From an uncultured Hyphomicrobiales bacterium (GTDB lineage: Bacteria; Pseudomonadota; Alphaproteobacteria; Rhizobiales; Devosiaceae): 45,429 nt of DNA. Of the stretch, positions 1 to 45,429 are shown piece by piece (the first letter of the stretch is position 1; the number at the start of each line of letters is the position of its first letter). Under the pieces are notes generated by a model. That model ran no database searches. It worked only from the letters and a program-made list of their open reading frames with translations, and was not told where the DNA came from. A program made the position numbers and the translations under genes. The stretch covers positions 1 to 45,429 of the forward strand of contig CAIMLX010000246.1 of the NCBI GenBank assembly GCA_903842455.1. The letters run 5' to 3'.

Positions 1-76
1 AGGCGACAACTTCGAATCCCCCTGCCACGTCACCGGCCGCTCCGAACACGCGGTGGAGGTGCGCTTCAAGCGCTAA
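1..76 (+). CDS. 3' end of an unidentified gene (partial)
   Basis: An open frame enters from the left edge (first full codon at base 2) and stops at TAA 74-76. Only 24 residues are visible, ending in HAVEVRFKR. The tail is too short to assign to a family. It is convergent with preA, with only 37 bases between the two stop codons. I see only that the frame is open and ends just before a GC-rich hairpin that could terminate both genes. Confidence 0.5.
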   Translation, partial: GDNFESPCHVTGRSEHAVEVRFKR

Positions 77-102
77 GTGGGCAACAGCCTGTCGACCCGC
101 AT

Positions 103-129
103 CGAGCCGGCGGTCAATCCGCCGGCTCG
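103..129. terminator. Hairpin between convergent genes, overlapping the preA stop
   Basis: Bases 103-113 (CGAGCCGGCGG) pair perfectly with 119-129 (CCGCCGGCTCG) around a 5-base loop. The loop contains the preA stop codon. There is no T-tract on either side, so this is at best a weak or bidirectional terminator or an mRNA 3'-end stabiliser for the two converging transcripts. Confidence 0.45.
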
Positions 130-1436
130 ACCGCAGTGTTGCGCATCGGGTTGTTGGGGTGGGTGGTCCAGTTGGCGTAGGTGGGCTCCACCACCTTTTT
201 CGTCCGCTCATCGAGCATGCCGGGCTCGAGCTGGATCATGGTGATGCAGTCTTCGACCGGGCAGACGTTGACGCACAGGTTGCAGCCGACGCACTCGTCG
301 TCCATCACCTCGAAGTGCCGCACGCCATCCTTCTGCTTGGTGATCGCCTGGTGCGAGGTGTCCTCGCAGGCGATGTGGCAGCGGCCGCACTTGATGCACT
401 TATCCTGGTCGATCTTCGCCTTGGTGATGTAGTTGAGGTTGAGATACTGCCAGTCGGTGACGTTGCGGACGGCGCGGCCGCTGAAGTCGTCGAGGGTGGC
501 GTAGCCCTTCTCGTCCATCCAGTTGGAGAGGCCCGAAATCATCTCCTCGACGATCTTGAAGCCGTAGACCATCGCGGCGGTGCAGACCTGCACGTTGCCG
601 GCGCCCAGCGCCATGAACTCGGCCGCATCGCGCCAGGTGGTGACGCCACCGATGCCGGAGATCGGCAGGCCATAGGTCTCGGGGTCGCGGGCGATCTCGG
701 CCACCATGTGCAGCGCGATCGGCTTGGCCGCCGGACCGCAATAGCCGCCATGCGTGCCCTTGCCGTCGATGGTCGGCATCGGCGCCATCAGATCGAGATC
801 GACATTGGTGATCGAGTTGATGGTGTTGATGAGGCTCACCGCATCGGTGCCACCGTTCTTGGCCGCGCGCGCCGGGCGGCGCACATCGGTGACGTTGGGC
901 GTCAGCTTGGTGATCACCGGCATGCGCGAGTACTGCTTGCACCAGCGCACGACCATCTCGACATATTCGGGCACCTGGCCGACCGCCGCGCCCATGCCGC
1001 GCTCGCTCATGCCATGCGGGCAGCCGAAGTTCAGCTCGATGCCATCGGCCTCGGTCTCTTCCACCAGCGGCAGGATGGCCTTCCAGGCATCCTCCTCGCA
1101 GGGCACCATGATCGAGACGACGACCGCACGGTCAGGCCAGTTCTTCTTGACCTGCTTGATCTCCTGCAGGTTGAGCTGCAGCGAGCGGTCGGTGATCAGC
1201 TCGATGTTGTTGAAGCCCACCAGGCGGCGATCGCCGGACCAGATCGCGCCATAGCGCGGGCCGTTGACGTTGACGACGGGCGGCCCCTCCTCGCCGAGGG
1301 TCTTCCACACCACGCCGCCCCAGCCCGCCTTGAAGGCACGCTCGACATTGTAGGCCTTGTCGGTCGGCGGTGCCGAAGCCAGCCAGAACGGGTTGGGCGA
1401 CCTGATGCCGACGAAATTGTTGCGGATGTCAGCCAT
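114..1436 (-). CDS. preA: NAD-dependent dihydropyrimidine dehydrogenase subunit PreA
   Basis: Catalytic subunit of the enzyme that reduces uracil and thymine to the 5,6-dihydro compounds, the first step of reductive pyrimidine catabolism; cytoplasmic, working with PreT. The 440 residues fit the family. Residues 1 to about 320 form a dihydroorotate-dehydrogenase-like FMN barrel, with ELNFGCPHGMSERGMG in the active-site region and SGIGGVTTWRDA in the phosphate-binding region. Two 4Fe-4S motifs follow near residues 345-400: CIKCGRCHIAC and CVGCNLCVNVCP. Where mammalian DPD carries its catalytic Cys (GLACGQ, from memory) this protein has GAAVGQ. The ATG at 1436 is the natural start. preT lies upstream on the same strand, but 522 bases away, with hicBA on the other strand in the gap. 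Start position and family are both well supported. Confidence 0.95.
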   Translation of the reverse strand: MADIRNNFVGIRSPNPFWLASAPPTDKAYNVERAFKAGWGGVVWKTLGEEGPPVVNVNGPRYGAIWSGDRRLVGFNNIELITDRSLQLNLQEIKQVKKNWPDRAVVVSIMVPCEEDAWKAILPLVEETEADGIELNFGCPHGMSERGMGAAVGQVPEYVEMVVRWCKQYSRMPVITKLTPNVTDVRRPARAAKNGGTDAVSLINTINSITNVDLDLMAPMPTIDGKGTHGGYCGPAAKPIALHMVAEIARDPETYGLPISGIGGVTTWRDAAEFMALGAGNVQVCTAAMVYGFKIVEEMISGLSNWMDEKGYATLDDFSGRAVRNVTDWQYLNLNYITKAKIDQDKCIKCGRCHIACEDTSHQAITKQKDGVRHFEVMDDECVGCNLCVNVCPVEDCITMIQLEPGMLDERTKKVVEPTYANWTTHPNNPMRNTAVEPAD

Positions 1437-1506
1437 GGGCGGCCTCCAGGTTGGCGTTTCGTGGAGATGCGACTATGTTGGTAGTGATCGACGGGGAGAT
1501 ACGCTC

Positions 1507-1737
1507 ATGAGCAGGGAACTGAGCTACACAATCCAGCTTCGTCCAGAGCCCGAGGGGGGATTCACCGTCCTCGTTCCGGCGCTTCCGGAGATCGTCACCT
1601 ATGGCGTCGACGAGGACGAGGCGCTCCGGATGGCCCATGAAGCCATCGAACTCGCCCTTGAGGTCCGGCGCGACGATGGCGAGGACATTCCCGCCGACAT
1701 CGTACCGCTCACGCGCACCATCAGCATCGCCGCCTGA
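1507..1737 (+). CDS. hicB: HicB-family antitoxin
   Basis: A 76-residue protein of the HicB type, expected to neutralise the HicA RNase and to repress its own operon. It shows the HicB beta-sheet pattern: an N-terminal strand, then GGFTVLVPALPEIVTYG, then DEALRMAHEAIELALE, a partly degenerate RNase-H-like fold. I see no clear C-terminal DNA-binding extension, so autoregulation would need the complex. The ATG at 1507 follows a GGGGAGATACGCTC leader that supplies a ribosome binding site; the open frame continues further upstream to 1357, but that part runs into preA's 5' region. The stop is 1 base before the GTG of hicA. The order is hicB-hicA, the reverse of many loci. Confidence 0.85.
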   Translation: MSRELSYTIQLRPEPEGGFTVLVPALPEIVTYGVDEDEALRMAHEAIELALEVRRDDGEDIPADIVPLTRTISIAA

Positions 1738-1738
1738 C

Positions 1739-1975
1739 GTGAACGCTCGCCGGCTGAACGGGGTGAGCGGCAGGGCAGTGCTGCGCGCGCTCGAGCGGGC
1801 GGGCTTCCGGGTCGAGCGAGTTACCGGGAGCCACCATGTGCTCAGGCATCCCGGGATGCCGGGCTCGAAGGTTATCCTGCCGCTGCACGGCGCACACGAT
1901 CTGCCACCCGGGACACTCCGCAGCATCATCAGCCAGTCGGGACTGACGGTCGAGGAGTTCATGGCGCTGCTGTAA
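1739..1975 (+). CDS. hicA: HicA-family mRNA interferase toxin
   Basis: A 78-residue double-stranded-RNA-binding-fold toxin. The family cleaves mRNA during translation and is held in check by HicB. The signature is intact: an N-terminal GRAVLRALERAGF helix, then RVTGSHHVLRHP with the catalytic His, then strand VILPLHG and the closing LRSIISQSGLTVEEF. The start is GTG at 1739, one base after the hicB stop, so the two genes are almost certainly co-translated. The last 17 bases overlap the 3' end of preT on the opposite strand, so the two genes are convergent and share an end. No sign of decay: the toxin looks functional. Confidence 0.87.
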   Translation: MNARRLNGVSGRAVLRALERAGFRVERVTGSHHVLRHPGMPGSKVILPLHGAHDLPPGTLRSIISQSGLTVEEFMALL

Positions 1976-3302
1976 GATAGCGGTTGATGCTTTCGGCGGC
2001 GTCGCGGCCCTCGGCCACGGCGGTTACCGTGAGGTCGTCGCCGCCGGTGGCGCAGTCGCCGCCGGCCCAGACGTCGGGCAGCGAGGTGCGGCCTTCGGCG
2101 TCGACCTCGATCTTGCCGCCGGCCAGCATCACGCCTTCGCCGTCGGAGGCGAGGGTCTGGCCGATGGCCTTCATCACCTGGTCGCACTCGATCATCACGG
2201 TCTCGCCGGTGCCGACGAGCCGGCCGTCGACCATGGCGGTATACTCGAGCTCGATACCGGCGACCTTGCCGTACTGCACGACGACGCGCTTGGGCGCCAT
2301 CCAGTGCCGGATGGTGACGCCCTTCGAGGCCGCCAGATCCTGCTCGAATTCCGAGGCGTTCATCGCCTCCTTGCCGCGCCGGTAGACCATGGTGACCTGC
2401 TCGGCGCCGAGCAGCTTGCTCTGCACAGCCGCATCGATCGCGGTCATGCCGCCGCCGATAACGACGACGCGGCGACCGACCGGCAGTGCCGAGACGTCGG
2501 AGGACTGGCGGAGCTCGGCGATGAAATCGACGGCGTTGACGACGCCATCGGCCGTTTCACCTTCGGCGCGCAGCGCGTTGACGCCGCGCAGGCCCATGCC
2601 CAGGAACACCGCGTCATAGGTCTCGCGCAGTTCGGCCAACGTGAAATCCTGGCCCAGCACCTTGCCGGTCCGGATGTCGATGCCGCCGATCGCGGTAACG
2701 TAGTCGACCTCGGCCTGGGCAAAACCGTCCGGGGTCTTGTAGCTGGCAATGCCGTATTCGTTGAGGCCGCCGGCCTTTGGGCGGGCATCGAACATCACGA
2801 CCGAATGGCCCTGCATCGACAGCCGATGCGCTGCGGCGAGGCCAGCCGGCCCAGCACCGACGATGGCCACCGTCTTTCCGGTCTCGGCCCCGCGCGCGAA
2901 GAACTGCCGGCCCTCCGACATCGCCACATCGGTGGCGTAGCGCTGCAGCTGGCCGATCTTCACCGGCTTGCCTTCGGCTTCCTCGCGGACGCAGGCTTCC
3001 TCGCACAACTGCTCGGTCGGGCAGACGCGGGCGCACATGCCGCCGAGGATGTTCTGCTCGAAGATGGTCTCCGCCGCGCCCAGCGCGTTGCCGGTCGAGA
3101 TCTCGCGGATGAACAGGGGGATATCGATGGAAGTGGGGCATGCCGTCTGGCATGGCGCATCGAAGCAGAAGTAGCAGCGGTCCGCCTCGACGAATGCTTC
3201 ATGCCGGTCCAGCGCCGGATGAAGATCGGAGAAATTCTTCGCGTAATCGGCCGGGTCCAGTCGCCCCGCCGTGATCCCGTCCTTGAGCATTCCCTCGCCC
3301 AT
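1959..3302 (-). CDS. preT: NAD-dependent dihydropyrimidine dehydrogenase subunit PreT
   Basis: Electron-input subunit of dihydropyrimidine dehydrogenase, homologous to the small subunit of glutamate synthase (GltD). It passes electrons from NADH through FAD and Fe-S clusters to PreA. The N-terminal Fe-S domain shows CYFCFDAPCQTACPTSIDI and, later, CARVCPTEQLCEEAC. An FAD-binding motif GAGPAGLAAAHRL and a second dinucleotide fold GGGMTAIDAA follow. The start at 3302 (447 residues) is preferred over an upstream in-frame start at 3434 because GGGGAG lies a few bases before it and the homologous part begins right after it. A RutR-like box sits 62 bases upstream. The stop lies inside hicA on the other strand. 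Confidence 0.93.
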   Translation of the reverse strand: MGEGMLKDGITAGRLDPADYAKNFSDLHPALDRHEAFVEADRCYFCFDAPCQTACPTSIDIPLFIREISTGNALGAAETIFEQNILGGMCARVCPTEQLCEEACVREEAEGKPVKIGQLQRYATDVAMSEGRQFFARGAETGKTVAIVGAGPAGLAAAHRLSMQGHSVVMFDARPKAGGLNEYGIASYKTPDGFAQAEVDYVTAIGGIDIRTGKVLGQDFTLAELRETYDAVFLGMGLRGVNALRAEGETADGVVNAVDFIAELRQSSDVSALPVGRRVVVIGGGMTAIDAAVQSKLLGAEQVTMVYRRGKEAMNASEFEQDLAASKGVTIRHWMAPKRVVVQYGKVAGIELEYTAMVDGRLVGTGETVMIECDQVMKAIGQTLASDGEGVMLAGGKIEVDAEGRTSLPDVWAGGDCATGGDDLTVTAVAEGRDAAESINRYLTAAP

Positions 3303-3658
3303 TGGCCGCCCTCTCCCCTTGGAACCATTCCAGACTTTGAGGACGCTAAACCCGCCGGGAATTTTTATCAACTGGTCAAAATTGGGCAACGGCTCGCCAC
3401 AATCGAACCGGCCGGAAGCAGGATTCCGGAGCATGGCATGCTAAAAACTCAAAAAAATCGTCACCCCCCGGTCAGGCTCGGATTGGACCACGAGTCCGTT
3501 GATTCTACAGACAAAAACATCGCTAATTTAGTACATTTCTACCGTGGCATCTGCGCAACAGCATTCCGCCAAGCCGCTCCATTCATTTTCGGTTCATATT
3601 CTCGCCACAGGTCCAAAGCCTTTTGCGCCCCGTCGTAAACGTGCGTGAGAACTGAAGT
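3303..3658. other. Intergenic region between preT and the rlpA-like gene
   Basis: A 356-base divergent region with visibly lower GC than its surroundings, especially 3361-3660. It should carry the promoters of preT (minus) and the rlpA-like gene (plus). The only defined element I can support is the RutR-like box at 3364-3379. I see no small gene, repeat or RNA gene in it. Confidence 0.6.
3364..3379 (-). promoter_or_regulatory. Predicted RutR operator upstream of preT
   Basis: Read on the minus strand the site is TTGACCAGTTGATAAA. It matches the known E. coli RutR consensus TTGACCAnnTGGTCAA at 12 of 14 defined positions. Its first 11 bases, TTGACCAGTTG, are identical to the box between rutR and the aminotransferase gene at 21781-21796. 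The site is 62 bases upstream of the preT start, a position where repressor binding would block transcription. That RutR controls pyrimidine catabolism is established for the family; use of this site is inferred. Confidence 0.65.
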
Positions 3659-4018
3659 TTGATTAAGAAAAGCGTTTTGGTCGCCGCCCTGTCGTTGGGT
3701 CTGTTCGCAGTCATCCCCGTCGCCAGTGCAGCCGCCCAGTGCGGTGGAGCCTCGTGGTATGGTCCCGGGTTCCACGGCAAGAAGACGGCCTCCGGTCAGA
3801 AGTTCAACGAGAACGCCATGACCGCCGCCCACAAGACTTTGCCCTTTGGTACAAAGGTCAAGGTTACCGATCAGCGGACGGGCAAGTCCATCAACGTAAC
3901 GATCACCGACCGTGGTCCGTTCCACAAGGGTCGCGTCATCGACCTCAGCAAGGCCGCCGCCGCCAAGCTCGGCACCAAGAATGCCGGCGTCGGCAAGGTC
4001 TGCCTCGACCGCGTCTAA
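3659..4018 (+). CDS. RlpA-like secreted double-psi beta-barrel protein
   Basis: A 119-residue exported protein with a clear signal peptide (KK, then a hydrophobic stretch to about residue 23, cleavage near ASAAA-Q). The mature part is a single double-psi beta-barrel: CGGASWYGPGFHGKKTASG, then FNENAMTAAHKTLPFGTKVKV, then ITDRGPFHKGRVIDLSKAAA. That pattern is the RlpA core, whose members bind or cleave glycan strands lacking stem peptides at the septum. It lacks a SPOR domain and a lipobox Cys, so it is a minimal soluble periplasmic form. The start is TTG at 3659: a stop codon (3653-3655) directly precedes it in frame and no ATG or GTG fits. Confidence 0.85.
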   Translation: MIKKSVLVAALSLGLFAVIPVASAAAQCGGASWYGPGFHGKKTASGQKFNENAMTAAHKTLPFGTKVKVTDQRTGKSINVTITDRGPFHKGRVIDLSKAAAAKLGTKNAGVGKVCLDRV

Positions 4019-4040
4019 GGTCGCGAGACGACAAAAATCA

Positions 4041-4073
4041 GGGGCCGCTCCACCCGATGGCGCGGCCCCTTCC
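4041..4073 (+). terminator. Possible terminator after the rlpA-like gene
   Basis: GGGGCCGC at 4041-4048 pairs with GCGGCCCC at 4062-4069 around a 13-base loop. The hairpin is followed only by TTCC, so it lacks a proper T-tract. It lies 22 bases after the stop and 26 bases from the convergent gene ending at 4096, a fitting place for termination from both sides. Confidence 0.45.
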
Positions 4074-4095
4074 ACTGGCTGATACGCCGATGGCT

Positions 4096-4323
4096 TCAGA
4101 CGTCGTTGGTGGAGTTCAACTCCCTGGGTGTCAACCCGTCGCCCTCAGGGTCAAGCGGCGTCAGGGGTGGCGTCACGGTGCTTTCTGCCGCCCCGCCGGT
4201 GAGCGCGTCGATCGCGATGGCCATCTGCTCGAAGTCGAGGTCGGCAACCCGCACGGCGCCCTGTTGCTGCGCTGCAAGCGCCAGGGCATTGGCGATGATT
4301 TCGATGCGTGCGTCAGTTGCCAT
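4096..4323 (-). CDS. Hypothetical 75-residue protein
   Basis: I do not recognise this protein. It starts MATDARIEIIANALALAAQQ, has a predicted helical first half, an acidic middle (DLDFEQMAIAIDAL) and a disordered Pro/Thr-rich tail ending in STNDV. It has no signal peptide or membrane segment. The ATG at 4323 lies within the last codons of the upstream 48-residue membrane protein gene (11-base overlap, different frame), which points to translational coupling. The longer in-frame start at 4398 would overlap that gene almost entirely and is not preferred. Confidence 0.55.
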   Translation of the reverse strand: MATDARIEIIANALALAAQQQGAVRVADLDFEQMAIAIDALTGGAAESTVTPPLTPLDPEGDGLTPRELNSTNDV

Positions 4324-4459
4324 CGACCCGGATTCCCTGTTCGTCCACTCTGATCTCGAGGCTGGGCTGCTGGTTCTGCTGGTAGACGATGTAGCCAACG
4401 AGGCCCACCGCCAGCACGGCGAGCATCGCGACGGCGAGATAGAGCGAATTTCTGTTCAT
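4313..4459 (-). CDS. 48-residue single-pass membrane microprotein
   Basis: A short gene from ATG 4459 to TGA 4313. The protein begins MNRNSLYLAV, has one strongly hydrophobic segment (residues 6-26, rich in Ala, Leu and Val) and then a polar tail with QQNQQPSLEIRVDEQGIRVD. It looks like a type II or Sec-anchored microprotein with a short tail outside or inside the membrane. Its 3' end overlaps the next gene by 11 bases. No family can be named. The hydrophobic segment and the coupled downstream start make it more than a chance frame. Confidence 0.6.
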   Translation of the reverse strand: MNRNSLYLAVAMLAVLAVGLVGYIVYQQNQQPSLEIRVDEQGIRVDGN

Positions 4460-4527
4460 TGTGCCGGGTTCCATAAGTTGCGGACGGCAACGCGCGAACG
4501 GCCGAAAGGTTCAACGCAGCACGCGCA

Positions 4528-5082
4528 TCAAGTCGCGATGCGCTGCAGCGCCTTGACGAACGCGTCGACCCCGTCCGCGAGGCGACCCGAATTGTCGATC
4601 GACACCGCCTCGACGCCCGCAGGGGTCGGCGCCCCTTCGCGCCGCAGCCTTGCCGCCACCTCGTCGGCGCTTTCGCGACCTCGGCCGGCGAGGCGCGCGG
4701 CCCGCACCTCCGGCGTCGCGGTCACCAGCAGCACCAGGCAGCGCGGGTATTTCTCGAGTGCCAGTTCGATCACCTTGCGCGAGGTGTTGACCACCACCAC
4801 GCGGCCGGCCGCCATCTCTGCTTCGATGGCCATCGGAACCCCATAGCAGAGCCCATGCGCCTCCCAGTCGAGGGCAAACGCGCCGCGCAGCCTCTCGAGG
4901 TTGAAGCCGTTGCGGTCGAGCGTGTCATGGTCCTCGAGCTCCGCCATCGCGTCGCGCGTCACCACGCGGCGCGGAAAGACGAAGCGCCTGTCGTCGGCCA
5001 GCACGAGCTTCGCAGCGGCCAGCAGCGTGTCCTTGCCGGCGCCCGAGGGCCCGACGACGAGGGCAAGGGCACCGGTCGGCAT
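4528..5082 (-). CDS. phnN: Ribose 1,5-bisphosphate phosphokinase PhnN
   Basis: PhnN phosphorylates ribose 1,5-bisphosphate to PRPP, closing the carbon branch of phosphonate (C-P lyase) breakdown. The 184 residues match the family and show a guanylate-kinase-like fold with P-loop GPSGAGKD at residues 11-18, followed by FPRRVVTRDAM and the GLCYGVPMAIEAEMAAGRVVVVN region. The ATG (5082-5080) shares one base with the phnM stop (TGATG), so it is translated with phnM. The core phnGHIJKL genes are not in this window, so the phosphonate link depends on genes elsewhere. PhnN can also serve PRPP formation alone. Confidence 0.9.
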   Translation of the reverse strand: MPTGALALVVGPSGAGKDTLLAAAKLVLADDRRFVFPRRVVTRDAMAELEDHDTLDRNGFNLERLRGAFALDWEAHGLCYGVPMAIEAEMAAGRVVVVNTSRKVIELALEKYPRCLVLLVTATPEVRAARLAGRGRESADEVAARLRREGAPTPAGVEAVSIDNSGRLADGVDAFVKALQRIAT

Positions 5083-6221
5083 CAGCTCACCCGATTGCCC
5101 TGGCGCCAGACGCCGCGAACCACCGGTACGTCCTCGGGACGGCGGCGGACGCGAACGAGGTCGGCGCGCTTGCCGACCGCGATCTCGCCCCGGTCGGCGA
5201 GGTGGGCCGCCGCAGCGGGGCGCCGGGTCACCATCGCCACCGACTGCGGAAGCGTGACGTTGCCGGCCCGCTCCGGCAGCAGGAAGGCGGCATAGAGCAT
5301 GGCGAACGGCACGTAGTCCGAGCTGATCACGTCCAGGACGCCGGCCTTTGCCAGCTCCACCGCCGAGATGTTGCCGTTGTGCGACTTGCCGCGCACCACG
5401 TTGGGCCCGCCCATCAGCACCGCAAGCCCGGCAGCGTGGCAGGCCTGCGCCGCAGCCATGGTGGTGGGAAACTCGGCGATCGACATGCCGTCGCGCACCG
5501 CCTCGTCGACATGCGCCACGGTGGCATCGTCATGGCTGGCGAAGGCCAGGCCGAGTTCGCGGCCACGGCCGAGGATGCGCTGGCGGTTGGCATCGGCGTA
5601 GCGGTCGCGGTCGGCGGTTCGATCGCTGACATAGGCCGCCATCTCGGCATCGGTGAAGCGCATCTTCTTTTGGTAATATTCGATGTAGTGCTCGAGCGTC
5701 ACGTACTGGCGGGCGCCCGGCGTGTGGTCCATTAGCGAGGCCAGCCCGACGATCGGATTGCTCGCGTTGGCCTCGAAGTGATCGGCCACGTCGGGCGTCG
5801 CCAGCTCGCAACGCAGGTGAATGTGGTGGTCGGCACGGAGCCGGTCGTCGGCATCGGCATGCGCCACGGCCTCGACCATCATCCGCACGTCGTCGGTGAT
5901 GTCGCCGGTCTCGGGGTCCGAACCGATGCGCACCGCGTCGAACACCGTGGTGATGCCGGCGCCTGCCACCTGCGCATCGTGGGCCTGCAGCGCGGCCAGC
6001 GCGTTCCAGACCACGCCCTGGCGCGGGCGGTAGTGGTTTTCGAAATGATCGGTATGCAGTTCGACGAGACCCGGGATCAGGTACTCGCCGCCCAGATCCT
6101 CGCCCTGCGCCACGCTGCCCGTGTCGATCGAGGCGATGAGGCCATCACGCACCAGCACGGAACCGGTGATCACCTCGTCGGCGAGGACGATGGTGGCATT
6201 GGTGAAGGCAAGCTCGGTCAT
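5082..6221 (-). CDS. phnM: Alpha-D-ribose 1-methylphosphonate 5-triphosphate diphosphatase PhnM
   Basis: An amidohydrolase-superfamily enzyme that removes pyrophosphate from the triphosphate intermediate of the C-P lyase pathway. The 379 residues are typical. Visible motifs are PGLVELHTDHFENHYRPR (N-terminal metal ligands and the PhnM-specific HFENH), HDAQVAGAGITTVFDA, LAFASHDDATVAHV, and MGGPNVVRGKSHNGN near the C-terminal active site. A small beta domain at both ends is typical of amidohydrolases. It overlaps the DUF1045 gene by 4 bases (ATGA) and phnN by one base, so the three genes form one transcription unit. Confidence 0.93.
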   Translation of the reverse strand: MTELAFTNATIVLADEVITGSVLVRDGLIASIDTGSVAQGEDLGGEYLIPGLVELHTDHFENHYRPRQGVVWNALAALQAHDAQVAGAGITTVFDAVRIGSDPETGDITDDVRMMVEAVAHADADDRLRADHHIHLRCELATPDVADHFEANASNPIVGLASLMDHTPGARQYVTLEHYIEYYQKKMRFTDAEMAAYVSDRTADRDRYADANRQRILGRGRELGLAFASHDDATVAHVDEAVRDGMSIAEFPTTMAAAQACHAAGLAVLMGGPNVVRGKSHNGNISAVELAKAGVLDVISSDYVPFAMLYAAFLLPERAGNVTLPQSVAMVTRRPAAAAHLADRGEIAVGKRADLVRVRRRPEDVPVVRGVWRQGNRVS

Positions 6222-6919
6222 TGTGCGCTCCCCGTGAGGATGAAATCGGTACCCCGTGCGAACGGCGCACCCGGCATGGGCTCGTGGTAGAGCGACAGGC
6301 GATCCAGCACGGTCTCCGCTTCCGCCAGCGCGCCGAAATGCTGCCGCAGCGCCGCCTCGAAGCGGTCGCCGTCGGCATCGGTCAGCCGATCCGTCAGCGT
6401 CATATGAAACTGGAACTGCTCCATCACATAAGGGTAGCCGTAGCGGTCGAGGAGTTCGAGCTGCCGAGCCGACAGCCGGCCGCCGGCATTGCGCTTCGCC
6501 CTGTCATCGGCGCTGACCTCGGCCCGGAAAGGTTCGAAGCTCTCGACGACGGTGGCGGCGAAATCGGTGAGCGCCTGCGGCTGGGCAGCCGTGATCAGCG
6601 CCAGGAAACCGTCGAGGCGCGCCAGTTTCAGCCGGCCGATCGCGACAGGCGCGGTACGCGCCGCAAAACCCGCGAGCGCTCCGGCCAATTCGGCCTCCGG
6701 CCGCCCCTCGGCCAGCCGCATCGGCGACTTGATCGTCGCATGAAAGGCGTAACGCCGGGCGGAAGCGGATTTCTGCAGGACTTCGGCGCGGCTGATGCCA
6801 CCGATATCGTCGGCGTATTCGGCGCCGGTCAGCGCGTCGCGCCCCAGCCACTGCGCAGCCTTGAGCCAAAGCGGCGAGGTCGCGTCGGGCGCGAAATAGA
6901 TGGCAACGCGATAGGACAT
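6218..6919 (-). CDS. DUF1045 phosphonate-operon protein (2H phosphoesterase fold)
   Basis: A 233-residue member of the DUF1045 family, which typically sits next to phnM/phnN in alphaproteobacteria. It has the two H-x-T motifs of 2H phosphoesterases: HATIK near residue 60 and HMTLT near residue 173, consistent with a cyclic-phosphate phosphodiesterase. A role on ribose cyclic phosphate, like PhnP, would suit the neighbourhood but is inference. It is the first gene of the phn trio, starting at ATG 6919. No strong ribosome binding site is visible. It overlaps phnM by 4 bases. Confidence 0.82.
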   Translation of the reverse strand: MSYRVAIYFAPDATSPLWLKAAQWLGRDALTGAEYADDIGGISRAEVLQKSASARRYAFHATIKSPMRLAEGRPEAELAGALAGFAARTAPVAIGRLKLARLDGFLALITAAQPQALTDFAATVVESFEPFRAEVSADDRAKRNAGGRLSARQLELLDRYGYPYVMEQFQFHMTLTDRLTDADGDRFEAALRQHFGALAEAETVLDRLSLYHEPMPGAPFARGTDFILTGSAQ

Positions 6920-7015
6920 GGCGGCTCGGGTCTGAGGAGGGGCTCCCTAGCGGCGTTCGATGTCAGTTTTTTGAAGCCGGCGCAACTTGTCCAAAGTCGC
7001 GCACAGGCGGGCGGA

Positions 7016-7504
7016 TCAGATCACCCGCGCCACACAGGTATCGTCGGGCTGCGCCCCGCCATCGAGCACGCCATCGGCGACCAGCGACTCGCCGCCGCCC
7101 AGTTCGCCGATGATGGCGAAGAAGCCGCGCGTGCCTTCGTTCTTGAGCTGCCACTTGATCCGCGTGCCGGGCGGCAACGTCTCGAGGCCCTCGTTGACGA
7201 CCACCAGGTCCCTGGCGCTCGATGCGACCGTGCAGGCGAGGGTGACGCTGCCGAAATGCATTGTCTGCAGGCCGGGCTGCGAATCGACCTTGGGGGGAGA
7301 ATAGCTGTCGGTGCTGCCGCCGCTTGAGCCGGTGCGGCGCGGCCCCGATTCGATGCTCAGGCCGCTGAGCTCGCTGTCGGCGGCGGGAGGCACAAAGCTG
7401 GTATCGCCGCCGGGCGTGATGATTTCGATCTCCCCGGCAAGGGCAAAGGTGGTCACCAGAAGGGTCAGCAGCATTGCGCCGGCCAGCGGGCGGATTGGGA
7501 TCAT
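7016..7504 (-). CDS. Hypothetical secreted protein
   Basis: I do not recognise this 162-residue protein. It has a clean signal peptide (MIPIRPLAGAMLLTLLVTT, cleavage near ALA-G), then a low-complexity Gly/Ser/Pro linker (residues 50-75) and a compact C-terminal part with HFGSVTLACTVAS and DDTCVARVI. Those two Cys could form a disulphide in the periplasm. The C-terminal part reads like a small beta-sandwich (PGTRIKWQLKNEGTRGFFAI). It is a monocistronic minus-strand gene. The 293 bases upstream (7505-7797), shared with the glycerate kinase gene, hold its promoter; I see no other defined element there. Confidence 0.65.
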   Translation of the reverse strand: MIPIRPLAGAMLLTLLVTTFALAGEIEIITPGGDTSFVPPAADSELSGLSIESGPRRTGSSGGSTDSYSPPKVDSQPGLQTMHFGSVTLACTVASSARDLVVVNEGLETLPPGTRIKWQLKNEGTRGFFAIIGELGGGESLVADGVLDGGAQPDDTCVARVI

Positions 7505-7797
7505 GTGTTCTTGTTCCTGCGCGGCTGAACCGGGCGTCCACTCCGGATCAAATGCAATATGTCGGGCTTGTTCTGGCGCGGCAACTATCGCGCAACGCTT
7601 GAACCTTGCCTGAGGCTGCCGTTTAGCCGCCGTTCAGCCGCGGAGATACAGGACAAATCGTCCAGCCGGAGCTGGCGAGCCGGCGCAATGACAGCGTGAT
7701 CGTGAGGCAAGTGTGACAGTTGCGACACGGGGGACGCTCGACCTTGCTTGCGCGGCAGGACATCACCCGGCATGGTCCGCCCCAATGGGGGAGCTCG

Positions 7798-9054
7798 ATG
7801 GATCGCGACCAGCTGCAGCGCTATTTCGACAAGGCCGTGGCAGCGGCGCAGCCGGAGCGGGCGGTGGTACATCACCTGCCGCAGCGGCCGAAGGGGCGCA
7901 CCATCGTGGTGGGCGCCGGCAAGGCTTCGGCGCAGATGGCGCGGGCGTTCGAGCAGAGCTGGGACGCTCCCATCGACGACAGCCTCGTCGTCACCCGCTA
8001 CGGTTATGGCACCGAATGCGAGCGGATCGAGATCGTCGAGGCGGCTCATCCGGTTCCGGACATGGCCGGTTTTCTCGCGGCGCGGCGGATGCTCGAAAAG
8101 CTGAGCGGCCTGCGGCATGACGACCTGGTCGTCGCGCTGATCTCCGGCGGCGGCTCGGCACTCCTGCCGCAACCGGCGCCGGGGCTGAGCTTCGAGGACG
8201 AGCAAGCGGTGAACCAGATCCTGCTCGCTTCGGGCGCGCCGATCTCGGTGATGAACCTGATCCGCAACCAGATCAGCGCCGTCAAGGGCGGCCGGCTCGC
8301 CGCCATGGCGTCGCCCGCCCGCGTCGCGACCCTGATCGTCTCCGACATTCCCGGTGACGACCCGGCCCTCGTCGCCTCGGGGCCGACCGTGCCGATGGCG
8401 CTGACGCGCATCGAGGCGCGCAAGGCAGTCGAACTCTACCGGCTCGACCTGCCGCCCGCCGCCGCCGAACTCCTCGCCTCGGACCTCAACCCGCCCCCTG
8501 CCCCCGACGATGCGCGGTTCGCCCACAACAGCGTCAGCATCATCGCCTCGGCAGCCCTGTCGCTGGAAGCAGCAGCCACCGCGGCGAGGGCCGACGGGCT
8601 GATCCCGCATATCCTCTCCGACGCCATCGAAGGCGAGGCGCGCGACGTCGCCCTAGTGCACGCGGCAATGGCGCGGGAAGTCGCGGCGCGCAACCGGCCG
8701 TTCCAGCGGCCGGCGCTGATCCTGTCGGGCGGCGAGACCACCGTCACCATCCGCGGCGACGGCAGGGGTGGTCGCAACAGCGAGTTCCTGCTGGCCTTCG
8801 CGCTCGCCATCGACGGGGTAGGCGGCATCACCGCGCTCGCCGCCGACACCGACGGCATCGACGGCATGGGCGACAATGCCGGCGCGTTCGCCGACGGCAC
8901 CACCGCCGCGCGGCTCCGCGCCCTCGGCCTCGACCCGCGCGCCATGCTCGGCAACAACGACGCCTACACCGCCTTTGCCGCCATTGGTGACCTGTTCTCC
9001 CCCGGCCCCACCGGCACCAACGTCAACGACTTCCGGGCGATCATCGTCCGGTAG
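7798..9054 (+). CDS. gckA: Glycerate 2-kinase (GckA/TtuD, MOFRL family)
   Basis: Phosphorylates D-glycerate to 2-phosphoglycerate using ATP, feeding glycerate from glyoxylate, tartrate or sugar-acid breakdown into glycolysis. At 418 residues it has the two-domain MOFRL layout: an N-terminal DUF4147 domain with VVGAGKASAQMA, VALISGGGSALLP and NLIRNQISAVKGGRLA, and a C-terminal MOFRL domain with SGGETTVTIRG, GRNSEFLLAFAL, ADTDGIDG and the closing TGTNVNDFRAI. The ATG at 7798 follows GGGGGAG, better than the in-frame ATG at 7720. Older annotations call the family hydroxypyruvate reductase. It lies 77 bases before a sugar-dehydrogenase gene and may be cotranscribed with it. Confidence 0.9.
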   Translation: MDRDQLQRYFDKAVAAAQPERAVVHHLPQRPKGRTIVVGAGKASAQMARAFEQSWDAPIDDSLVVTRYGYGTECERIEIVEAAHPVPDMAGFLAARRMLEKLSGLRHDDLVVALISGGGSALLPQPAPGLSFEDEQAVNQILLASGAPISVMNLIRNQISAVKGGRLAAMASPARVATLIVSDIPGDDPALVASGPTVPMALTRIEARKAVELYRLDLPPAAAELLASDLNPPPAPDDARFAHNSVSIIASAALSLEAAATAARADGLIPHILSDAIEGEARDVALVHAAMAREVAARNRPFQRPALILSGGETTVTIRGDGRGGRNSEFLLAFALAIDGVGGITALAADTDGIDGMGDNAGAFADGTTAARLRALGLDPRAMLGNNDAYTAFAAIGDLFSPGPTGTNVNDFRAIIVR

Positions 9055-9131
9055 GCGGCTTCCCCCTTCGTCCCCCTTCCCTTCTCCCACCGCTTCCCCA
9101 TAGATACGCGCCCAAAGGGAGGGCCCGTTTC

Positions 9132-10070
9132 ATGGCCAAGCAGAAGATTGCCGTCATTGGCATCGGCAAGATCGCGCAGGACCAGCACCTGCCGGTCATC
9201 GACAAAAGCCCGGATTTCGAGCTCGCCGCAGTGGTATCGACCCGCGGTGTCGGTCATCGCGACGTGCCGGTGTTCCGCACCCCGGCGGCGCTCTACAAGG
9301 CCATGCCCGACGTGAAGCTGGTCTCCATCTGCACCCCGCCGGGCGTCCGCCACGCCTATGTCCGCGAGGCGATCGATGCCGGCAAGGACGTGCTGCTCGA
9401 AAAGCCGCCGACGCCGACCATCACCGAGTTCGAGGACCTCGTCGCCTATGGCGAAAAGAAGGGCCGCGTCCTCTACCAGACCTGGCACAGCCGCTATAAT
9501 GCCGCGGTCGACGCCGCGAGGCTCATCCTCAAGGACGAGGGCGTCGAGACCCTCCGCATCGACTGGCGGGAGAGCGTGCGCAAGTGGCACCCCGGCCAGG
9601 ATTGGGTTTGGGAGCCCGGTGGCTTCGGCGTCTGCGACCCGGGCATCAACGCCATGTCGATCTTCACCAAGATCATGCCGTTCCCGGTATTCGTCGAAAG
9701 CGCGAAGCTGAAGTTCCCGGCCAACCGCCAGACGCCGGTCGACGCCGAGATCGTCTTCAAGTCGGCCCAGAAGCACAAGCCGACCATGAGCGCCGGGTTC
9801 AACTGGCTCGAGGAGTCCGGCGAGATCTGGACCATCGCGATCTCCACCCGCCGCGGCAACGAGTTGCGGCTCGAGCGGGGCGGCACCGTGCTCAAGGTCA
9901 ACGGCATCGAAACCGTCGCCAACCCCTCCGAGGAGTACGAGGCGATCTACGAGCGCTTCGCCAAGCTGCTCAAGAAGGGCAAGTCCGAGATGGACGGCTC
10001 GCCGCTCCGCCTCATCGGCGACGCCTTCCTGCTCGGCGCGCGCGAAAACGTCGAAGACTTCAACTGGTAA
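9132..10070 (+). CDS. Gfo/Idh/MocA oxidoreductase, D-galactose 1-dehydrogenase-like
   Basis: A 312-residue NAD(P)-dependent sugar dehydrogenase. The N-terminal Rossmann domain shows VIGIGKIAQDQHLPVI, SICTPPGVRH and the family's LLEKPPTPT (EKP motif, K as catalytic residue). The C-terminal part contains RIDWRESVRKWHPGQDWVW and CDPGINAMSIF, which resemble bacterial D-galactose/L-arabinose 1-dehydrogenases closely. It would oxidise an aldose to the lactone. The start has AAAGGGAGGG upstream. It heads a tight cluster with a cupin and an SDR. The exact sugar is uncertain, as related enzymes use galactose, arabinose or fucose. Confidence 0.82.
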   Translation: MAKQKIAVIGIGKIAQDQHLPVIDKSPDFELAAVVSTRGVGHRDVPVFRTPAALYKAMPDVKLVSICTPPGVRHAYVREAIDAGKDVLLEKPPTPTITEFEDLVAYGEKKGRVLYQTWHSRYNAAVDAARLILKDEGVETLRIDWRESVRKWHPGQDWVWEPGGFGVCDPGINAMSIFTKIMPFPVFVESAKLKFPANRQTPVDAEIVFKSAQKHKPTMSAGFNWLEESGEIWTIAISTRRGNELRLERGGTVLKVNGIETVANPSEEYEAIYERFAKLLKKGKSEMDGSPLRLIGDAFLLGARENVEDFNW

Positions 10071-10087
10071 GGCCCTGGGAGGACCAT

Positions 10088-10585
10088 ATGTACGAAACCT
10101 TCAACGGCTCCGCCCATCCGATGGCGCCCAAGGAAATCGCCATCACCGCCGTGCCTGAGGACGAGCGCGTCTGGGTGCCGCAGGCCGAGGGCGTGTGGTT
10201 CCGGCCGCTGTTCCTCAACACGCTGCAGGGCCAGTGGTGCAACCTGCTGCGCGTCCGCCGCGCCGGCGTGCTGAGCCGCCACCTGCATCCACAACCGGTC
10301 CATGGCTACGTGATCAAGGGCCGCTGGTACTATCTCGAGCACGACTGGGTGGCCGAGACCGGCTCCTACGTGTTCGAGCCGCCGGGCGAAATCCACACCC
10401 TCACCGTCCCCGAGGACTGCGAGGAGATGATCACCTTCTTCAACATCTCGGGCTGCATGGTCTACCTCGACAAGGACAACAAGCAGGTCGGCTTCGAGGA
10501 CGTCTTCACCAAGATCGACATGTGCAAAAAGCACTACGAGAAGGTGGGGCTCGGCGCCGAATACGTGAACCAGTTCGTGCGCTGA
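10088..10585 (+). CDS. Cupin of the 2,4'-dihydroxyacetophenone dioxygenase type
   Basis: A 165-residue single-domain cupin. It has the conserved barrel motifs SRHLHPQPVHGYVIKGRW (first motif with candidate metal His residues) and YVFEPPGEIHTL (second motif, His). The overall pattern is that of the DAD/ChrR-like family annotated as 2,4'-dihydroxyacetophenone dioxygenase. In this sugar-acid neighbourhood a role as lactonase, isomerase or a dioxygenase of a small hydroxy-acid is as likely as an aromatic one, so the family name should not be read as function. The ATG at 10088 follows GGGAGGACCAT. It is 17 bases after the dehydrogenase and 2 bases before the SDR. Confidence 0.75.
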   Translation: MYETFNGSAHPMAPKEIAITAVPEDERVWVPQAEGVWFRPLFLNTLQGQWCNLLRVRRAGVLSRHLHPQPVHGYVIKGRWYYLEHDWVAETGSYVFEPPGEIHTLTVPEDCEEMITFFNISGCMVYLDKDNKQVGFEDVFTKIDMCKKHYEKVGLGAEYVNQFVR

Positions 10586-10587
10586 CC

Positions 10588-11325
10588 ATGACGTGGGCCA
10601 TGACCTGGGCGACTGAATTCTACGCCGGCAAGCATGTCGTGATCACCGGCGGCACCTCCGGCATCGGCCAGGGCATAGGCCGGGCGTTTGCCGATGCGGG
10701 CGCGACCGTGCACGCCACCGGCGCGACGCAGGCCGAGGTCGAGGCCGCGGTCATCGCCGAGCCGCGCTTCCGCTACACGCAGGTCGATGTGCGCAATTCC
10801 GAGCAGGTGATGGAGTATGCCACAGCGTCCGGGCCGATCGCCGCCCTGGTGAACTGCGCCGGCGTCAACCTGCGCGCCGCCGAGCACACCGTTCCGGGCT
10901 TCGAGACGGTGATCGACATCAACCTCAATGGCTCGATGCGGACCGCCTACGGCTTCCGCGACAAGCTGGCTGGCGGCGCCATCCTCAATATCGGTTCGAT
11001 GTTCTCGTTCTTCGGCGCACCGCACGCCCCGGCCTATGCCGCGTCCAAGCATGCGGTCGCTGGTCTCACCAAGTCGCTGGCCGCCGCCTTCGCCAAGGAA
11101 GGCATCCGCGTCAACGCACTCGCTCCCGGCTGGATCGAGACCGCGATGACCGTCGTGCCGCGCGGCAACGAGGCCCGCAATGCCGAACTGATGGGCCGCA
11201 CCCCGCTCGGCCGCTGGGGCACGCCGGCTGACCTCGCGCCGGCCGCGCTCTTTCTTTGCGGCCCCCTCGCCGGCTACATCACCGGCGCGGTCCTGCCCAT
11301 CGACGGGGGCTACCTCATCGCCTGA
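10588..11325 (+). CDS. Short-chain dehydrogenase/reductase
   Basis: A classical SDR of 245 residues. It has the NAD(P)-binding TGGTSGIGQGIG, NCAGVN, the catalytic Ser in LNIGSMFSFFG, YAASK (Tyr and Lys) and the C-terminal PIDGGYLIA. It starts 2 bases after the cupin stop; an in-frame second ATG at 10600 is an alternative. It likely oxidises a hydroxy group of a sugar acid or polyol made by the preceding enzymes, but the substrate cannot be read from sequence. It converges on the aldo/keto reductase gene, 19 bases away. Confidence 0.88.
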   Translation: MTWAMTWATEFYAGKHVVITGGTSGIGQGIGRAFADAGATVHATGATQAEVEAAVIAEPRFRYTQVDVRNSEQVMEYATASGPIAALVNCAGVNLRAAEHTVPGFETVIDINLNGSMRTAYGFRDKLAGGAILNIGSMFSFFGAPHAPAYAASKHAVAGLTKSLAAAFAKEGIRVNALAPGWIETAMTVVPRGNEARNAELMGRTPLGRWGTPADLAPAALFLCGPLAGYITGAVLPIDGGYLIA

Positions 11326-11344
11326 GGGCGACGAGGTCCCACCC

Positions 11345-12292
11345 TCACTTGCCCGCCGCTTCCAGCAGCGCCAGGTCGCGGGCGTTGAGCGTCAGCGACG
11401 CGCCGCGCACCAGCGAGTGCAACTGCTCCACGCTCGTCGCCGAAGCGATCGGTGCCGCGACCCCGGGCTGGGCTCCGACCCAGGCCAGCGCCACCTCGGC
11501 GAGCTCGGCCTTGTGGTCGGCCGCCACCTGATCGAGGGCAGCAAGGATGCGCAGGCCGCGCTCATTGAGATACTTGCCGACCACCCCGCCGCCGCGCGGG
11601 CTTTTGCTTGCATCGTCGGCGCTGCGGTACTTGCCGGTCAGGAAGCCCGACGCCAGCCCGTAGTAGTGGATGCCCGACACCTCTTCGGCGACACAGAGGT
11701 CCTGCACCGGCCCTTCAAATTTGTCACGGGTAACGAGGTTGTACTCGTTCTGCAGTGTCTCGTAGCGCGGCAGGCCGTTGGCCTTCGACACCGCCAGCGC
11801 CTCCGCCAGCATCGCCGCATCCTGGTTGGAGGTACCGATATACCTCACCTTGCCGGCCTTGATCAGCGTGTCGTAGGCGCTCAAGGTCTCGGCGATCGGC
11901 GTGTTCGGGTCGGGCCAGTGGCTCTGGTAGAGGTCAATATAGTCGGTCTGAAGCCGCCGCAGCGAATTCTCGACTTCCTCGATGATCCACTTGCCGCTCA
12001 GGTCCTTGTGACCCTGCCCCATGTCGGAGCCGACCTTGGTGAACACCAGCACCTTGTCCCGGTTGCCGCGGGCCTTCATCCAGCGGCCGATGATCTTCTC
12101 GCTGTCGCTGTCATTGCCCGGCACCCAGCGCGAGTAACTGTCGGCGGTGTCGATGGCGTTGAAGCCCGCGTCGATATAGGCGTCGAACACGTCGAACGAG
12201 GTGGCCTCGTCCATGGTCCAGCCGACAACGTTGGTGCCGAGCACCAATGGCTCGATGAAAAGCTCCGAGCGGCCCAGGCGGCGCTTGGTCAT
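11345..12292 (-). CDS. Aldo/keto reductase
   Basis: A (beta/alpha)8 NAD(P)H-dependent oxidoreductase of 315 residues. The catalytic tetrad is visible: Asp and Tyr in FNAIDTADSYSRW, Lys in VLVFTKVG and His in LYQSHWPDP. The cofactor site YYGLASGFLTGKYR near residue 210 resembles the AKR subgroup of large soluble reductases. The ATG at 12292 is chosen over GTG 12301 because GGAG sits 8 bases before it. Its role in the sugar cluster is unproven, as it is transcribed towards that cluster. Confidence 0.88.
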   Translation of the reverse strand: MTKRRLGRSELFIEPLVLGTNVVGWTMDEATSFDVFDAYIDAGFNAIDTADSYSRWVPGNDSDSEKIIGRWMKARGNRDKVLVFTKVGSDMGQGHKDLSGKWIIEEVENSLRRLQTDYIDLYQSHWPDPNTPIAETLSAYDTLIKAGKVRYIGTSNQDAAMLAEALAVSKANGLPRYETLQNEYNLVTRDKFEGPVQDLCVAEEVSGIHYYGLASGFLTGKYRSADDASKSPRGGGVVGKYLNERGLRILAALDQVAADHKAELAEVALAWVGAQPGVAAPIASATSVEQLHSLVRGASLTLNARDLALLEAAGK

Positions 12293-12380
12293 GGCAGTCA
12301 CTCCAGTGCAGGATTGAACGTCTAAACAGGGAGAACGCGAAGCTACGCCCGCCGGTTCATCACCGGCAAGCCGATGACGG

Positions 12381-12761
12381 TCACTTCGGCTGGATCAGGT
12401 CCCACTTGTTGCCATGGAGGTCTTCGAACACGGCCACCGAACCATAAGGCTCGTGCTGCGGGGCTTCGAGGAATTTCACGCCGTTGGCGGTGAACCGCGC
12501 GAAGTCGGCGGCGAAATCCTCGGTCTCGAGGAAGAAGCCAACCCGGCCACCGGTCTGGTTGCCGATGCGCGACGCCTCCTCCGCATCGCCGGCCTGGGCC
12601 AGCAGCAGGCGGGCGCCGCCGCCGGGGGGCGCGACCAGCACCCAGCGCTTGCCGTGCCCAAGCGGCGTGTCGGCGATAAGTTCAAAACCCAGCCTTTTGA
12701 CGTAGAACGCAATTGCCTCGTCATATTCCTTCACTACCAGCGCCACGGTCGCGATCCGCAT
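12381..12761 (-). CDS. VOC (glyoxalase/bleomycin-resistance) family protein
   Basis: A 126-residue vicinal-oxygen-chelate protein with the paired beta-alpha-beta-beta-beta modules: RIATVALVVKEYDEAIAFYV in the first and GRVGFFLETEDFAADFARF in the second, ending FEDLHGNKWDLIQPK with a likely metal Glu/Asp. It resembles the small glyoxalase-like proteins of unknown substrate. GGAGATGCCC before the ATG at 12761 decides the start; ATG 12767 is 6 bases upstream and the longer in-frame start at 12818 lacks a binding site. Confidence 0.8.
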   Translation of the reverse strand: MRIATVALVVKEYDEAIAFYVKRLGFELIADTPLGHGKRWVLVAPPGGGARLLLAQAGDAEEASRIGNQTGGRVGFFLETEDFAADFARFTANGVKFLEAPQHEPYGSVAVFEDLHGNKWDLIQPK

Positions 12762-12891
12762 GGGCATCTCCACTGTTTCGTTGCTGGGTGAGTGCCCGAG
12801 GGTATCGGTCCCACGCAACCGCTTTACCTGTCGGCAAACTGCCTTTTTCCAAGATAGCCCCGTGGTTGGAATCTCATTCTCGATGAATGCG

Positions 12892-12911
12892 GTTTGACCG
12901 GTTGGTCAAAC
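12892..12911 (+). promoter_or_regulatory. Predicted RutR-type operator upstream of dppA
   Basis: GTTTGACCGGTTGGTCAAAC is an inverted repeat of two perfect 8-base half-sites (GTTTGACC) around a 4-base spacer. Its 16-base core matches the RutR consensus TTGACCAnnTGGTCAA at 13 of 14 defined positions and is the cleanest of the three boxes in the window. It lies 108 bases upstream of the dppA ATG, between the VOC gene and dppA. The palindrome is seen in the sequence; its reader (RutR or a relative) is inferred. Confidence 0.65.
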
Positions 12912-13019
12912 TCAGCCATTGCGCCCCCCCGAAAAAACGGCTTTGTTGCGGCCAAGCTCCGGAAAGGTGGGATGGGGTCCTGCCTTGCAACCGGAGCGCA
13001 ATGCTATCGGGAGACATCC

Positions 13020-14615
13020 ATGAAACTCATGCGCACCCTGCTGACTGCCACCGCGCTCGTCGCGGTGCTGGCTGGCAGCGCCTATGCCAAGCAGCTCGTC
13101 TACTGCTCCGAAGGCTCGCCGGAAGGCTTCGATCCGGCCCTCTGGTCGGCTGGTACCACCTTCGACGCCTCGTCGCGCGCCGTCTACAACCGCCTCGTCG
13201 ATTTCGAGCTCGGTGGCTCGACAATCGTGCCGAGCCTGGCCGAGAGCTGGGAAATCTCCGAAGACGGCACCGAGATCACCTTCAAGCTCCGCCAGGGCGT
13301 GAAGTGGCAGACCACTGCCTATTTCACTCCCACCCGCGACTTCAATGCGGACGACGTGGTGTGGTCGATCAACCGTCAGTTCGATGCGGCCAGCCCCTGG
13401 GCGACCTATGTCGATGGCGCGTCCTACCAGTACTTCGACTCGACCGGCTTCAAGTCGGCGCTCAAGAGCGTCGAGAAGGTTGACGACTACACGGTGAAGT
13501 TCACCTTCAACCAGGCCGACTCGACGGTGTTCGTGAACTTCCCGATGGACTTCCTGTCGATCGGTTCGGCCGAATACGCCACCCAGCTCGAAGCTGCCGG
13601 CACCATGGCCCAGTTCAACCAGATGCCTGTCGGCACCGGCAAGTTCATGTACGTGGACTACCAGACCGACACCGTCATCCGCTACAAGTCGTTCGCCGAT
13701 CACTTCGGCGGCGCCTCGCCGATCGACGACCTGATCTTCGCGATCACCAAGGAGCCGGCGGCCGCTCAGGAGGCCCTCAAGGCCGGCCAGTGCGACATCA
13801 TCCCCTACCCGATCCCGGGCGACGTGGCCTCGCTGCGTGAAGACCCCAACCTGGTGGTCACCGAGACCGCCGGCGAGAATATCGGCTTCATCGCCTTCAA
13901 CACCCAGCAGCCGCCGTTCGACAACCCCAAGGTTCGTCAGGCTCTGGATCTCGCCGTCAACCGCGAAGCCATCCTCGAGGGCGTCTACTCGGGCCAGGCC
14001 GTTCTCGCCCGCAACCCGCTCCCCGCTTCGTCCTGGGCTTCGGACCCGTCGAGCGAAGTGCCGGCCTACGATCCGGAAGCTGCCAAGGCGATGCTCGCCG
14101 AAGCCGGCGTCACCGACCTGTCGATGAAGCTCTGGTGGATGCCTGTCGCTCGTCCGTACAACCCGAACGGCAAGCGCATGGGTGAACTCCTGCAGGCCGA
14201 CTGGGCTGCTATCGGCGTCAACGTCGAGCTCATCTCGATGGACTGGCCGGTCTACCTCGAGCAGTCCGCTTCGGTGGAACGTGACGGCGCGGTGATGATC
14301 GGCTGGGGTGCCGACAACGCCGATCCGGACAACTTCCTCGGCGTCCTGCTCTCCTGCGCCGCCGTGGGTACCAACAACCGTGCCCAGTGGTGCTACGAGC
14401 CCTATGACTCGCTGATCAAACAGGCCAAGGGCACCTTCGATGAAGCCGAGCGTGCTGCGCTCTACTTCCAGGCGACCAAGATCTTCCACGAGCAGAAGCC
14501 GTGGGTGATGCTGGCTCACTCGAACCAGTACATCGCTCACAACAAGCGCGTGCTGAACTTCAAGCAGGACCCGCTCGGGTTCCACCGCTTCGACGGCGCC
14601 GACGTCGCCGAGTAA
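13020..14615 (+). CDS. dppA: Dipeptide ABC transporter, periplasmic substrate-binding protein DppA
   Basis: A family-5 (SBP_bac_5) binding protein of 531 residues that delivers dipeptides, and possibly haem or aminolevulinate, to DppBCDF. The signal peptide is MKLMRTLLTATALVAVLAGS, cut near AYA-K. The mature start QLVYCSEGSPEGFDPALW, then LAESWEISEDG and NADDVVWSINRQFD, match E. coli DppA closely, as do MGWGAD-like (MIGWGADNADPDNF) and RPYNPNGKRM later on. The start ATG 13020 follows GGGAGACATCC. A 20-base palindrome lies 108 bases upstream and a strong hairpin follows the stop. Third-codon use is milder than in neighbours, as expected for an abundant protein. Confidence 0.94.
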   Translation: MKLMRTLLTATALVAVLAGSAYAKQLVYCSEGSPEGFDPALWSAGTTFDASSRAVYNRLVDFELGGSTIVPSLAESWEISEDGTEITFKLRQGVKWQTTAYFTPTRDFNADDVVWSINRQFDAASPWATYVDGASYQYFDSTGFKSALKSVEKVDDYTVKFTFNQADSTVFVNFPMDFLSIGSAEYATQLEAAGTMAQFNQMPVGTGKFMYVDYQTDTVIRYKSFADHFGGASPIDDLIFAITKEPAAAQEALKAGQCDIIPYPIPGDVASLREDPNLVVTETAGENIGFIAFNTQQPPFDNPKVRQALDLAVNREAILEGVYSGQAVLARNPLPASSWASDPSSEVPAYDPEAAKAMLAEAGVTDLSMKLWWMPVARPYNPNGKRMGELLQADWAAIGVNVELISMDWPVYLEQSASVERDGAVMIGWGADNADPDNFLGVLLSCAAVGTNNRAQWCYEPYDSLIKQAKGTFDEAERAALYFQATKIFHEQKPWVMLAHSNQYIAHNKRVLNFKQDPLGFHRFDGADVAE

Positions 14616-14624
14616 TCGACCAAA

Positions 14625-14660
14625 GCGGGGCGCCGGTCATCCGGCGCCCCGCCTCCCTTT
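14625..14660 (+). terminator. Strong hairpin between dppA and dppB
   Basis: GCGGGGCGCCGG (14625-14636) pairs perfectly with CCGGCGCCCCGC (14641-14652) over a TCAT loop; CTCCCTTTT follows. Such hairpins between a binding-protein gene and its permease genes usually protect the upstream message or cause partial termination, so dppA would be made in excess over dppBCDF. Confidence 0.7.
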
Positions 14661-14760
14661 TCGGTCTCCCCGGTTTTCGCCCTAAGGAGATCGCCGACGA
14701 CGCCGCGGAGGCGTCGCCCAACCGCCGACGCGTTCGCGCGGTCCACCGCACAGGGCACAC

Positions 14761-15768
14761 ATGCTGCGCTACATCCTCTACCGGCTCGCACTGCTCATCC
14801 CGACCTTCATCGGGGTGACCATCGTCGCCTTCCTGTTCATCCGCATCCTGCCGGGCGACCCGGTGCAGGTACTGGCCGGCGAGCGCGGGGTTTCACCCGA
14901 GCGGCACGCCGAGGTCATGGCACGGCTCGGCTTCGACCGGCCGCTGTGGGAACAGTATTTCTCCTATCTCGGCAACGTGCTGCGCGGTGATTTCGGCGTG
15001 TCGTTCGCGTCCAAGCGCCCAGTGACGCAGGAGTTCTTCGCCCGCTTCCCGGCCACTGTCGAACTGTCGCTTTGTGCCATGTTCGTCGCCACCATCATCG
15101 GCATTCCGGCGGGCATCCTCGCCGCCGTCAAGCGCGGCAGCTGGCTCGACCAGGCTACCATGGGCACGGCGCTCGTCGGCTACTCGATGCCGATCTTCTG
15201 GTGGGGCATGCTGCTCATCATCCTGTTCTCCGGCATGCTGCACTGGACCCCGGTCTCGGGGCGAATAGCGCTCAACTACTTCTTCCAGCCGGTCACCGGC
15301 TTCATGCTGATCGACAGCCTGCTCTCGGGCCAGAAGGGCGCGTTCCTGTCGGCGCTGCACTACCTGATCCTGCCCACCGTGGTACTCGCGACGATTCCGC
15401 TCGCCGTCATCGCGCGGCAGACGCGCTCGGCGATGCTCGAGGTGCTGGGCGAGGACTATGTCCGCACCGCCAAGGCCAAGGGCCTGAATCCGCGCCGGGT
15501 GATCGGCGTCCATGCGCTGCGCAACGCGTTGATCCCGGTCATCACCACCATCGGCCTGCAGGTCGGGCTGCTGATGGCCGGCGCCATCCTCACCGAGACG
15601 ATCTTCTCCTGGCCGGGCATCGGCAAATGGATGATCGAGGCGGTCAACAAGCGCGACTATTTCGTCGTGCAATCGGGCCTGCTGCTCATCGCGCTCATGA
15701 TCATGGCGGTGAACCTCATCGTCGACGTGCTCTACGCGGTGATCAATCCGCGCATCCGGCACAACTGA
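14761..15768 (+). CDS. dppB: Dipeptide ABC transporter permease DppB
   Basis: An inner-membrane permease of 335 residues with the typical six membrane segments; N-terminal motif MLRYILYRLALLIPTFIGV and a periplasmic loop with GDPVQVLAGERG. The cytoplasmic EAA loop shows RSAMLEVLGEDYVRTAKAKG, which docks with the ATPases. The C-terminus ends NLIVDVLYAVINPRI, standard for the family. It starts 145 bases after dppA behind a hairpin and is 10 bases from dppC. Confidence 0.94.
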   Translation: MLRYILYRLALLIPTFIGVTIVAFLFIRILPGDPVQVLAGERGVSPERHAEVMARLGFDRPLWEQYFSYLGNVLRGDFGVSFASKRPVTQEFFARFPATVELSLCAMFVATIIGIPAGILAAVKRGSWLDQATMGTALVGYSMPIFWWGMLLIILFSGMLHWTPVSGRIALNYFFQPVTGFMLIDSLLSGQKGAFLSALHYLILPTVVLATIPLAVIARQTRSAMLEVLGEDYVRTAKAKGLNPRRVIGVHALRNALIPVITTIGLQVGLLMAGAILTETIFSWPGIGKWMIEAVNKRDYFVVQSGLLLIALMIMAVNLIVDVLYAVINPRIRHN

Positions 15769-15778
15769 GGAGCGCGCC

Positions 15779-16681
15779 ATGTCCGTTACTCCTGCCGCCC
15801 CCGTCACCCCCACCCGCGGTCTCTCGGGCCTCCGCGAATTCTGGTACTATTTCAGCCAGAACACCGGCGCCGTCATCGGCCTCGTGATCTTCGTCCTCCT
15901 GGTGCTGATCGCGGTGTTTTCGCCGTGGATCGCGCCGCATGATCCGGCCAAGATCTACAACGGCTTCTTCCTCGTGCCCCCAGCCTGGCAAGAGGGCGGC
16001 GACGCCCGCTTCATCTTCGGCACCGACGCCATCGGCCGCGACATCCTTTCGCGCCTGATGCATGGCGCCCGCTACTCGCTGCTCATCGGCGCGGTGGTGG
16101 TGGCGATCTCGCTCACCGGCGGCATCATCCTCGGGCTGCTGGCCGGCTATTTCCGCGGCTGGGTCGATACGCTGATCATGCGGCTGATGGACATCATCCT
16201 CGCCTTTCCGTCGCTGCTGCTGGCGCTGGTGATGGTGACGGTGCTCGGCCCCGGGCTGTTCAACGCCATGCTGGCCATCGCCATCGTGCTGCAGCCGCAC
16301 TTCGCTCGCCTGACCCGCGCCGCGGTCATCGCCGAGAACAGCCGCGAGTACGTGATTTCGGCCAAGGTCGCGGGCGCCAGCCATATCCGGCTGATGCTCG
16401 TCACCATCCTGCCGAACTGCCTCGGCCCGCTGATCGTACAGGCGACGCTGTCGTTCTCGAGCGCCATCCTCGATGCGGCCGCCCTCGGCTTCCTCGGGCT
16501 GGGCGCCCAGCCGCCGACGCCTGAGTGGGGCACCATGCTGGCCGATGCGCGCGAGTTCATCCTGCGCGCCTGGTGGGTCATCACCATCCCCGGCCTCGCC
16601 ATCCTCGTCACCGTCCTCGCCATCAACCTCATCGGCGACGGCCTCCGCGACGCCCTCGATCCCAAGCTCAAGCGGAGCTGA
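15779..16681 (+). CDS. dppC: Dipeptide ABC transporter permease DppC
   Basis: The partner permease, 300 residues, six predicted membrane segments. It has the OppC/DppC hallmarks: an N-terminal FWYYFSQNTGAVIGLVIF segment, HDPAKIYNGFFLVPP, FGTDAIGRDILSRLMHGARY and the ATPase-docking loop REYVISAKVAGASHIRLM. The end is LIGDGLRDALDPKLKRS. A GAGGAGCGCGCC sequence precedes the ATG at 15779. It is 4 bases upstream of dppD. Confidence 0.94.
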   Translation: MSVTPAAPVTPTRGLSGLREFWYYFSQNTGAVIGLVIFVLLVLIAVFSPWIAPHDPAKIYNGFFLVPPAWQEGGDARFIFGTDAIGRDILSRLMHGARYSLLIGAVVVAISLTGGIILGLLAGYFRGWVDTLIMRLMDIILAFPSLLLALVMVTVLGPGLFNAMLAIAIVLQPHFARLTRAAVIAENSREYVISAKVAGASHIRLMLVTILPNCLGPLIVQATLSFSSAILDAAALGFLGLGAQPPTPEWGTMLADAREFILRAWWVITIPGLAILVTVLAINLIGDGLRDALDPKLKRS

Positions 16682-16685
16682 CGCC

Positions 16686-17525
16686 ATGCCCCTGCTCGAA
16701 GTGAAAAACCTCACCGTCGCCTTCGACACCTCCGTCGGCACGTTCCACGCCGTGCGCGGCATCGACCTCAGCGTCGATGCGCGCGAAGTGCTGGCGATCG
16801 TCGGAGAAAGCGGCTCCGGTAAGTCGGTGGCCATGCTGTCGGTGATGGGCCTGTTGCCCGACACCGCCACCGTCACTGCCGACAAGCTGACCTTCGACGG
16901 TCACGACCTCCTCACCATCTCGCCCGAGGAACGCCGCAAGCTCATCGGCAAGGACGTGGCGATGATCTTCCAGGAGCCGATGACCTCGCTCAACCCCTGC
17001 TTCACCGTCGGTTTCCAGATCGAGGAGGTGCTGCGCTTCCACCTCGGCATGGACAAGGCGACGCGGCGGCGGCGGGCGATCGAGCTGTTCGAGCAGGTCG
17101 GCATTTCCGACCCGAAGGCGCGGCTCAACTCGTTCCCGCACCAGATGTCGGGCGGACAGAACCAGCGCGTGATGATCGCCATGGCCATCGCCTGCAACCC
17201 CAAGCTGCTGATCGCCGACGAGCCGACCACCGCGCTCGACGTCACCATCCAGAAGCAGATCCTCGACCTCCTGGTCCGGCTGCAGGCCGAGCACGGCATG
17301 GGCCTCATCATGATCACCCACAATATCGGCGTCGTCGCCGAAACCGCCGACCGCGTCGTGGTGCAGTACAAGGGCCGCAAGATGGAGGAGGCGGGCGTGC
17401 TCGAGCTCTTCACGGCGCCGAAGTCGCCCTATACCCGCGCCCTGCTCGCCGCCCTGCCCGAGAACGCCACCGGCGACCGGCTGCCCACCGTTTCCGGCTT
17501 CAACCCCGAGGAGCTCGCCGTCTGA
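16686..17525 (+). CDS. dppD: Dipeptide ABC transporter ATPase DppD (short C-terminus)
   Basis: An ABC ATPase of 279 residues. Walker A GESGSGKSVAM is near residue 40, the Q-loop IFQEPMTSLNP follows, then the signature MSGGQNQRVMIAMAIA (degenerate M for L), Walker B LLIADEPTTALD and the switch His in MITHNIGVVAE. E. coli DppD has about 327 residues with a Cys-rich oligopeptide-transporter tail; here the protein stops shortly after PYTRALLAALPENATG, without the Cys-containing region. Its stop overlaps the dppF start by one base (TGATG). Confidence 0.92.
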   Translation: MPLLEVKNLTVAFDTSVGTFHAVRGIDLSVDAREVLAIVGESGSGKSVAMLSVMGLLPDTATVTADKLTFDGHDLLTISPEERRKLIGKDVAMIFQEPMTSLNPCFTVGFQIEEVLRFHLGMDKATRRRRAIELFEQVGISDPKARLNSFPHQMSGGQNQRVMIAMAIACNPKLLIADEPTTALDVTIQKQILDLLVRLQAEHGMGLIMITHNIGVVAETADRVVVQYKGRKMEEAGVLELFTAPKSPYTRALLAALPENATGDRLPTVSGFNPEELAV

Positions 17526-18358
17526 TGGCCCCCGTCCTCGAAGCCCGGAATCTCGTCCGCGACTACCATGTCGGCGGCAGCCTGTTCGGCGGCGGCCGCA
17601 CCGTGCATGCGGTCAGGAACATCTCGTTCAGCCTCGAAAAGGGCAAGACGCTGGCCATCGTCGGCGAAAGCGGCTCGGGCAAATCCACCCTCGCCCGCAT
17701 CCTGACCCTGATCGACCGGCAGACCGCCGGCGAACTGCTGATGGATGGCGTGCCGGTCGATGTCGCCAACGGCGTCACCCGGGAGCTGCGCCGCAAGGTG
17801 CAGATCGTGTTCCAGAACCCCTATGGCTCGCTCAACCCGCGGCAGAAGATCGGCGACGTGCTGATGGAGCCGCTGCTGCTCAACACCGACATGCCGGCGC
17901 CGCAGCGCCGCGAGCGGGCGATGGAAATGCTGCTCAAGGTCGGGCTGCAGGCCGAGCACTTCAACCGCTATCCGCACATGTTCTCGGGCGGCCAGCGGCA
18001 GCGCATCGCGATTGCCCGCGCCATCATACTGCAACCCTCGCTGCTGGTGCTCGACGAGCCGGTCTCGGCGCTCGACCTGTCGGTGCAGGCGCAGATCCTC
18101 AACCTGCTGGCCGACCTGCAGGACGAGTTCGGGCTCACCTACGTGTTCATCAGCCACGATCTCTCGGTGGTGAAATACATCGCCGATGACGTCATGGTGA
18201 TGTACCTCGGCGAAGCGGTCGAGTTCGGCTCCCGCGAGAAGCTGTTCTCGGCGCCCGAGCATCCCTACACCCAGGCGCTGTTCGCCGCGACGCCGCGCGC
18301 CGACGTCGAGAGCATCAAGGCCCGGCTGGCCAGGAAGGCCGCGGCGGCCGCCGTCTGA
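17525..18358 (+). CDS. dppF: Dipeptide ABC transporter ATPase DppF (short C-terminus)
   Basis: The second ATPase of the transporter, 277 residues. It shows Walker A GESGSGKSTLAR, the Q-loop VFQNPYGSLNPRQ, a canonical signature FSGGQRQRIAIARA, Walker B LLVLDEPVSALD and the switch His in FISHDLSVVKY. As with DppD, the usual C-terminal tail with conserved Cys and Pro residues is missing, and the protein ends soon after PYTQALFAATPRADVES in an Ala/Lys-rich stretch. Last gene of the dpp operon; no good terminator follows before the cyclase gene. Confidence 0.92.
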   Translation: MAPVLEARNLVRDYHVGGSLFGGGRTVHAVRNISFSLEKGKTLAIVGESGSGKSTLARILTLIDRQTAGELLMDGVPVDVANGVTRELRRKVQIVFQNPYGSLNPRQKIGDVLMEPLLLNTDMPAPQRRERAMEMLLKVGLQAEHFNRYPHMFSGGQRQRIAIARAIILQPSLLVLDEPVSALDLSVQAQILNLLADLQDEFGLTYVFISHDLSVVKYIADDVMVMYLGEAVEFGSREKLFSAPEHPYTQALFAATPRADVESIKARLARKAAAAAV

Positions 18359-18465
18359 GGTCCCGGTAAGATCGCAGCAACCATCACCCATTTGGGTGAG
18401 GTGATTGTAAGGATTGGCAAAGGACTGGTGCCCTAGCGTTCGCCTTGCGAAGTGGGGGCACGGGA

Positions 18466-19488
18466 ATGCGTCACTTTCTGGCGGCGCCGCGAGCTATGGC
18501 CGTGGCCGCAGACAAGACCAAATGGGAACGGGACGCGGATGCGCTGCCGAGCGCTCGGCGCCTGCTCGTCTACAGCGCCGTATTCATCGTCCTGCTTTCC
18601 CTCACGGTGCTCGGTGGCACGATCTACGCCGGGTCGCAGATCAACGACGTCGTCGCGGGCCACGAGATGTCCCAGGCGCGCCTTGCGATGGCGACCCTGT
18701 CGGTGGCGACCAATGGGTCGGATCCCGCGCTGCCCCAGAAACTAGCCAGCTTCGGCCTCGACAGCGCCCGCATTGCCGCTGCATCCACCGTCATGGAGCA
18801 CGAACTGGCACTGCCGATCCCGGACAGCGGCGATGTCCTGATCTGGACCCCGCGGCGGCTCGGCACGGAGCTGTTTGTCCAGCTGGCGCCGATGCGCATC
18901 GCCTCTTCGCTGATCTTCGTGCTCGGCATCGCTTTCCTCATGCGGCGGCTCTACCTGCTGGCGCGCGAACTCGAGGGGCGCCGGGCAGAGGCGCAGACGC
19001 TCGCGACGCGCGACGCGCTGACCGGGCTCGGCAACCGGCTCGCATTCGACGAGGGCATGGAGCGCATGCTGGTCGAGGGCAAGGGCGAACTGGCCCTGCT
19101 CTACCTCGATCTCGACGGCTTCAAGCAGGTGAACGACACGCTCGGCCATGGCGCCGGTGACGACGTGCTGCGGACCGTCGGCGAACGGCTGGCCGCGCTG
19201 GTGCAGCCCGGCGACCTGCTGGTCCGGCTGGGTGGCGACGAGTTCGTGGTGCTGGTCGGCAAGTTCGGCTCCCAGGTCGAACTGGCCCGGCTGGCGGTCA
19301 CCATCGAAAAGGCTCTCGCCGAGCCGGTGCAGCTTGGCACCCGCTCGCTGCAGATCGGGGTGAGTATCGGAATTGCCGTGGCGCCCGTCGATGGCACCAC
19401 TGGCACCGCGCTGCTCGAGGCGGCCGATGAAGCGCTCTATAGGGCCAAGCGCGACCGGAGCGGCTTCGTGATGGCGACTGCCGCCTGA
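18466..19488 (+). CDS. Membrane-anchored diguanylate cyclase (GGDEF)
   Basis: Makes c-di-GMP from two GTP. The 340 residues hold two membrane segments (about 33-55 and 145-163) flanking a short periplasmic domain of about 90 residues that I do not recognise, then a cytoplasmic GGDEF domain: DALTGLGNRLAFDEG, YLDLDGFKQVNDTLGHGAGD, an intact RLGGDEF near residue 255 and the closing ADEALYRAKRDRSG. The RxxD inhibitory site five residues before GGDEF reads QPGD, so product inhibition is probably lost. The ATG at 18466, with GGGGG upstream, is preferred over TTG 18445. It is a separate gene from dpp; 107 bases intervene. Confidence 0.9.
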   Translation: MRHFLAAPRAMAVAADKTKWERDADALPSARRLLVYSAVFIVLLSLTVLGGTIYAGSQINDVVAGHEMSQARLAMATLSVATNGSDPALPQKLASFGLDSARIAAASTVMEHELALPIPDSGDVLIWTPRRLGTELFVQLAPMRIASSLIFVLGIAFLMRRLYLLARELEGRRAEAQTLATRDALTGLGNRLAFDEGMERMLVEGKGELALLYLDLDGFKQVNDTLGHGAGDDVLRTVGERLAALVQPGDLLVRLGGDEFVVLVGKFGSQVELARLAVTIEKALAEPVQLGTRSLQIGVSIGIAVAPVDGTTGTALLEAADEALYRAKRDRSGFVMATAA

Positions 19489-19577
19489 GTTTTGCAGTGG
19501 ATCAACGGCCGATTCCGTCCGCCGGCGACGCGCTCGCGTGTATCAGTCGCGAGCCTTGGGAGCTTTGGGGGAAGTCG

Positions 19578-19958
19578 ATGAGCAACCTGATCGTGATGCT
19601 GGCCCACGTCCTCCTCGGCGGAGCGTTCGTCATTTTCGGTATCCGCAACTGGCGCTTCAATGTCCCGCGCCTCAGCGGCATCCTGTCGGGCAAGAACTTC
19701 CCGCAATCGCAGACCGTCGTCCGTGTCGGCATCGTCCTGCAGGGCATCGGCGGCCTGCTGACACTGTTGGCGATCCTGGTTCCCGCCGCGGGGGTGGCAG
19801 GCGGGGTGATCATGATCGTCTTCCTGGTGCTGGCGACAGTGCTGTTCCACCCGATGTGGCAGTTCACCGGGGAGGCGCGCATGCCGCACACGGCAGCGAC
19901 GCTGCTGAACAGCGGGCTCTGCGGCGCGTTCCTGCTGGTCATTGCCCGCGGGCTTTAG
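19578..19958 (+). CDS. Small four-helix membrane protein (DoxX-like)
   Basis: A 126-residue integral membrane protein with about four hydrophobic segments: LIVMLAHVLLGGAFVIFGI, VGIVLQGIGGLLTLLAILV, GGVIMIVFLVLATVLFHP and the closing LLNSGLCGAFLLVIA. The charged stretch RNWRFNVPRLSGIL after the first helix and the overall size suit DoxX-family proteins, some of which aid redox or sulphur chemistry. I give this as fold-level similarity only. The start at 19578 has GGGGGAAG upstream. Its stop overlaps the ATP-grasp gene on the opposite strand by 20 bases. Confidence 0.7.
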   Translation: MSNLIVMLAHVLLGGAFVIFGIRNWRFNVPRLSGILSGKNFPQSQTVVRVGIVLQGIGGLLTLLAILVPAAGVAGGVIMIVFLVLATVLFHPMWQFTGEARMPHTAATLLNSGLCGAFLLVIARGL

Positions 19959-20979
19959 CCTCGCCGAGTTCGGCGAGCCGCTTCGGCACCCAGCGGTGGA
20001 AGGCCTTGGCGTAGCGTGCCCTCAGGCCCCGCTGCGGCGCGCTGAGGAACCAGCTCTTGTCGATCGCGGCGAGCCAGGCGCGCTCGATCGCCGGGCCGAC
20101 GCCCACCCGTTCCTCATCGCCAAACCCCGAGGCGGAGTAGACGGTGAACTCGCCCAGGTAGATGTCCTCGCCGTCGACGATGAAATCGATCCGCAGTTGG
20201 TCGATGCCGGTGCCGAGGCGCCTCGCATAGTCGGCCGCGCGGGCAAACACGCCCGGGGCGAGGGGGTCGGCGGTCAGCCTCCCTGCCCCGTCGACCGGCT
20301 GGTCGATCCACTGTCCGTCGGCCGTGAAGTAGGCCGCCTGCGCCGCGCCCGATTTCCAGTGCGTGGCGACGAACGCTAAGGAAATCACCCCGTCATGGCA
20401 GCGGAAGGTCAGGTCGACGATGCCGTCTTCGCCGCCGATCAGCTGTTCGACGAACAGCCGCGGGGTTACCTGCGAATAGCCCCATTCGCCGAGCCGGCCG
20501 GAAGGCTGCAGCCAGCGGCGCAGGCGGCGCCGGCGTTCCGCCTCGGTCCAGCGGGTGCGGCCCGGATAGTAGTTCCGCCCCGAGCCGCTCGTCGACTTGA
20601 CCACATAGCCGTCGGCGAGAAACTCGTCCGGCAGCGCCTCCGCATCCGTGCCAACCCACATGATCGGGGCCGAGCGCAGGTCCGGCAGGCGGGCCTCAGC
20701 CCATTGGCGCGCCGCCAGCTTGTCGCAGAAGGTGGCGAACAGCGGATTGCGGTCGAAGTGCTTCCGCCACTGCATCAGCTCGTTGTGGCCACGCGGGCGG
20801 GCGAAATCGGGGATGCGGCCGAGCCGAATGGCGGTGCCCAGCGCAAACGCCGGCCGGCCGAGCCAGACCGACGCGTTGGTCAGCGCAAAGATCGCCTCGT
20901 CGAAGAGCAGGCCCAATGTGCCGGTCCCCTGGTTGAGCCTGCCCGGATAGACGGCCAAGGCATTGGCAGCAAGCTGCAA
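19939..20979 (-). CDS. TupA-like ATP-grasp protein
   Basis: A 346-residue protein resembling the TupA-like ATP-grasp family, whose founding member is tied to teichuronopeptide synthesis and which turns up in surface-polysaccharide loci. Landmarks are HNELMQWRKHFDRNPLFATF, a lid region VVKSTSGSGRNYYP, PRLFVEQLIGGEDGIVDL and metal-binding QLRIDFIVDGEDIYLGEFTV. It would ligate an amino or amide group to a carboxylate using ATP. The substrate is unknown. The start is uncertain: TTG at 20979 is the only candidate giving this length, with no strong binding site. It stands alone here with no glycosyltransferase neighbour. Confidence 0.72.
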   Translation of the reverse strand: MQLAANALAVYPGRLNQGTGTLGLLFDEAIFALTNASVWLGRPAFALGTAIRLGRIPDFARPRGHNELMQWRKHFDRNPLFATFCDKLAARQWAEARLPDLRSAPIMWVGTDAEALPDEFLADGYVVKSTSGSGRNYYPGRTRWTEAERRRRLRRWLQPSGRLGEWGYSQVTPRLFVEQLIGGEDGIVDLTFRCHDGVISLAFVATHWKSGAAQAAYFTADGQWIDQPVDGAGRLTADPLAPGVFARAADYARRLGTGIDQLRIDFIVDGEDIYLGEFTVYSASGFGDEERVGVGPAIERAWLAAIDKSWFLSAPQRGLRARYAKAFHRWVPKRLAELGEAKARGQ

Positions 20980-21045
20980 AGCTCGGTCACAGGCTTGTTC
21001 GGCGTCGAAAGGGCCGGGCTGGCGAAAACCGGCAACAGGCCGCGC

Positions 21046-21765
21046 TCAACTGGGCTTTGTCAGCACGCCGTGCATGAACAGGGTTTCGAGGAACCGCGCC
21101 GCGTCCTCGAACCGGCCTTCGCCGCCGCGGTCTCGCCCCAGCACCGCACGCACCTGCACGTCGAAATCGGCATAGTGCTGGGTGGTGGCCCAGATCGAGA
21201 AGATCAGGTGGTAGGGGTCGGTGCGCCGCAGCTTCCCCTCGTCCATCCAGCGTTCGAGGACCTTGGCCTTTTCGTCGACCAACGCCTTGAGGTCACCCTC
21301 CAGCACGTCGACGATCCGCGGCCCGCCCTGCAGCATCTCGCCGGCAAACAGGCGGCTCTGGCGCGGGAAGTCGCGGCTCATCTCCAGCTTGCGGCGGATG
21401 TAGGAGCGAAGCTCCGGCACCGGATCGCCGACTGAATCCAGCTCGCGCAGCGGCGCGAGCCAGATGTCCAGCATCGAGGTCATCAGGCGCTTGTAGATCT
21501 CTTCCTTGCGGGGGAAATAGTACAGCAGGTTGGGCTTGCTCATCCCCGCCGCCTCGGCGATCTGGTCGATGGTGGCGCCGAGGAATCCCTTCTCGGAAAA
21601 CACGTCGAGCGCCGCTTCCAGGATCACGTCCTGCTTCTCGCGCTGGATGCGCGTCAGCGGCTTGCCGCGCAGCTTTGCACGGCCCTTCGGCGCGCCAACG
21701 GACGCGATCTCACCACCCTCCGGAGCACTCCCGGAGTCGAGCATTTTCACCTTGATCGGCGGCAT
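21046..21765 (-). CDS. rutR: Pyrimidine-sensing TetR regulator RutR
   Basis: A 239-residue TetR-family repressor that senses uracil or thymine. The DNA-binding domain shows ILEAALDVFSEKGF, TIDQIAEAAGMSKPNLLYYF, and the ligand part carries LDIWLAPLRELDS, LRSYIRRKLEMSRDFPRQSR, GDLKALVDEKAK and DPYHLIFSIWATTQHYADF, all close to E. coli RutR. The N-terminal 35 residues are an extension. The ATG at 21765 has no visible binding site; the ATG at 21744 follows AAGGTG and may be the true start. The gene is divergent from the aminotransferase gene, with a RutR-like box in between, as expected for autoregulation and control of pyrimidine genes. Confidence 0.92.
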   Translation of the reverse strand: MPPIKVKMLDSGSAPEGGEIASVGAPKGRAKLRGKPLTRIQREKQDVILEAALDVFSEKGFLGATIDQIAEAAGMSKPNLLYYFPRKEEIYKRLMTSMLDIWLAPLRELDSVGDPVPELRSYIRRKLEMSRDFPRQSRLFAGEMLQGGPRIVDVLEGDLKALVDEKAKVLERWMDEGKLRRTDPYHLIFSIWATTQHYADFDVQVRAVLGRDRGGEGRFEDAARFLETLFMHGVLTKPS

Positions 21766-21780
21766 GGGAGTGATAACGTT

Positions 21781-21796
21781 TTTTCCAACTGGTCAA
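21781..21796 (-). promoter_or_regulatory. Predicted RutR operator between rutR and the aminotransferase gene
   Basis: On the minus strand the site reads TTGACCAGTTGGAAAA and matches the RutR consensus at 12 of 14 positions; its first 11 bases are identical to the preT box. It lies 16 bases upstream of the rutR start and 83 bases upstream of the aminotransferase GTG, so one site could control both directions. A weaker relative (TTGACCT, then AGATCAA after 3 bases) lies at 21838-21854. Confidence 0.65.
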
Positions 21797-21878
21797 ATTT
21801 CTGGATATCACGTCCAAAGGTCAAGGGCCAAATAGACTTGACCTCGCAGATCAACAAAAAGACCTAGGGAGACCGAGG

Positions 21879-23210
21879 GTGTCCAACCGTCGCAATGTCA
21901 CGCCGAACGACCTGAGCGCGTTCTGGATGCCGTTCACCGCAAACCGCCAATTCAAGAAGGCGCCCCGCATGTTCGTGGGCGCCAAGGACATGCATTACAC
22001 CACCTCCGACGGCCGTGAGGTGCTCGACGGCACGGCAGGTCTATGGTGCGTCAACGCCGGCCACTGCCGCCCCCGGATCGTCGAGGCCATCGCCACCCAG
22101 GCGGCCGAGATGGACTACGCGCCGGCGTTCCAGATGGGCCACCCCAAGGCGTTCGAACTGGCTAACGCGCTGGTGCAGATCGCACCCGAAGGCCTCAACC
22201 ATGTGATGTACACCAACTCGGGCTCCGAGTCGGTCGAGACGGCGCTCAAGACGGCCATCGCCTACCACCGCGTCAAGGGCGACGGCGCCCGCTTCCGCCT
22301 GATCGGGCGCGAGCGCGGTTATCACGGCGTCAATTTCGGCGGCATTTCAGTGGGCGGCATCGTCACCAACCGCAAGATGTTCGGCACGCTGCTCACTGGC
22401 GTCGACCACATGTCGCACACCCACACGCCGGGCAAGAACCAGTTCACCCGCGGCGAGCGCGAAGAGGGCGCCACGGACCTGCTGGCCGAGCTCGAGCGCA
22501 TCGTCACCCTGCACGACGCCTCGACCATCGCGGCAGTGATCGTCGAGCCGGTCGCCGGCTCCACCGGCGTGCTGATTCCGCCCAAGGGCTACCTCAAGAA
22601 GCTGCGCGAGATCACCAAGAAGCACGGCATCCTGCTGATCTTCGACGAAGTCATCACCGGCTTCGGCCGTGTCGGCACGCCGTTTGCGGCGGACTATTTC
22701 GGCGTCACGCCCGACATGATCGTCTGCGCCAAGGGGCTGACCAACGGCACCATCCCGATGGGCGCGGTGCTCGTCACCTCGGAGATCCATGACGCTTTCA
22801 TGCAGGGCCCCGAGCACATGATCGAGTTCTTCCACGGGTACACCTACTCGGGGAACCCGATCGCCGCGGCTACCGGTCTCGCGACGCTCGAAGTCTACAA
22901 GGAAGAAGGCCTCCTCACCCGTGGCGCCGAGCTCGCGCCCTACTGGGAAGACGCGCTCCATTCGCTGAAGGGCCTGCCACACGTCATCGACATCCGCAAC
23001 CTCGGCCTCATCGGCGCGGTGGAACTCGAGCCGATTGCCGGTTCGCCGACCAAGCGCGCCTTCTCGGCCTTCGTGCAGGGGTACGAGGAGGGCATCCTGA
23101 TCCGTACGACCGGCGACATCATCGCCATGAGCCCGCCGCTGATCATCTCGAAGGCGCAGATCGACGAATTGATCGGCAAGCTCGGCTCCATCCTGAAGTC
23201 GCTTGAGTAG
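21879..23210 (+). CDS. Omega-amino-acid--pyruvate (beta-alanine) aminotransferase
   Basis: A class-III PLP-dependent aminotransferase of 443 residues. It should convert beta-alanine (and 3-aminoisobutyrate) from pyrimidine breakdown to malonate (methylmalonate) semialdehyde. Motifs: GTAGLWCVNAGHC (substrate pocket of omega-transaminases), TNSGSESVETALK (phosphate), RGYHGVNFGG, IFDEVITGFGR (Asp to the pyridine N) and the PLP Lys in CAKGLTNG near residue 285. The GTG at 21879 has AGGGAG about 9 bases upstream. First gene of the pyrimidine operon, followed by mmsA, which uses its product. Confidence 0.92.
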   Translation: MSNRRNVTPNDLSAFWMPFTANRQFKKAPRMFVGAKDMHYTTSDGREVLDGTAGLWCVNAGHCRPRIVEAIATQAAEMDYAPAFQMGHPKAFELANALVQIAPEGLNHVMYTNSGSESVETALKTAIAYHRVKGDGARFRLIGRERGYHGVNFGGISVGGIVTNRKMFGTLLTGVDHMSHTHTPGKNQFTRGEREEGATDLLAELERIVTLHDASTIAAVIVEPVAGSTGVLIPPKGYLKKLREITKKHGILLIFDEVITGFGRVGTPFAADYFGVTPDMIVCAKGLTNGTIPMGAVLVTSEIHDAFMQGPEHMIEFFHGYTYSGNPIAAATGLATLEVYKEEGLLTRGAELAPYWEDALHSLKGLPHVIDIRNLGLIGAVELEPIAGSPTKRAFSAFVQGYEEGILIRTTGDIIAMSPPLIISKAQIDELIGKLGSILKSLE

Positions 23211-23212
23211 AA

Positions 23213-23256
23213 TGGAATGCTTGTTCTATATCGATCGAAATAGAATGAACATTCCA
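23213..23256. promoter_or_regulatory. 44-bp near-perfect palindrome upstream of mmsA
   Basis: A low-GC inverted repeat centred on TCGA|TCGA: 18 of 22 base pairs match. Outer arms are TGGAATG and CATTCCA; the inner 22 bases (TTCTAT...ATAGAA around ATCGATCG) pair with a single mismatch. It starts 3 bases after the aminotransferase stop and ends 17 bases before the mmsA ATG. With no T-tract and its high symmetry it looks more like a regulator-binding site, possibly overlapping an internal promoter, than a terminator. No protein can be named. Confidence 0.6.
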
Positions 23257-23273
23257 ACTCGCGGAGGCCTGTG

Positions 23274-24770
<1,497 letters not shown>

Positions 24771-24780
24771 CTCTCTGCGG

Positions 24781-24820
24781 GCCCCTTACCACCCTACGGT
24801 GGCGAGGGGCTCTTCGTTTC
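24781..24820 (+). terminator. Hairpin between mmsA and amaB
   Basis: GCCCCTTACCACC (24781-24793) pairs with GGTGGCGAGGGGC (24798-24810) over CTAC, with one mismatch and one G-T pair; TCTTCGTTTC follows. A partial terminator or a message-processing hairpin within the operon, 10 bases after mmsA. Confidence 0.5.
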
Positions 24821-24832
24821 AAGGACGTCAGC

Positions 24833-26083
24833 ATGCCAGCACCCGGCGAGAACCTGCGTATCAACCCAGATCGGCTGTGGAACTCCATCCACGAGCTGGC
24901 CGAGATCGGCCCGGGGATCGCAGGCGGCTCGAACCGGCAGACGCTGACCGATGACGATGCAAAGGGCCGCGCGCTGTTCCAGAAATGGTGCGAGGCAGCC
25001 GGCATGAGCATGGGCGTCGATCAGATGGGCACCATGTTCATGACTCGCCCGGGCACCGACCCCGACGCGCTGCCGGTCTATGTCGGCTCGCATCTCGACA
25101 CCCAGCCGACCGGCGGCCGCTACGACGGCGTGCTCGGCGTGCTGGCTGCGCTCGAAGTCGTCCGCTCGCTGAACGACCTCAACATCCAGACCAGGCACCC
25201 CATTGTCGTCACCAACTGGACCAACGAGGAAGGCGCCCGCTACGCCCCGGCGATGATGGCCTCGGGCGTGTTCGCCGGCCAGTTCAGCCTCGACTACGCT
25301 TACGGCCGCAAGGATTCGGACGGCAAGGCGTTCGGCGACGAGCTGAAGCGCATCGGCTGGGTCGGCGACGAGCAGGTAGGCGCCCGCAAGATGCACGCCT
25401 ACCTCGAATACCACATCGAGCAGGGCCCGATCCTCGAAGCCGAGGGCAAGCAGATCGGCGTCGTCACCCACGGCCAGGGGCTGTGGTGGCTCGAGTTCAC
25501 GTTGACCGGCAAAGAGGCGCATACCGGCTCCACCCCGATGAACATGCGCGTCAACGCCGGCCTCGCCATGGCCCGTATCATGGAGATGGTCCAGGCGGTG
25601 GCGATGGACGCCCAGCCGGGCGCCGTCGGCGGTGTCGGGCAGGTAAAATTCTCGCCCAACTCCCGCAACGTGCTGCCCGGCACCGTGGTGTTCACGGTCG
25701 ATATCCGCTCGCCCGACCAGGCAAAGCTCGACGGCATGCGGGCGCGCATCGAGGCCGAAGCGGCCAAGATCGCCGCCGCGCTCGGCGTCGGCTGCGCCGT
25801 GGAAGCGGTCGGCCACTTCGACCCCGTCGCGTTCGATCCCACCCTCGTCGCCCGCGTCCGCAAGGCGGCCGAGACGCTCGGCTACTCGCACATGGACATC
25901 ATCTCGGGCGCCGGCCACGACGCCTGCTGGATGAACCGCATCGCACCGTCCGTCATGATCATGTGCCCCTGCGTCGACGGCCTGAGCCACAACGAAGCCG
26001 AGAACATCTCAAAGGAATGGGCGGGCGCCGGGGCCGACGTGCTGCTGCACGCAGTGCTGGAGACGGCGGAGATTGTGGGGTGA
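24833..26083 (+). CDS. amaB: Beta-ureidopropionase / N-carbamoyl-amino-acid amidohydrolase
   Basis: An M20/M28-type binuclear metal hydrolase of 416 residues that removes the carbamoyl group from N-carbamoyl-beta-alanine, giving beta-alanine, CO2 and ammonia. Metal and active-site motifs: GSHLDTQPTGGRYDGVLG near residue 85, NEEGARYAP near 130, EYHIEQGP, and the closing SGAGHDACWM and GLSHNEAEN. These match the hydantoinase/carbamoylase (HyuC/AmaB) group. AAGGACGTCAGC precedes the ATG. Between mmsA and hydA it supplies the missing third step of the pathway. Confidence 0.92.
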   Translation: MPAPGENLRINPDRLWNSIHELAEIGPGIAGGSNRQTLTDDDAKGRALFQKWCEAAGMSMGVDQMGTMFMTRPGTDPDALPVYVGSHLDTQPTGGRYDGVLGVLAALEVVRSLNDLNIQTRHPIVVTNWTNEEGARYAPAMMASGVFAGQFSLDYAYGRKDSDGKAFGDELKRIGWVGDEQVGARKMHAYLEYHIEQGPILEAEGKQIGVVTHGQGLWWLEFTLTGKEAHTGSTPMNMRVNAGLAMARIMEMVQAVAMDAQPGAVGGVGQVKFSPNSRNVLPGTVVFTVDIRSPDQAKLDGMRARIEAEAAKIAAALGVGCAVEAVGHFDPVAFDPTLVARVRKAAETLGYSHMDIISGAGHDACWMNRIAPSVMIMCPCVDGLSHNEAENISKEWAGAGADVLLHAVLETAEIVG

Positions 26084-26126
26084 GCCGATCCACACTATAT
26101 TCGGTGCGACCATGGGAGGATCGACG

Positions 26127-26324
26127 GTGTCGACCGACAATCTCGTTCTCGAACATCTGCGTGCCATTCGCGCCACACAAGATCGCCACACTGAACGTCT
26201 GCTCGAAATCGCCGGCCGGCTCGGCATGCTCGAACAGCAATACGCCAATATCTCCGGACGCGTTGACCGGATCGACCAGCGGCTCGACCGTGTTGAAGTC
26301 CGCCTCGGGCTCATCGAAGCGTAG
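26127..26324 (+). CDS. Small coiled-coil protein in the pyrimidine operon
   Basis: A 65-residue protein, starting STDNLVLEHLRAIRATQ after the initiator and followed by heptad-like runs (RLLEIAGRLGMLEQQYANI, then VDRIDQRLDRVEVRLGLIEA) predicted to form a coiled coil. Similar short helical proteins occur widely in Rhizobiales genomes, but I know of no function. The GTG at 26127 is preferred because GGGAGGA lies just before it; ATG 26112 and the open frame from 26073 are alternatives. It sits 43 bases after amaB and is followed by a hairpin before hydA. Confidence 0.6.
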   Translation: MSTDNLVLEHLRAIRATQDRHTERLLEIAGRLGMLEQQYANISGRVDRIDQRLDRVEVRLGLIEA

Positions 26325-26351
26325 CGCCGCTATTTGCCGCATCAATTTCAG

Positions 26352-26385
26352 AGCCGTCGCTGCGCCGCAGCGGCGGCTTTCGTTC
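26352..26385 (+). terminator. Terminator-like hairpin before hydA
   Basis: AGCCGTCGCTGC (26352-26363) pairs with GCAGCGGCGGCT (26367-26378), 11 of 12 bases, over GCC, followed by TTCGTTCG. It lies 27 bases after the coiled-coil gene and 22 bases before the hydA ATG, so strong termination here would cut hydA off from upstream transcription; an attenuator is possible. Confidence 0.55.
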
Positions 26386-26400
26386 GTTTGAGGGAACCCC

Positions 26401-27855
26401 ATGACTTCGAAGATCATCAAGAACGGTACCATCGTCACCGCGGACCTCACATACAAGGCCGATATCCGCGTCGAGAACGGCACCATCACCGAGATCGGGC
26501 CCAACCTCGCCGGCGGTGAAACCCTCGACGCCACCGGCTGCTACGTCATGCCGGGCGGCATCGATCCGCACACCCATCTCGAAATGCCGTTCATGGGCAC
26601 CTATTCGTCGGATGATTTCGAGTCAGGCACCCGCGCCGCGCTCTCGGGCGGCACCACAATGGTGGTGGATTTCTGCCTGCCGAGCCCCAACCAGTCGCTG
26701 CTCGAAGCGCTGAAGATGTGGGACAACAAGACCTCCAAGGCCTCGTGCGACTACTCGTTCCACATGGCCATCACCTGGTGGGGCGAGCAGGTGTTCAACG
26801 AGATGGCCGATGTCGTCGATCGCGGCATCACCTCGTTCAAGCACTTCATGGCCTACAAGGGCGCGCTGATGGTGAACGACGACGAGATGTTCGCCTCGTT
26901 CCAGCGCTGCGCCGAGCTGGGCGCCCTGCCCCTCGTCCACGCCGAGAACGGCGACGTCGTCGCCTCGCTCACCCAGAAGCTGCTGGCCGAGGGCAATAAC
27001 GGCCCCGAGGGCCACGCCTATTCCCGCCCCGTCGAAGTGGAGGGCGAGGCCACCAACCGCGCCATCATGATCGCCGACATGGCGGGCGTGCCGGTCTACA
27101 TCGTCCACACCTCGTGCGAGGAAGCCCACGAGGCGATCCGCCGGGCGCGGCAGAAGGGCATGCGCGTCTATGGCGAGCCGCTGATCCAGCACCTCGTGCT
27201 CGACGAGACCGAGTATTTCAACAAGGACTGGGACTATGCGGCCCGCCGGGTGATGAGCCCGCCCTTCCGCAACAAGCAGCACCAGGATTCGCTCTGGGCC
27301 GGGCTCGCGGCCGGGTCGCTTCAGGTGGTGGCGACCGATCATTGCGCCTTCACCACGGCGCAAAAGCGCAACGGGGTTGGCAACTTCTCCAAGATCCCCA
27401 ACGGGACCGGCGGGCTCGAGGACCGGCTGCCCGTGCTGTGGACCAAGGGCGTCACGACCGGGCGGCTGACCATGAACGAGTTCGTCGCCGTCACCTCCAC
27501 CAACATCGCCAAGATCCTCGGGCTCTATCCCAAGAAGGGCGCGATCCTCGTCGGTGCCGATGCCGACCTCGTGGTGTTCGACCCCAAGCGGAAGAAGACG
27601 ATTTCGGCCGCCACGCAGCAGTCGGCCATCGACTACAACGTGTTCGAAGGCATCGCGGTCGAAGGCCTGCCGCGCTTCGTGCTGACGCGCGGCCACGTGG
27701 CCGTCACCGAGGACAAGATCAGCGCCGAGCCGGGCCACGGCCAGTTCGTCGCCCGCGAAGCCAACAACCCTGTGAACCGCGCCTTTTCGACGTGGAAAGA
27801 CGTGGTCGCCCCGCGCAAGGTAGAGCGCTCGGGCATTCCTCAGAGCGGGGTGTGA
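26401..27855 (+). CDS. hydA: Dihydropyrimidinase (D-hydantoinase)
   Basis: Opens 5,6-dihydrouracil and dihydrothymine to the N-carbamoyl-beta-amino acids. An amidohydrolase of 484 residues with a binuclear Zn site: GGIDPHTHLEMPFMG (HxH), the carboxylated Lys in TSFKHFMAYKGALM near residue 153, His in PLVHAENGD and YIVHTSCEEA, and the Asp in VATDHCAF. The flanking beta-domain (residues 1-55 and beyond 430) is typical. It ends 27 bases before a long intergenic repeat. The same enzyme family handles hydantoins, but PreTA and AmaB in the window favour dihydropyrimidines. Confidence 0.95.
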   Translation: MTSKIIKNGTIVTADLTYKADIRVENGTITEIGPNLAGGETLDATGCYVMPGGIDPHTHLEMPFMGTYSSDDFESGTRAALSGGTTMVVDFCLPSPNQSLLEALKMWDNKTSKASCDYSFHMAITWWGEQVFNEMADVVDRGITSFKHFMAYKGALMVNDDEMFASFQRCAELGALPLVHAENGDVVASLTQKLLAEGNNGPEGHAYSRPVEVEGEATNRAIMIADMAGVPVYIVHTSCEEAHEAIRRARQKGMRVYGEPLIQHLVLDETEYFNKDWDYAARRVMSPPFRNKQHQDSLWAGLAAGSLQVVATDHCAFTTAQKRNGVGNFSKIPNGTGGLEDRLPVLWTKGVTTGRLTMNEFVAVTSTNIAKILGLYPKKGAILVGADADLVVFDPKRKKTISAATQQSAIDYNVFEGIAVEGLPRFVLTRGHVAVTEDKISAEPGHGQFVAREANNPVNRAFSTWKDVVAPRKVERSGIPQSGV

Positions 27856-27881
27856 GCGTGAGGGGCACCCTGGGGGTGCCG

Positions 27882-28028
27882 ACCCCTCATCCGCCCTTCG
27901 GGCACCTTCTCCCACAAGGGGAGAAGGCGAAGGAGCCACACGCTCGGGCGGCTCGAGAGGCGACTAAGGGTGCCACATCGCCTTCTCCCCTTGTGGGAGA
28001 AGGTGGCCGGAGGCCGGATGAGGGGTGC
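27882..28028. repeat. RIME-type palindromic intergenic repeat, copy 1
   Basis: The left arm, beginning ACCCCTCATCCGCC, and the right arm, ending GGCCGGATGAGGGGTG, frame a core where CACCTTCTCCCACAAGGG continues into GAGAAGGCGA and is repeated inverted on the right side without mismatch. Both the core and the CCTCATCC ends occur again at 45165-45285. This is the pattern of Rhizobiales intergenic mosaic elements. It separates hydA from the ABC ATPase gene and would fold into a large cruciform or RNA hairpin. Confidence 0.85.
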
Positions 28029-28081
28029 CCCCAACCGGCGCTGCCGGGACGTGGTGTAGAGAACGTGCAGGGGGTTTGCAT

Positions 28082-28855
28082 TTGACGTCGGTGGTTTCCG
28101 CCAGGGGCCTGGGCCTGACATTCAAGACCGGTGACGGCGACGTGCAGGCGTTGTCGGATGTGAATCTCGATATCAACAGGGGCGAGTTCGTCTCGTTCAT
28201 CGGCCCCTCCGGCTGCGGCAAGACCACCTTCCTGCGGGTCATCGCCGATCTCGAGCAGCCGACGGCGGGCTCCATCACCGTCAACGGCACCTCGCCCGCC
28301 GATGCGCGGCTCAACCGTTCCTACGGCTATGTCTTCCAGGCCCCGGCCCTCCTGCCCTGGCGCACCATCGATCGCAATGTGGGGCTGCCGCTCGAGATCA
28401 TGGGCTATGGCGACAGCGCCGCCCGCGTCTCGAAGGCGCTCGACCTCGTGAACCTCACCGGCTTCGAGAAGAAGTTCCCGTGGCAGTTGTCGGGCGGCAT
28501 GCAGCAGCGTGCCTCCATCGCCCGCGCGCTGGCTTTCGATGCCGACCTGCTGCTGATGGATGAGCCGTTCGGCGCCCTCGACGAGATCGTCCGCGATCAC
28601 CTCAATTCGGAACTCCTGAAGCTCTGGGCGCGAACCGAAAAGACCATCGCCTTCGTCACCCACTCCATCCCCGAGGCGGTGTATCTCTCCACCAAGATCG
28701 TAGTGATGAGCCCGCGGCCGGGCCGGGTCACTGACATCATCGACAGTCCTCTGCCCCGCGAGCGCCCGCTCGATATCCGCGAAACGCCGGAGTTCCTCGC
28801 CATCGCCGCCCGCGTCCGCGATGGCCTGCGCGCCGGCCACTCGTACGAGGAATAG
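28082..28855 (+). CDS. ABC transporter ATP-binding protein (nitrate/taurine/pyrimidine type)
   Basis: A 257-residue ATPase of the SsuB/TauB/ThiZ group. Walker A GPSGCGKTTFLR near residue 45, the Q-loop YVFQAPALLPWRT, signature LSGGMQQRASIARA, Walker B LLLMDEPFGALDE and switch His FVTHSIPEAVYLS. The start is TTG at 28082: AGGGGG lies 6 bases upstream, and anything longer would run into the repeat. It forms a four-gene transporter with two permeases and a binding protein directly after the pyrimidine enzymes, which suggests uptake of uracil, thymine, a dihydropyrimidine or a related ureide. Confidence 0.88.
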   Translation: MTSVVSARGLGLTFKTGDGDVQALSDVNLDINRGEFVSFIGPSGCGKTTFLRVIADLEQPTAGSITVNGTSPADARLNRSYGYVFQAPALLPWRTIDRNVGLPLEIMGYGDSAARVSKALDLVNLTGFEKKFPWQLSGGMQQRASIARALAFDADLLLMDEPFGALDEIVRDHLNSELLKLWARTEKTIAFVTHSIPEAVYLSTKIVVMSPRPGRVTDIIDSPLPRERPLDIRETPEFLAIAARVRDGLRAGHSYEE

Positions 28856-28859
28856 GCGC

Positions 28860-29741
28860 ATGCGCGGGCTGTTCGCTGGCAAGACCGTACCGGTCCTGAT
28901 CGTGCTGCTGGCGATCGTGCTGTTCTGGTACGTCATGGCCGTGGTGATGAACGCGCCGTGGCAGGAGACGCTGAACGGGCGCGCCAACCTCACCGATGTG
29001 CCGCTGCTCGAGTTCGCGCAGCAGACCTGGGCACAGGACAAGCCGGTGCTGCCAGCACCGCACCAGGTGGCCGGCGGTATCTGGACCGGCCTGTTCGGCT
29101 CGGCCATCACCGCGCCGCGCTCGCTCGCCTACCATGCAGGCATCACGCTTGGCGCCACGATGCTGGGCTTTGCGCTCGGCACGCTGCTGGGCATCGGCCT
29201 TGCGGTGATGATCGTCCACAACGATGCGTCCGACCGCTCGCTGATGCCGTGGATCATCGCCAGCCAGACCATCCCGATCCTCGCCATCGCGCCGATGGTG
29301 GTGGTCGGCCTTGGCGCCGTCGGGGTCACCGGCATCGTGCCCAAGGCGCTGATCTCGATGTATCTGAGCTTTTTCCCGGTCGTCGTCGGCATGGTGAAAG
29401 GGCTGCGCACGCCCGAGGCGATCCAGCTCGACCTGATGCGCACCTACAATGCCTCGGCCTGGCAGGTGTTTGCCAAGTTGCGCTGGCCGACTTCGGTGCC
29501 GTTCCTGTTCGCTTCCATGAAGGTCGGCATCGCCATTTCGCTGATCGGCGCGGTAGTGGGCGAGCTCTCGAACAGCGCCGGCGGGGGGCTCGGGGTGCGG
29601 CTGCTTACCGGCTCCTACAACGGCCAGACCATCCAGATCTGGGCCGCGCTGTTCATCGCCGCGGGGCTCGCAGCCATGCTGGTGATCCTCGTCGGCTGGG
29701 GCGAAAAGCTCGCCAACCGCCGCATGGGGGTGCGGGCATGA
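28860..29741 (+). CDS. ABC transporter permease 1 (pyrimidine locus)
   Basis: A 293-residue permease of the BPD_transp_1 type. It has an N-terminal membrane anchor (VPVLIVLLAIVLFWYVMAVV), a 90-residue mostly periplasmic stretch, then a core of about five to six segments with LGATMLGFALGTLLGIGLAV and IIASQTIPILAIAPMVVV. The EAA-type docking loop is DLMRTYNASAWQVFAKLRWP. The start ATG 28860 is 4 bases after the ATPase stop; the earlier in-frame ATG would overlap that gene. It overlaps permease 2 by 4 bases (ATGA). Confidence 0.88.
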   Translation: MRGLFAGKTVPVLIVLLAIVLFWYVMAVVMNAPWQETLNGRANLTDVPLLEFAQQTWAQDKPVLPAPHQVAGGIWTGLFGSAITAPRSLAYHAGITLGATMLGFALGTLLGIGLAVMIVHNDASDRSLMPWIIASQTIPILAIAPMVVVGLGAVGVTGIVPKALISMYLSFFPVVVGMVKGLRTPEAIQLDLMRTYNASAWQVFAKLRWPTSVPFLFASMKVGIAISLIGAVVGELSNSAGGGLGVRLLTGSYNGQTIQIWAALFIAAGLAAMLVILVGWGEKLANRRMGVRA

Positions 29742-30862
29742 AGAGGCAACTGACGGGCTTGCAGCGCGCTCTGGCGGCGTTCGCCGGTGGGTTTGCCCTG
29801 CTGGCGCTGATTTTCGAGTTCGCCTCGACCGAGGGCGCACCGCTGCCGGTGTGGGAGTTTCCGTTGGCGGGGACGTTCCTCGTCCTCGGGGTACTCGCCA
29901 TCGGGCGTATCTGGTTCCAGCTCCCGCTGTTCATCGACGGCGCGCTGTCGGTGCTGGGCGCCGTGGCCCTGCTGCTGGCGCTCGATACGCTGCAGATGGC
30001 TGGACCAGGGTACTGGTTCGCGCTGGTCTCGACATGGATGTTCGCCTGGCTGTTCGTCGAACAGCTGGCAGCGTCGATCCGTGCCGGACGCACGTCCCCT
30101 ACCCTTGGCATGCTGATCCCGGTCGTGTTCGGCCTCTCGCTGCTGCTGATCTGGGAAATCATTGTCCGGGCGGCGAGTGTGCCGATGGTGCTGCTGCCGC
30201 CGCCGAGCATGATCTGGACGCGGATCCTCACCTCCTTGCCGACGCTGACGGCCGACTTCCTGCAGACCTTCAAGGCCGTGCTCGCCGGGTTCGCGCTCGG
30301 CTGCGGCTCCGGCTTTATCGTCGCCATCCTCGTCGATCGCTCGCCGTTCCTGAAACGGGGCCTACTGCCGATCGGCAACTTCGTCTCCGCCCTTCCAATC
30401 ATCGGCATCGCGCCCATCATGGTGATGTGGTTCGGCTTCGACTGGCCTTCCAAGGCCGCCGTCGTCGTCGCCATGACCTTCTTCCCCATGCTGGTCAACA
30501 CCGTGGCGGGGCTCAACGCGTCGTCCAGCATCGAGCGCGACCTGATGCGCACCTATGCCGCCAGCTACTGGGAGACGCTGCTCAAGCTGCGACTGCCGGC
30601 GGCGGCGCCCTTCATCTTCAATGCGTTGAAGATCAACTCGACTCTGGCGCTCATCGGCGCAATCGTAGCGGAATTCTTCGGGACACCCATTGTGGGAATG
30701 GGGTTCCGGATATCGACCGAGGTCGGGAAACTGAACATCGACCTGGTCTGGGCAGAAATCGCCGTGGCGGCGGTCGCAGGTTCTGCCTTCTACGGGGTCA
30801 TCGCGCTCATCGAGCGCGCGGTGACCTTCTGGCATCCGTCCGTCCGTGGTGGGCGGACTTAA
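29738..30862 (+). CDS. ABC transporter permease 2 with extra N-terminal membrane domain
   Basis: A 374-residue permease. Its C-terminal 260 residues form a standard BPD_transp_1 core (ADFLQTFKAVLAGFALGCGS, GNFVSALPIIGIAPIMVMWF, docking loop DLMRTYAASYWETLLKLRLP). Ahead of it lie about 120 residues with four hydrophobic stretches (for example ALLALIFEFA, FLVLGVLAIGRIWFQ, VLGAVALLLALDTLQ, WFALVSTWMFAWLFVEQLA), making it larger than partner permeases of TauC/SsuC type. The start overlaps the preceding stop (ATGA), so the reading frame is fixed. The binding-protein gene follows 20 bases later. Confidence 0.88.
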   Translation: MKRQLTGLQRALAAFAGGFALLALIFEFASTEGAPLPVWEFPLAGTFLVLGVLAIGRIWFQLPLFIDGALSVLGAVALLLALDTLQMAGPGYWFALVSTWMFAWLFVEQLAASIRAGRTSPTLGMLIPVVFGLSLLLIWEIIVRAASVPMVLLPPPSMIWTRILTSLPTLTADFLQTFKAVLAGFALGCGSGFIVAILVDRSPFLKRGLLPIGNFVSALPIIGIAPIMVMWFGFDWPSKAAVVVAMTFFPMLVNTVAGLNASSSIERDLMRTYAASYWETLLKLRLPAAAPFIFNALKINSTLALIGAIVAEFFGTPIVGMGFRISTEVGKLNIDLVWAEIAVAAVAGSAFYGVIALIERAVTFWHPSVRGGRT

Positions 30863-30882
30863 CAGGGGTAAGGGAAACGACA

Positions 30883-31857
30883 ATGAAGAAATTTCTTCTG
30901 GCACTGGCGGCAGGCGCGATGGCGCTCACCGCTACCGCCGCGATGGCCCAGGACAAGCTGACGCTGCAGCTGAAGTGGGTCACCCAGGCGCAGTTCGCCG
31001 GCTATATCGTCGCCAAGGCGAAGGGCTTCTACACCGAGGAAAACCTCGATGTGACGATCCTGCCGGGCGGCCCGAACGTCGCTCCGCCGCAGGTCATTGC
31101 GGGCGGTGGCGCCGACATCATCGTCGAGTGGATGGGCGCCGCAGCGGCTGCCCGCGACAAGGGCGTGCCGCTGGTCAATATCGCCCAGCCGTTCAAGCGC
31201 TCGGGCCTGATGATGATCTGCCCGACCGAGTCCGGTGTCACCTCGGTCGCCGACTTCAAGGGCAAGACGCTTGGCGTCTGGTTCTTCGGCAACGAATACC
31301 CGTTCTTCGCCTGGATGAACAAGGAAGGCCTCAGCACCGCCGAAGGCGGCGACGTCAAGGTGCTGCAGCAGAGCTTTGATATCCAGCCGATGATCCAGAA
31401 GCAGGCCGACTGCATCTCGGTCATGACCTACAACGAGTACGGCCAGGCCCTCGCTGCCGGCTACGGCCCGGACAACCTGACCATCTTCAACTACACCGAA
31501 CTGGGCAACGACCTGCTCGAGGACGGCCTCTACGTGATGGAAGAAACCCTCGCCGATCCGGCCAAGGTCGACGCCTACACCCGCTTCGTGAAGGCCTCGA
31601 TGAAGGGCTGGCAGTACGCTCTCGAGAACGCCGACGAGGCCGCGCAGATCGTCGTCGACAATGACGACACCGGTGCCGCCGAACTGGCCGCGCAGCGCTA
31701 CATGGTGGGCGAGGTATCGAAGCTCGTTGACGCCACCGACCCGTCGCTCGACATGGCTGCCTACGACCGCACCATCAAGGCACTGGTCGACCAGAAGATC
31801 ATCTCGGCGGCCCCGGAAGGCGCCTACAGCACGGTGATCACCGACGCGCTGAAGTAA
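30883..31857 (+). CDS. NMT1/ThiY-like periplasmic binding protein
   Basis: A 324-residue binding protein. The signal peptide (KKFLLALAAGAMALTATAA) is cut near AMA-Q. The mature part has the NMT1/THI5-like fold: LTLQLKWVTQAQFAGYIVA, then GFYTEENLDVTILPGG, PQVIAGGGADIIVEWM, and FKGKTLGVWFFGNEYPFF. These motifs match binding proteins for hydroxymethylpyrimidine-type and other pyrimidine-like ligands. GGGGTAAGGGA precedes the ATG. The last gene of the operon; a strong terminator follows 20 bases after its stop. Ligand assignment to a pyrimidine rests on family and context. Confidence 0.9.
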   Translation: MKKFLLALAAGAMALTATAAMAQDKLTLQLKWVTQAQFAGYIVAKAKGFYTEENLDVTILPGGPNVAPPQVIAGGGADIIVEWMGAAAAARDKGVPLVNIAQPFKRSGLMMICPTESGVTSVADFKGKTLGVWFFGNEYPFFAWMNKEGLSTAEGGDVKVLQQSFDIQPMIQKQADCISVMTYNEYGQALAAGYGPDNLTIFNYTELGNDLLEDGLYVMEETLADPAKVDAYTRFVKASMKGWQYALENADEAAQIVVDNDDTGAAELAAQRYMVGEVSKLVDATDPSLDMAAYDRTIKALVDQKIISAAPEGAYSTVITDALK

Positions 31858-31877
31858 GCGCTACACCAGATGTGACG

Positions 31878-31905
31878 AAGGCGGGGAGCAATCCCCGCCT
31901 TTTTC
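31878..31905 (+). terminator. Intrinsic terminator of the pyrimidine operon
   Basis: GGCGGGGA (31880-31887) pairs perfectly with TCCCCGCC (31892-31899) over GCAA, followed directly by TTTTT. This is the clearest rho-independent terminator in the window and marks the end of the roughly 10-kb plus-strand operon that starts near 21.88 kb. Confidence 0.9.
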
Positions 31906-31962
31906 GTTCAGCTGACGTTCAGCTTGGCGGCAAACTCGCAGCACAACTGCAGCAAGTCTGCC

Positions 31963-33753
31963 TCAACCCGCTTCCCGCTCCGCCTCGGGAGATTCCGGCA
32001 TCGTGTCGAACTGGGCGTTCAGCATGACGCGGATGGCATCCCGGGTCATCGGGCGGGAGATCAGGTAACCCTGCGCCTCGGCGTAGCCGGCGGCGTGGAC
32101 AGCCCGCAACTGGTCCGCCGTCTCGATGCCCTCTGCCGTGGTCGACATGCCCAGGCGCGCCCCGATATCGGCGACCGCGGAGACGATCGTCGCCGCCCCG
32201 TCCGACCCCTCCAGCGCCCGCACGAAGCTGCCGTCGATCTTCAGCTTGTCGAAGGGGAAGGCGAGCAGATAGCTCAGCGCCGAGAAGCCCGTACCGAAAT
32301 CGTCGAGCGCGATCCGGACACCCAGCGCGCGGAGCTGCCGAAGGGCCTCAAGGCTCTGCTCGGACTGCTCGAGGAACACGCTCTCGGTGATCTCGATCTC
32401 AGCCCGCCCCGGGGCAAGGCCCGATGAGGCCAAGGCATTCATCACGGTCGCAACGAGATTGCCGCGCCGCAGCTGGATGCTCGAAACATTGACCGCGACG
32501 CGCAGATCGGCCGGCCAACGCGCCGCCTCGGCGAAGGCCTCGCGCAGCGCCCATTCGCCGATCATCACGATGAGCCCGCAATCCTCGGCCACCGGGATGA
32601 ACTCGCCCGGCGATACGAGCCCCCGCTCCGGATGGCGCCAGCGGATCAGGGCCTCGAAACCCGAGAAGCTGCCGGCCCTCATGTCGAGTATGGGTTGGTA
32701 GTGCAGCTCGAACTCACCGCTCTCGATGGCGCGGCGCAGTTCGGCCTCGAGCCGGCGCCGGTCGGCAGCAGCATGGTCGAGGTCGGGCGCATAGGCACGG
32801 ATGCCGCCGCGCCCGCCGCGCTTGGCCGAGTAGAGGGCCAGATCGGCACTGTGCAGCAGCGCATCGATGTTGATGCCATCGGCCGGGGCATGGGCGATGC
32901 CGATGCCGACGGCAACGCTTACCACCTCGCCGTCGAAGTCGAAGGGTTGCTGGCAAAGCTCGGCAAGCTTGTGCGCCAGGTCCAGCGCGCTCTCCTCGTC
33001 CCCGCCGATATGGAGGATGGCGAACTCGTCGCCACCCATCCGCGCCACGGTATCGCGCGGGCCGAGAGCCTTGCCGAGGCGTGCAGCGAACTGGCGCAGC
33101 AGCGCGTCGCCGGTGGCATGGCCCAGCATGTCGTTGATCGGCTTGAAGCCATCGAGGTCGAGACACAGCACGGCAAAGCCGTCGGTCTCGACAATGCTGT
33201 CGAACGCGCGGCCGATCCGCTGGTAGAACAGCGTGCGGTTCGGCAGTCCGGTCAGCGGGTCGTGGTAGGCCAGATGCGTCAGCTCGGCCTGCATGTTGAA
33301 CAGCTCGGTGACGTCGCGGTGGGTGGAGACCCAGCCGCCATCGGCCATCGGCTGATGCGTCATCGAGATGACCTGGCCGGAATTCAGCCGGTGGATGCCG
33401 CCCAGCGGTCGCTGCTCGCGCACGGCGCCCATCCGGTCGGCCACATACTGCACCCCGTCGTCGCCGACATGGGTGTTGCCGACAACGCGGGCCTCGAGGA
33501 TGCGGCGGAAGCTGGTGCCCGTCTTCCCCAGGCTCGGCGGCAGCCGGTAAATATCGAGGAACTGCTGGTTGCAGACCACCAGCCGCGCGTGCCGGTCATA
33601 GAGCGACAGCCCGTTGCCCAGATTGTCGGCAATGGCCCGCAGGCGCAACTGCAGCGTACGGCTCCGCGCCTTGGCCAGCCCGAGCTGACGCTCGAGGCTC
33701 GGACGCACGGACGCGGCGCCCTGATCCTCTTGTGTGCTGCGGCGCTTGGACAA
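31963..33753 (-). CDS. PAS-GGDEF-EAL c-di-GMP signalling protein
   Basis: A 596-residue soluble bifunctional signalling protein. Residues 1-35 form a basic helix; a PAS-like domain (about 35-155) shows ADNLGNGLSLYDRHARLVVC and VSTHRDVTELFNMQ; GGDEF follows with DPLTGLPNRTLFYQ, DLDGFKPINDMLGHATGD, RMGGDEFAI near residue 240; then EAL with FEALIRWRHPERGLVSP near 365, NVSSIQLR, EITESVF, LDDFGTGFSALSYLLAF and AEGIET. Both catalytic sites look intact, so it may make or break c-di-GMP. The RxxD site before GGDEF reads GPRD. The start is TTG at 33753: an in-frame TGA upstream leaves no ATG/GTG option. Confidence 0.9.
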   Translation of the reverse strand: MSKRRSTQEDQGAASVRPSLERQLGLAKARSRTLQLRLRAIADNLGNGLSLYDRHARLVVCNQQFLDIYRLPPSLGKTGTSFRRILEARVVGNTHVGDDGVQYVADRMGAVREQRPLGGIHRLNSGQVISMTHQPMADGGWVSTHRDVTELFNMQAELTHLAYHDPLTGLPNRTLFYQRIGRAFDSIVETDGFAVLCLDLDGFKPINDMLGHATGDALLRQFAARLGKALGPRDTVARMGGDEFAILHIGGDEESALDLAHKLAELCQQPFDFDGEVVSVAVGIGIAHAPADGINIDALLHSADLALYSAKRGGRGGIRAYAPDLDHAAADRRRLEAELRRAIESGEFELHYQPILDMRAGSFSGFEALIRWRHPERGLVSPGEFIPVAEDCGLIVMIGEWALREAFAEAARWPADLRVAVNVSSIQLRRGNLVATVMNALASSGLAPGRAEIEITESVFLEQSEQSLEALRQLRALGVRIALDDFGTGFSALSYLLAFPFDKLKIDGSFVRALEGSDGAATIVSAVADIGARLGMSTTAEGIETADQLRAVHAAGYAEAQGYLISRPMTRDAIRVMLNAQFDTMPESPEAEREAG

Positions 33754-33868
33754 GTGAACGCGTCCATACTCGAAGGTCCGGCGGGTTTCGGGTCAGCGCG
33801 CCTGCCCGAACGCCCCGTCCAGGGCGGGATTGCACGCGGCAAGGTAAACGATTGCAGTAAAGAGGGAT

Positions 33869-34375
33869 TTAACCCTGTTGCGCTTCCGCATCAGCGGGCA
33901 GCGGCAGCATCCCGCGATAGATCCCCGGGCTCGACTTGGGGATCAGCATCGCATCGAGGCGCTTTTGATAGAACTCCACCGGCCCCGGGTCGCCGATCAC
34001 CGCGTAGGCATAACCGGCCTCCCGCATGCCGCGCAGTGTCGCGAACAGCAGCGCCTCGCCCACCCCCTGCCCGCGCACGCTCTCGTCGACACCGGTCGGC
34101 CCGAAGAACCCCCGCGCGCTGGCGTCATGGCAGGCAAAGCCGAGCAGCCTCCCGTCCTTGATCGCCAGCCAGATGGTGGTCGGGAACTGGCTCAGCGCCA
34201 TCTCGGCCTCGCCGCCCCAGTAGGGGTTGAAGCGTTCGAGGATCCAGTCCCGCACCGCATAGCGCTCGGGCGGCAGGGCGCGGCGGATGGTGATGCCGGC
34301 CGCCGCCATCCGCGCATCGGCCGGTGTCTCCGGCAGGTCGTACAGCCTTACGAGCAAGTCGCCAGTTTTGGCCAT
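33869..34375 (-). CDS. GNAT-family N-acetyltransferase
   Basis: A 168-residue acetyl-CoA-dependent acetyltransferase. The GNAT core shows TTIWLAIKDGRLLGFACHD, the acetyl-CoA pyrophosphate-binding motif DESVRGQGVGEALLFATL (R/Q-x-x-G-x-G/A) and AYAVIGDPGPVEFYQKRL. Its start overlaps the hexosaminidase stop by one base (TGATG), so the two are made together; an amino-sugar substrate is an attractive guess from that linkage but is not shown by the sequence. Confidence 0.85.
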   Translation of the reverse strand: MAKTGDLLVRLYDLPETPADARMAAAGITIRRALPPERYAVRDWILERFNPYWGGEAEMALSQFPTTIWLAIKDGRLLGFACHDASARGFFGPTGVDESVRGQGVGEALLFATLRGMREAGYAYAVIGDPGPVEFYQKRLDAMLIPKSSPGIYRGMLPLPADAEAQQG

Positions 34376-36309
34376 CAGTTGTCCTCGTAATTGCCGTACA
34401 TGTTGGGCATTAGCCCCACCAGCGCGGTGAAGCGGGCGAAGTCGCGGTTCGCGCTCCAGCCGGTCTCGGCGATGGCGGAGAGCCGGGGGAAGACCAGCCG
34501 GTCGAACACGGCACGATCGGTCATCGGCTCGTTCCAGATGCAGCCCTGGATGCCCATGAGATGCGCCCTCTCCGCCTCGCTCCACCCGGCGGCCGGCTCG
34601 AACCGGTAGGTGTTCTCGAGCGACGAGAAGCCGGCCCACGCCGCGCCGGATTCGGCGAATTCCTCCGAATGCGCCATGTCCATGTAGTAAGCCTGCGCCG
34701 GGGCGACGACGACGTCGTAGCCCTCGCCGGCGAGTTTCTGGCTGATCGCAGTATCCTTCCACCCCACGAGGTAGCTGCCCGCCTTGTCGATGCCGCCGCC
34801 CTGCGATGCTTCCTCCCAGGCGCCGGTGATCTTGCCCTTTTCGGCGAGGAACGCCTGCACGCGCTGCAGGAAATGCGCCTGCAGCGGCGCGGTGCCGTCG
34901 CTGCCAAGCCGGGCGCCGAGGGCGCGGGCCGCCGGCGACGTCTCCCACGCATCGTGCGGCACCTCATCGGCACCCACGTGGAAATAGCGCGACGGGAACA
35001 GGTCCACCATCTCGCCGAAGATCGTCTCGACAACGCCGTAGGTCGCCTCGACTCCCGGGTTCAGGCAGTTGTTGGGAAAGCCCTGCACCGAGAAATAGAG
35101 CCCGTTCTCGCCCGGATCGCGCAGTTGCGGCACCGCCTGCAGCAAGGCGTAGCAGTGCCCGGGCACGTCGATCTCGGGCACCACGTCGACCCCGAACAAC
35201 TCCGCAACCGCCACGATCCGCCGGATATCGGCCTTCGCGTAGTAGCCCCCGGCCCGCTCCGGCCCGGAGCCAAGCAGCGGCGGAACAGCAAGGCCGTAGC
35301 CGTTCCACGCCGCCTTCCGCGTCAGCTCGGGGTAAGCGTCGATCTCGACGCGCCAAGCCTCATCGTCACTCAGGTGCCAGTGCAGCACGTTGAGCTTGTT
35401 CCAGGCGAGCAGCGCCACGAAGCGCGTCACGTCGGCGCTCGAGTAGAACCGCCGCGCCACATCGAGGTGGCAGCCGCGCCAGCCATAGCTCGGCGCATCC
35501 TCGATCCGGCCGGCCGTCGGAAAGCTGAATTCGAGCAGCTTGCCGCGCGCCCCGCGCAGCATCTGACCCAGCGTGATGAGGCCGTAGAAGAAGCCGGTCC
35601 GGGTCTCTGCCGTCACCCGCGCGCCGTCGGGCGCAAAGTCGATGGCATAACCTTCCTTGCCGCCGCTGCCGGGCACCAGTTCGACCGGATAGCCGCCCTC
35701 GCGCTCCGGCCGGCAGAGCCCTTCGCCGGGGAACAGGATCGACGACAGCTGCTCGAAACCCTCGACTGCGGCCTCGGCATCGGTCCCGCCCGCACCCTTT
35801 GGCGCCAGTCCCGACGGCGCCGTCCGGCGACCTTTTACAGCCACCGACAGCGGCCACGGAATGATCGACACCGGTACCGGCGGCTGGGCCGGCACCGGGA
35901 ATCGCACGGTGCCGCGCTTCGGCGGCGTATCCATCGTGTAGAGGGTCGTCGGCACGGTCCGAAGGGAACGTGTCGAGCCATCCGCGAGGATCAGGAAGCC
36001 GGTCGTCGCGCCATCGGTCCAGTGCCGGATGGGGTGGGCCAGATTGTCGAAATCCACCACCCAGTCGGCGCCCGGCGGTAGCGTGAAGCCCGGCGGCGGG
36101 GCGATCTCGACGAAGTTGGAAAGCTGGGTGACGAAGCTGCCATTGGTCACCGAGGATTCAAGCCCGATCCGGCCCGGTCCCGAAAAGCCCAGCCGGAAGT
36201 CGCTCAGCATCGCGGTGCCCCGGTTGGCGAGGGTCAGCCGGTAGATCGCCTCGCCGCCCGGAAACAGCTCGCTCGAAAGCGTGACACCCTCATACCATTC
36301 CGAGACCAT
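34375..36309 (-). CDS. Cytoplasmic beta-N-acetylhexosaminidase (GH20)
   Basis: A 644-residue glycoside hydrolase family 20 enzyme that removes terminal beta-linked GlcNAc or GalNAc. An N-terminal beta-rich region (1-150, with LTLANRGTAMLSDFRLGF) and a GH20b-like domain precede the catalytic barrel: YGWRGCHLDVARRFY, WNKLNVLHWHLSDDEAWR, VVPEIDVPGHCYALL and the catalytic Asp-Glu in FHVGADEVPHD near residue 445. GIQGCIWNEPM closes the barrel. No signal peptide is present, so it acts inside the cell on imported chitobiose or wall fragments. The ATG 36309 has GGGAG about 11 bases upstream. Confidence 0.92.
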   Translation of the reverse strand: MVSEWYEGVTLSSELFPGGEAIYRLTLANRGTAMLSDFRLGFSGPGRIGLESSVTNGSFVTQLSNFVEIAPPPGFTLPPGADWVVDFDNLAHPIRHWTDGATTGFLILADGSTRSLRTVPTTLYTMDTPPKRGTVRFPVPAQPPVPVSIIPWPLSVAVKGRRTAPSGLAPKGAGGTDAEAAVEGFEQLSSILFPGEGLCRPEREGGYPVELVPGSGGKEGYAIDFAPDGARVTAETRTGFFYGLITLGQMLRGARGKLLEFSFPTAGRIEDAPSYGWRGCHLDVARRFYSSADVTRFVALLAWNKLNVLHWHLSDDEAWRVEIDAYPELTRKAAWNGYGLAVPPLLGSGPERAGGYYAKADIRRIVAVAELFGVDVVPEIDVPGHCYALLQAVPQLRDPGENGLYFSVQGFPNNCLNPGVEATYGVVETIFGEMVDLFPSRYFHVGADEVPHDAWETSPAARALGARLGSDGTAPLQAHFLQRVQAFLAEKGKITGAWEEASQGGGIDKAGSYLVGWKDTAISQKLAGEGYDVVVAPAQAYYMDMAHSEEFAESGAAWAGFSSLENTYRFEPAAGWSEAERAHLMGIQGCIWNEPMTDRAVFDRLVFPRLSAIAETGWSANRDFARFTALVGLMPNMYGNYEDN

Positions 36310-36339
36310 TGTAATACCACTCCCTTGCCGCGACGACTC

Positions 36340-37401
36340 CTAGTCGGTTCGGCCGCGGCTCGCAACGGGAAGGGTACCCCTGATCTCGTCGCCCGAGATC
36401 AGCGTGACCTCGTCGAACAGGTTGGACACCACGCAGACATGGTTCGGGATGATGCGCAGGCGTTCGCCGACGCGCGGCCAGTCGGACGCGACCGGCATCT
36501 CGATCACCCCGTGTTCTTCGGACAGCGTTTTCACGACAAGCTCCGTGCCCATCACCAACCCATGCCCGAGAGACAGGTCGCCGGCGACCGGATCGTAGGC
36601 CAGCGACTTCGAGCCGGCATCGATCACCACGCGGGTAGCGGTCGGCCGGCTCACCACGGTGGCGAGCACCGTCAGGGCGCAGTCGTCGAAGCTCGCCACC
36701 TTGTCGCGCACCTGCATGCGATCGTAGTAGATATAGGTGCCAGGCCGCCGCTCGGTCACCGGGCCGCCGCTGGGGGCCCACATGTCGGGGCTGTTGCCGG
36801 CGGTGATCGTCGATACGGCGATGCCGGCTTGCTTGAACAGTTCCAGCGCGGTTTCGAACCACGCATTCGCCTCGGCCACGCCATGCTTGGGCGGATAGGT
36901 CATCAGTCCCCCAAAACGCAGGCCGGGGGCCATTTCGATCTGCCGCGCCAGCGCCAGCGCCTGCGCCTGCGTCTGCACCCCGCAACGCCCTGCCCCGGTG
37001 TCGCACTCGACGAGCACGGTGAGTGGCTTGCCGCCGGTGAAGGTGCGGGCATAACCGGCAATCGTGTCGGGGCTGTCGGCAGTGACGGCCAGCGTGATCC
37101 GCTCGTTCAATGCCTTCAGCCGCGCCAGTTTCTTGTCGCCGACGATGTTGTAGGGCAGGAAGATGTCGTCGATGCCGCCATCGGCCATCACCTCGGCCTC
37201 ACCCAGCTTCTGCACCGTGATGCCCTTGGCGCCCAGCTCGATCTGACGCCGGGCGAACTGCGGTAGCTTGTGCGTCTTGGTGTGGGGGCGGAGCGCGTAG
37301 CCTTCCGTGTCGGCATGGGCCTGGGCGCGCTTGAGGTTGGCCTCGACCCGGTCGATGTCGATGAGGATGGTGGGGGTGTCGAGGTCGGCAATGGTCGGCA
37401 T
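36340..37401 (-). CDS. D-threonine aldolase / D-serine dehydratase-like PLP enzyme
   Basis: A 353-residue fold-type III PLP enzyme (alanine-racemase-like N-terminal barrel with a metal-binding C-terminal domain). Motifs: DLDTPTILIDIDRVEANL, PLP Lys in LRPHTKTHKLP near residue 40, ECDTGAGRCGV, GGLMTYPPKHG, TITAGNSPDMW, and the metal-site RIIPNHVCVVSNL. It should cleave D-threonine-type beta-hydroxy-D-amino acids or dehydrate D-serine-like substrates; the family cannot be split further by eye. GGGAGCC precedes the ATG at 37401. The stop is 30 bases upstream of the hexosaminidase gene. Confidence 0.85.
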   Translation of the reverse strand: MPTIADLDTPTILIDIDRVEANLKRAQAHADTEGYALRPHTKTHKLPQFARRQIELGAKGITVQKLGEAEVMADGGIDDIFLPYNIVGDKKLARLKALNERITLAVTADSPDTIAGYARTFTGGKPLTVLVECDTGAGRCGVQTQAQALALARQIEMAPGLRFGGLMTYPPKHGVAEANAWFETALELFKQAGIAVSTITAGNSPDMWAPSGGPVTERRPGTYIYYDRMQVRDKVASFDDCALTVLATVVSRPTATRVVIDAGSKSLAYDPVAGDLSLGHGLVMGTELVVKTLSEEHGVIEMPVASDWPRVGERLRIIPNHVCVVSNLFDEVTLISGDEIRGTLPVASRGRTD

Positions 37402-37459
37402 TTGAGGCTCCCTGAAGCGACGGTAATTGGACCCGCCGCAGTCGGGAATGCAAGCCGAC

Positions 37460-37744
37460 TTAAGGCTTCCAGCGCTTCTGCGCGCTGGCGCGCAGCACGA
37501 AGCCGATGATCTCCGCTGCCGCCTCGTAGAGTTCGATGGGGATCGGCTCGTCGAGGTTGACGCCGGCCAGCGCCTCGGCCAGTGGCGCATTGGCGTCGAT
37601 ATGCACATCGGCCTCGGTGGCGATCTCGACGATGCGTCGCGCCACCTCGCCGCGCCCCTTGGCGATGACGCGCGGCGCGTCCCGGGTGCCGCGCTCGTAT
37701 TCCAGCGCCACGGCGAGATTGACGTCCTTGGGAGGCTCACTCAT
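37460..37744 (-). CDS. FlhB C-terminal-domain-like protein (FhlB/YlqH type)
   Basis: A 94-residue protein homologous to the cytoplasmic tail of the flagellar/type III export switch FlhB: LAVALEYERGTRDAPRVIAK, GRGEVARRIVEIA, PLAEALAGVNLDEPIP and ELYEAAAEIIGFV. It lacks the membrane part and the self-cleaving NPTH motif; the residues at that place read PPKDVNLAVAL. Such stand-alone FlhB-C proteins (for example YlqH in Bacillus) can partly replace the FlhB tail. Its ATG overlaps the stop of the FliK-like gene by 4 bases, so the pair is co-expressed, and FliK is the known partner of the FlhB tail. Confidence 0.85.
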   Translation of the reverse strand: MSEPPKDVNLAVALEYERGTRDAPRVIAKGRGEVARRIVEIATEADVHIDANAPLAEALAGVNLDEPIPIELYEAAAEIIGFVLRASAQKRWKP

Positions 37745-39744
37745 CGGGCGTGGTCCAGCAACTGGCCCGGAGCCGCGGACGTGGAGCGCGGCGTGCCGTG
37801 GCGGACGCGCAGCGCGGTCAGTTCCAGCCCGTGGCGCTGGATCGCCGAACCAAGCTCGGGGAGCATCGCATCGAGGGCATCGGCGATCTCGGGGTCGGCG
37901 GCCCAGATCGAGATACTCGCGGAGCGGCCCAGCATGGCGATGTCGGCGCCGACCTCGCCGGTCTCGGAAAAGTTCATGGCGAAACGCATGCGCCACCCCC
38001 GCCCGCGCTGCTCCCGCTTGTGCTTGCCGTCGCGCTCGACCAGCAGTTGCAGGATACCGGTCTGGGTCCCCAGCAGCATGGGGATCTCGAAGCGGAGTTC
38101 GTTGCGCGGTGTGGCCGCGTCGGGCCGAGCGTCGATTGCCGGCTGGGAGGCCGATTGCAGCAGCTTTAGCCGCGACAGCGCCGCATCGGTCTGACCCAGC
38201 AGGGTTTGCACTTCGCTGCCGGCGTCGGCAGCCCCACCGGGGACCGCTGGCTGCGGAGGCGGCGCCCTTGGTGGCTCGCCCCGGATGGGAGGAGCCGGCC
38301 GCTCGACGGGCGCCACCGGGGCCGTTCCGTCGCTGCCCAGCAGGCCGACGAGGCCCGAGCGAAGCGCCAACAGTGCTGCCCTGTTGTCGCCCGGGGTCTG
38401 GCGGGTCAGCGGGGCCAGCAGCACGCCGGCCCGCAGCACCGCAGCTTCAAGCGCCTTGCCGTCCGGTACGGCGCGGTTGAGGTCGACCCGGTTGGCAAGC
38501 AGCCGCTGTGCCACCTCCAGCAGCGGTCGTGGCAGTGTCGGCGCAGCAGCGGTGACGATAGCCGCCAGCCGCGCCAGCAGCGGCGCGGTGCTGTCCTGAC
38601 GGGCCGCCGCCTGCGCCGGATCGGCGAGGTTCAGCGGCTGCGGCACGGCCCGTGACGGAACAATCGGCGCGGCTGCGAGCGGCAGTTGCCGGGCCACGAC
38701 GGACGGTTCGACCTGCGGCACCGGCACCGGGTAGGGAGAGGCGCGGGTCGGCAGCGCCTGCGGCGGCGCCGCGTTCAACGGGGCGGAAAGGGGCGGAGCG
38801 GGCTGCGGCTGCGCGGCGGGCGTTCCTGATGCCGCAGGCACGGCAGCTGCGGCCGGTGTCGCCGCGACGGCGACCGGCGCAACGGCAGCGGGCGAGGCGG
38901 GTATCGAGGCAGCTGGCTGTACGCCGGGAAGCGGCGCAGCTGCCGCGGTTCCGGCGCCCGTCCCCGGGGGCACAATCGGCAGTGGCACCTGTGCGGCAGG
39001 CTGTGCTGGCCCAGACTGCACCTGCGACAGGTTTGCCGGGGTGACTGGCATCGCCAGCGGAGCGGACGCGCCGGCTGCCGATGCGGGCTGGAGCGGCAGC
39101 GCTCCTCCTTGGTACGTCGGCGGCGCCGTGGCGGGCTGGGGTGGTGGCGACGCCGGTGCAGGAGCACTGCTCGTCGCACCCATTGGCTGGGGCGAAGGCA
39201 CCGGTGAAGCGGCCGGCGGCGTTGACGCAGCCGGTGTCGTGCCGACAGCAGGGCCGGCGGAGGTCCGAACCCCCGGCTGCACCGGCAATTGCGGCTGGGG
39301 CATTTGCGGCGCGTCCGCAGGTGTCGGAGATGCGACCGGCTGGGCAACGCGGGCCTGCACCTGTCCCTGCATTTGCCCCTGCGCCTGCATCAGCGATGTG
39401 GTGGGGGCCGGCAGCGGCAGGGGCTGGGCAACCTGCGGCGCAGCGTTTGGCATCGACACCGTCACGGCGGGCGTACCCTGCGGCGTGGTCGTCACCCTGA
39501 TGGTCACGGCGGCACCGGTGGGCAGGGGTGTGGCGAGCTTCAGCACGAAGCTCTCATTGCCGGCGGCCAGTTGGGTCAGCCCGGCTGCAAGCTGTCCGGT
39601 GACCTTCGCATCGATGGTCTGCCCGAGCTTCAGCATCAGTGAATCGATGCTGGCGCGGGCCTGCTTCACCACGGCCATTGCCGGGTCGGCGGCCGGCTGC
39701 TGGTTGCTGCTCAGCTGGGCAATGAGGCTGGCGAGGTCGGACAT
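37741..39744 (-). CDS. fliK: FliK-like flagellar hook-length control protein
   Basis: A 667-residue protein. The first 130 residues contain MSDLASLIAQLSSNQQPAA and an ordered block with FVLKLATPLPTGAAVTIRV; residues about 130-380 are a disordered Pro/Ala/Gln-rich tract expected for a molecular ruler; residues about 500-650 form the FliK C-terminal Flg_hook domain with LRFEIPMLLGTQTGILQLLV, FAMNFSETGEVGADIAML and LRVRHGTPRS. It should measure hook length and switch FlhB substrate specificity. ATG 39744 is used; GTG 39750 is possible. No other flagellar gene is visible apart from the following FlhB-C-like gene. Confidence 0.82.
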   Translation of the reverse strand: MSDLASLIAQLSSNQQPAADPAMAVVKQARASIDSLMLKLGQTIDAKVTGQLAAGLTQLAAGNESFVLKLATPLPTGAAVTIRVTTTPQGTPAVTVSMPNAAPQVAQPLPLPAPTTSLMQAQGQMQGQVQARVAQPVASPTPADAPQMPQPQLPVQPGVRTSAGPAVGTTPAASTPPAASPVPSPQPMGATSSAPAPASPPPQPATAPPTYQGGALPLQPASAAGASAPLAMPVTPANLSQVQSGPAQPAAQVPLPIVPPGTGAGTAAAAPLPGVQPAASIPASPAAVAPVAVAATPAAAAVPAASGTPAAQPQPAPPLSAPLNAAPPQALPTRASPYPVPVPQVEPSVVARQLPLAAAPIVPSRAVPQPLNLADPAQAAARQDSTAPLLARLAAIVTAAAPTLPRPLLEVAQRLLANRVDLNRAVPDGKALEAAVLRAGVLLAPLTRQTPGDNRAALLALRSGLVGLLGSDGTAPVAPVERPAPPIRGEPPRAPPPQPAVPGGAADAGSEVQTLLGQTDAALSRLKLLQSASQPAIDARPDAATPRNELRFEIPMLLGTQTGILQLLVERDGKHKREQRGRGWRMRFAMNFSETGEVGADIAMLGRSASISIWAADPEIADALDAMLPELGSAIQRHGLELTALRVRHGTPRSTSAAPGQLLDHAR

Positions 39745-39806
39745 GCGCACACAATGCGCCGCGCCGGTTAACGGATGTTAACTGTCGTCCGAACTCCGGG
39801 AAATGG

Positions 39807-40628
39807 TCAGCTGCCAAGGATGCGGCGCGCCCGCGCCAGCACCGGCGCGTCGACCATCCGTCCATCCAGACTGAACGCCGCATCGCTGGTGGGGGCGGCG
39901 GCGAGAACCCGTGCGGCCCAGTCGCGCTCCGCCTCGGTGGGGGCAAAGCCGTCATTGAGGATGGCCACGCCCGAGGGGTGAATGCAGGTGGCGCCATCGA
40001 AGCCGTGCGCCTTGGCCTCGCGGGCAGCCTCTGCCAGCACTTCGAGATCGGAGTAGTCGGCAATCGACTGCAGCAGCCCGAAGCTCAGCTTGCCTTCGGC
40101 CTTGGCCGCGTAGTGGACAGTGAGCTTGGGGAACCGCAGTACATCGGGGGTCGGCGTGCCACCGGTGACGGCAGTAAAATCCTCGGCCCCGAAGCTCAGC
40201 CCCATCACCCGCTGCACCCGGGCGATGGCCCGCGCGTCGAGCATTGCCGCCGGGTCTTCGATCATCGCGACGAAAGGGATTGGTTTACGGCCGAGCCGCG
40301 CCTCCTCGGCGCGGAGGGTTCCCGCCAGCGCCTCCAGCGCGTTGGGATCGCCGGCCTTCGGGATGAACAGGCCTCCTGCACCGGCTCGAACGGCCGCGAT
40401 CGCGTCGTCACGCTGGCGGGCGCCGGCATTGATGCGGACGAAGGCGGCAGCGTCGTTGCGAGTAACCAAGGCAATTGTCGCCGCGAGGTTGTCGCGGGCG
40501 GCAGTCTTGTCGGCTTCCGGCACAGCATCCTCGAGGTCGAGGATGATGGCGTCGGCGCCGCGTTCATGCGCCTTGCCGATAAACCGCTCCGAGTGCGCCG
40601 GGACGTAGAGAAGCGATCGCAGGGTCAT
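39807..40628 (-). CDS. CitE-like CoA ester lyase (HpcH/HpaI family)
   Basis: A 273-residue TIM-barrel enzyme: LRSLLYVPAHSERFIGKAHE, AIILDLEDAVPEADK (metal-binding Asp/Glu), FVRINAGARQRDD, GGLFIPKAGDP, PFVAMIEDPAAMLDAR (Glu) and GLSFGAEDFTAVTGG, closing GATCIHPSGVAILNDGF. The group includes citrate lyase beta, malyl-CoA/methylmalyl-CoA and citramalyl-CoA lyases, which cleave beta-hydroxyacyl-CoA to acetyl-CoA or propionyl-CoA plus a keto acid. Its ATG overlaps the stop of the CoA-transferase gene by 4 bases. Together they make a CoA activation and cleavage pair; the acid is unknown. Confidence 0.88.
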   Translation of the reverse strand: MTLRSLLYVPAHSERFIGKAHERGADAIILDLEDAVPEADKTAARDNLAATIALVTRNDAAAFVRINAGARQRDDAIAAVRAGAGGLFIPKAGDPNALEALAGTLRAEEARLGRKPIPFVAMIEDPAAMLDARAIARVQRVMGLSFGAEDFTAVTGGTPTPDVLRFPKLTVHYAAKAEGKLSFGLLQSIADYSDLEVLAEAAREAKAHGFDGATCIHPSGVAILNDGFAPTEAERDWAARVLAAAPTSDAAFSLDGRMVDAPVLARARRILGS

Positions 40629-41806
40629 GGGCGGACACTATCAGGATCGATCCCTGCTTCGGCCATCACTTCTGCGGTGTGCTCGCCCAGTTCCGGGGCC
40701 GGGCGCCTGAAGGTTCCAGGGGTGTCGCTGAGCCGCGGCAGGATGTTGTGCATCGGAAGCGATCCGAACTGCTTGTCTTCGACATCGACAATGATGCCGC
40801 GGTCAACGAAATGCCGGTCGGCGGCGATGTCGGCGATCGAGTAGATCGGGCCAACCGTCGCGCCCGCCTCCCGCATGATCGACAACGCCTCGTCATGGGT
40901 ATGTCGACCGAACCATTCCGCTACCGCGGCATCGACGAGGTCGCGGTGCCTCACGCGGTCGGAGTTGGTCGCAAAGCGCGGATCACTGTTCATCTCCGGC
41001 TTGCCGATCACCTCGAACACGCGCTTCGCCACCTGCGGAGTCGAGCCGGACAGCGCCACGTACCGACCGTCGGCGCAGCGATAGACGTTGCGCGGCGAGG
41101 CGGTGTTCGACGCAGAGCCCGAGCGCTCCTTGACCTTGCCGGTCACCTTGTAGATCGCCGCCTCCGGTCCGAGGACGGAGTACATCGGCTCGAGCAGGCT
41201 GAGGTCGATCACCTGCCCCCGCGCCTTGCCGCGAAACCGGGCGAACAGCGCCGTCACCGTGGCGTTGGCTCCGTACACCCCGGCGATCATGTCGGCCAGC
41301 GCCAGCGGCGGCAGCACCGGCTCGCGATCGGGGAAGCCGGTGCGGTAGGCAAAGCCGCTCATCCCCTCGACGATGGTGCCGAAGCCGGGGAACTGGGCAT
41401 AGGGCCCGGTCTGGCCGAAGCCGGAGATGCGGACGACGATCAGGTCCGGATTGCCCTCGAGCAGGGTTTCGGGCGCGAGCCCCATCTCCTCGAGCGTCCC
41501 CGGCCGGAAATTCTCGATGAACACGTCGGCCGTCTTCAGCAACGCCTTCAGCGCCGCCATGTGCGCCGCCTGGCGCAGGTTGAGCATCACCGAGCGCTTG
41601 TTGCGGCCGTAGGTCTTCCAGTAGAGCGAATGCCCGTCGTCGCACCACTCCCGCAGCGGATCGCCCTGCGGCGGCTCGATCTTGATCACGTCGGCGCCGA
41701 AATCGGCCAGCTGGAGGCTGAGCATGTTGCCCGCCACCAGCCGGCTCAGGTCGATGACACGGATGCCATCGAGCGGCCCCGTCGCGCCGGGATCGAAGCG
41801 GATCAC
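40625..41806 (-). CDS. CaiB/BaiF-type (family III) CoA-transferase
   Basis: A 393-residue CoA-transferase that moves CoA between carboxylic acids. Motifs: GIRVIDLSRLVAGNMLSLQL, LADFGADVIKIEPPQGDPLR, YGRNKRSVMLNLR, VFIENFRPGTLEEMGL and the active-site Asp in PPLALADMIAGVYGANATV near residue 170. C-terminal RHTHDEALSIMREAGATVGP is typical. The start is GTG at 41806, whose GTGA overlaps the stop of the ADP-ribosylglycohydrolase gene; any longer frame would lie wholly inside that gene. It is followed by the CitE-like gene, also with a 4-base overlap. Confidence 0.9.
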   Translation of the reverse strand: MIRFDPGATGPLDGIRVIDLSRLVAGNMLSLQLADFGADVIKIEPPQGDPLREWCDDGHSLYWKTYGRNKRSVMLNLRQAAHMAALKALLKTADVFIENFRPGTLEEMGLAPETLLEGNPDLIVVRISGFGQTGPYAQFPGFGTIVEGMSGFAYRTGFPDREPVLPPLALADMIAGVYGANATVTALFARFRGKARGQVIDLSLLEPMYSVLGPEAAIYKVTGKVKERSGSASNTASPRNVYRCADGRYVALSGSTPQVAKRVFEVIGKPEMNSDPRFATNSDRVRHRDLVDAAVAEWFGRHTHDEALSIMREAGATVGPIYSIADIAADRHFVDRGIIVDVEDKQFGSLPMHNILPRLSDTPGTFRRPAPELGEHTAEVMAEAGIDPDSVRP

Positions 41807-43938
41807 AGCTCGGTCACTTCCAGCCGCTGCACCGTCATCCGCCCCGCCGACGCCATGCGAAGCCCGGCCTGCCCGTAGCGGAACGCGCCGTCGGTGGCGG
41901 CGAGCAGTTGCTGGCCGTTGATGGACAGGCTCAGCGCCTCGCCCCTTGCGCTCAGCGACACCACCAGCGGCGTGCCTGGCACGGCATTGTAGGGCACGCG
42001 CGCCAGCACGGTCGCCCCATGGTCCTGCCTGACGATCACCGCCTCGCCGTGCTCGATGCCCGCCGCGTAGAACCGCGATGTCCCCTGCACCCGCGCTGCG
42101 ACGAGGTGCGACTTGCCGGCGAGCGGGGTCAGGTCCGCCGTCACCATCACATCGCGGAGATAGGCGTTGCCGGTCCACGCATCGGCATCCTCGGCGGTGT
42201 GGGCATGGATGACGCCGTCCTGCAGGCTCCAGTGCCCCCGGTTCCAGGTGAAGCGGGTGATGCCGCCCCATTCGGGCTTCTCGACCCGCGGGTCGATCGC
42301 CACCCTGCCCTTCCCCGAGACCGAGAACTCCGAGAGGAACAGCCGGCCGAGGAACTTCAGCCGCCCGAAATACTCGACCAGCACGCCGATCTCGTCGATC
42401 GCCTCGTCGCCGTCGGGGATGGTGAACGCGTAGTCCTGCCAGCCCTCCGACGAGGGCACATGCCAGGCGCCGGTCTCGACGATCTGCTGGCTGATGGCGC
42501 GGCGTACATAGGGAGCGACGCGCAGGTTGCCGTCGCCATTCCAGGGGTCGAGCTGCAGCTTGAATTTCACCGTCTGGCCGGCGTCCGCCAAAGGCGTGAA
42601 CATCGGGCGGTAGCGCTCGTCGTCGAAATCCGACCGCCGGTAAAACGGCTTCCAGAACACGCGACCGGCCGAGTCTCCGACCGCGCCTTCGCCGGTGCCG
42701 CGCTCGAGCCGGTCGAGCAGCACTTCGAGCGCACCACGGGAGTTCGGTCCCTGCCGGTCCGTCGCGGCTTTCACGGCGATCTGGTTGAAGGGCTCGGTGC
42801 GGAAACCGTGGGTTGCGCCCGGCGCGTCGAAATCGAAGCGCACGCCGCGCCGCTCGAAATCCTCCACCCATTGCGCCGGCGGCTCCTTGCCGTCGAGCCG
42901 CAGCGCCAGCACCGTCAACTCCCGCGCAAACGACGGCGCGTCCACCACGTTCAGCGTGCCGATGACGCCCGAGGCGACGACGAAGTCGTTGATCGGCTTG
43001 CGGTACTTGTCCCAGCTCGGCTGGACGCCCTGGAACGTGCCGACGATGGCGCAGGAATTGCCGGCGTTGCAGTCGGTGTCCCAGCCGGCCATCGTGGCGA
43101 TCTCGGCGGTGCGGGTCAGTTCGCCCTCGCCGTAGAGGATCGCCATCACGGTCACGCCGGCATTGGGGATGATGTGGCAGACGCCGGGATAGCGGTCATA
43201 GCCCCACTGAGCGCCCAGCATGTCGCGGCAGGCCCGCCAGTCGGCCGGATTGGCCTTGTGAAAGTCGATCACCGCGCGCGACACGCGGGCATAGGTCGAG
43301 TTCGGATCGATCTGTGCCAGCCCGGTCGCGACGATCTCGTCGATGGATGTCGCCACGAAGGCCTGGGCGATGGCGGCGGCGCAGAAGCGTGCGCCGTTCA
43401 GCCCATCCCCATCATGCGCCACCGAGGCGGCCATGGCCGACATCTGCGCGGCGCGCTTCGGGTTGCCGGGGTTCACCCAGCCCCAGCTGTCGATGAAGAT
43501 CTGCCCGCCGATCTGCTCGGCGACGGTGCTGCCGTTGGTAGCGATGGAGCCCGATGCCGGGGCTTCCATCCCAGCCTTCAGGTTCTTGTAGGCCGTGTGC
43601 TCGGTCGAATTGCCGAAGCCACCCCACCAGTACATGCCATGTTCCTCGGCGGCGTAGTTCAGCCAGGTCCGGCCCACATCGGCAGCCGTCGCCTGCAGCC
43701 CGTAGTCGCGGAGCGCCCGGATGAAATAGACCGGCCCGTTGGTGTCGTCATCAGCGGCGAAGTTCTTGAAATCGCGCAGGTACTGCGTCACCTCGCCATA
43801 GGTGTCGCGGATGCGCTCATAGCTCCAGATGGTGGGCTCGACCGGCGCGCCGAGGCGGACGCCGATGGCCTTGCCGAGAAAGCCGGAATAGATGCGGTCG
43901 AAGATTTCGGTATGGCTGGGCATGGGGTCCGGGATCAC
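41803..43938 (-). CDS. ADP-ribosylglycohydrolase-family protein with C-terminal beta-sandwich
   Basis: A 711-residue two-part protein. Residues 1 to about 370 are an ADP-ribosylglycohydrolase (DraG-like) domain: GFLGKAIGVRLGAPVE, the metal site FAADDDTNGPVYFIRAL near residue 63, MYWWGGFGNSTEH, HIIPNAGVTVMAILYGEGE and GWDTDCNAGNSCAIVG (DTD metal motif). Residues about 470-711 form a beta-rich region resembling carbohydrate-binding/concanavalin-like modules, with two sandwich repeats ending SINGQQLLAATDGAFRYGQA. No signal peptide. The start is GTG 43938 (overlapping the previous stop) or ATG 43923. It probably hydrolyses a ribosyl or related N/O-glycosidic bond rather than protein ADP-ribose. 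Confidence 0.85.
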   Translation of the reverse strand: MIPDPMPSHTEIFDRIYSGFLGKAIGVRLGAPVEPTIWSYERIRDTYGEVTQYLRDFKNFAADDDTNGPVYFIRALRDYGLQATAADVGRTWLNYAAEEHGMYWWGGFGNSTEHTAYKNLKAGMEAPASGSIATNGSTVAEQIGGQIFIDSWGWVNPGNPKRAAQMSAMAASVAHDGDGLNGARFCAAAIAQAFVATSIDEIVATGLAQIDPNSTYARVSRAVIDFHKANPADWRACRDMLGAQWGYDRYPGVCHIIPNAGVTVMAILYGEGELTRTAEIATMAGWDTDCNAGNSCAIVGTFQGVQPSWDKYRKPINDFVVASGVIGTLNVVDAPSFARELTVLALRLDGKEPPAQWVEDFERRGVRFDFDAPGATHGFRTEPFNQIAVKAATDRQGPNSRGALEVLLDRLERGTGEGAVGDSAGRVFWKPFYRRSDFDDERYRPMFTPLADAGQTVKFKLQLDPWNGDGNLRVAPYVRRAISQQIVETGAWHVPSSEGWQDYAFTIPDGDEAIDEIGVLVEYFGRLKFLGRLFLSEFSVSGKGRVAIDPRVEKPEWGGITRFTWNRGHWSLQDGVIHAHTAEDADAWTGNAYLRDVMVTADLTPLAGKSHLVAARVQGTSRFYAAGIEHGEAVIVRQDHGATVLARVPYNAVPGTPLVVSLSARGEALSLSINGQQLLAATDGAFRYGQAGLRMASAGRMTVQRLEVTEL

Positions 43939-45140
43939 AGATTGACGACGCTGGCGGTGAGAAGGGGGGCGAGAAGCGCCTCGCGGGCGTGCTCGGCGGC
44001 GAGGCGGGCTTCGCGGTCGGCGAGGAGAATGCGGGTTGCAGTCCCGGTGAACCGGTCGGCCGAGGCGGTAAGGTCGAAGCGGTTGGCGCTATCGAGAACC
44101 AGCCGGTCGGCTTCGTCGATCACTGCCTCGCCATGCAGTGCACCGAGGATGGCGCCGGCCATCACGCCGATCGAATCGGTGTCGCGGCCCGAGTTGATGC
44201 CGTCCTCGATGGACCTGCGGAAATCGCCGCCGTTGAACAGCGCGAAGCCCAGCGCCAGCGGCAGTTCCTCGATCGAGCCGAGCCGCGAGGGCTGGTAGGC
44301 GGCCGTCGCCACGCCGGCCTTGGCGGCCGAGTGGTTCACGTCGTCGCCCATCGGCGAATAGGCTGCGATGATGCGGTGGAACTGCGCCACCACTTCGTCA
44401 TAGCCCGAGCCCTGCTGGCGCAGCACTGTCGCCGCCTCGGCGATCTCGGCAATGGCGGCGCGCGTGCCGTCCTTGGCGTAGTGCAGCGCGGTTGCGACGA
44501 TGGCGTCGATCGTCGTGCCCGGCACGAATGCAGCGGCAACCGCCGCAGCGAAGACCCCGGCTGCCTCGAGCCCGTAGCTCTGCTGGTGGCCCTCGGCGAA
44601 GGCGATGGCCTCGTCATAGGCGGCCTTGGGGTCGGCGGCGTTCACCACGCCGACCGGGGCGATGTACATGGCGGCGCCGCAGTTCACCATGTTGCCGATG
44701 CCGCCCTGGCGCGGGTCGCAGCCGCTCAGCTGGTGGCGCTGGAAAATCCACTTCTCGGGGTAGAACAGGCGGTCGATCAGGTTGGCCTCGCGCTGCATCT
44801 CGGGGATCCAGCGCGGCGTCCAGGCGATCTGGCGCACCATGCCCCCGGCCATGTCCCAGGCATCGAGATGGCGGCCGGTATCAGCATAGATGTCCATCAG
44901 CACCAGCGTCATCAGCGTGTCGTCGGTGACGATGCCGTTGCCGCGAACGCGATGGTTCCGCGCTTCGGGCGGCAGGTCCATCTTGTGCCAGCGCGCCGCG
45001 AGCGAGGTGACGCGCCCATAGCGCGCCTTGATCTCGGCGGCGCTGAGCTTTTCGACCGGTGCGCCCAGCGCGTCGCCCAGCGCAATGCCGTGCAGCATGG
45101 CGCGGACGCGGCTGGTGAAGTTGTTTTCAGTGCTCGTCAC
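43935..45140 (-). CDS. ADP-ribosylglycohydrolase-family protein
   Basis: A 401-residue paralogue of the next gene without the beta-sandwich part. Metal motifs: HGIALGDALGAPVEKL, IVTDDTLMTLVLMDIYADTG near residue 70, MVNCGAAMYIAPVG, and SGRDTDSIGVMAGAILGAL (DTD) near 325. These residues fit a working di-Mg hydrolase of N- or O-glycosidic bonds to ribose. The GTG at 45140 is chosen because an AAGG and a GAG lie just upstream and because longer frames run into the intergenic repeat. Its stop overlaps the start of the second ADP-ribosylglycohydrolase by 4 bases, tying both into one unit. Confidence 0.83.
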   Translation of the reverse strand: MTSTENNFTSRVRAMLHGIALGDALGAPVEKLSAAEIKARYGRVTSLAARWHKMDLPPEARNHRVRGNGIVTDDTLMTLVLMDIYADTGRHLDAWDMAGGMVRQIAWTPRWIPEMQREANLIDRLFYPEKWIFQRHQLSGCDPRQGGIGNMVNCGAAMYIAPVGVVNAADPKAAYDEAIAFAEGHQQSYGLEAAGVFAAAVAAAFVPGTTIDAIVATALHYAKDGTRAAIAEIAEAATVLRQQGSGYDEVVAQFHRIIAAYSPMGDDVNHSAAKAGVATAAYQPSRLGSIEELPLALGFALFNGGDFRRSIEDGINSGRDTDSIGVMAGAILGALHGEAVIDEADRLVLDSANRFDLTASADRFTGTATRILLADREARLAAEHAREALLAPLLTASVVNL

Positions 45141-45164
45141 GGTCTCAACCTTGTGCGCGTTAGG

Positions 45165-45285
45165 ACCCCTCATCCGCCTGCCGGCACCTTCTCCCACAAG
45201 GGGAGAAGGGAACCTGCTGAGAGGCCCGGTGTTCATCGCCTTCTCCCCTTGTGGGAGAAGGTGGCCGAAGGCCGGATGAGGGGTG
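45165..45285. repeat. RIME-type palindromic intergenic repeat, copy 2
   Basis: The same element as at 27882-28028, here 121 bases. CACCTTCTCCCACAAGGG plus GAGAAGG on the left is repeated inverted on the right (CCTTCTCCCCTTGTGGGAG), and the outer arms are ACCCCTCATCCGCC and GCCGGATGAGGGGTG. It separates the solute-binding protein gene from the ADP-ribosylglycohydrolase gene, 25 bases upstream of the GTG, so its RNA would fold in the 5' leader of that gene. Confidence 0.85.
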
Positions 45286-45314
45286 CTGTCCACACACCCG
45301 GCCTTCGAGTTCAA

Positions 45315-45429
45315 TCAGCTACCCAGCACGGTCCGGGCATACTCGTGCAACCGGTCGCCGCCGGCGGCTGTCCATTCGGCCACGAAGGCGTCCCACTGGT
45401 CCATCGGGGCTTCGCCCGAGATGAACTTG
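45315..45429 (-). CDS. C-terminus of a family-1 sugar ABC solute-binding protein (partial)
   Basis: A minus-strand frame enters from the right edge and stops at TGA 45317-45315. The visible 37 residues include KFISGEAPMDQWDAFVAEWT and then a Gly-rich turn and RLHEYARTVLGS. This is the typical end of extracellular solute-binding proteins of sugar transporters (the W-D-x-[FY]-V segment, then a final helix). It is oriented like the ADP-ribosylglycohydrolase genes downstream, so the transporter may supply their substrate. Confidence 0.7.
   Translation of the reverse strand, partial: KFISGEAPMDQWDAFVAEWTAAGGDRLHEYARTVLGS

Follow-up and report, generated by a model that had tools for sequence, protein, structure and literature searches.

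Enzymes with the ADP-ribosylglycohydrolase (ARH) fold are known for acting on ribosyl bonds, the closest described examples being the ADP-ribosyl hydrolases ARH3, ARH1 and DraG. In staphylococci, an ARH-permease-ribokinase cluster has been published (S. epidermidis SERP2216-2218, SCC elements; PMC3637587, PMC3900703, PMC3321955), for which the retrieved parts of these papers report a nucleobase-type permease and one ARH, name no acid module and show no function. On the side of acid metabolism, (S)-citramalate is the intermediate of the methylaspartate route of glutamate fermentation (Mal, mesaconase, citramalate lyase), according to the retrieved part of the source (PMC4682846); the citramalate lyase CmlAB has been solved (PDB 9erq and 9evf); and itaconate/mesaconate degradation combines CoA activation by a CoA-transferase with subsequent cleavage by a CitE-type lyase (Ccl/RipC).

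The window analyzed here, a Devosia-type contig of 45,429 bp from an uncultured Hyphomicrobiales bacterium, encodes two ARH-fold enzymes, denoted ARH1 and ARH2, a CoA-transferase of the CaiB type and a lyase of the CitE type, preceded by the tail of a sugar-type binding protein (SBP), all on the minus strand (Table 1). The location downstream of the SBP gene agrees with the original prediction, and the contig, and with it the window, ends within this gene. Over its last 37 residues, the SBP shares 84% identity with its counterpart in the nearest relative (L042), and the family profile built from the relatives matches AlgQ1/AlgQ2; the relatives encode the AlgQ-like SBP together with two adjoining permeases, with the SBP tail alone present in this contig. 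A search of the same genome detected no SBP orthologue at E 1e-30, and the main part of the gene seems to be missing from the assembly.

Table 1. Features of the ARH-CaiB-CitE locus
Feature	Position	Strand	Evidence or remark
C-terminal end of AlgQ-like carbohydrate ABC SBP	45315..45429	-	gene cut by contig end
ARH1, ADP-ribosylglycohydrolase-fold enzyme, 401 aa	43935..45140	-	GTG start; PF03747
ARH2, 711 aa, ARH domain and C-terminal beta-sandwiches, the last CBM66-like	41803..43938	-	PF03747, model
CaiB-type (family III) CoA-transferase, 393 aa	40625..41806	-	PF02515
CitE/HpcH-type CoA lyase, 273 aa	39807..40628	-	PF03328
Palindromic intergenic repeat, 22-23 bp, two inverted copies	45187..45261	.	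between SBP gene and ARH1

All four genes had been predicted to overlap by 4 bases. This holds for ARH2/CaiB (GTGA) and CaiB/CitE (ATGA), where the overlap is read directly from the sequence; that of ARH1 and ARH2 depends on the GTG start at 43938 and is uncertain because the two genes are mostly separated in the relatives (by at least 3 bases in 19 of 21, under a start-finding heuristic) and the alignment favors ATG 43923, which may be the real start of ARH2. The SBP gene and ARH1 are about 175 bp apart, a spacing that holds two exact copies of a palindromic repeat (45187-45209 and 45239-45261) with 76 matches genome-wide when up to 2 mismatches are allowed; among 21 relatives, 11 show an overlap of these genes, 4 or 11 bases long. 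This locus lacks ugpC, the ATPase gene that half of the relatives (8 of 16) carry between ARH2 and CaiB.

Both ARHs score far above the PF03747 cut-off of 26.2 bits (145.9 for ARH1 and 159.9 for ARH2, where the match spans residues 19-305 and the rest of the protein is without a Pfam match), and both keep the metal motifs, as anticipated: TDDT and DTDS in ARH1, and the variant DDDT and DTDC in ARH2. The T-D-D and D-x-D-S signatures are invariant in 11 of 11 aligned ARH1 sequences, as are D-D-D and D-T-D-C in 44 of 44 ARH2 sequences, 43 of which were retrieved with motif-bearing peptides; the ARH2 motifs are also found in 15 of 15 sequences of a set (A1) fetched without a motif pattern. The extra beta-sandwich region noticed in the initial reading is real as a confident structure model (pLDDT 91.4), for which Foldseek returned ARH3 and CBM66 matches, and an HMMER profile search likewise links the C-terminal domain to CBM66 (E 1.4e-8). 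As modeled, ARH2 is an ARH3-like domain joined to a levanase-type CBM66 domain. The fold and the two-part metal motif are common to these proteins and ARH3/ARH1/DraG, whereas the location in a sugar-uptake operon, the Asp replacing the first Thr of the motif in ARH2, the Cys in the Ser/Thr place and the additional beta-sandwich domains set the proteins described here apart.

A regulatory operon in which the ARHs reverse protein ADP-ribosylation, in the manner of DraG, would be in keeping with the fold and with the DraG-like region of ARH1 (52.3 bits), but it is highly improbable. We set it aside because the ARH1 score is far below the cut-off of the DraG equivalog model (TIGR02662, 337.05), which ARH2 does not match at all; the Tri1 score (18.9 vs 490), the CBM66-like domain of ARH2 and the steady pairing with a sugar importer (SBP in 74 of 80 loci) also speak against it.

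To characterize the conservation of the gene set, we used the 80 best-matching ARH2 loci, with counts derived from the tblastn layout. These loci include an SBP (74), both permeases (73), a second ARH (77; an ARH1-type gene in 54) and an acid-cleaving module (70). The module comes in three interchangeable forms, one of which is not homologous to the other two: AtuA+DUF4387 (34 loci), CaiB+CitE (23, with CaiB alone in 2 more) and CitDEF (10), with two modules together in 1 locus; of the 10 module-less loci, 5 are cut by contig ends. Sister ARH2-type sugar operons, which similarly encode a large ARH with GWDTDC, mostly next to permeases and LacI, differ in that none of the 19 loci contains an acid module, ARH1 or a ribokinase (for the acid module, Fisher p 2e-13, with loci that are not independent). 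Together, the conservation counts and this control confirm that the gene set occurs together more often than by chance. The lack of conservation that would have counted against the proposed pathway was not seen: the set is kept in Hyphomicrobiales and extends to Bacillota and Spirochaetota, with the acid modules interchanged. The set itself has to be redefined, however, in that the importer and the two ARHs form the core, whereas CaiB and CitE are one of three alternatives and are missing at some loci; we accordingly set aside a pathway defined by CaiB and CitE alone.

Such loci bear on a reading in which the acid handled by CaiB and CitE has nothing to do with the ARHs, these being ordinary hydrolases of sugars or nucleosides that happen to be encoded in the same operon. 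The core is found on its own in the alphaproteobacterial loci L072 and L080, on plasmids of Phyllobacterium (L037) and Nitratireductor (L038), and in L097, and Agrobacterium L036 has a ribokinase in place of the acid module. Nevertheless, with a module in 70 of 80 loci against 0 of 19 sister loci, and with three different modules, one non-homologous to the others, filling this position, we consider such a coincidence quite unlikely.

The identity of the acid can be approached through the company that the three modules keep elsewhere. The same modules are encoded near methylaspartate ammonia-lyase (MAL) in 29 of 36 loci (AtuA in 19, CitDEF in 6 and CaiB+CitE in 4). The parallel with the methylaspartate route extends to the exchange of the modules, but in that route, as described in the retrieved part of the source, citramalate comes from glutamate, whereas in the operon described here we found an importer and glycosidases, but neither a mutase nor an ammonia-lyase or mesaconase. 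In the one pair compared, from an ARH-linked locus (L095), AtuA and DUF4387 are, by sequence, homologues of the two subunits of the solved citramalate lyase, CmlA (E 2e-131) and CmlB (E 1e-24), and the AtuA model superimposes on 9evf with a TM score of 0.91-0.93 at 46% identity. An acid module of the CmlAB family is present in 34 of 80 related loci, although the present locus uses CaiB+CitE. These comparisons narrow the acid, probably, to citramalate or a near relative.

The ARH-linked modules belong to lineages different from those linked to MAL, and they may therefore act on a different acid or on a different stereoisomer. The ARH-linked AtuA proteins form a separate clade, with best matches to MAL-linked AtuA at 48-53%, and two genomes (G156 and G157) combine an AtuA-type MAL locus with a CitDEF-type ARH locus. 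In quick tree builds with long branches flagged, the CitF tree is compatible with one origin of the ARH-linked sequences, the CitE tree forces at least 3 gains or losses, and the CaiB tree is weak. In L087, where the module adjoins ribokinase-ARH2-ARH1, citD, citE and citF are above the curated cut-offs, citC and citX-citG are also present, CitE passes the citrate-lyase model (445.1 vs 443.4), and CitF groups with an E. faecium citrate lyase, to which it is closer (59%) than to its MAL-linked counterparts (49-53%).

A pathway of the same kind acting on another aldol-type hydroxy acid, such as citrate, malate, 3-hydroxy-3-methylglutarate or homocitrate, would accommodate L087, the distinct AtuA clade and the best NCBIfam match of CaiB (see below). 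It is unlikely given the match of AtuA/DUF4387 to the citramalate lyase and the three-way exchange that parallels citramalate-forming loci. Citrate and malate are intermediates of the TCA cycle, and aerobes need no lyase for either; citrate was set aside on this ground, and is kept as a rival because CitF and CitE of L087 resemble citrate lyase.

At the locus in the window, CaiB is a family III CoA-transferase (PF02515, 395.4 bits against a cut-off of 23.3) with Asp172, which we take to be the catalytic position of the family, present in 34 of 34 compared sequences. The CitE-like protein (PF03328, 109.6 bits), whose relatives of solved structure comprise CitE-type, CLYBL-type and malyl-CoA lyases, shows R65, E124, E149 and D150 in 47 of 47. 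Neither passes an equivalog cut-off: the best NCBIfam match of CaiB is succinate--glutarate CoA-transferase (272 bits, cut-off 750), and CitE scores 121.1 bits against the citrate lyase beta subunit model (TIGR01588, 443.4) and 105.5 against the RipC/Ccl citramalyl-CoA lyase model (NF038242, 375). CitE is 43% identical to MAL-linked CitE vs 33% to a citrate lyase CitE; CaiB is 31% identical both to MAL-linked CaiB and to its own paralogue. We propose that CaiB could be a succinyl-CoA (or similar):citramalate CoA-transferase and, given the module exchange, that CitE could be a citramalyl-CoA lyase yielding acetyl-CoA and pyruvate. The order of reactions would be that of itaconate/mesaconate degradation, which differs in that no hydratase was seen at this locus and CitE is well below the RipC/Ccl cut-off.

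Ribose as the sugar is supported by a ribokinase gene within 6.3 kb in 34 of the 55 non-alphaproteobacterial loci among the 80 best (median distance to ARH2, 57 bp); three of five tested (L087, L095 and L117) pass the ribokinase equivalog cut-off. Ribokinase is found in 0 of the 25 alphaproteobacterial loci of this set, which include the locus type described here. PfkB kinases vary in substrate, and levanase CBM66 binds terminal fructose, so that the bond might be that of another furanoside (apiose, arabinose or fructose) or an acyl-sugar bond of citramalate. This seems to us possible but doubtful considering the three equivalog matches, the known activity of the fold on ribosyl bonds and the staphylococcal cluster, in which, as far as the retrieved parts go, ARH likewise adjoins ribokinase and a transporter.

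From the observed gene content, conservation, module exchange, CmlAB homology and predicted folds, we infer the substrate, anomer, linkage and direction of the pathway along with all enzyme activities, and somewhat favor a catabolic operon for a ribose (or ribose-like furanose) glycoside of citramalate or a close relative. Under LacI control, the AlgQ-like ABC importer would take up the ribofuranoside; ARH1 and ARH2, as metal-dependent glycosidases, would cut off the sugar, and the CBM66-like domain of ARH2 fits a furanose in terminal position; the sugar would pass to ribokinase where the gene is present; and the acid would be converted to pyruvate and acetyl-CoA or acetate by CaiB+CitE (here), CmlAB (AtuA+DUF4387) or CitDEF. 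The gene sets fit the route originally suggested (uptake, cleavage of the glycosidic bond, CoA transfer and C-C cleavage), and its ribosylated (or similar) acid is made more specific by the comparisons.

The initial reading knew of no described pathway with this set, and the literature searched shows nothing on the operon or the compound. It contains nothing joining ARH with CaiB/HpcH and nothing on DUF4387; among the matches listed, there is no citramalate riboside, no ARH in connection with ABC transporter/CoA-transferase catabolism and, by title, no operon with ARH and citramalate/citramalyl-CoA. In the retrieved parts of the matches for ARH with citrate lyase, and of the remaining match for ARH with ribokinase, the terms occur apart where examined. 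We know of no citramalate riboside.

Tentatively, citramalate ribosides could be an unrecognized class of natural compounds, widespread enough for Alphaproteobacteria, Bacillota and Spirochaetota to maintain dedicated operons, for which the ARH fold would have been recruited as paired small-molecule glycosidases, with a module for furanose binding and changes at the metal site in one of the two. If so, a metabolic role would emerge for a large group of genes that at present carry the name "ADP-ribosylglycohydrolase" on the strength of their fold only, soil and gut bacteria would have access to an undescribed sugar-acid, and three different citramalate-cleaving systems would be linked via one pathway.

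The four operon genes, an ADP-ribosylglycohydrolase (ARH) pair, a family III CoA-transferase (CaiB) and a CoA lyase (CitE), lie where the original prediction placed them, all on one strand, and the contig ends where the window ends. Two of the predicted 4-base overlaps are certain; the third, between ARH1 and ARH2, rests on a GTG start, and relatives favour the ATG at 43923.

Genes of the operon and their domain matches
Gene	Position	Strand	Match
ARH1	43935-45140	-	PF03747
ARH2	41803-43938	-	PF03747
CaiB	40625-41806	-	PF02515
CitE-like lyase	39807-40628	-	PF03328

The binding-protein gene predicted upstream of ARH1 is present as the last part of an ABC substrate-binding protein (SBP), with 84% identity to the SBP of the nearest relative (37 residues). 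Between the SBP end and ARH1 sits an inverted pair of a palindromic 22-23 bp repeat (45187-45261). The same repeat is also paired at 27905-28003, with 4 copies in the window; allowing up to 2 mismatches, it matches at 76 places in the genome, compared to 0 for the reversed control pattern, and is a genome-wide intergenic repeat family. The downstream neighbour of the operon is an unrelated FliK-like gene; minus-strand frames at 33869-39750 match a GNAT acetyltransferase, a GH20 hexosaminidase, an alanine racemase/D-serine dehydratase-type protein, the C-terminal part of the FlhB family and FliK. The genome encodes a third ARH outside the operon (L001, contig C266).

The genes for LacI, two permeases, SBP, ARH1, ARH2, CaiB and CitE are found in all 16 orthologous stretches fetched (L042-L057), and annotated Sinorhizobium and Ensifer plasmids carry the same set, bearing out the co-conservation on which the original prediction turned. 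The ATPase gene ugpC lies between ARH2 and CaiB in 8 of the 16; it is absent from 40600-43950 of the window and from some Devosia loci (L062, L063, L073, L075), so that an ATPase encoded elsewhere must serve. Within the family of the window, 64 of 136 genomes contain ARH2 (E 1e-30; distant paralogues included). In Agrobacterium tumefaciens HAMBI 105, a ribokinase replaces CaiB/CitE; Phyllobacterium and Nitratireductor keep the core with neither CaiB/CitE nor ribokinase, and a Deinococcus locus combines the importer, an ARH, ribokinase and ARH2. The ARH2 copies of a few relatives (G007, G013, G022, G062, G080) are split or contain stops, which seems to reflect operon decay in some lineages, or sequencing errors.

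Sampling one genome per species, we identified at least 576 ARH2 relatives and retained the best 80, whose locus layouts (up to 10 kb on each side of ARH2) were determined by tblastn and tallied. Among these best 80 of at least 576, SBP is present in 74 loci and the full permease pair in 73; 54 encode ARH1, 28 a smaller ARH (ARHx) and 77 at least one of these two. A putative acid-cleaving module is encoded in 70 of these 80 loci: AtuA+DUF4387 in 34 (PF07287 and PF14330 in the one pair scanned), CaiB+CitE in 23, CitD/E/F in 10, CaiB alone in 2 and CitDEF with CaiB in 1; five of the 10 loci without a module (L107, L108, L109, L123, L129) are near a contig end. In the Clostridiaceae locus L087, citD, citE and citF score above curated cut-offs, and citC and a citX-citG fusion are present as well. 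As a control, we used a sister family of large ARHs (L058-L061, L231-L243, L039, L041) with a GWDTDC motif and 32-35% identity to ARH2: none of its 19 loci, several contig-cut and nearly all from the bacterial family of the window, contains an acid module, ARH1 or ribokinase (Fisher p 2e-13, although the loci are not independent by descent). The sister ARHs are mostly encoded in ABC sugar operons; L059, L239 and L240 hold two copies on opposite strands.

The same modules accompany methylaspartate ammonia-lyase (MAL). True MAL genes (match at E 1e-60 or better) were identified in 4/32 tested genomes of ARH2 loci, 14/245 genomes of the class of G151, 16/198 of the class of G156 and 4/299 of the phylum of the window, for 36 loci in total (two genomes are common to two lists). 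AtuA is present in 19 of the 36, with DUF4387 beside it in 18 and the remaining one contig-cut, CitDEF in 6 and CaiB+CitE in 4, never two types together; seven loci (L183, L186, L205-L208, L215; L186 and L215 on short contigs) have none. Thus, all three modules are common to both settings. As outlined in passages of PMC4682846, the MAL route proceeds through mesaconate to (S)-citramalate and ends with citramalate lyase or with a CoA-transferase and citramalyl-CoA lyase; these passages describe what becomes of citramalate in enterobacteria as unclear and the DUF1446 protein adjoining mal as of unknown function. AtuA(DUF1446)+DUF4387 beside MAL (L143, L144, L182-L219) fills the enterobacterial step described there as unclear.

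Support for citramalate independent of the MAL comparison comes from homology of ARH-linked AtuA+DUF4387 (beside ARH2) to citramalate lyase CmlAB. The fold model of a Paenibacillus ARH-linked AtuA (L095; pLDDT 87.3) has PDB 9evf ('Citramalate lyase - ADP - pyruvate complex') as its sole structure match at E 0.001 or better (TM 0.91-0.93, 46% identity); the L095 sequences match CmlA and CmlB of 9erq/9evf at E 2e-131 and 1e-24, respectively, and Salmonella AtuA matches CmlA over its full length (978 bits). The AtuA+DUF4387 pair is named citramalate lyase CmlAB in 9erq/9evf and 'acyclic terpene utilization' in the plasmid records examined. On Klebsiella and Neorhizobium plasmids (L145, L229), it occurs with a fumarase gene in stretches without annotated methylaspartate genes, perhaps reflecting another source of mesaconate or citramalate.

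The modules of the ARH loci do not duplicate those of the MAL loci. In the AtuA tree, the ARH-linked sequences comprise one clade with the MAL-linked sequences outside (best hits between groups, 48-53% identity). CitF of L087 is 59% identical to Enterococcus faecium citrate lyase vs 49-53% to MAL-linked CitF. The window CaiB is equally distant from MAL-linked CaiB and from its own paralogue (31% identity each) and closer to an Ochrobactrum CaiB adjoining an AtuA+DUF4387 pair (39%); the window CitE shows 43% identity to MAL-linked CitE vs 33% to citrate lyase CitE. On the CitE tree, where long branches were flagged, the ARH label needs 4 changes, 3 of them forced, so CitE joined or left ARH operons on more than one occasion. 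Furthermore, G156 and G157 have AtuA at the MAL locus and CitDEF at the ARH locus (in G157, also CaiB), G151 has no module at the MAL locus and AtuA at the ARH locus, and G150 has AtuA at both. Given these lineages and pairings, the reaction type of the module is well supported and the exact acid less firm: citramalate, either enantiomer, or a close relative, with citramalate the best single acid.

With regard to the sugar, ribokinase is encoded in 34 of the best 80 loci (of at least 576 relatives), 0/25 alphaproteobacterial and 34/55 others, at a median distance of 57 bp from ARH2 (maximum 6.3 kb). Scores exceed the 299.65 cut-off in L087 (362.9), L095 (323.8) and L117 (301.9) and fall just below it in L040 (290.8) and L036 (279.4). 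Passages of PMC3637587, PMC3900703 and PMC3321955 describe a staphylococcal ARH-permease-ribokinase gene cluster. In the ARH2 model (pLDDT 91.4, pTM 0.93), the N-terminal domain is ARH3-like (Foldseek TM on target 0.64-0.74 among the ARH3 chains listed), and the added beta-sandwich region of the original prediction is recovered at the C-terminus, its final sandwich being CBM66-like (0.74-0.78); in the ranking by E-value, the top rows are large proteins aligned via the sandwiches with poor TM. CBM66 is also matched by the sequence profile (E 1.4e-8), and the CBM66 of levanase binds terminal fructofuranose. In the profile alignment, D63-D64-D65 and C290 of ARH2 correspond to T72-D73-D74 and S323 of ARH1, a metal-site variant with Asp for the first Thr and Cys for Ser/Thr. 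These ARH2 residues are constant in 44/44 rows, most retrieved through such motifs, and likewise in 15 rows retrieved without the motif. The SBP family has its best match in AlgQ1/AlgQ2, the ligands of which are acidic.

Collectively, the protein families suggest a route in which the ABC system would import the putative substrate, ARH1 and ARH2 would remove ribose or a similar furanose, and the freed ribose could pass to ribokinase, the gene for which is present in many loci. CaiB (Asp172 in 34/34 compared sequences, outgroups included) would then convert citramalate to its CoA ester, and CitE (R65, E124, E149 and D150 in 47/47, outgroups included) would cleave the ester to acetyl-CoA and pyruvate. 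Among the literature matches listed, from a search with most subscription journals and all preprints outside it, none describes an operon of ARH and citramalate-lyase genes or a riboside of citramalate. Both the enzyme families and the acid modules have been described before; the gene combination and the substrate it implies appear to be new.
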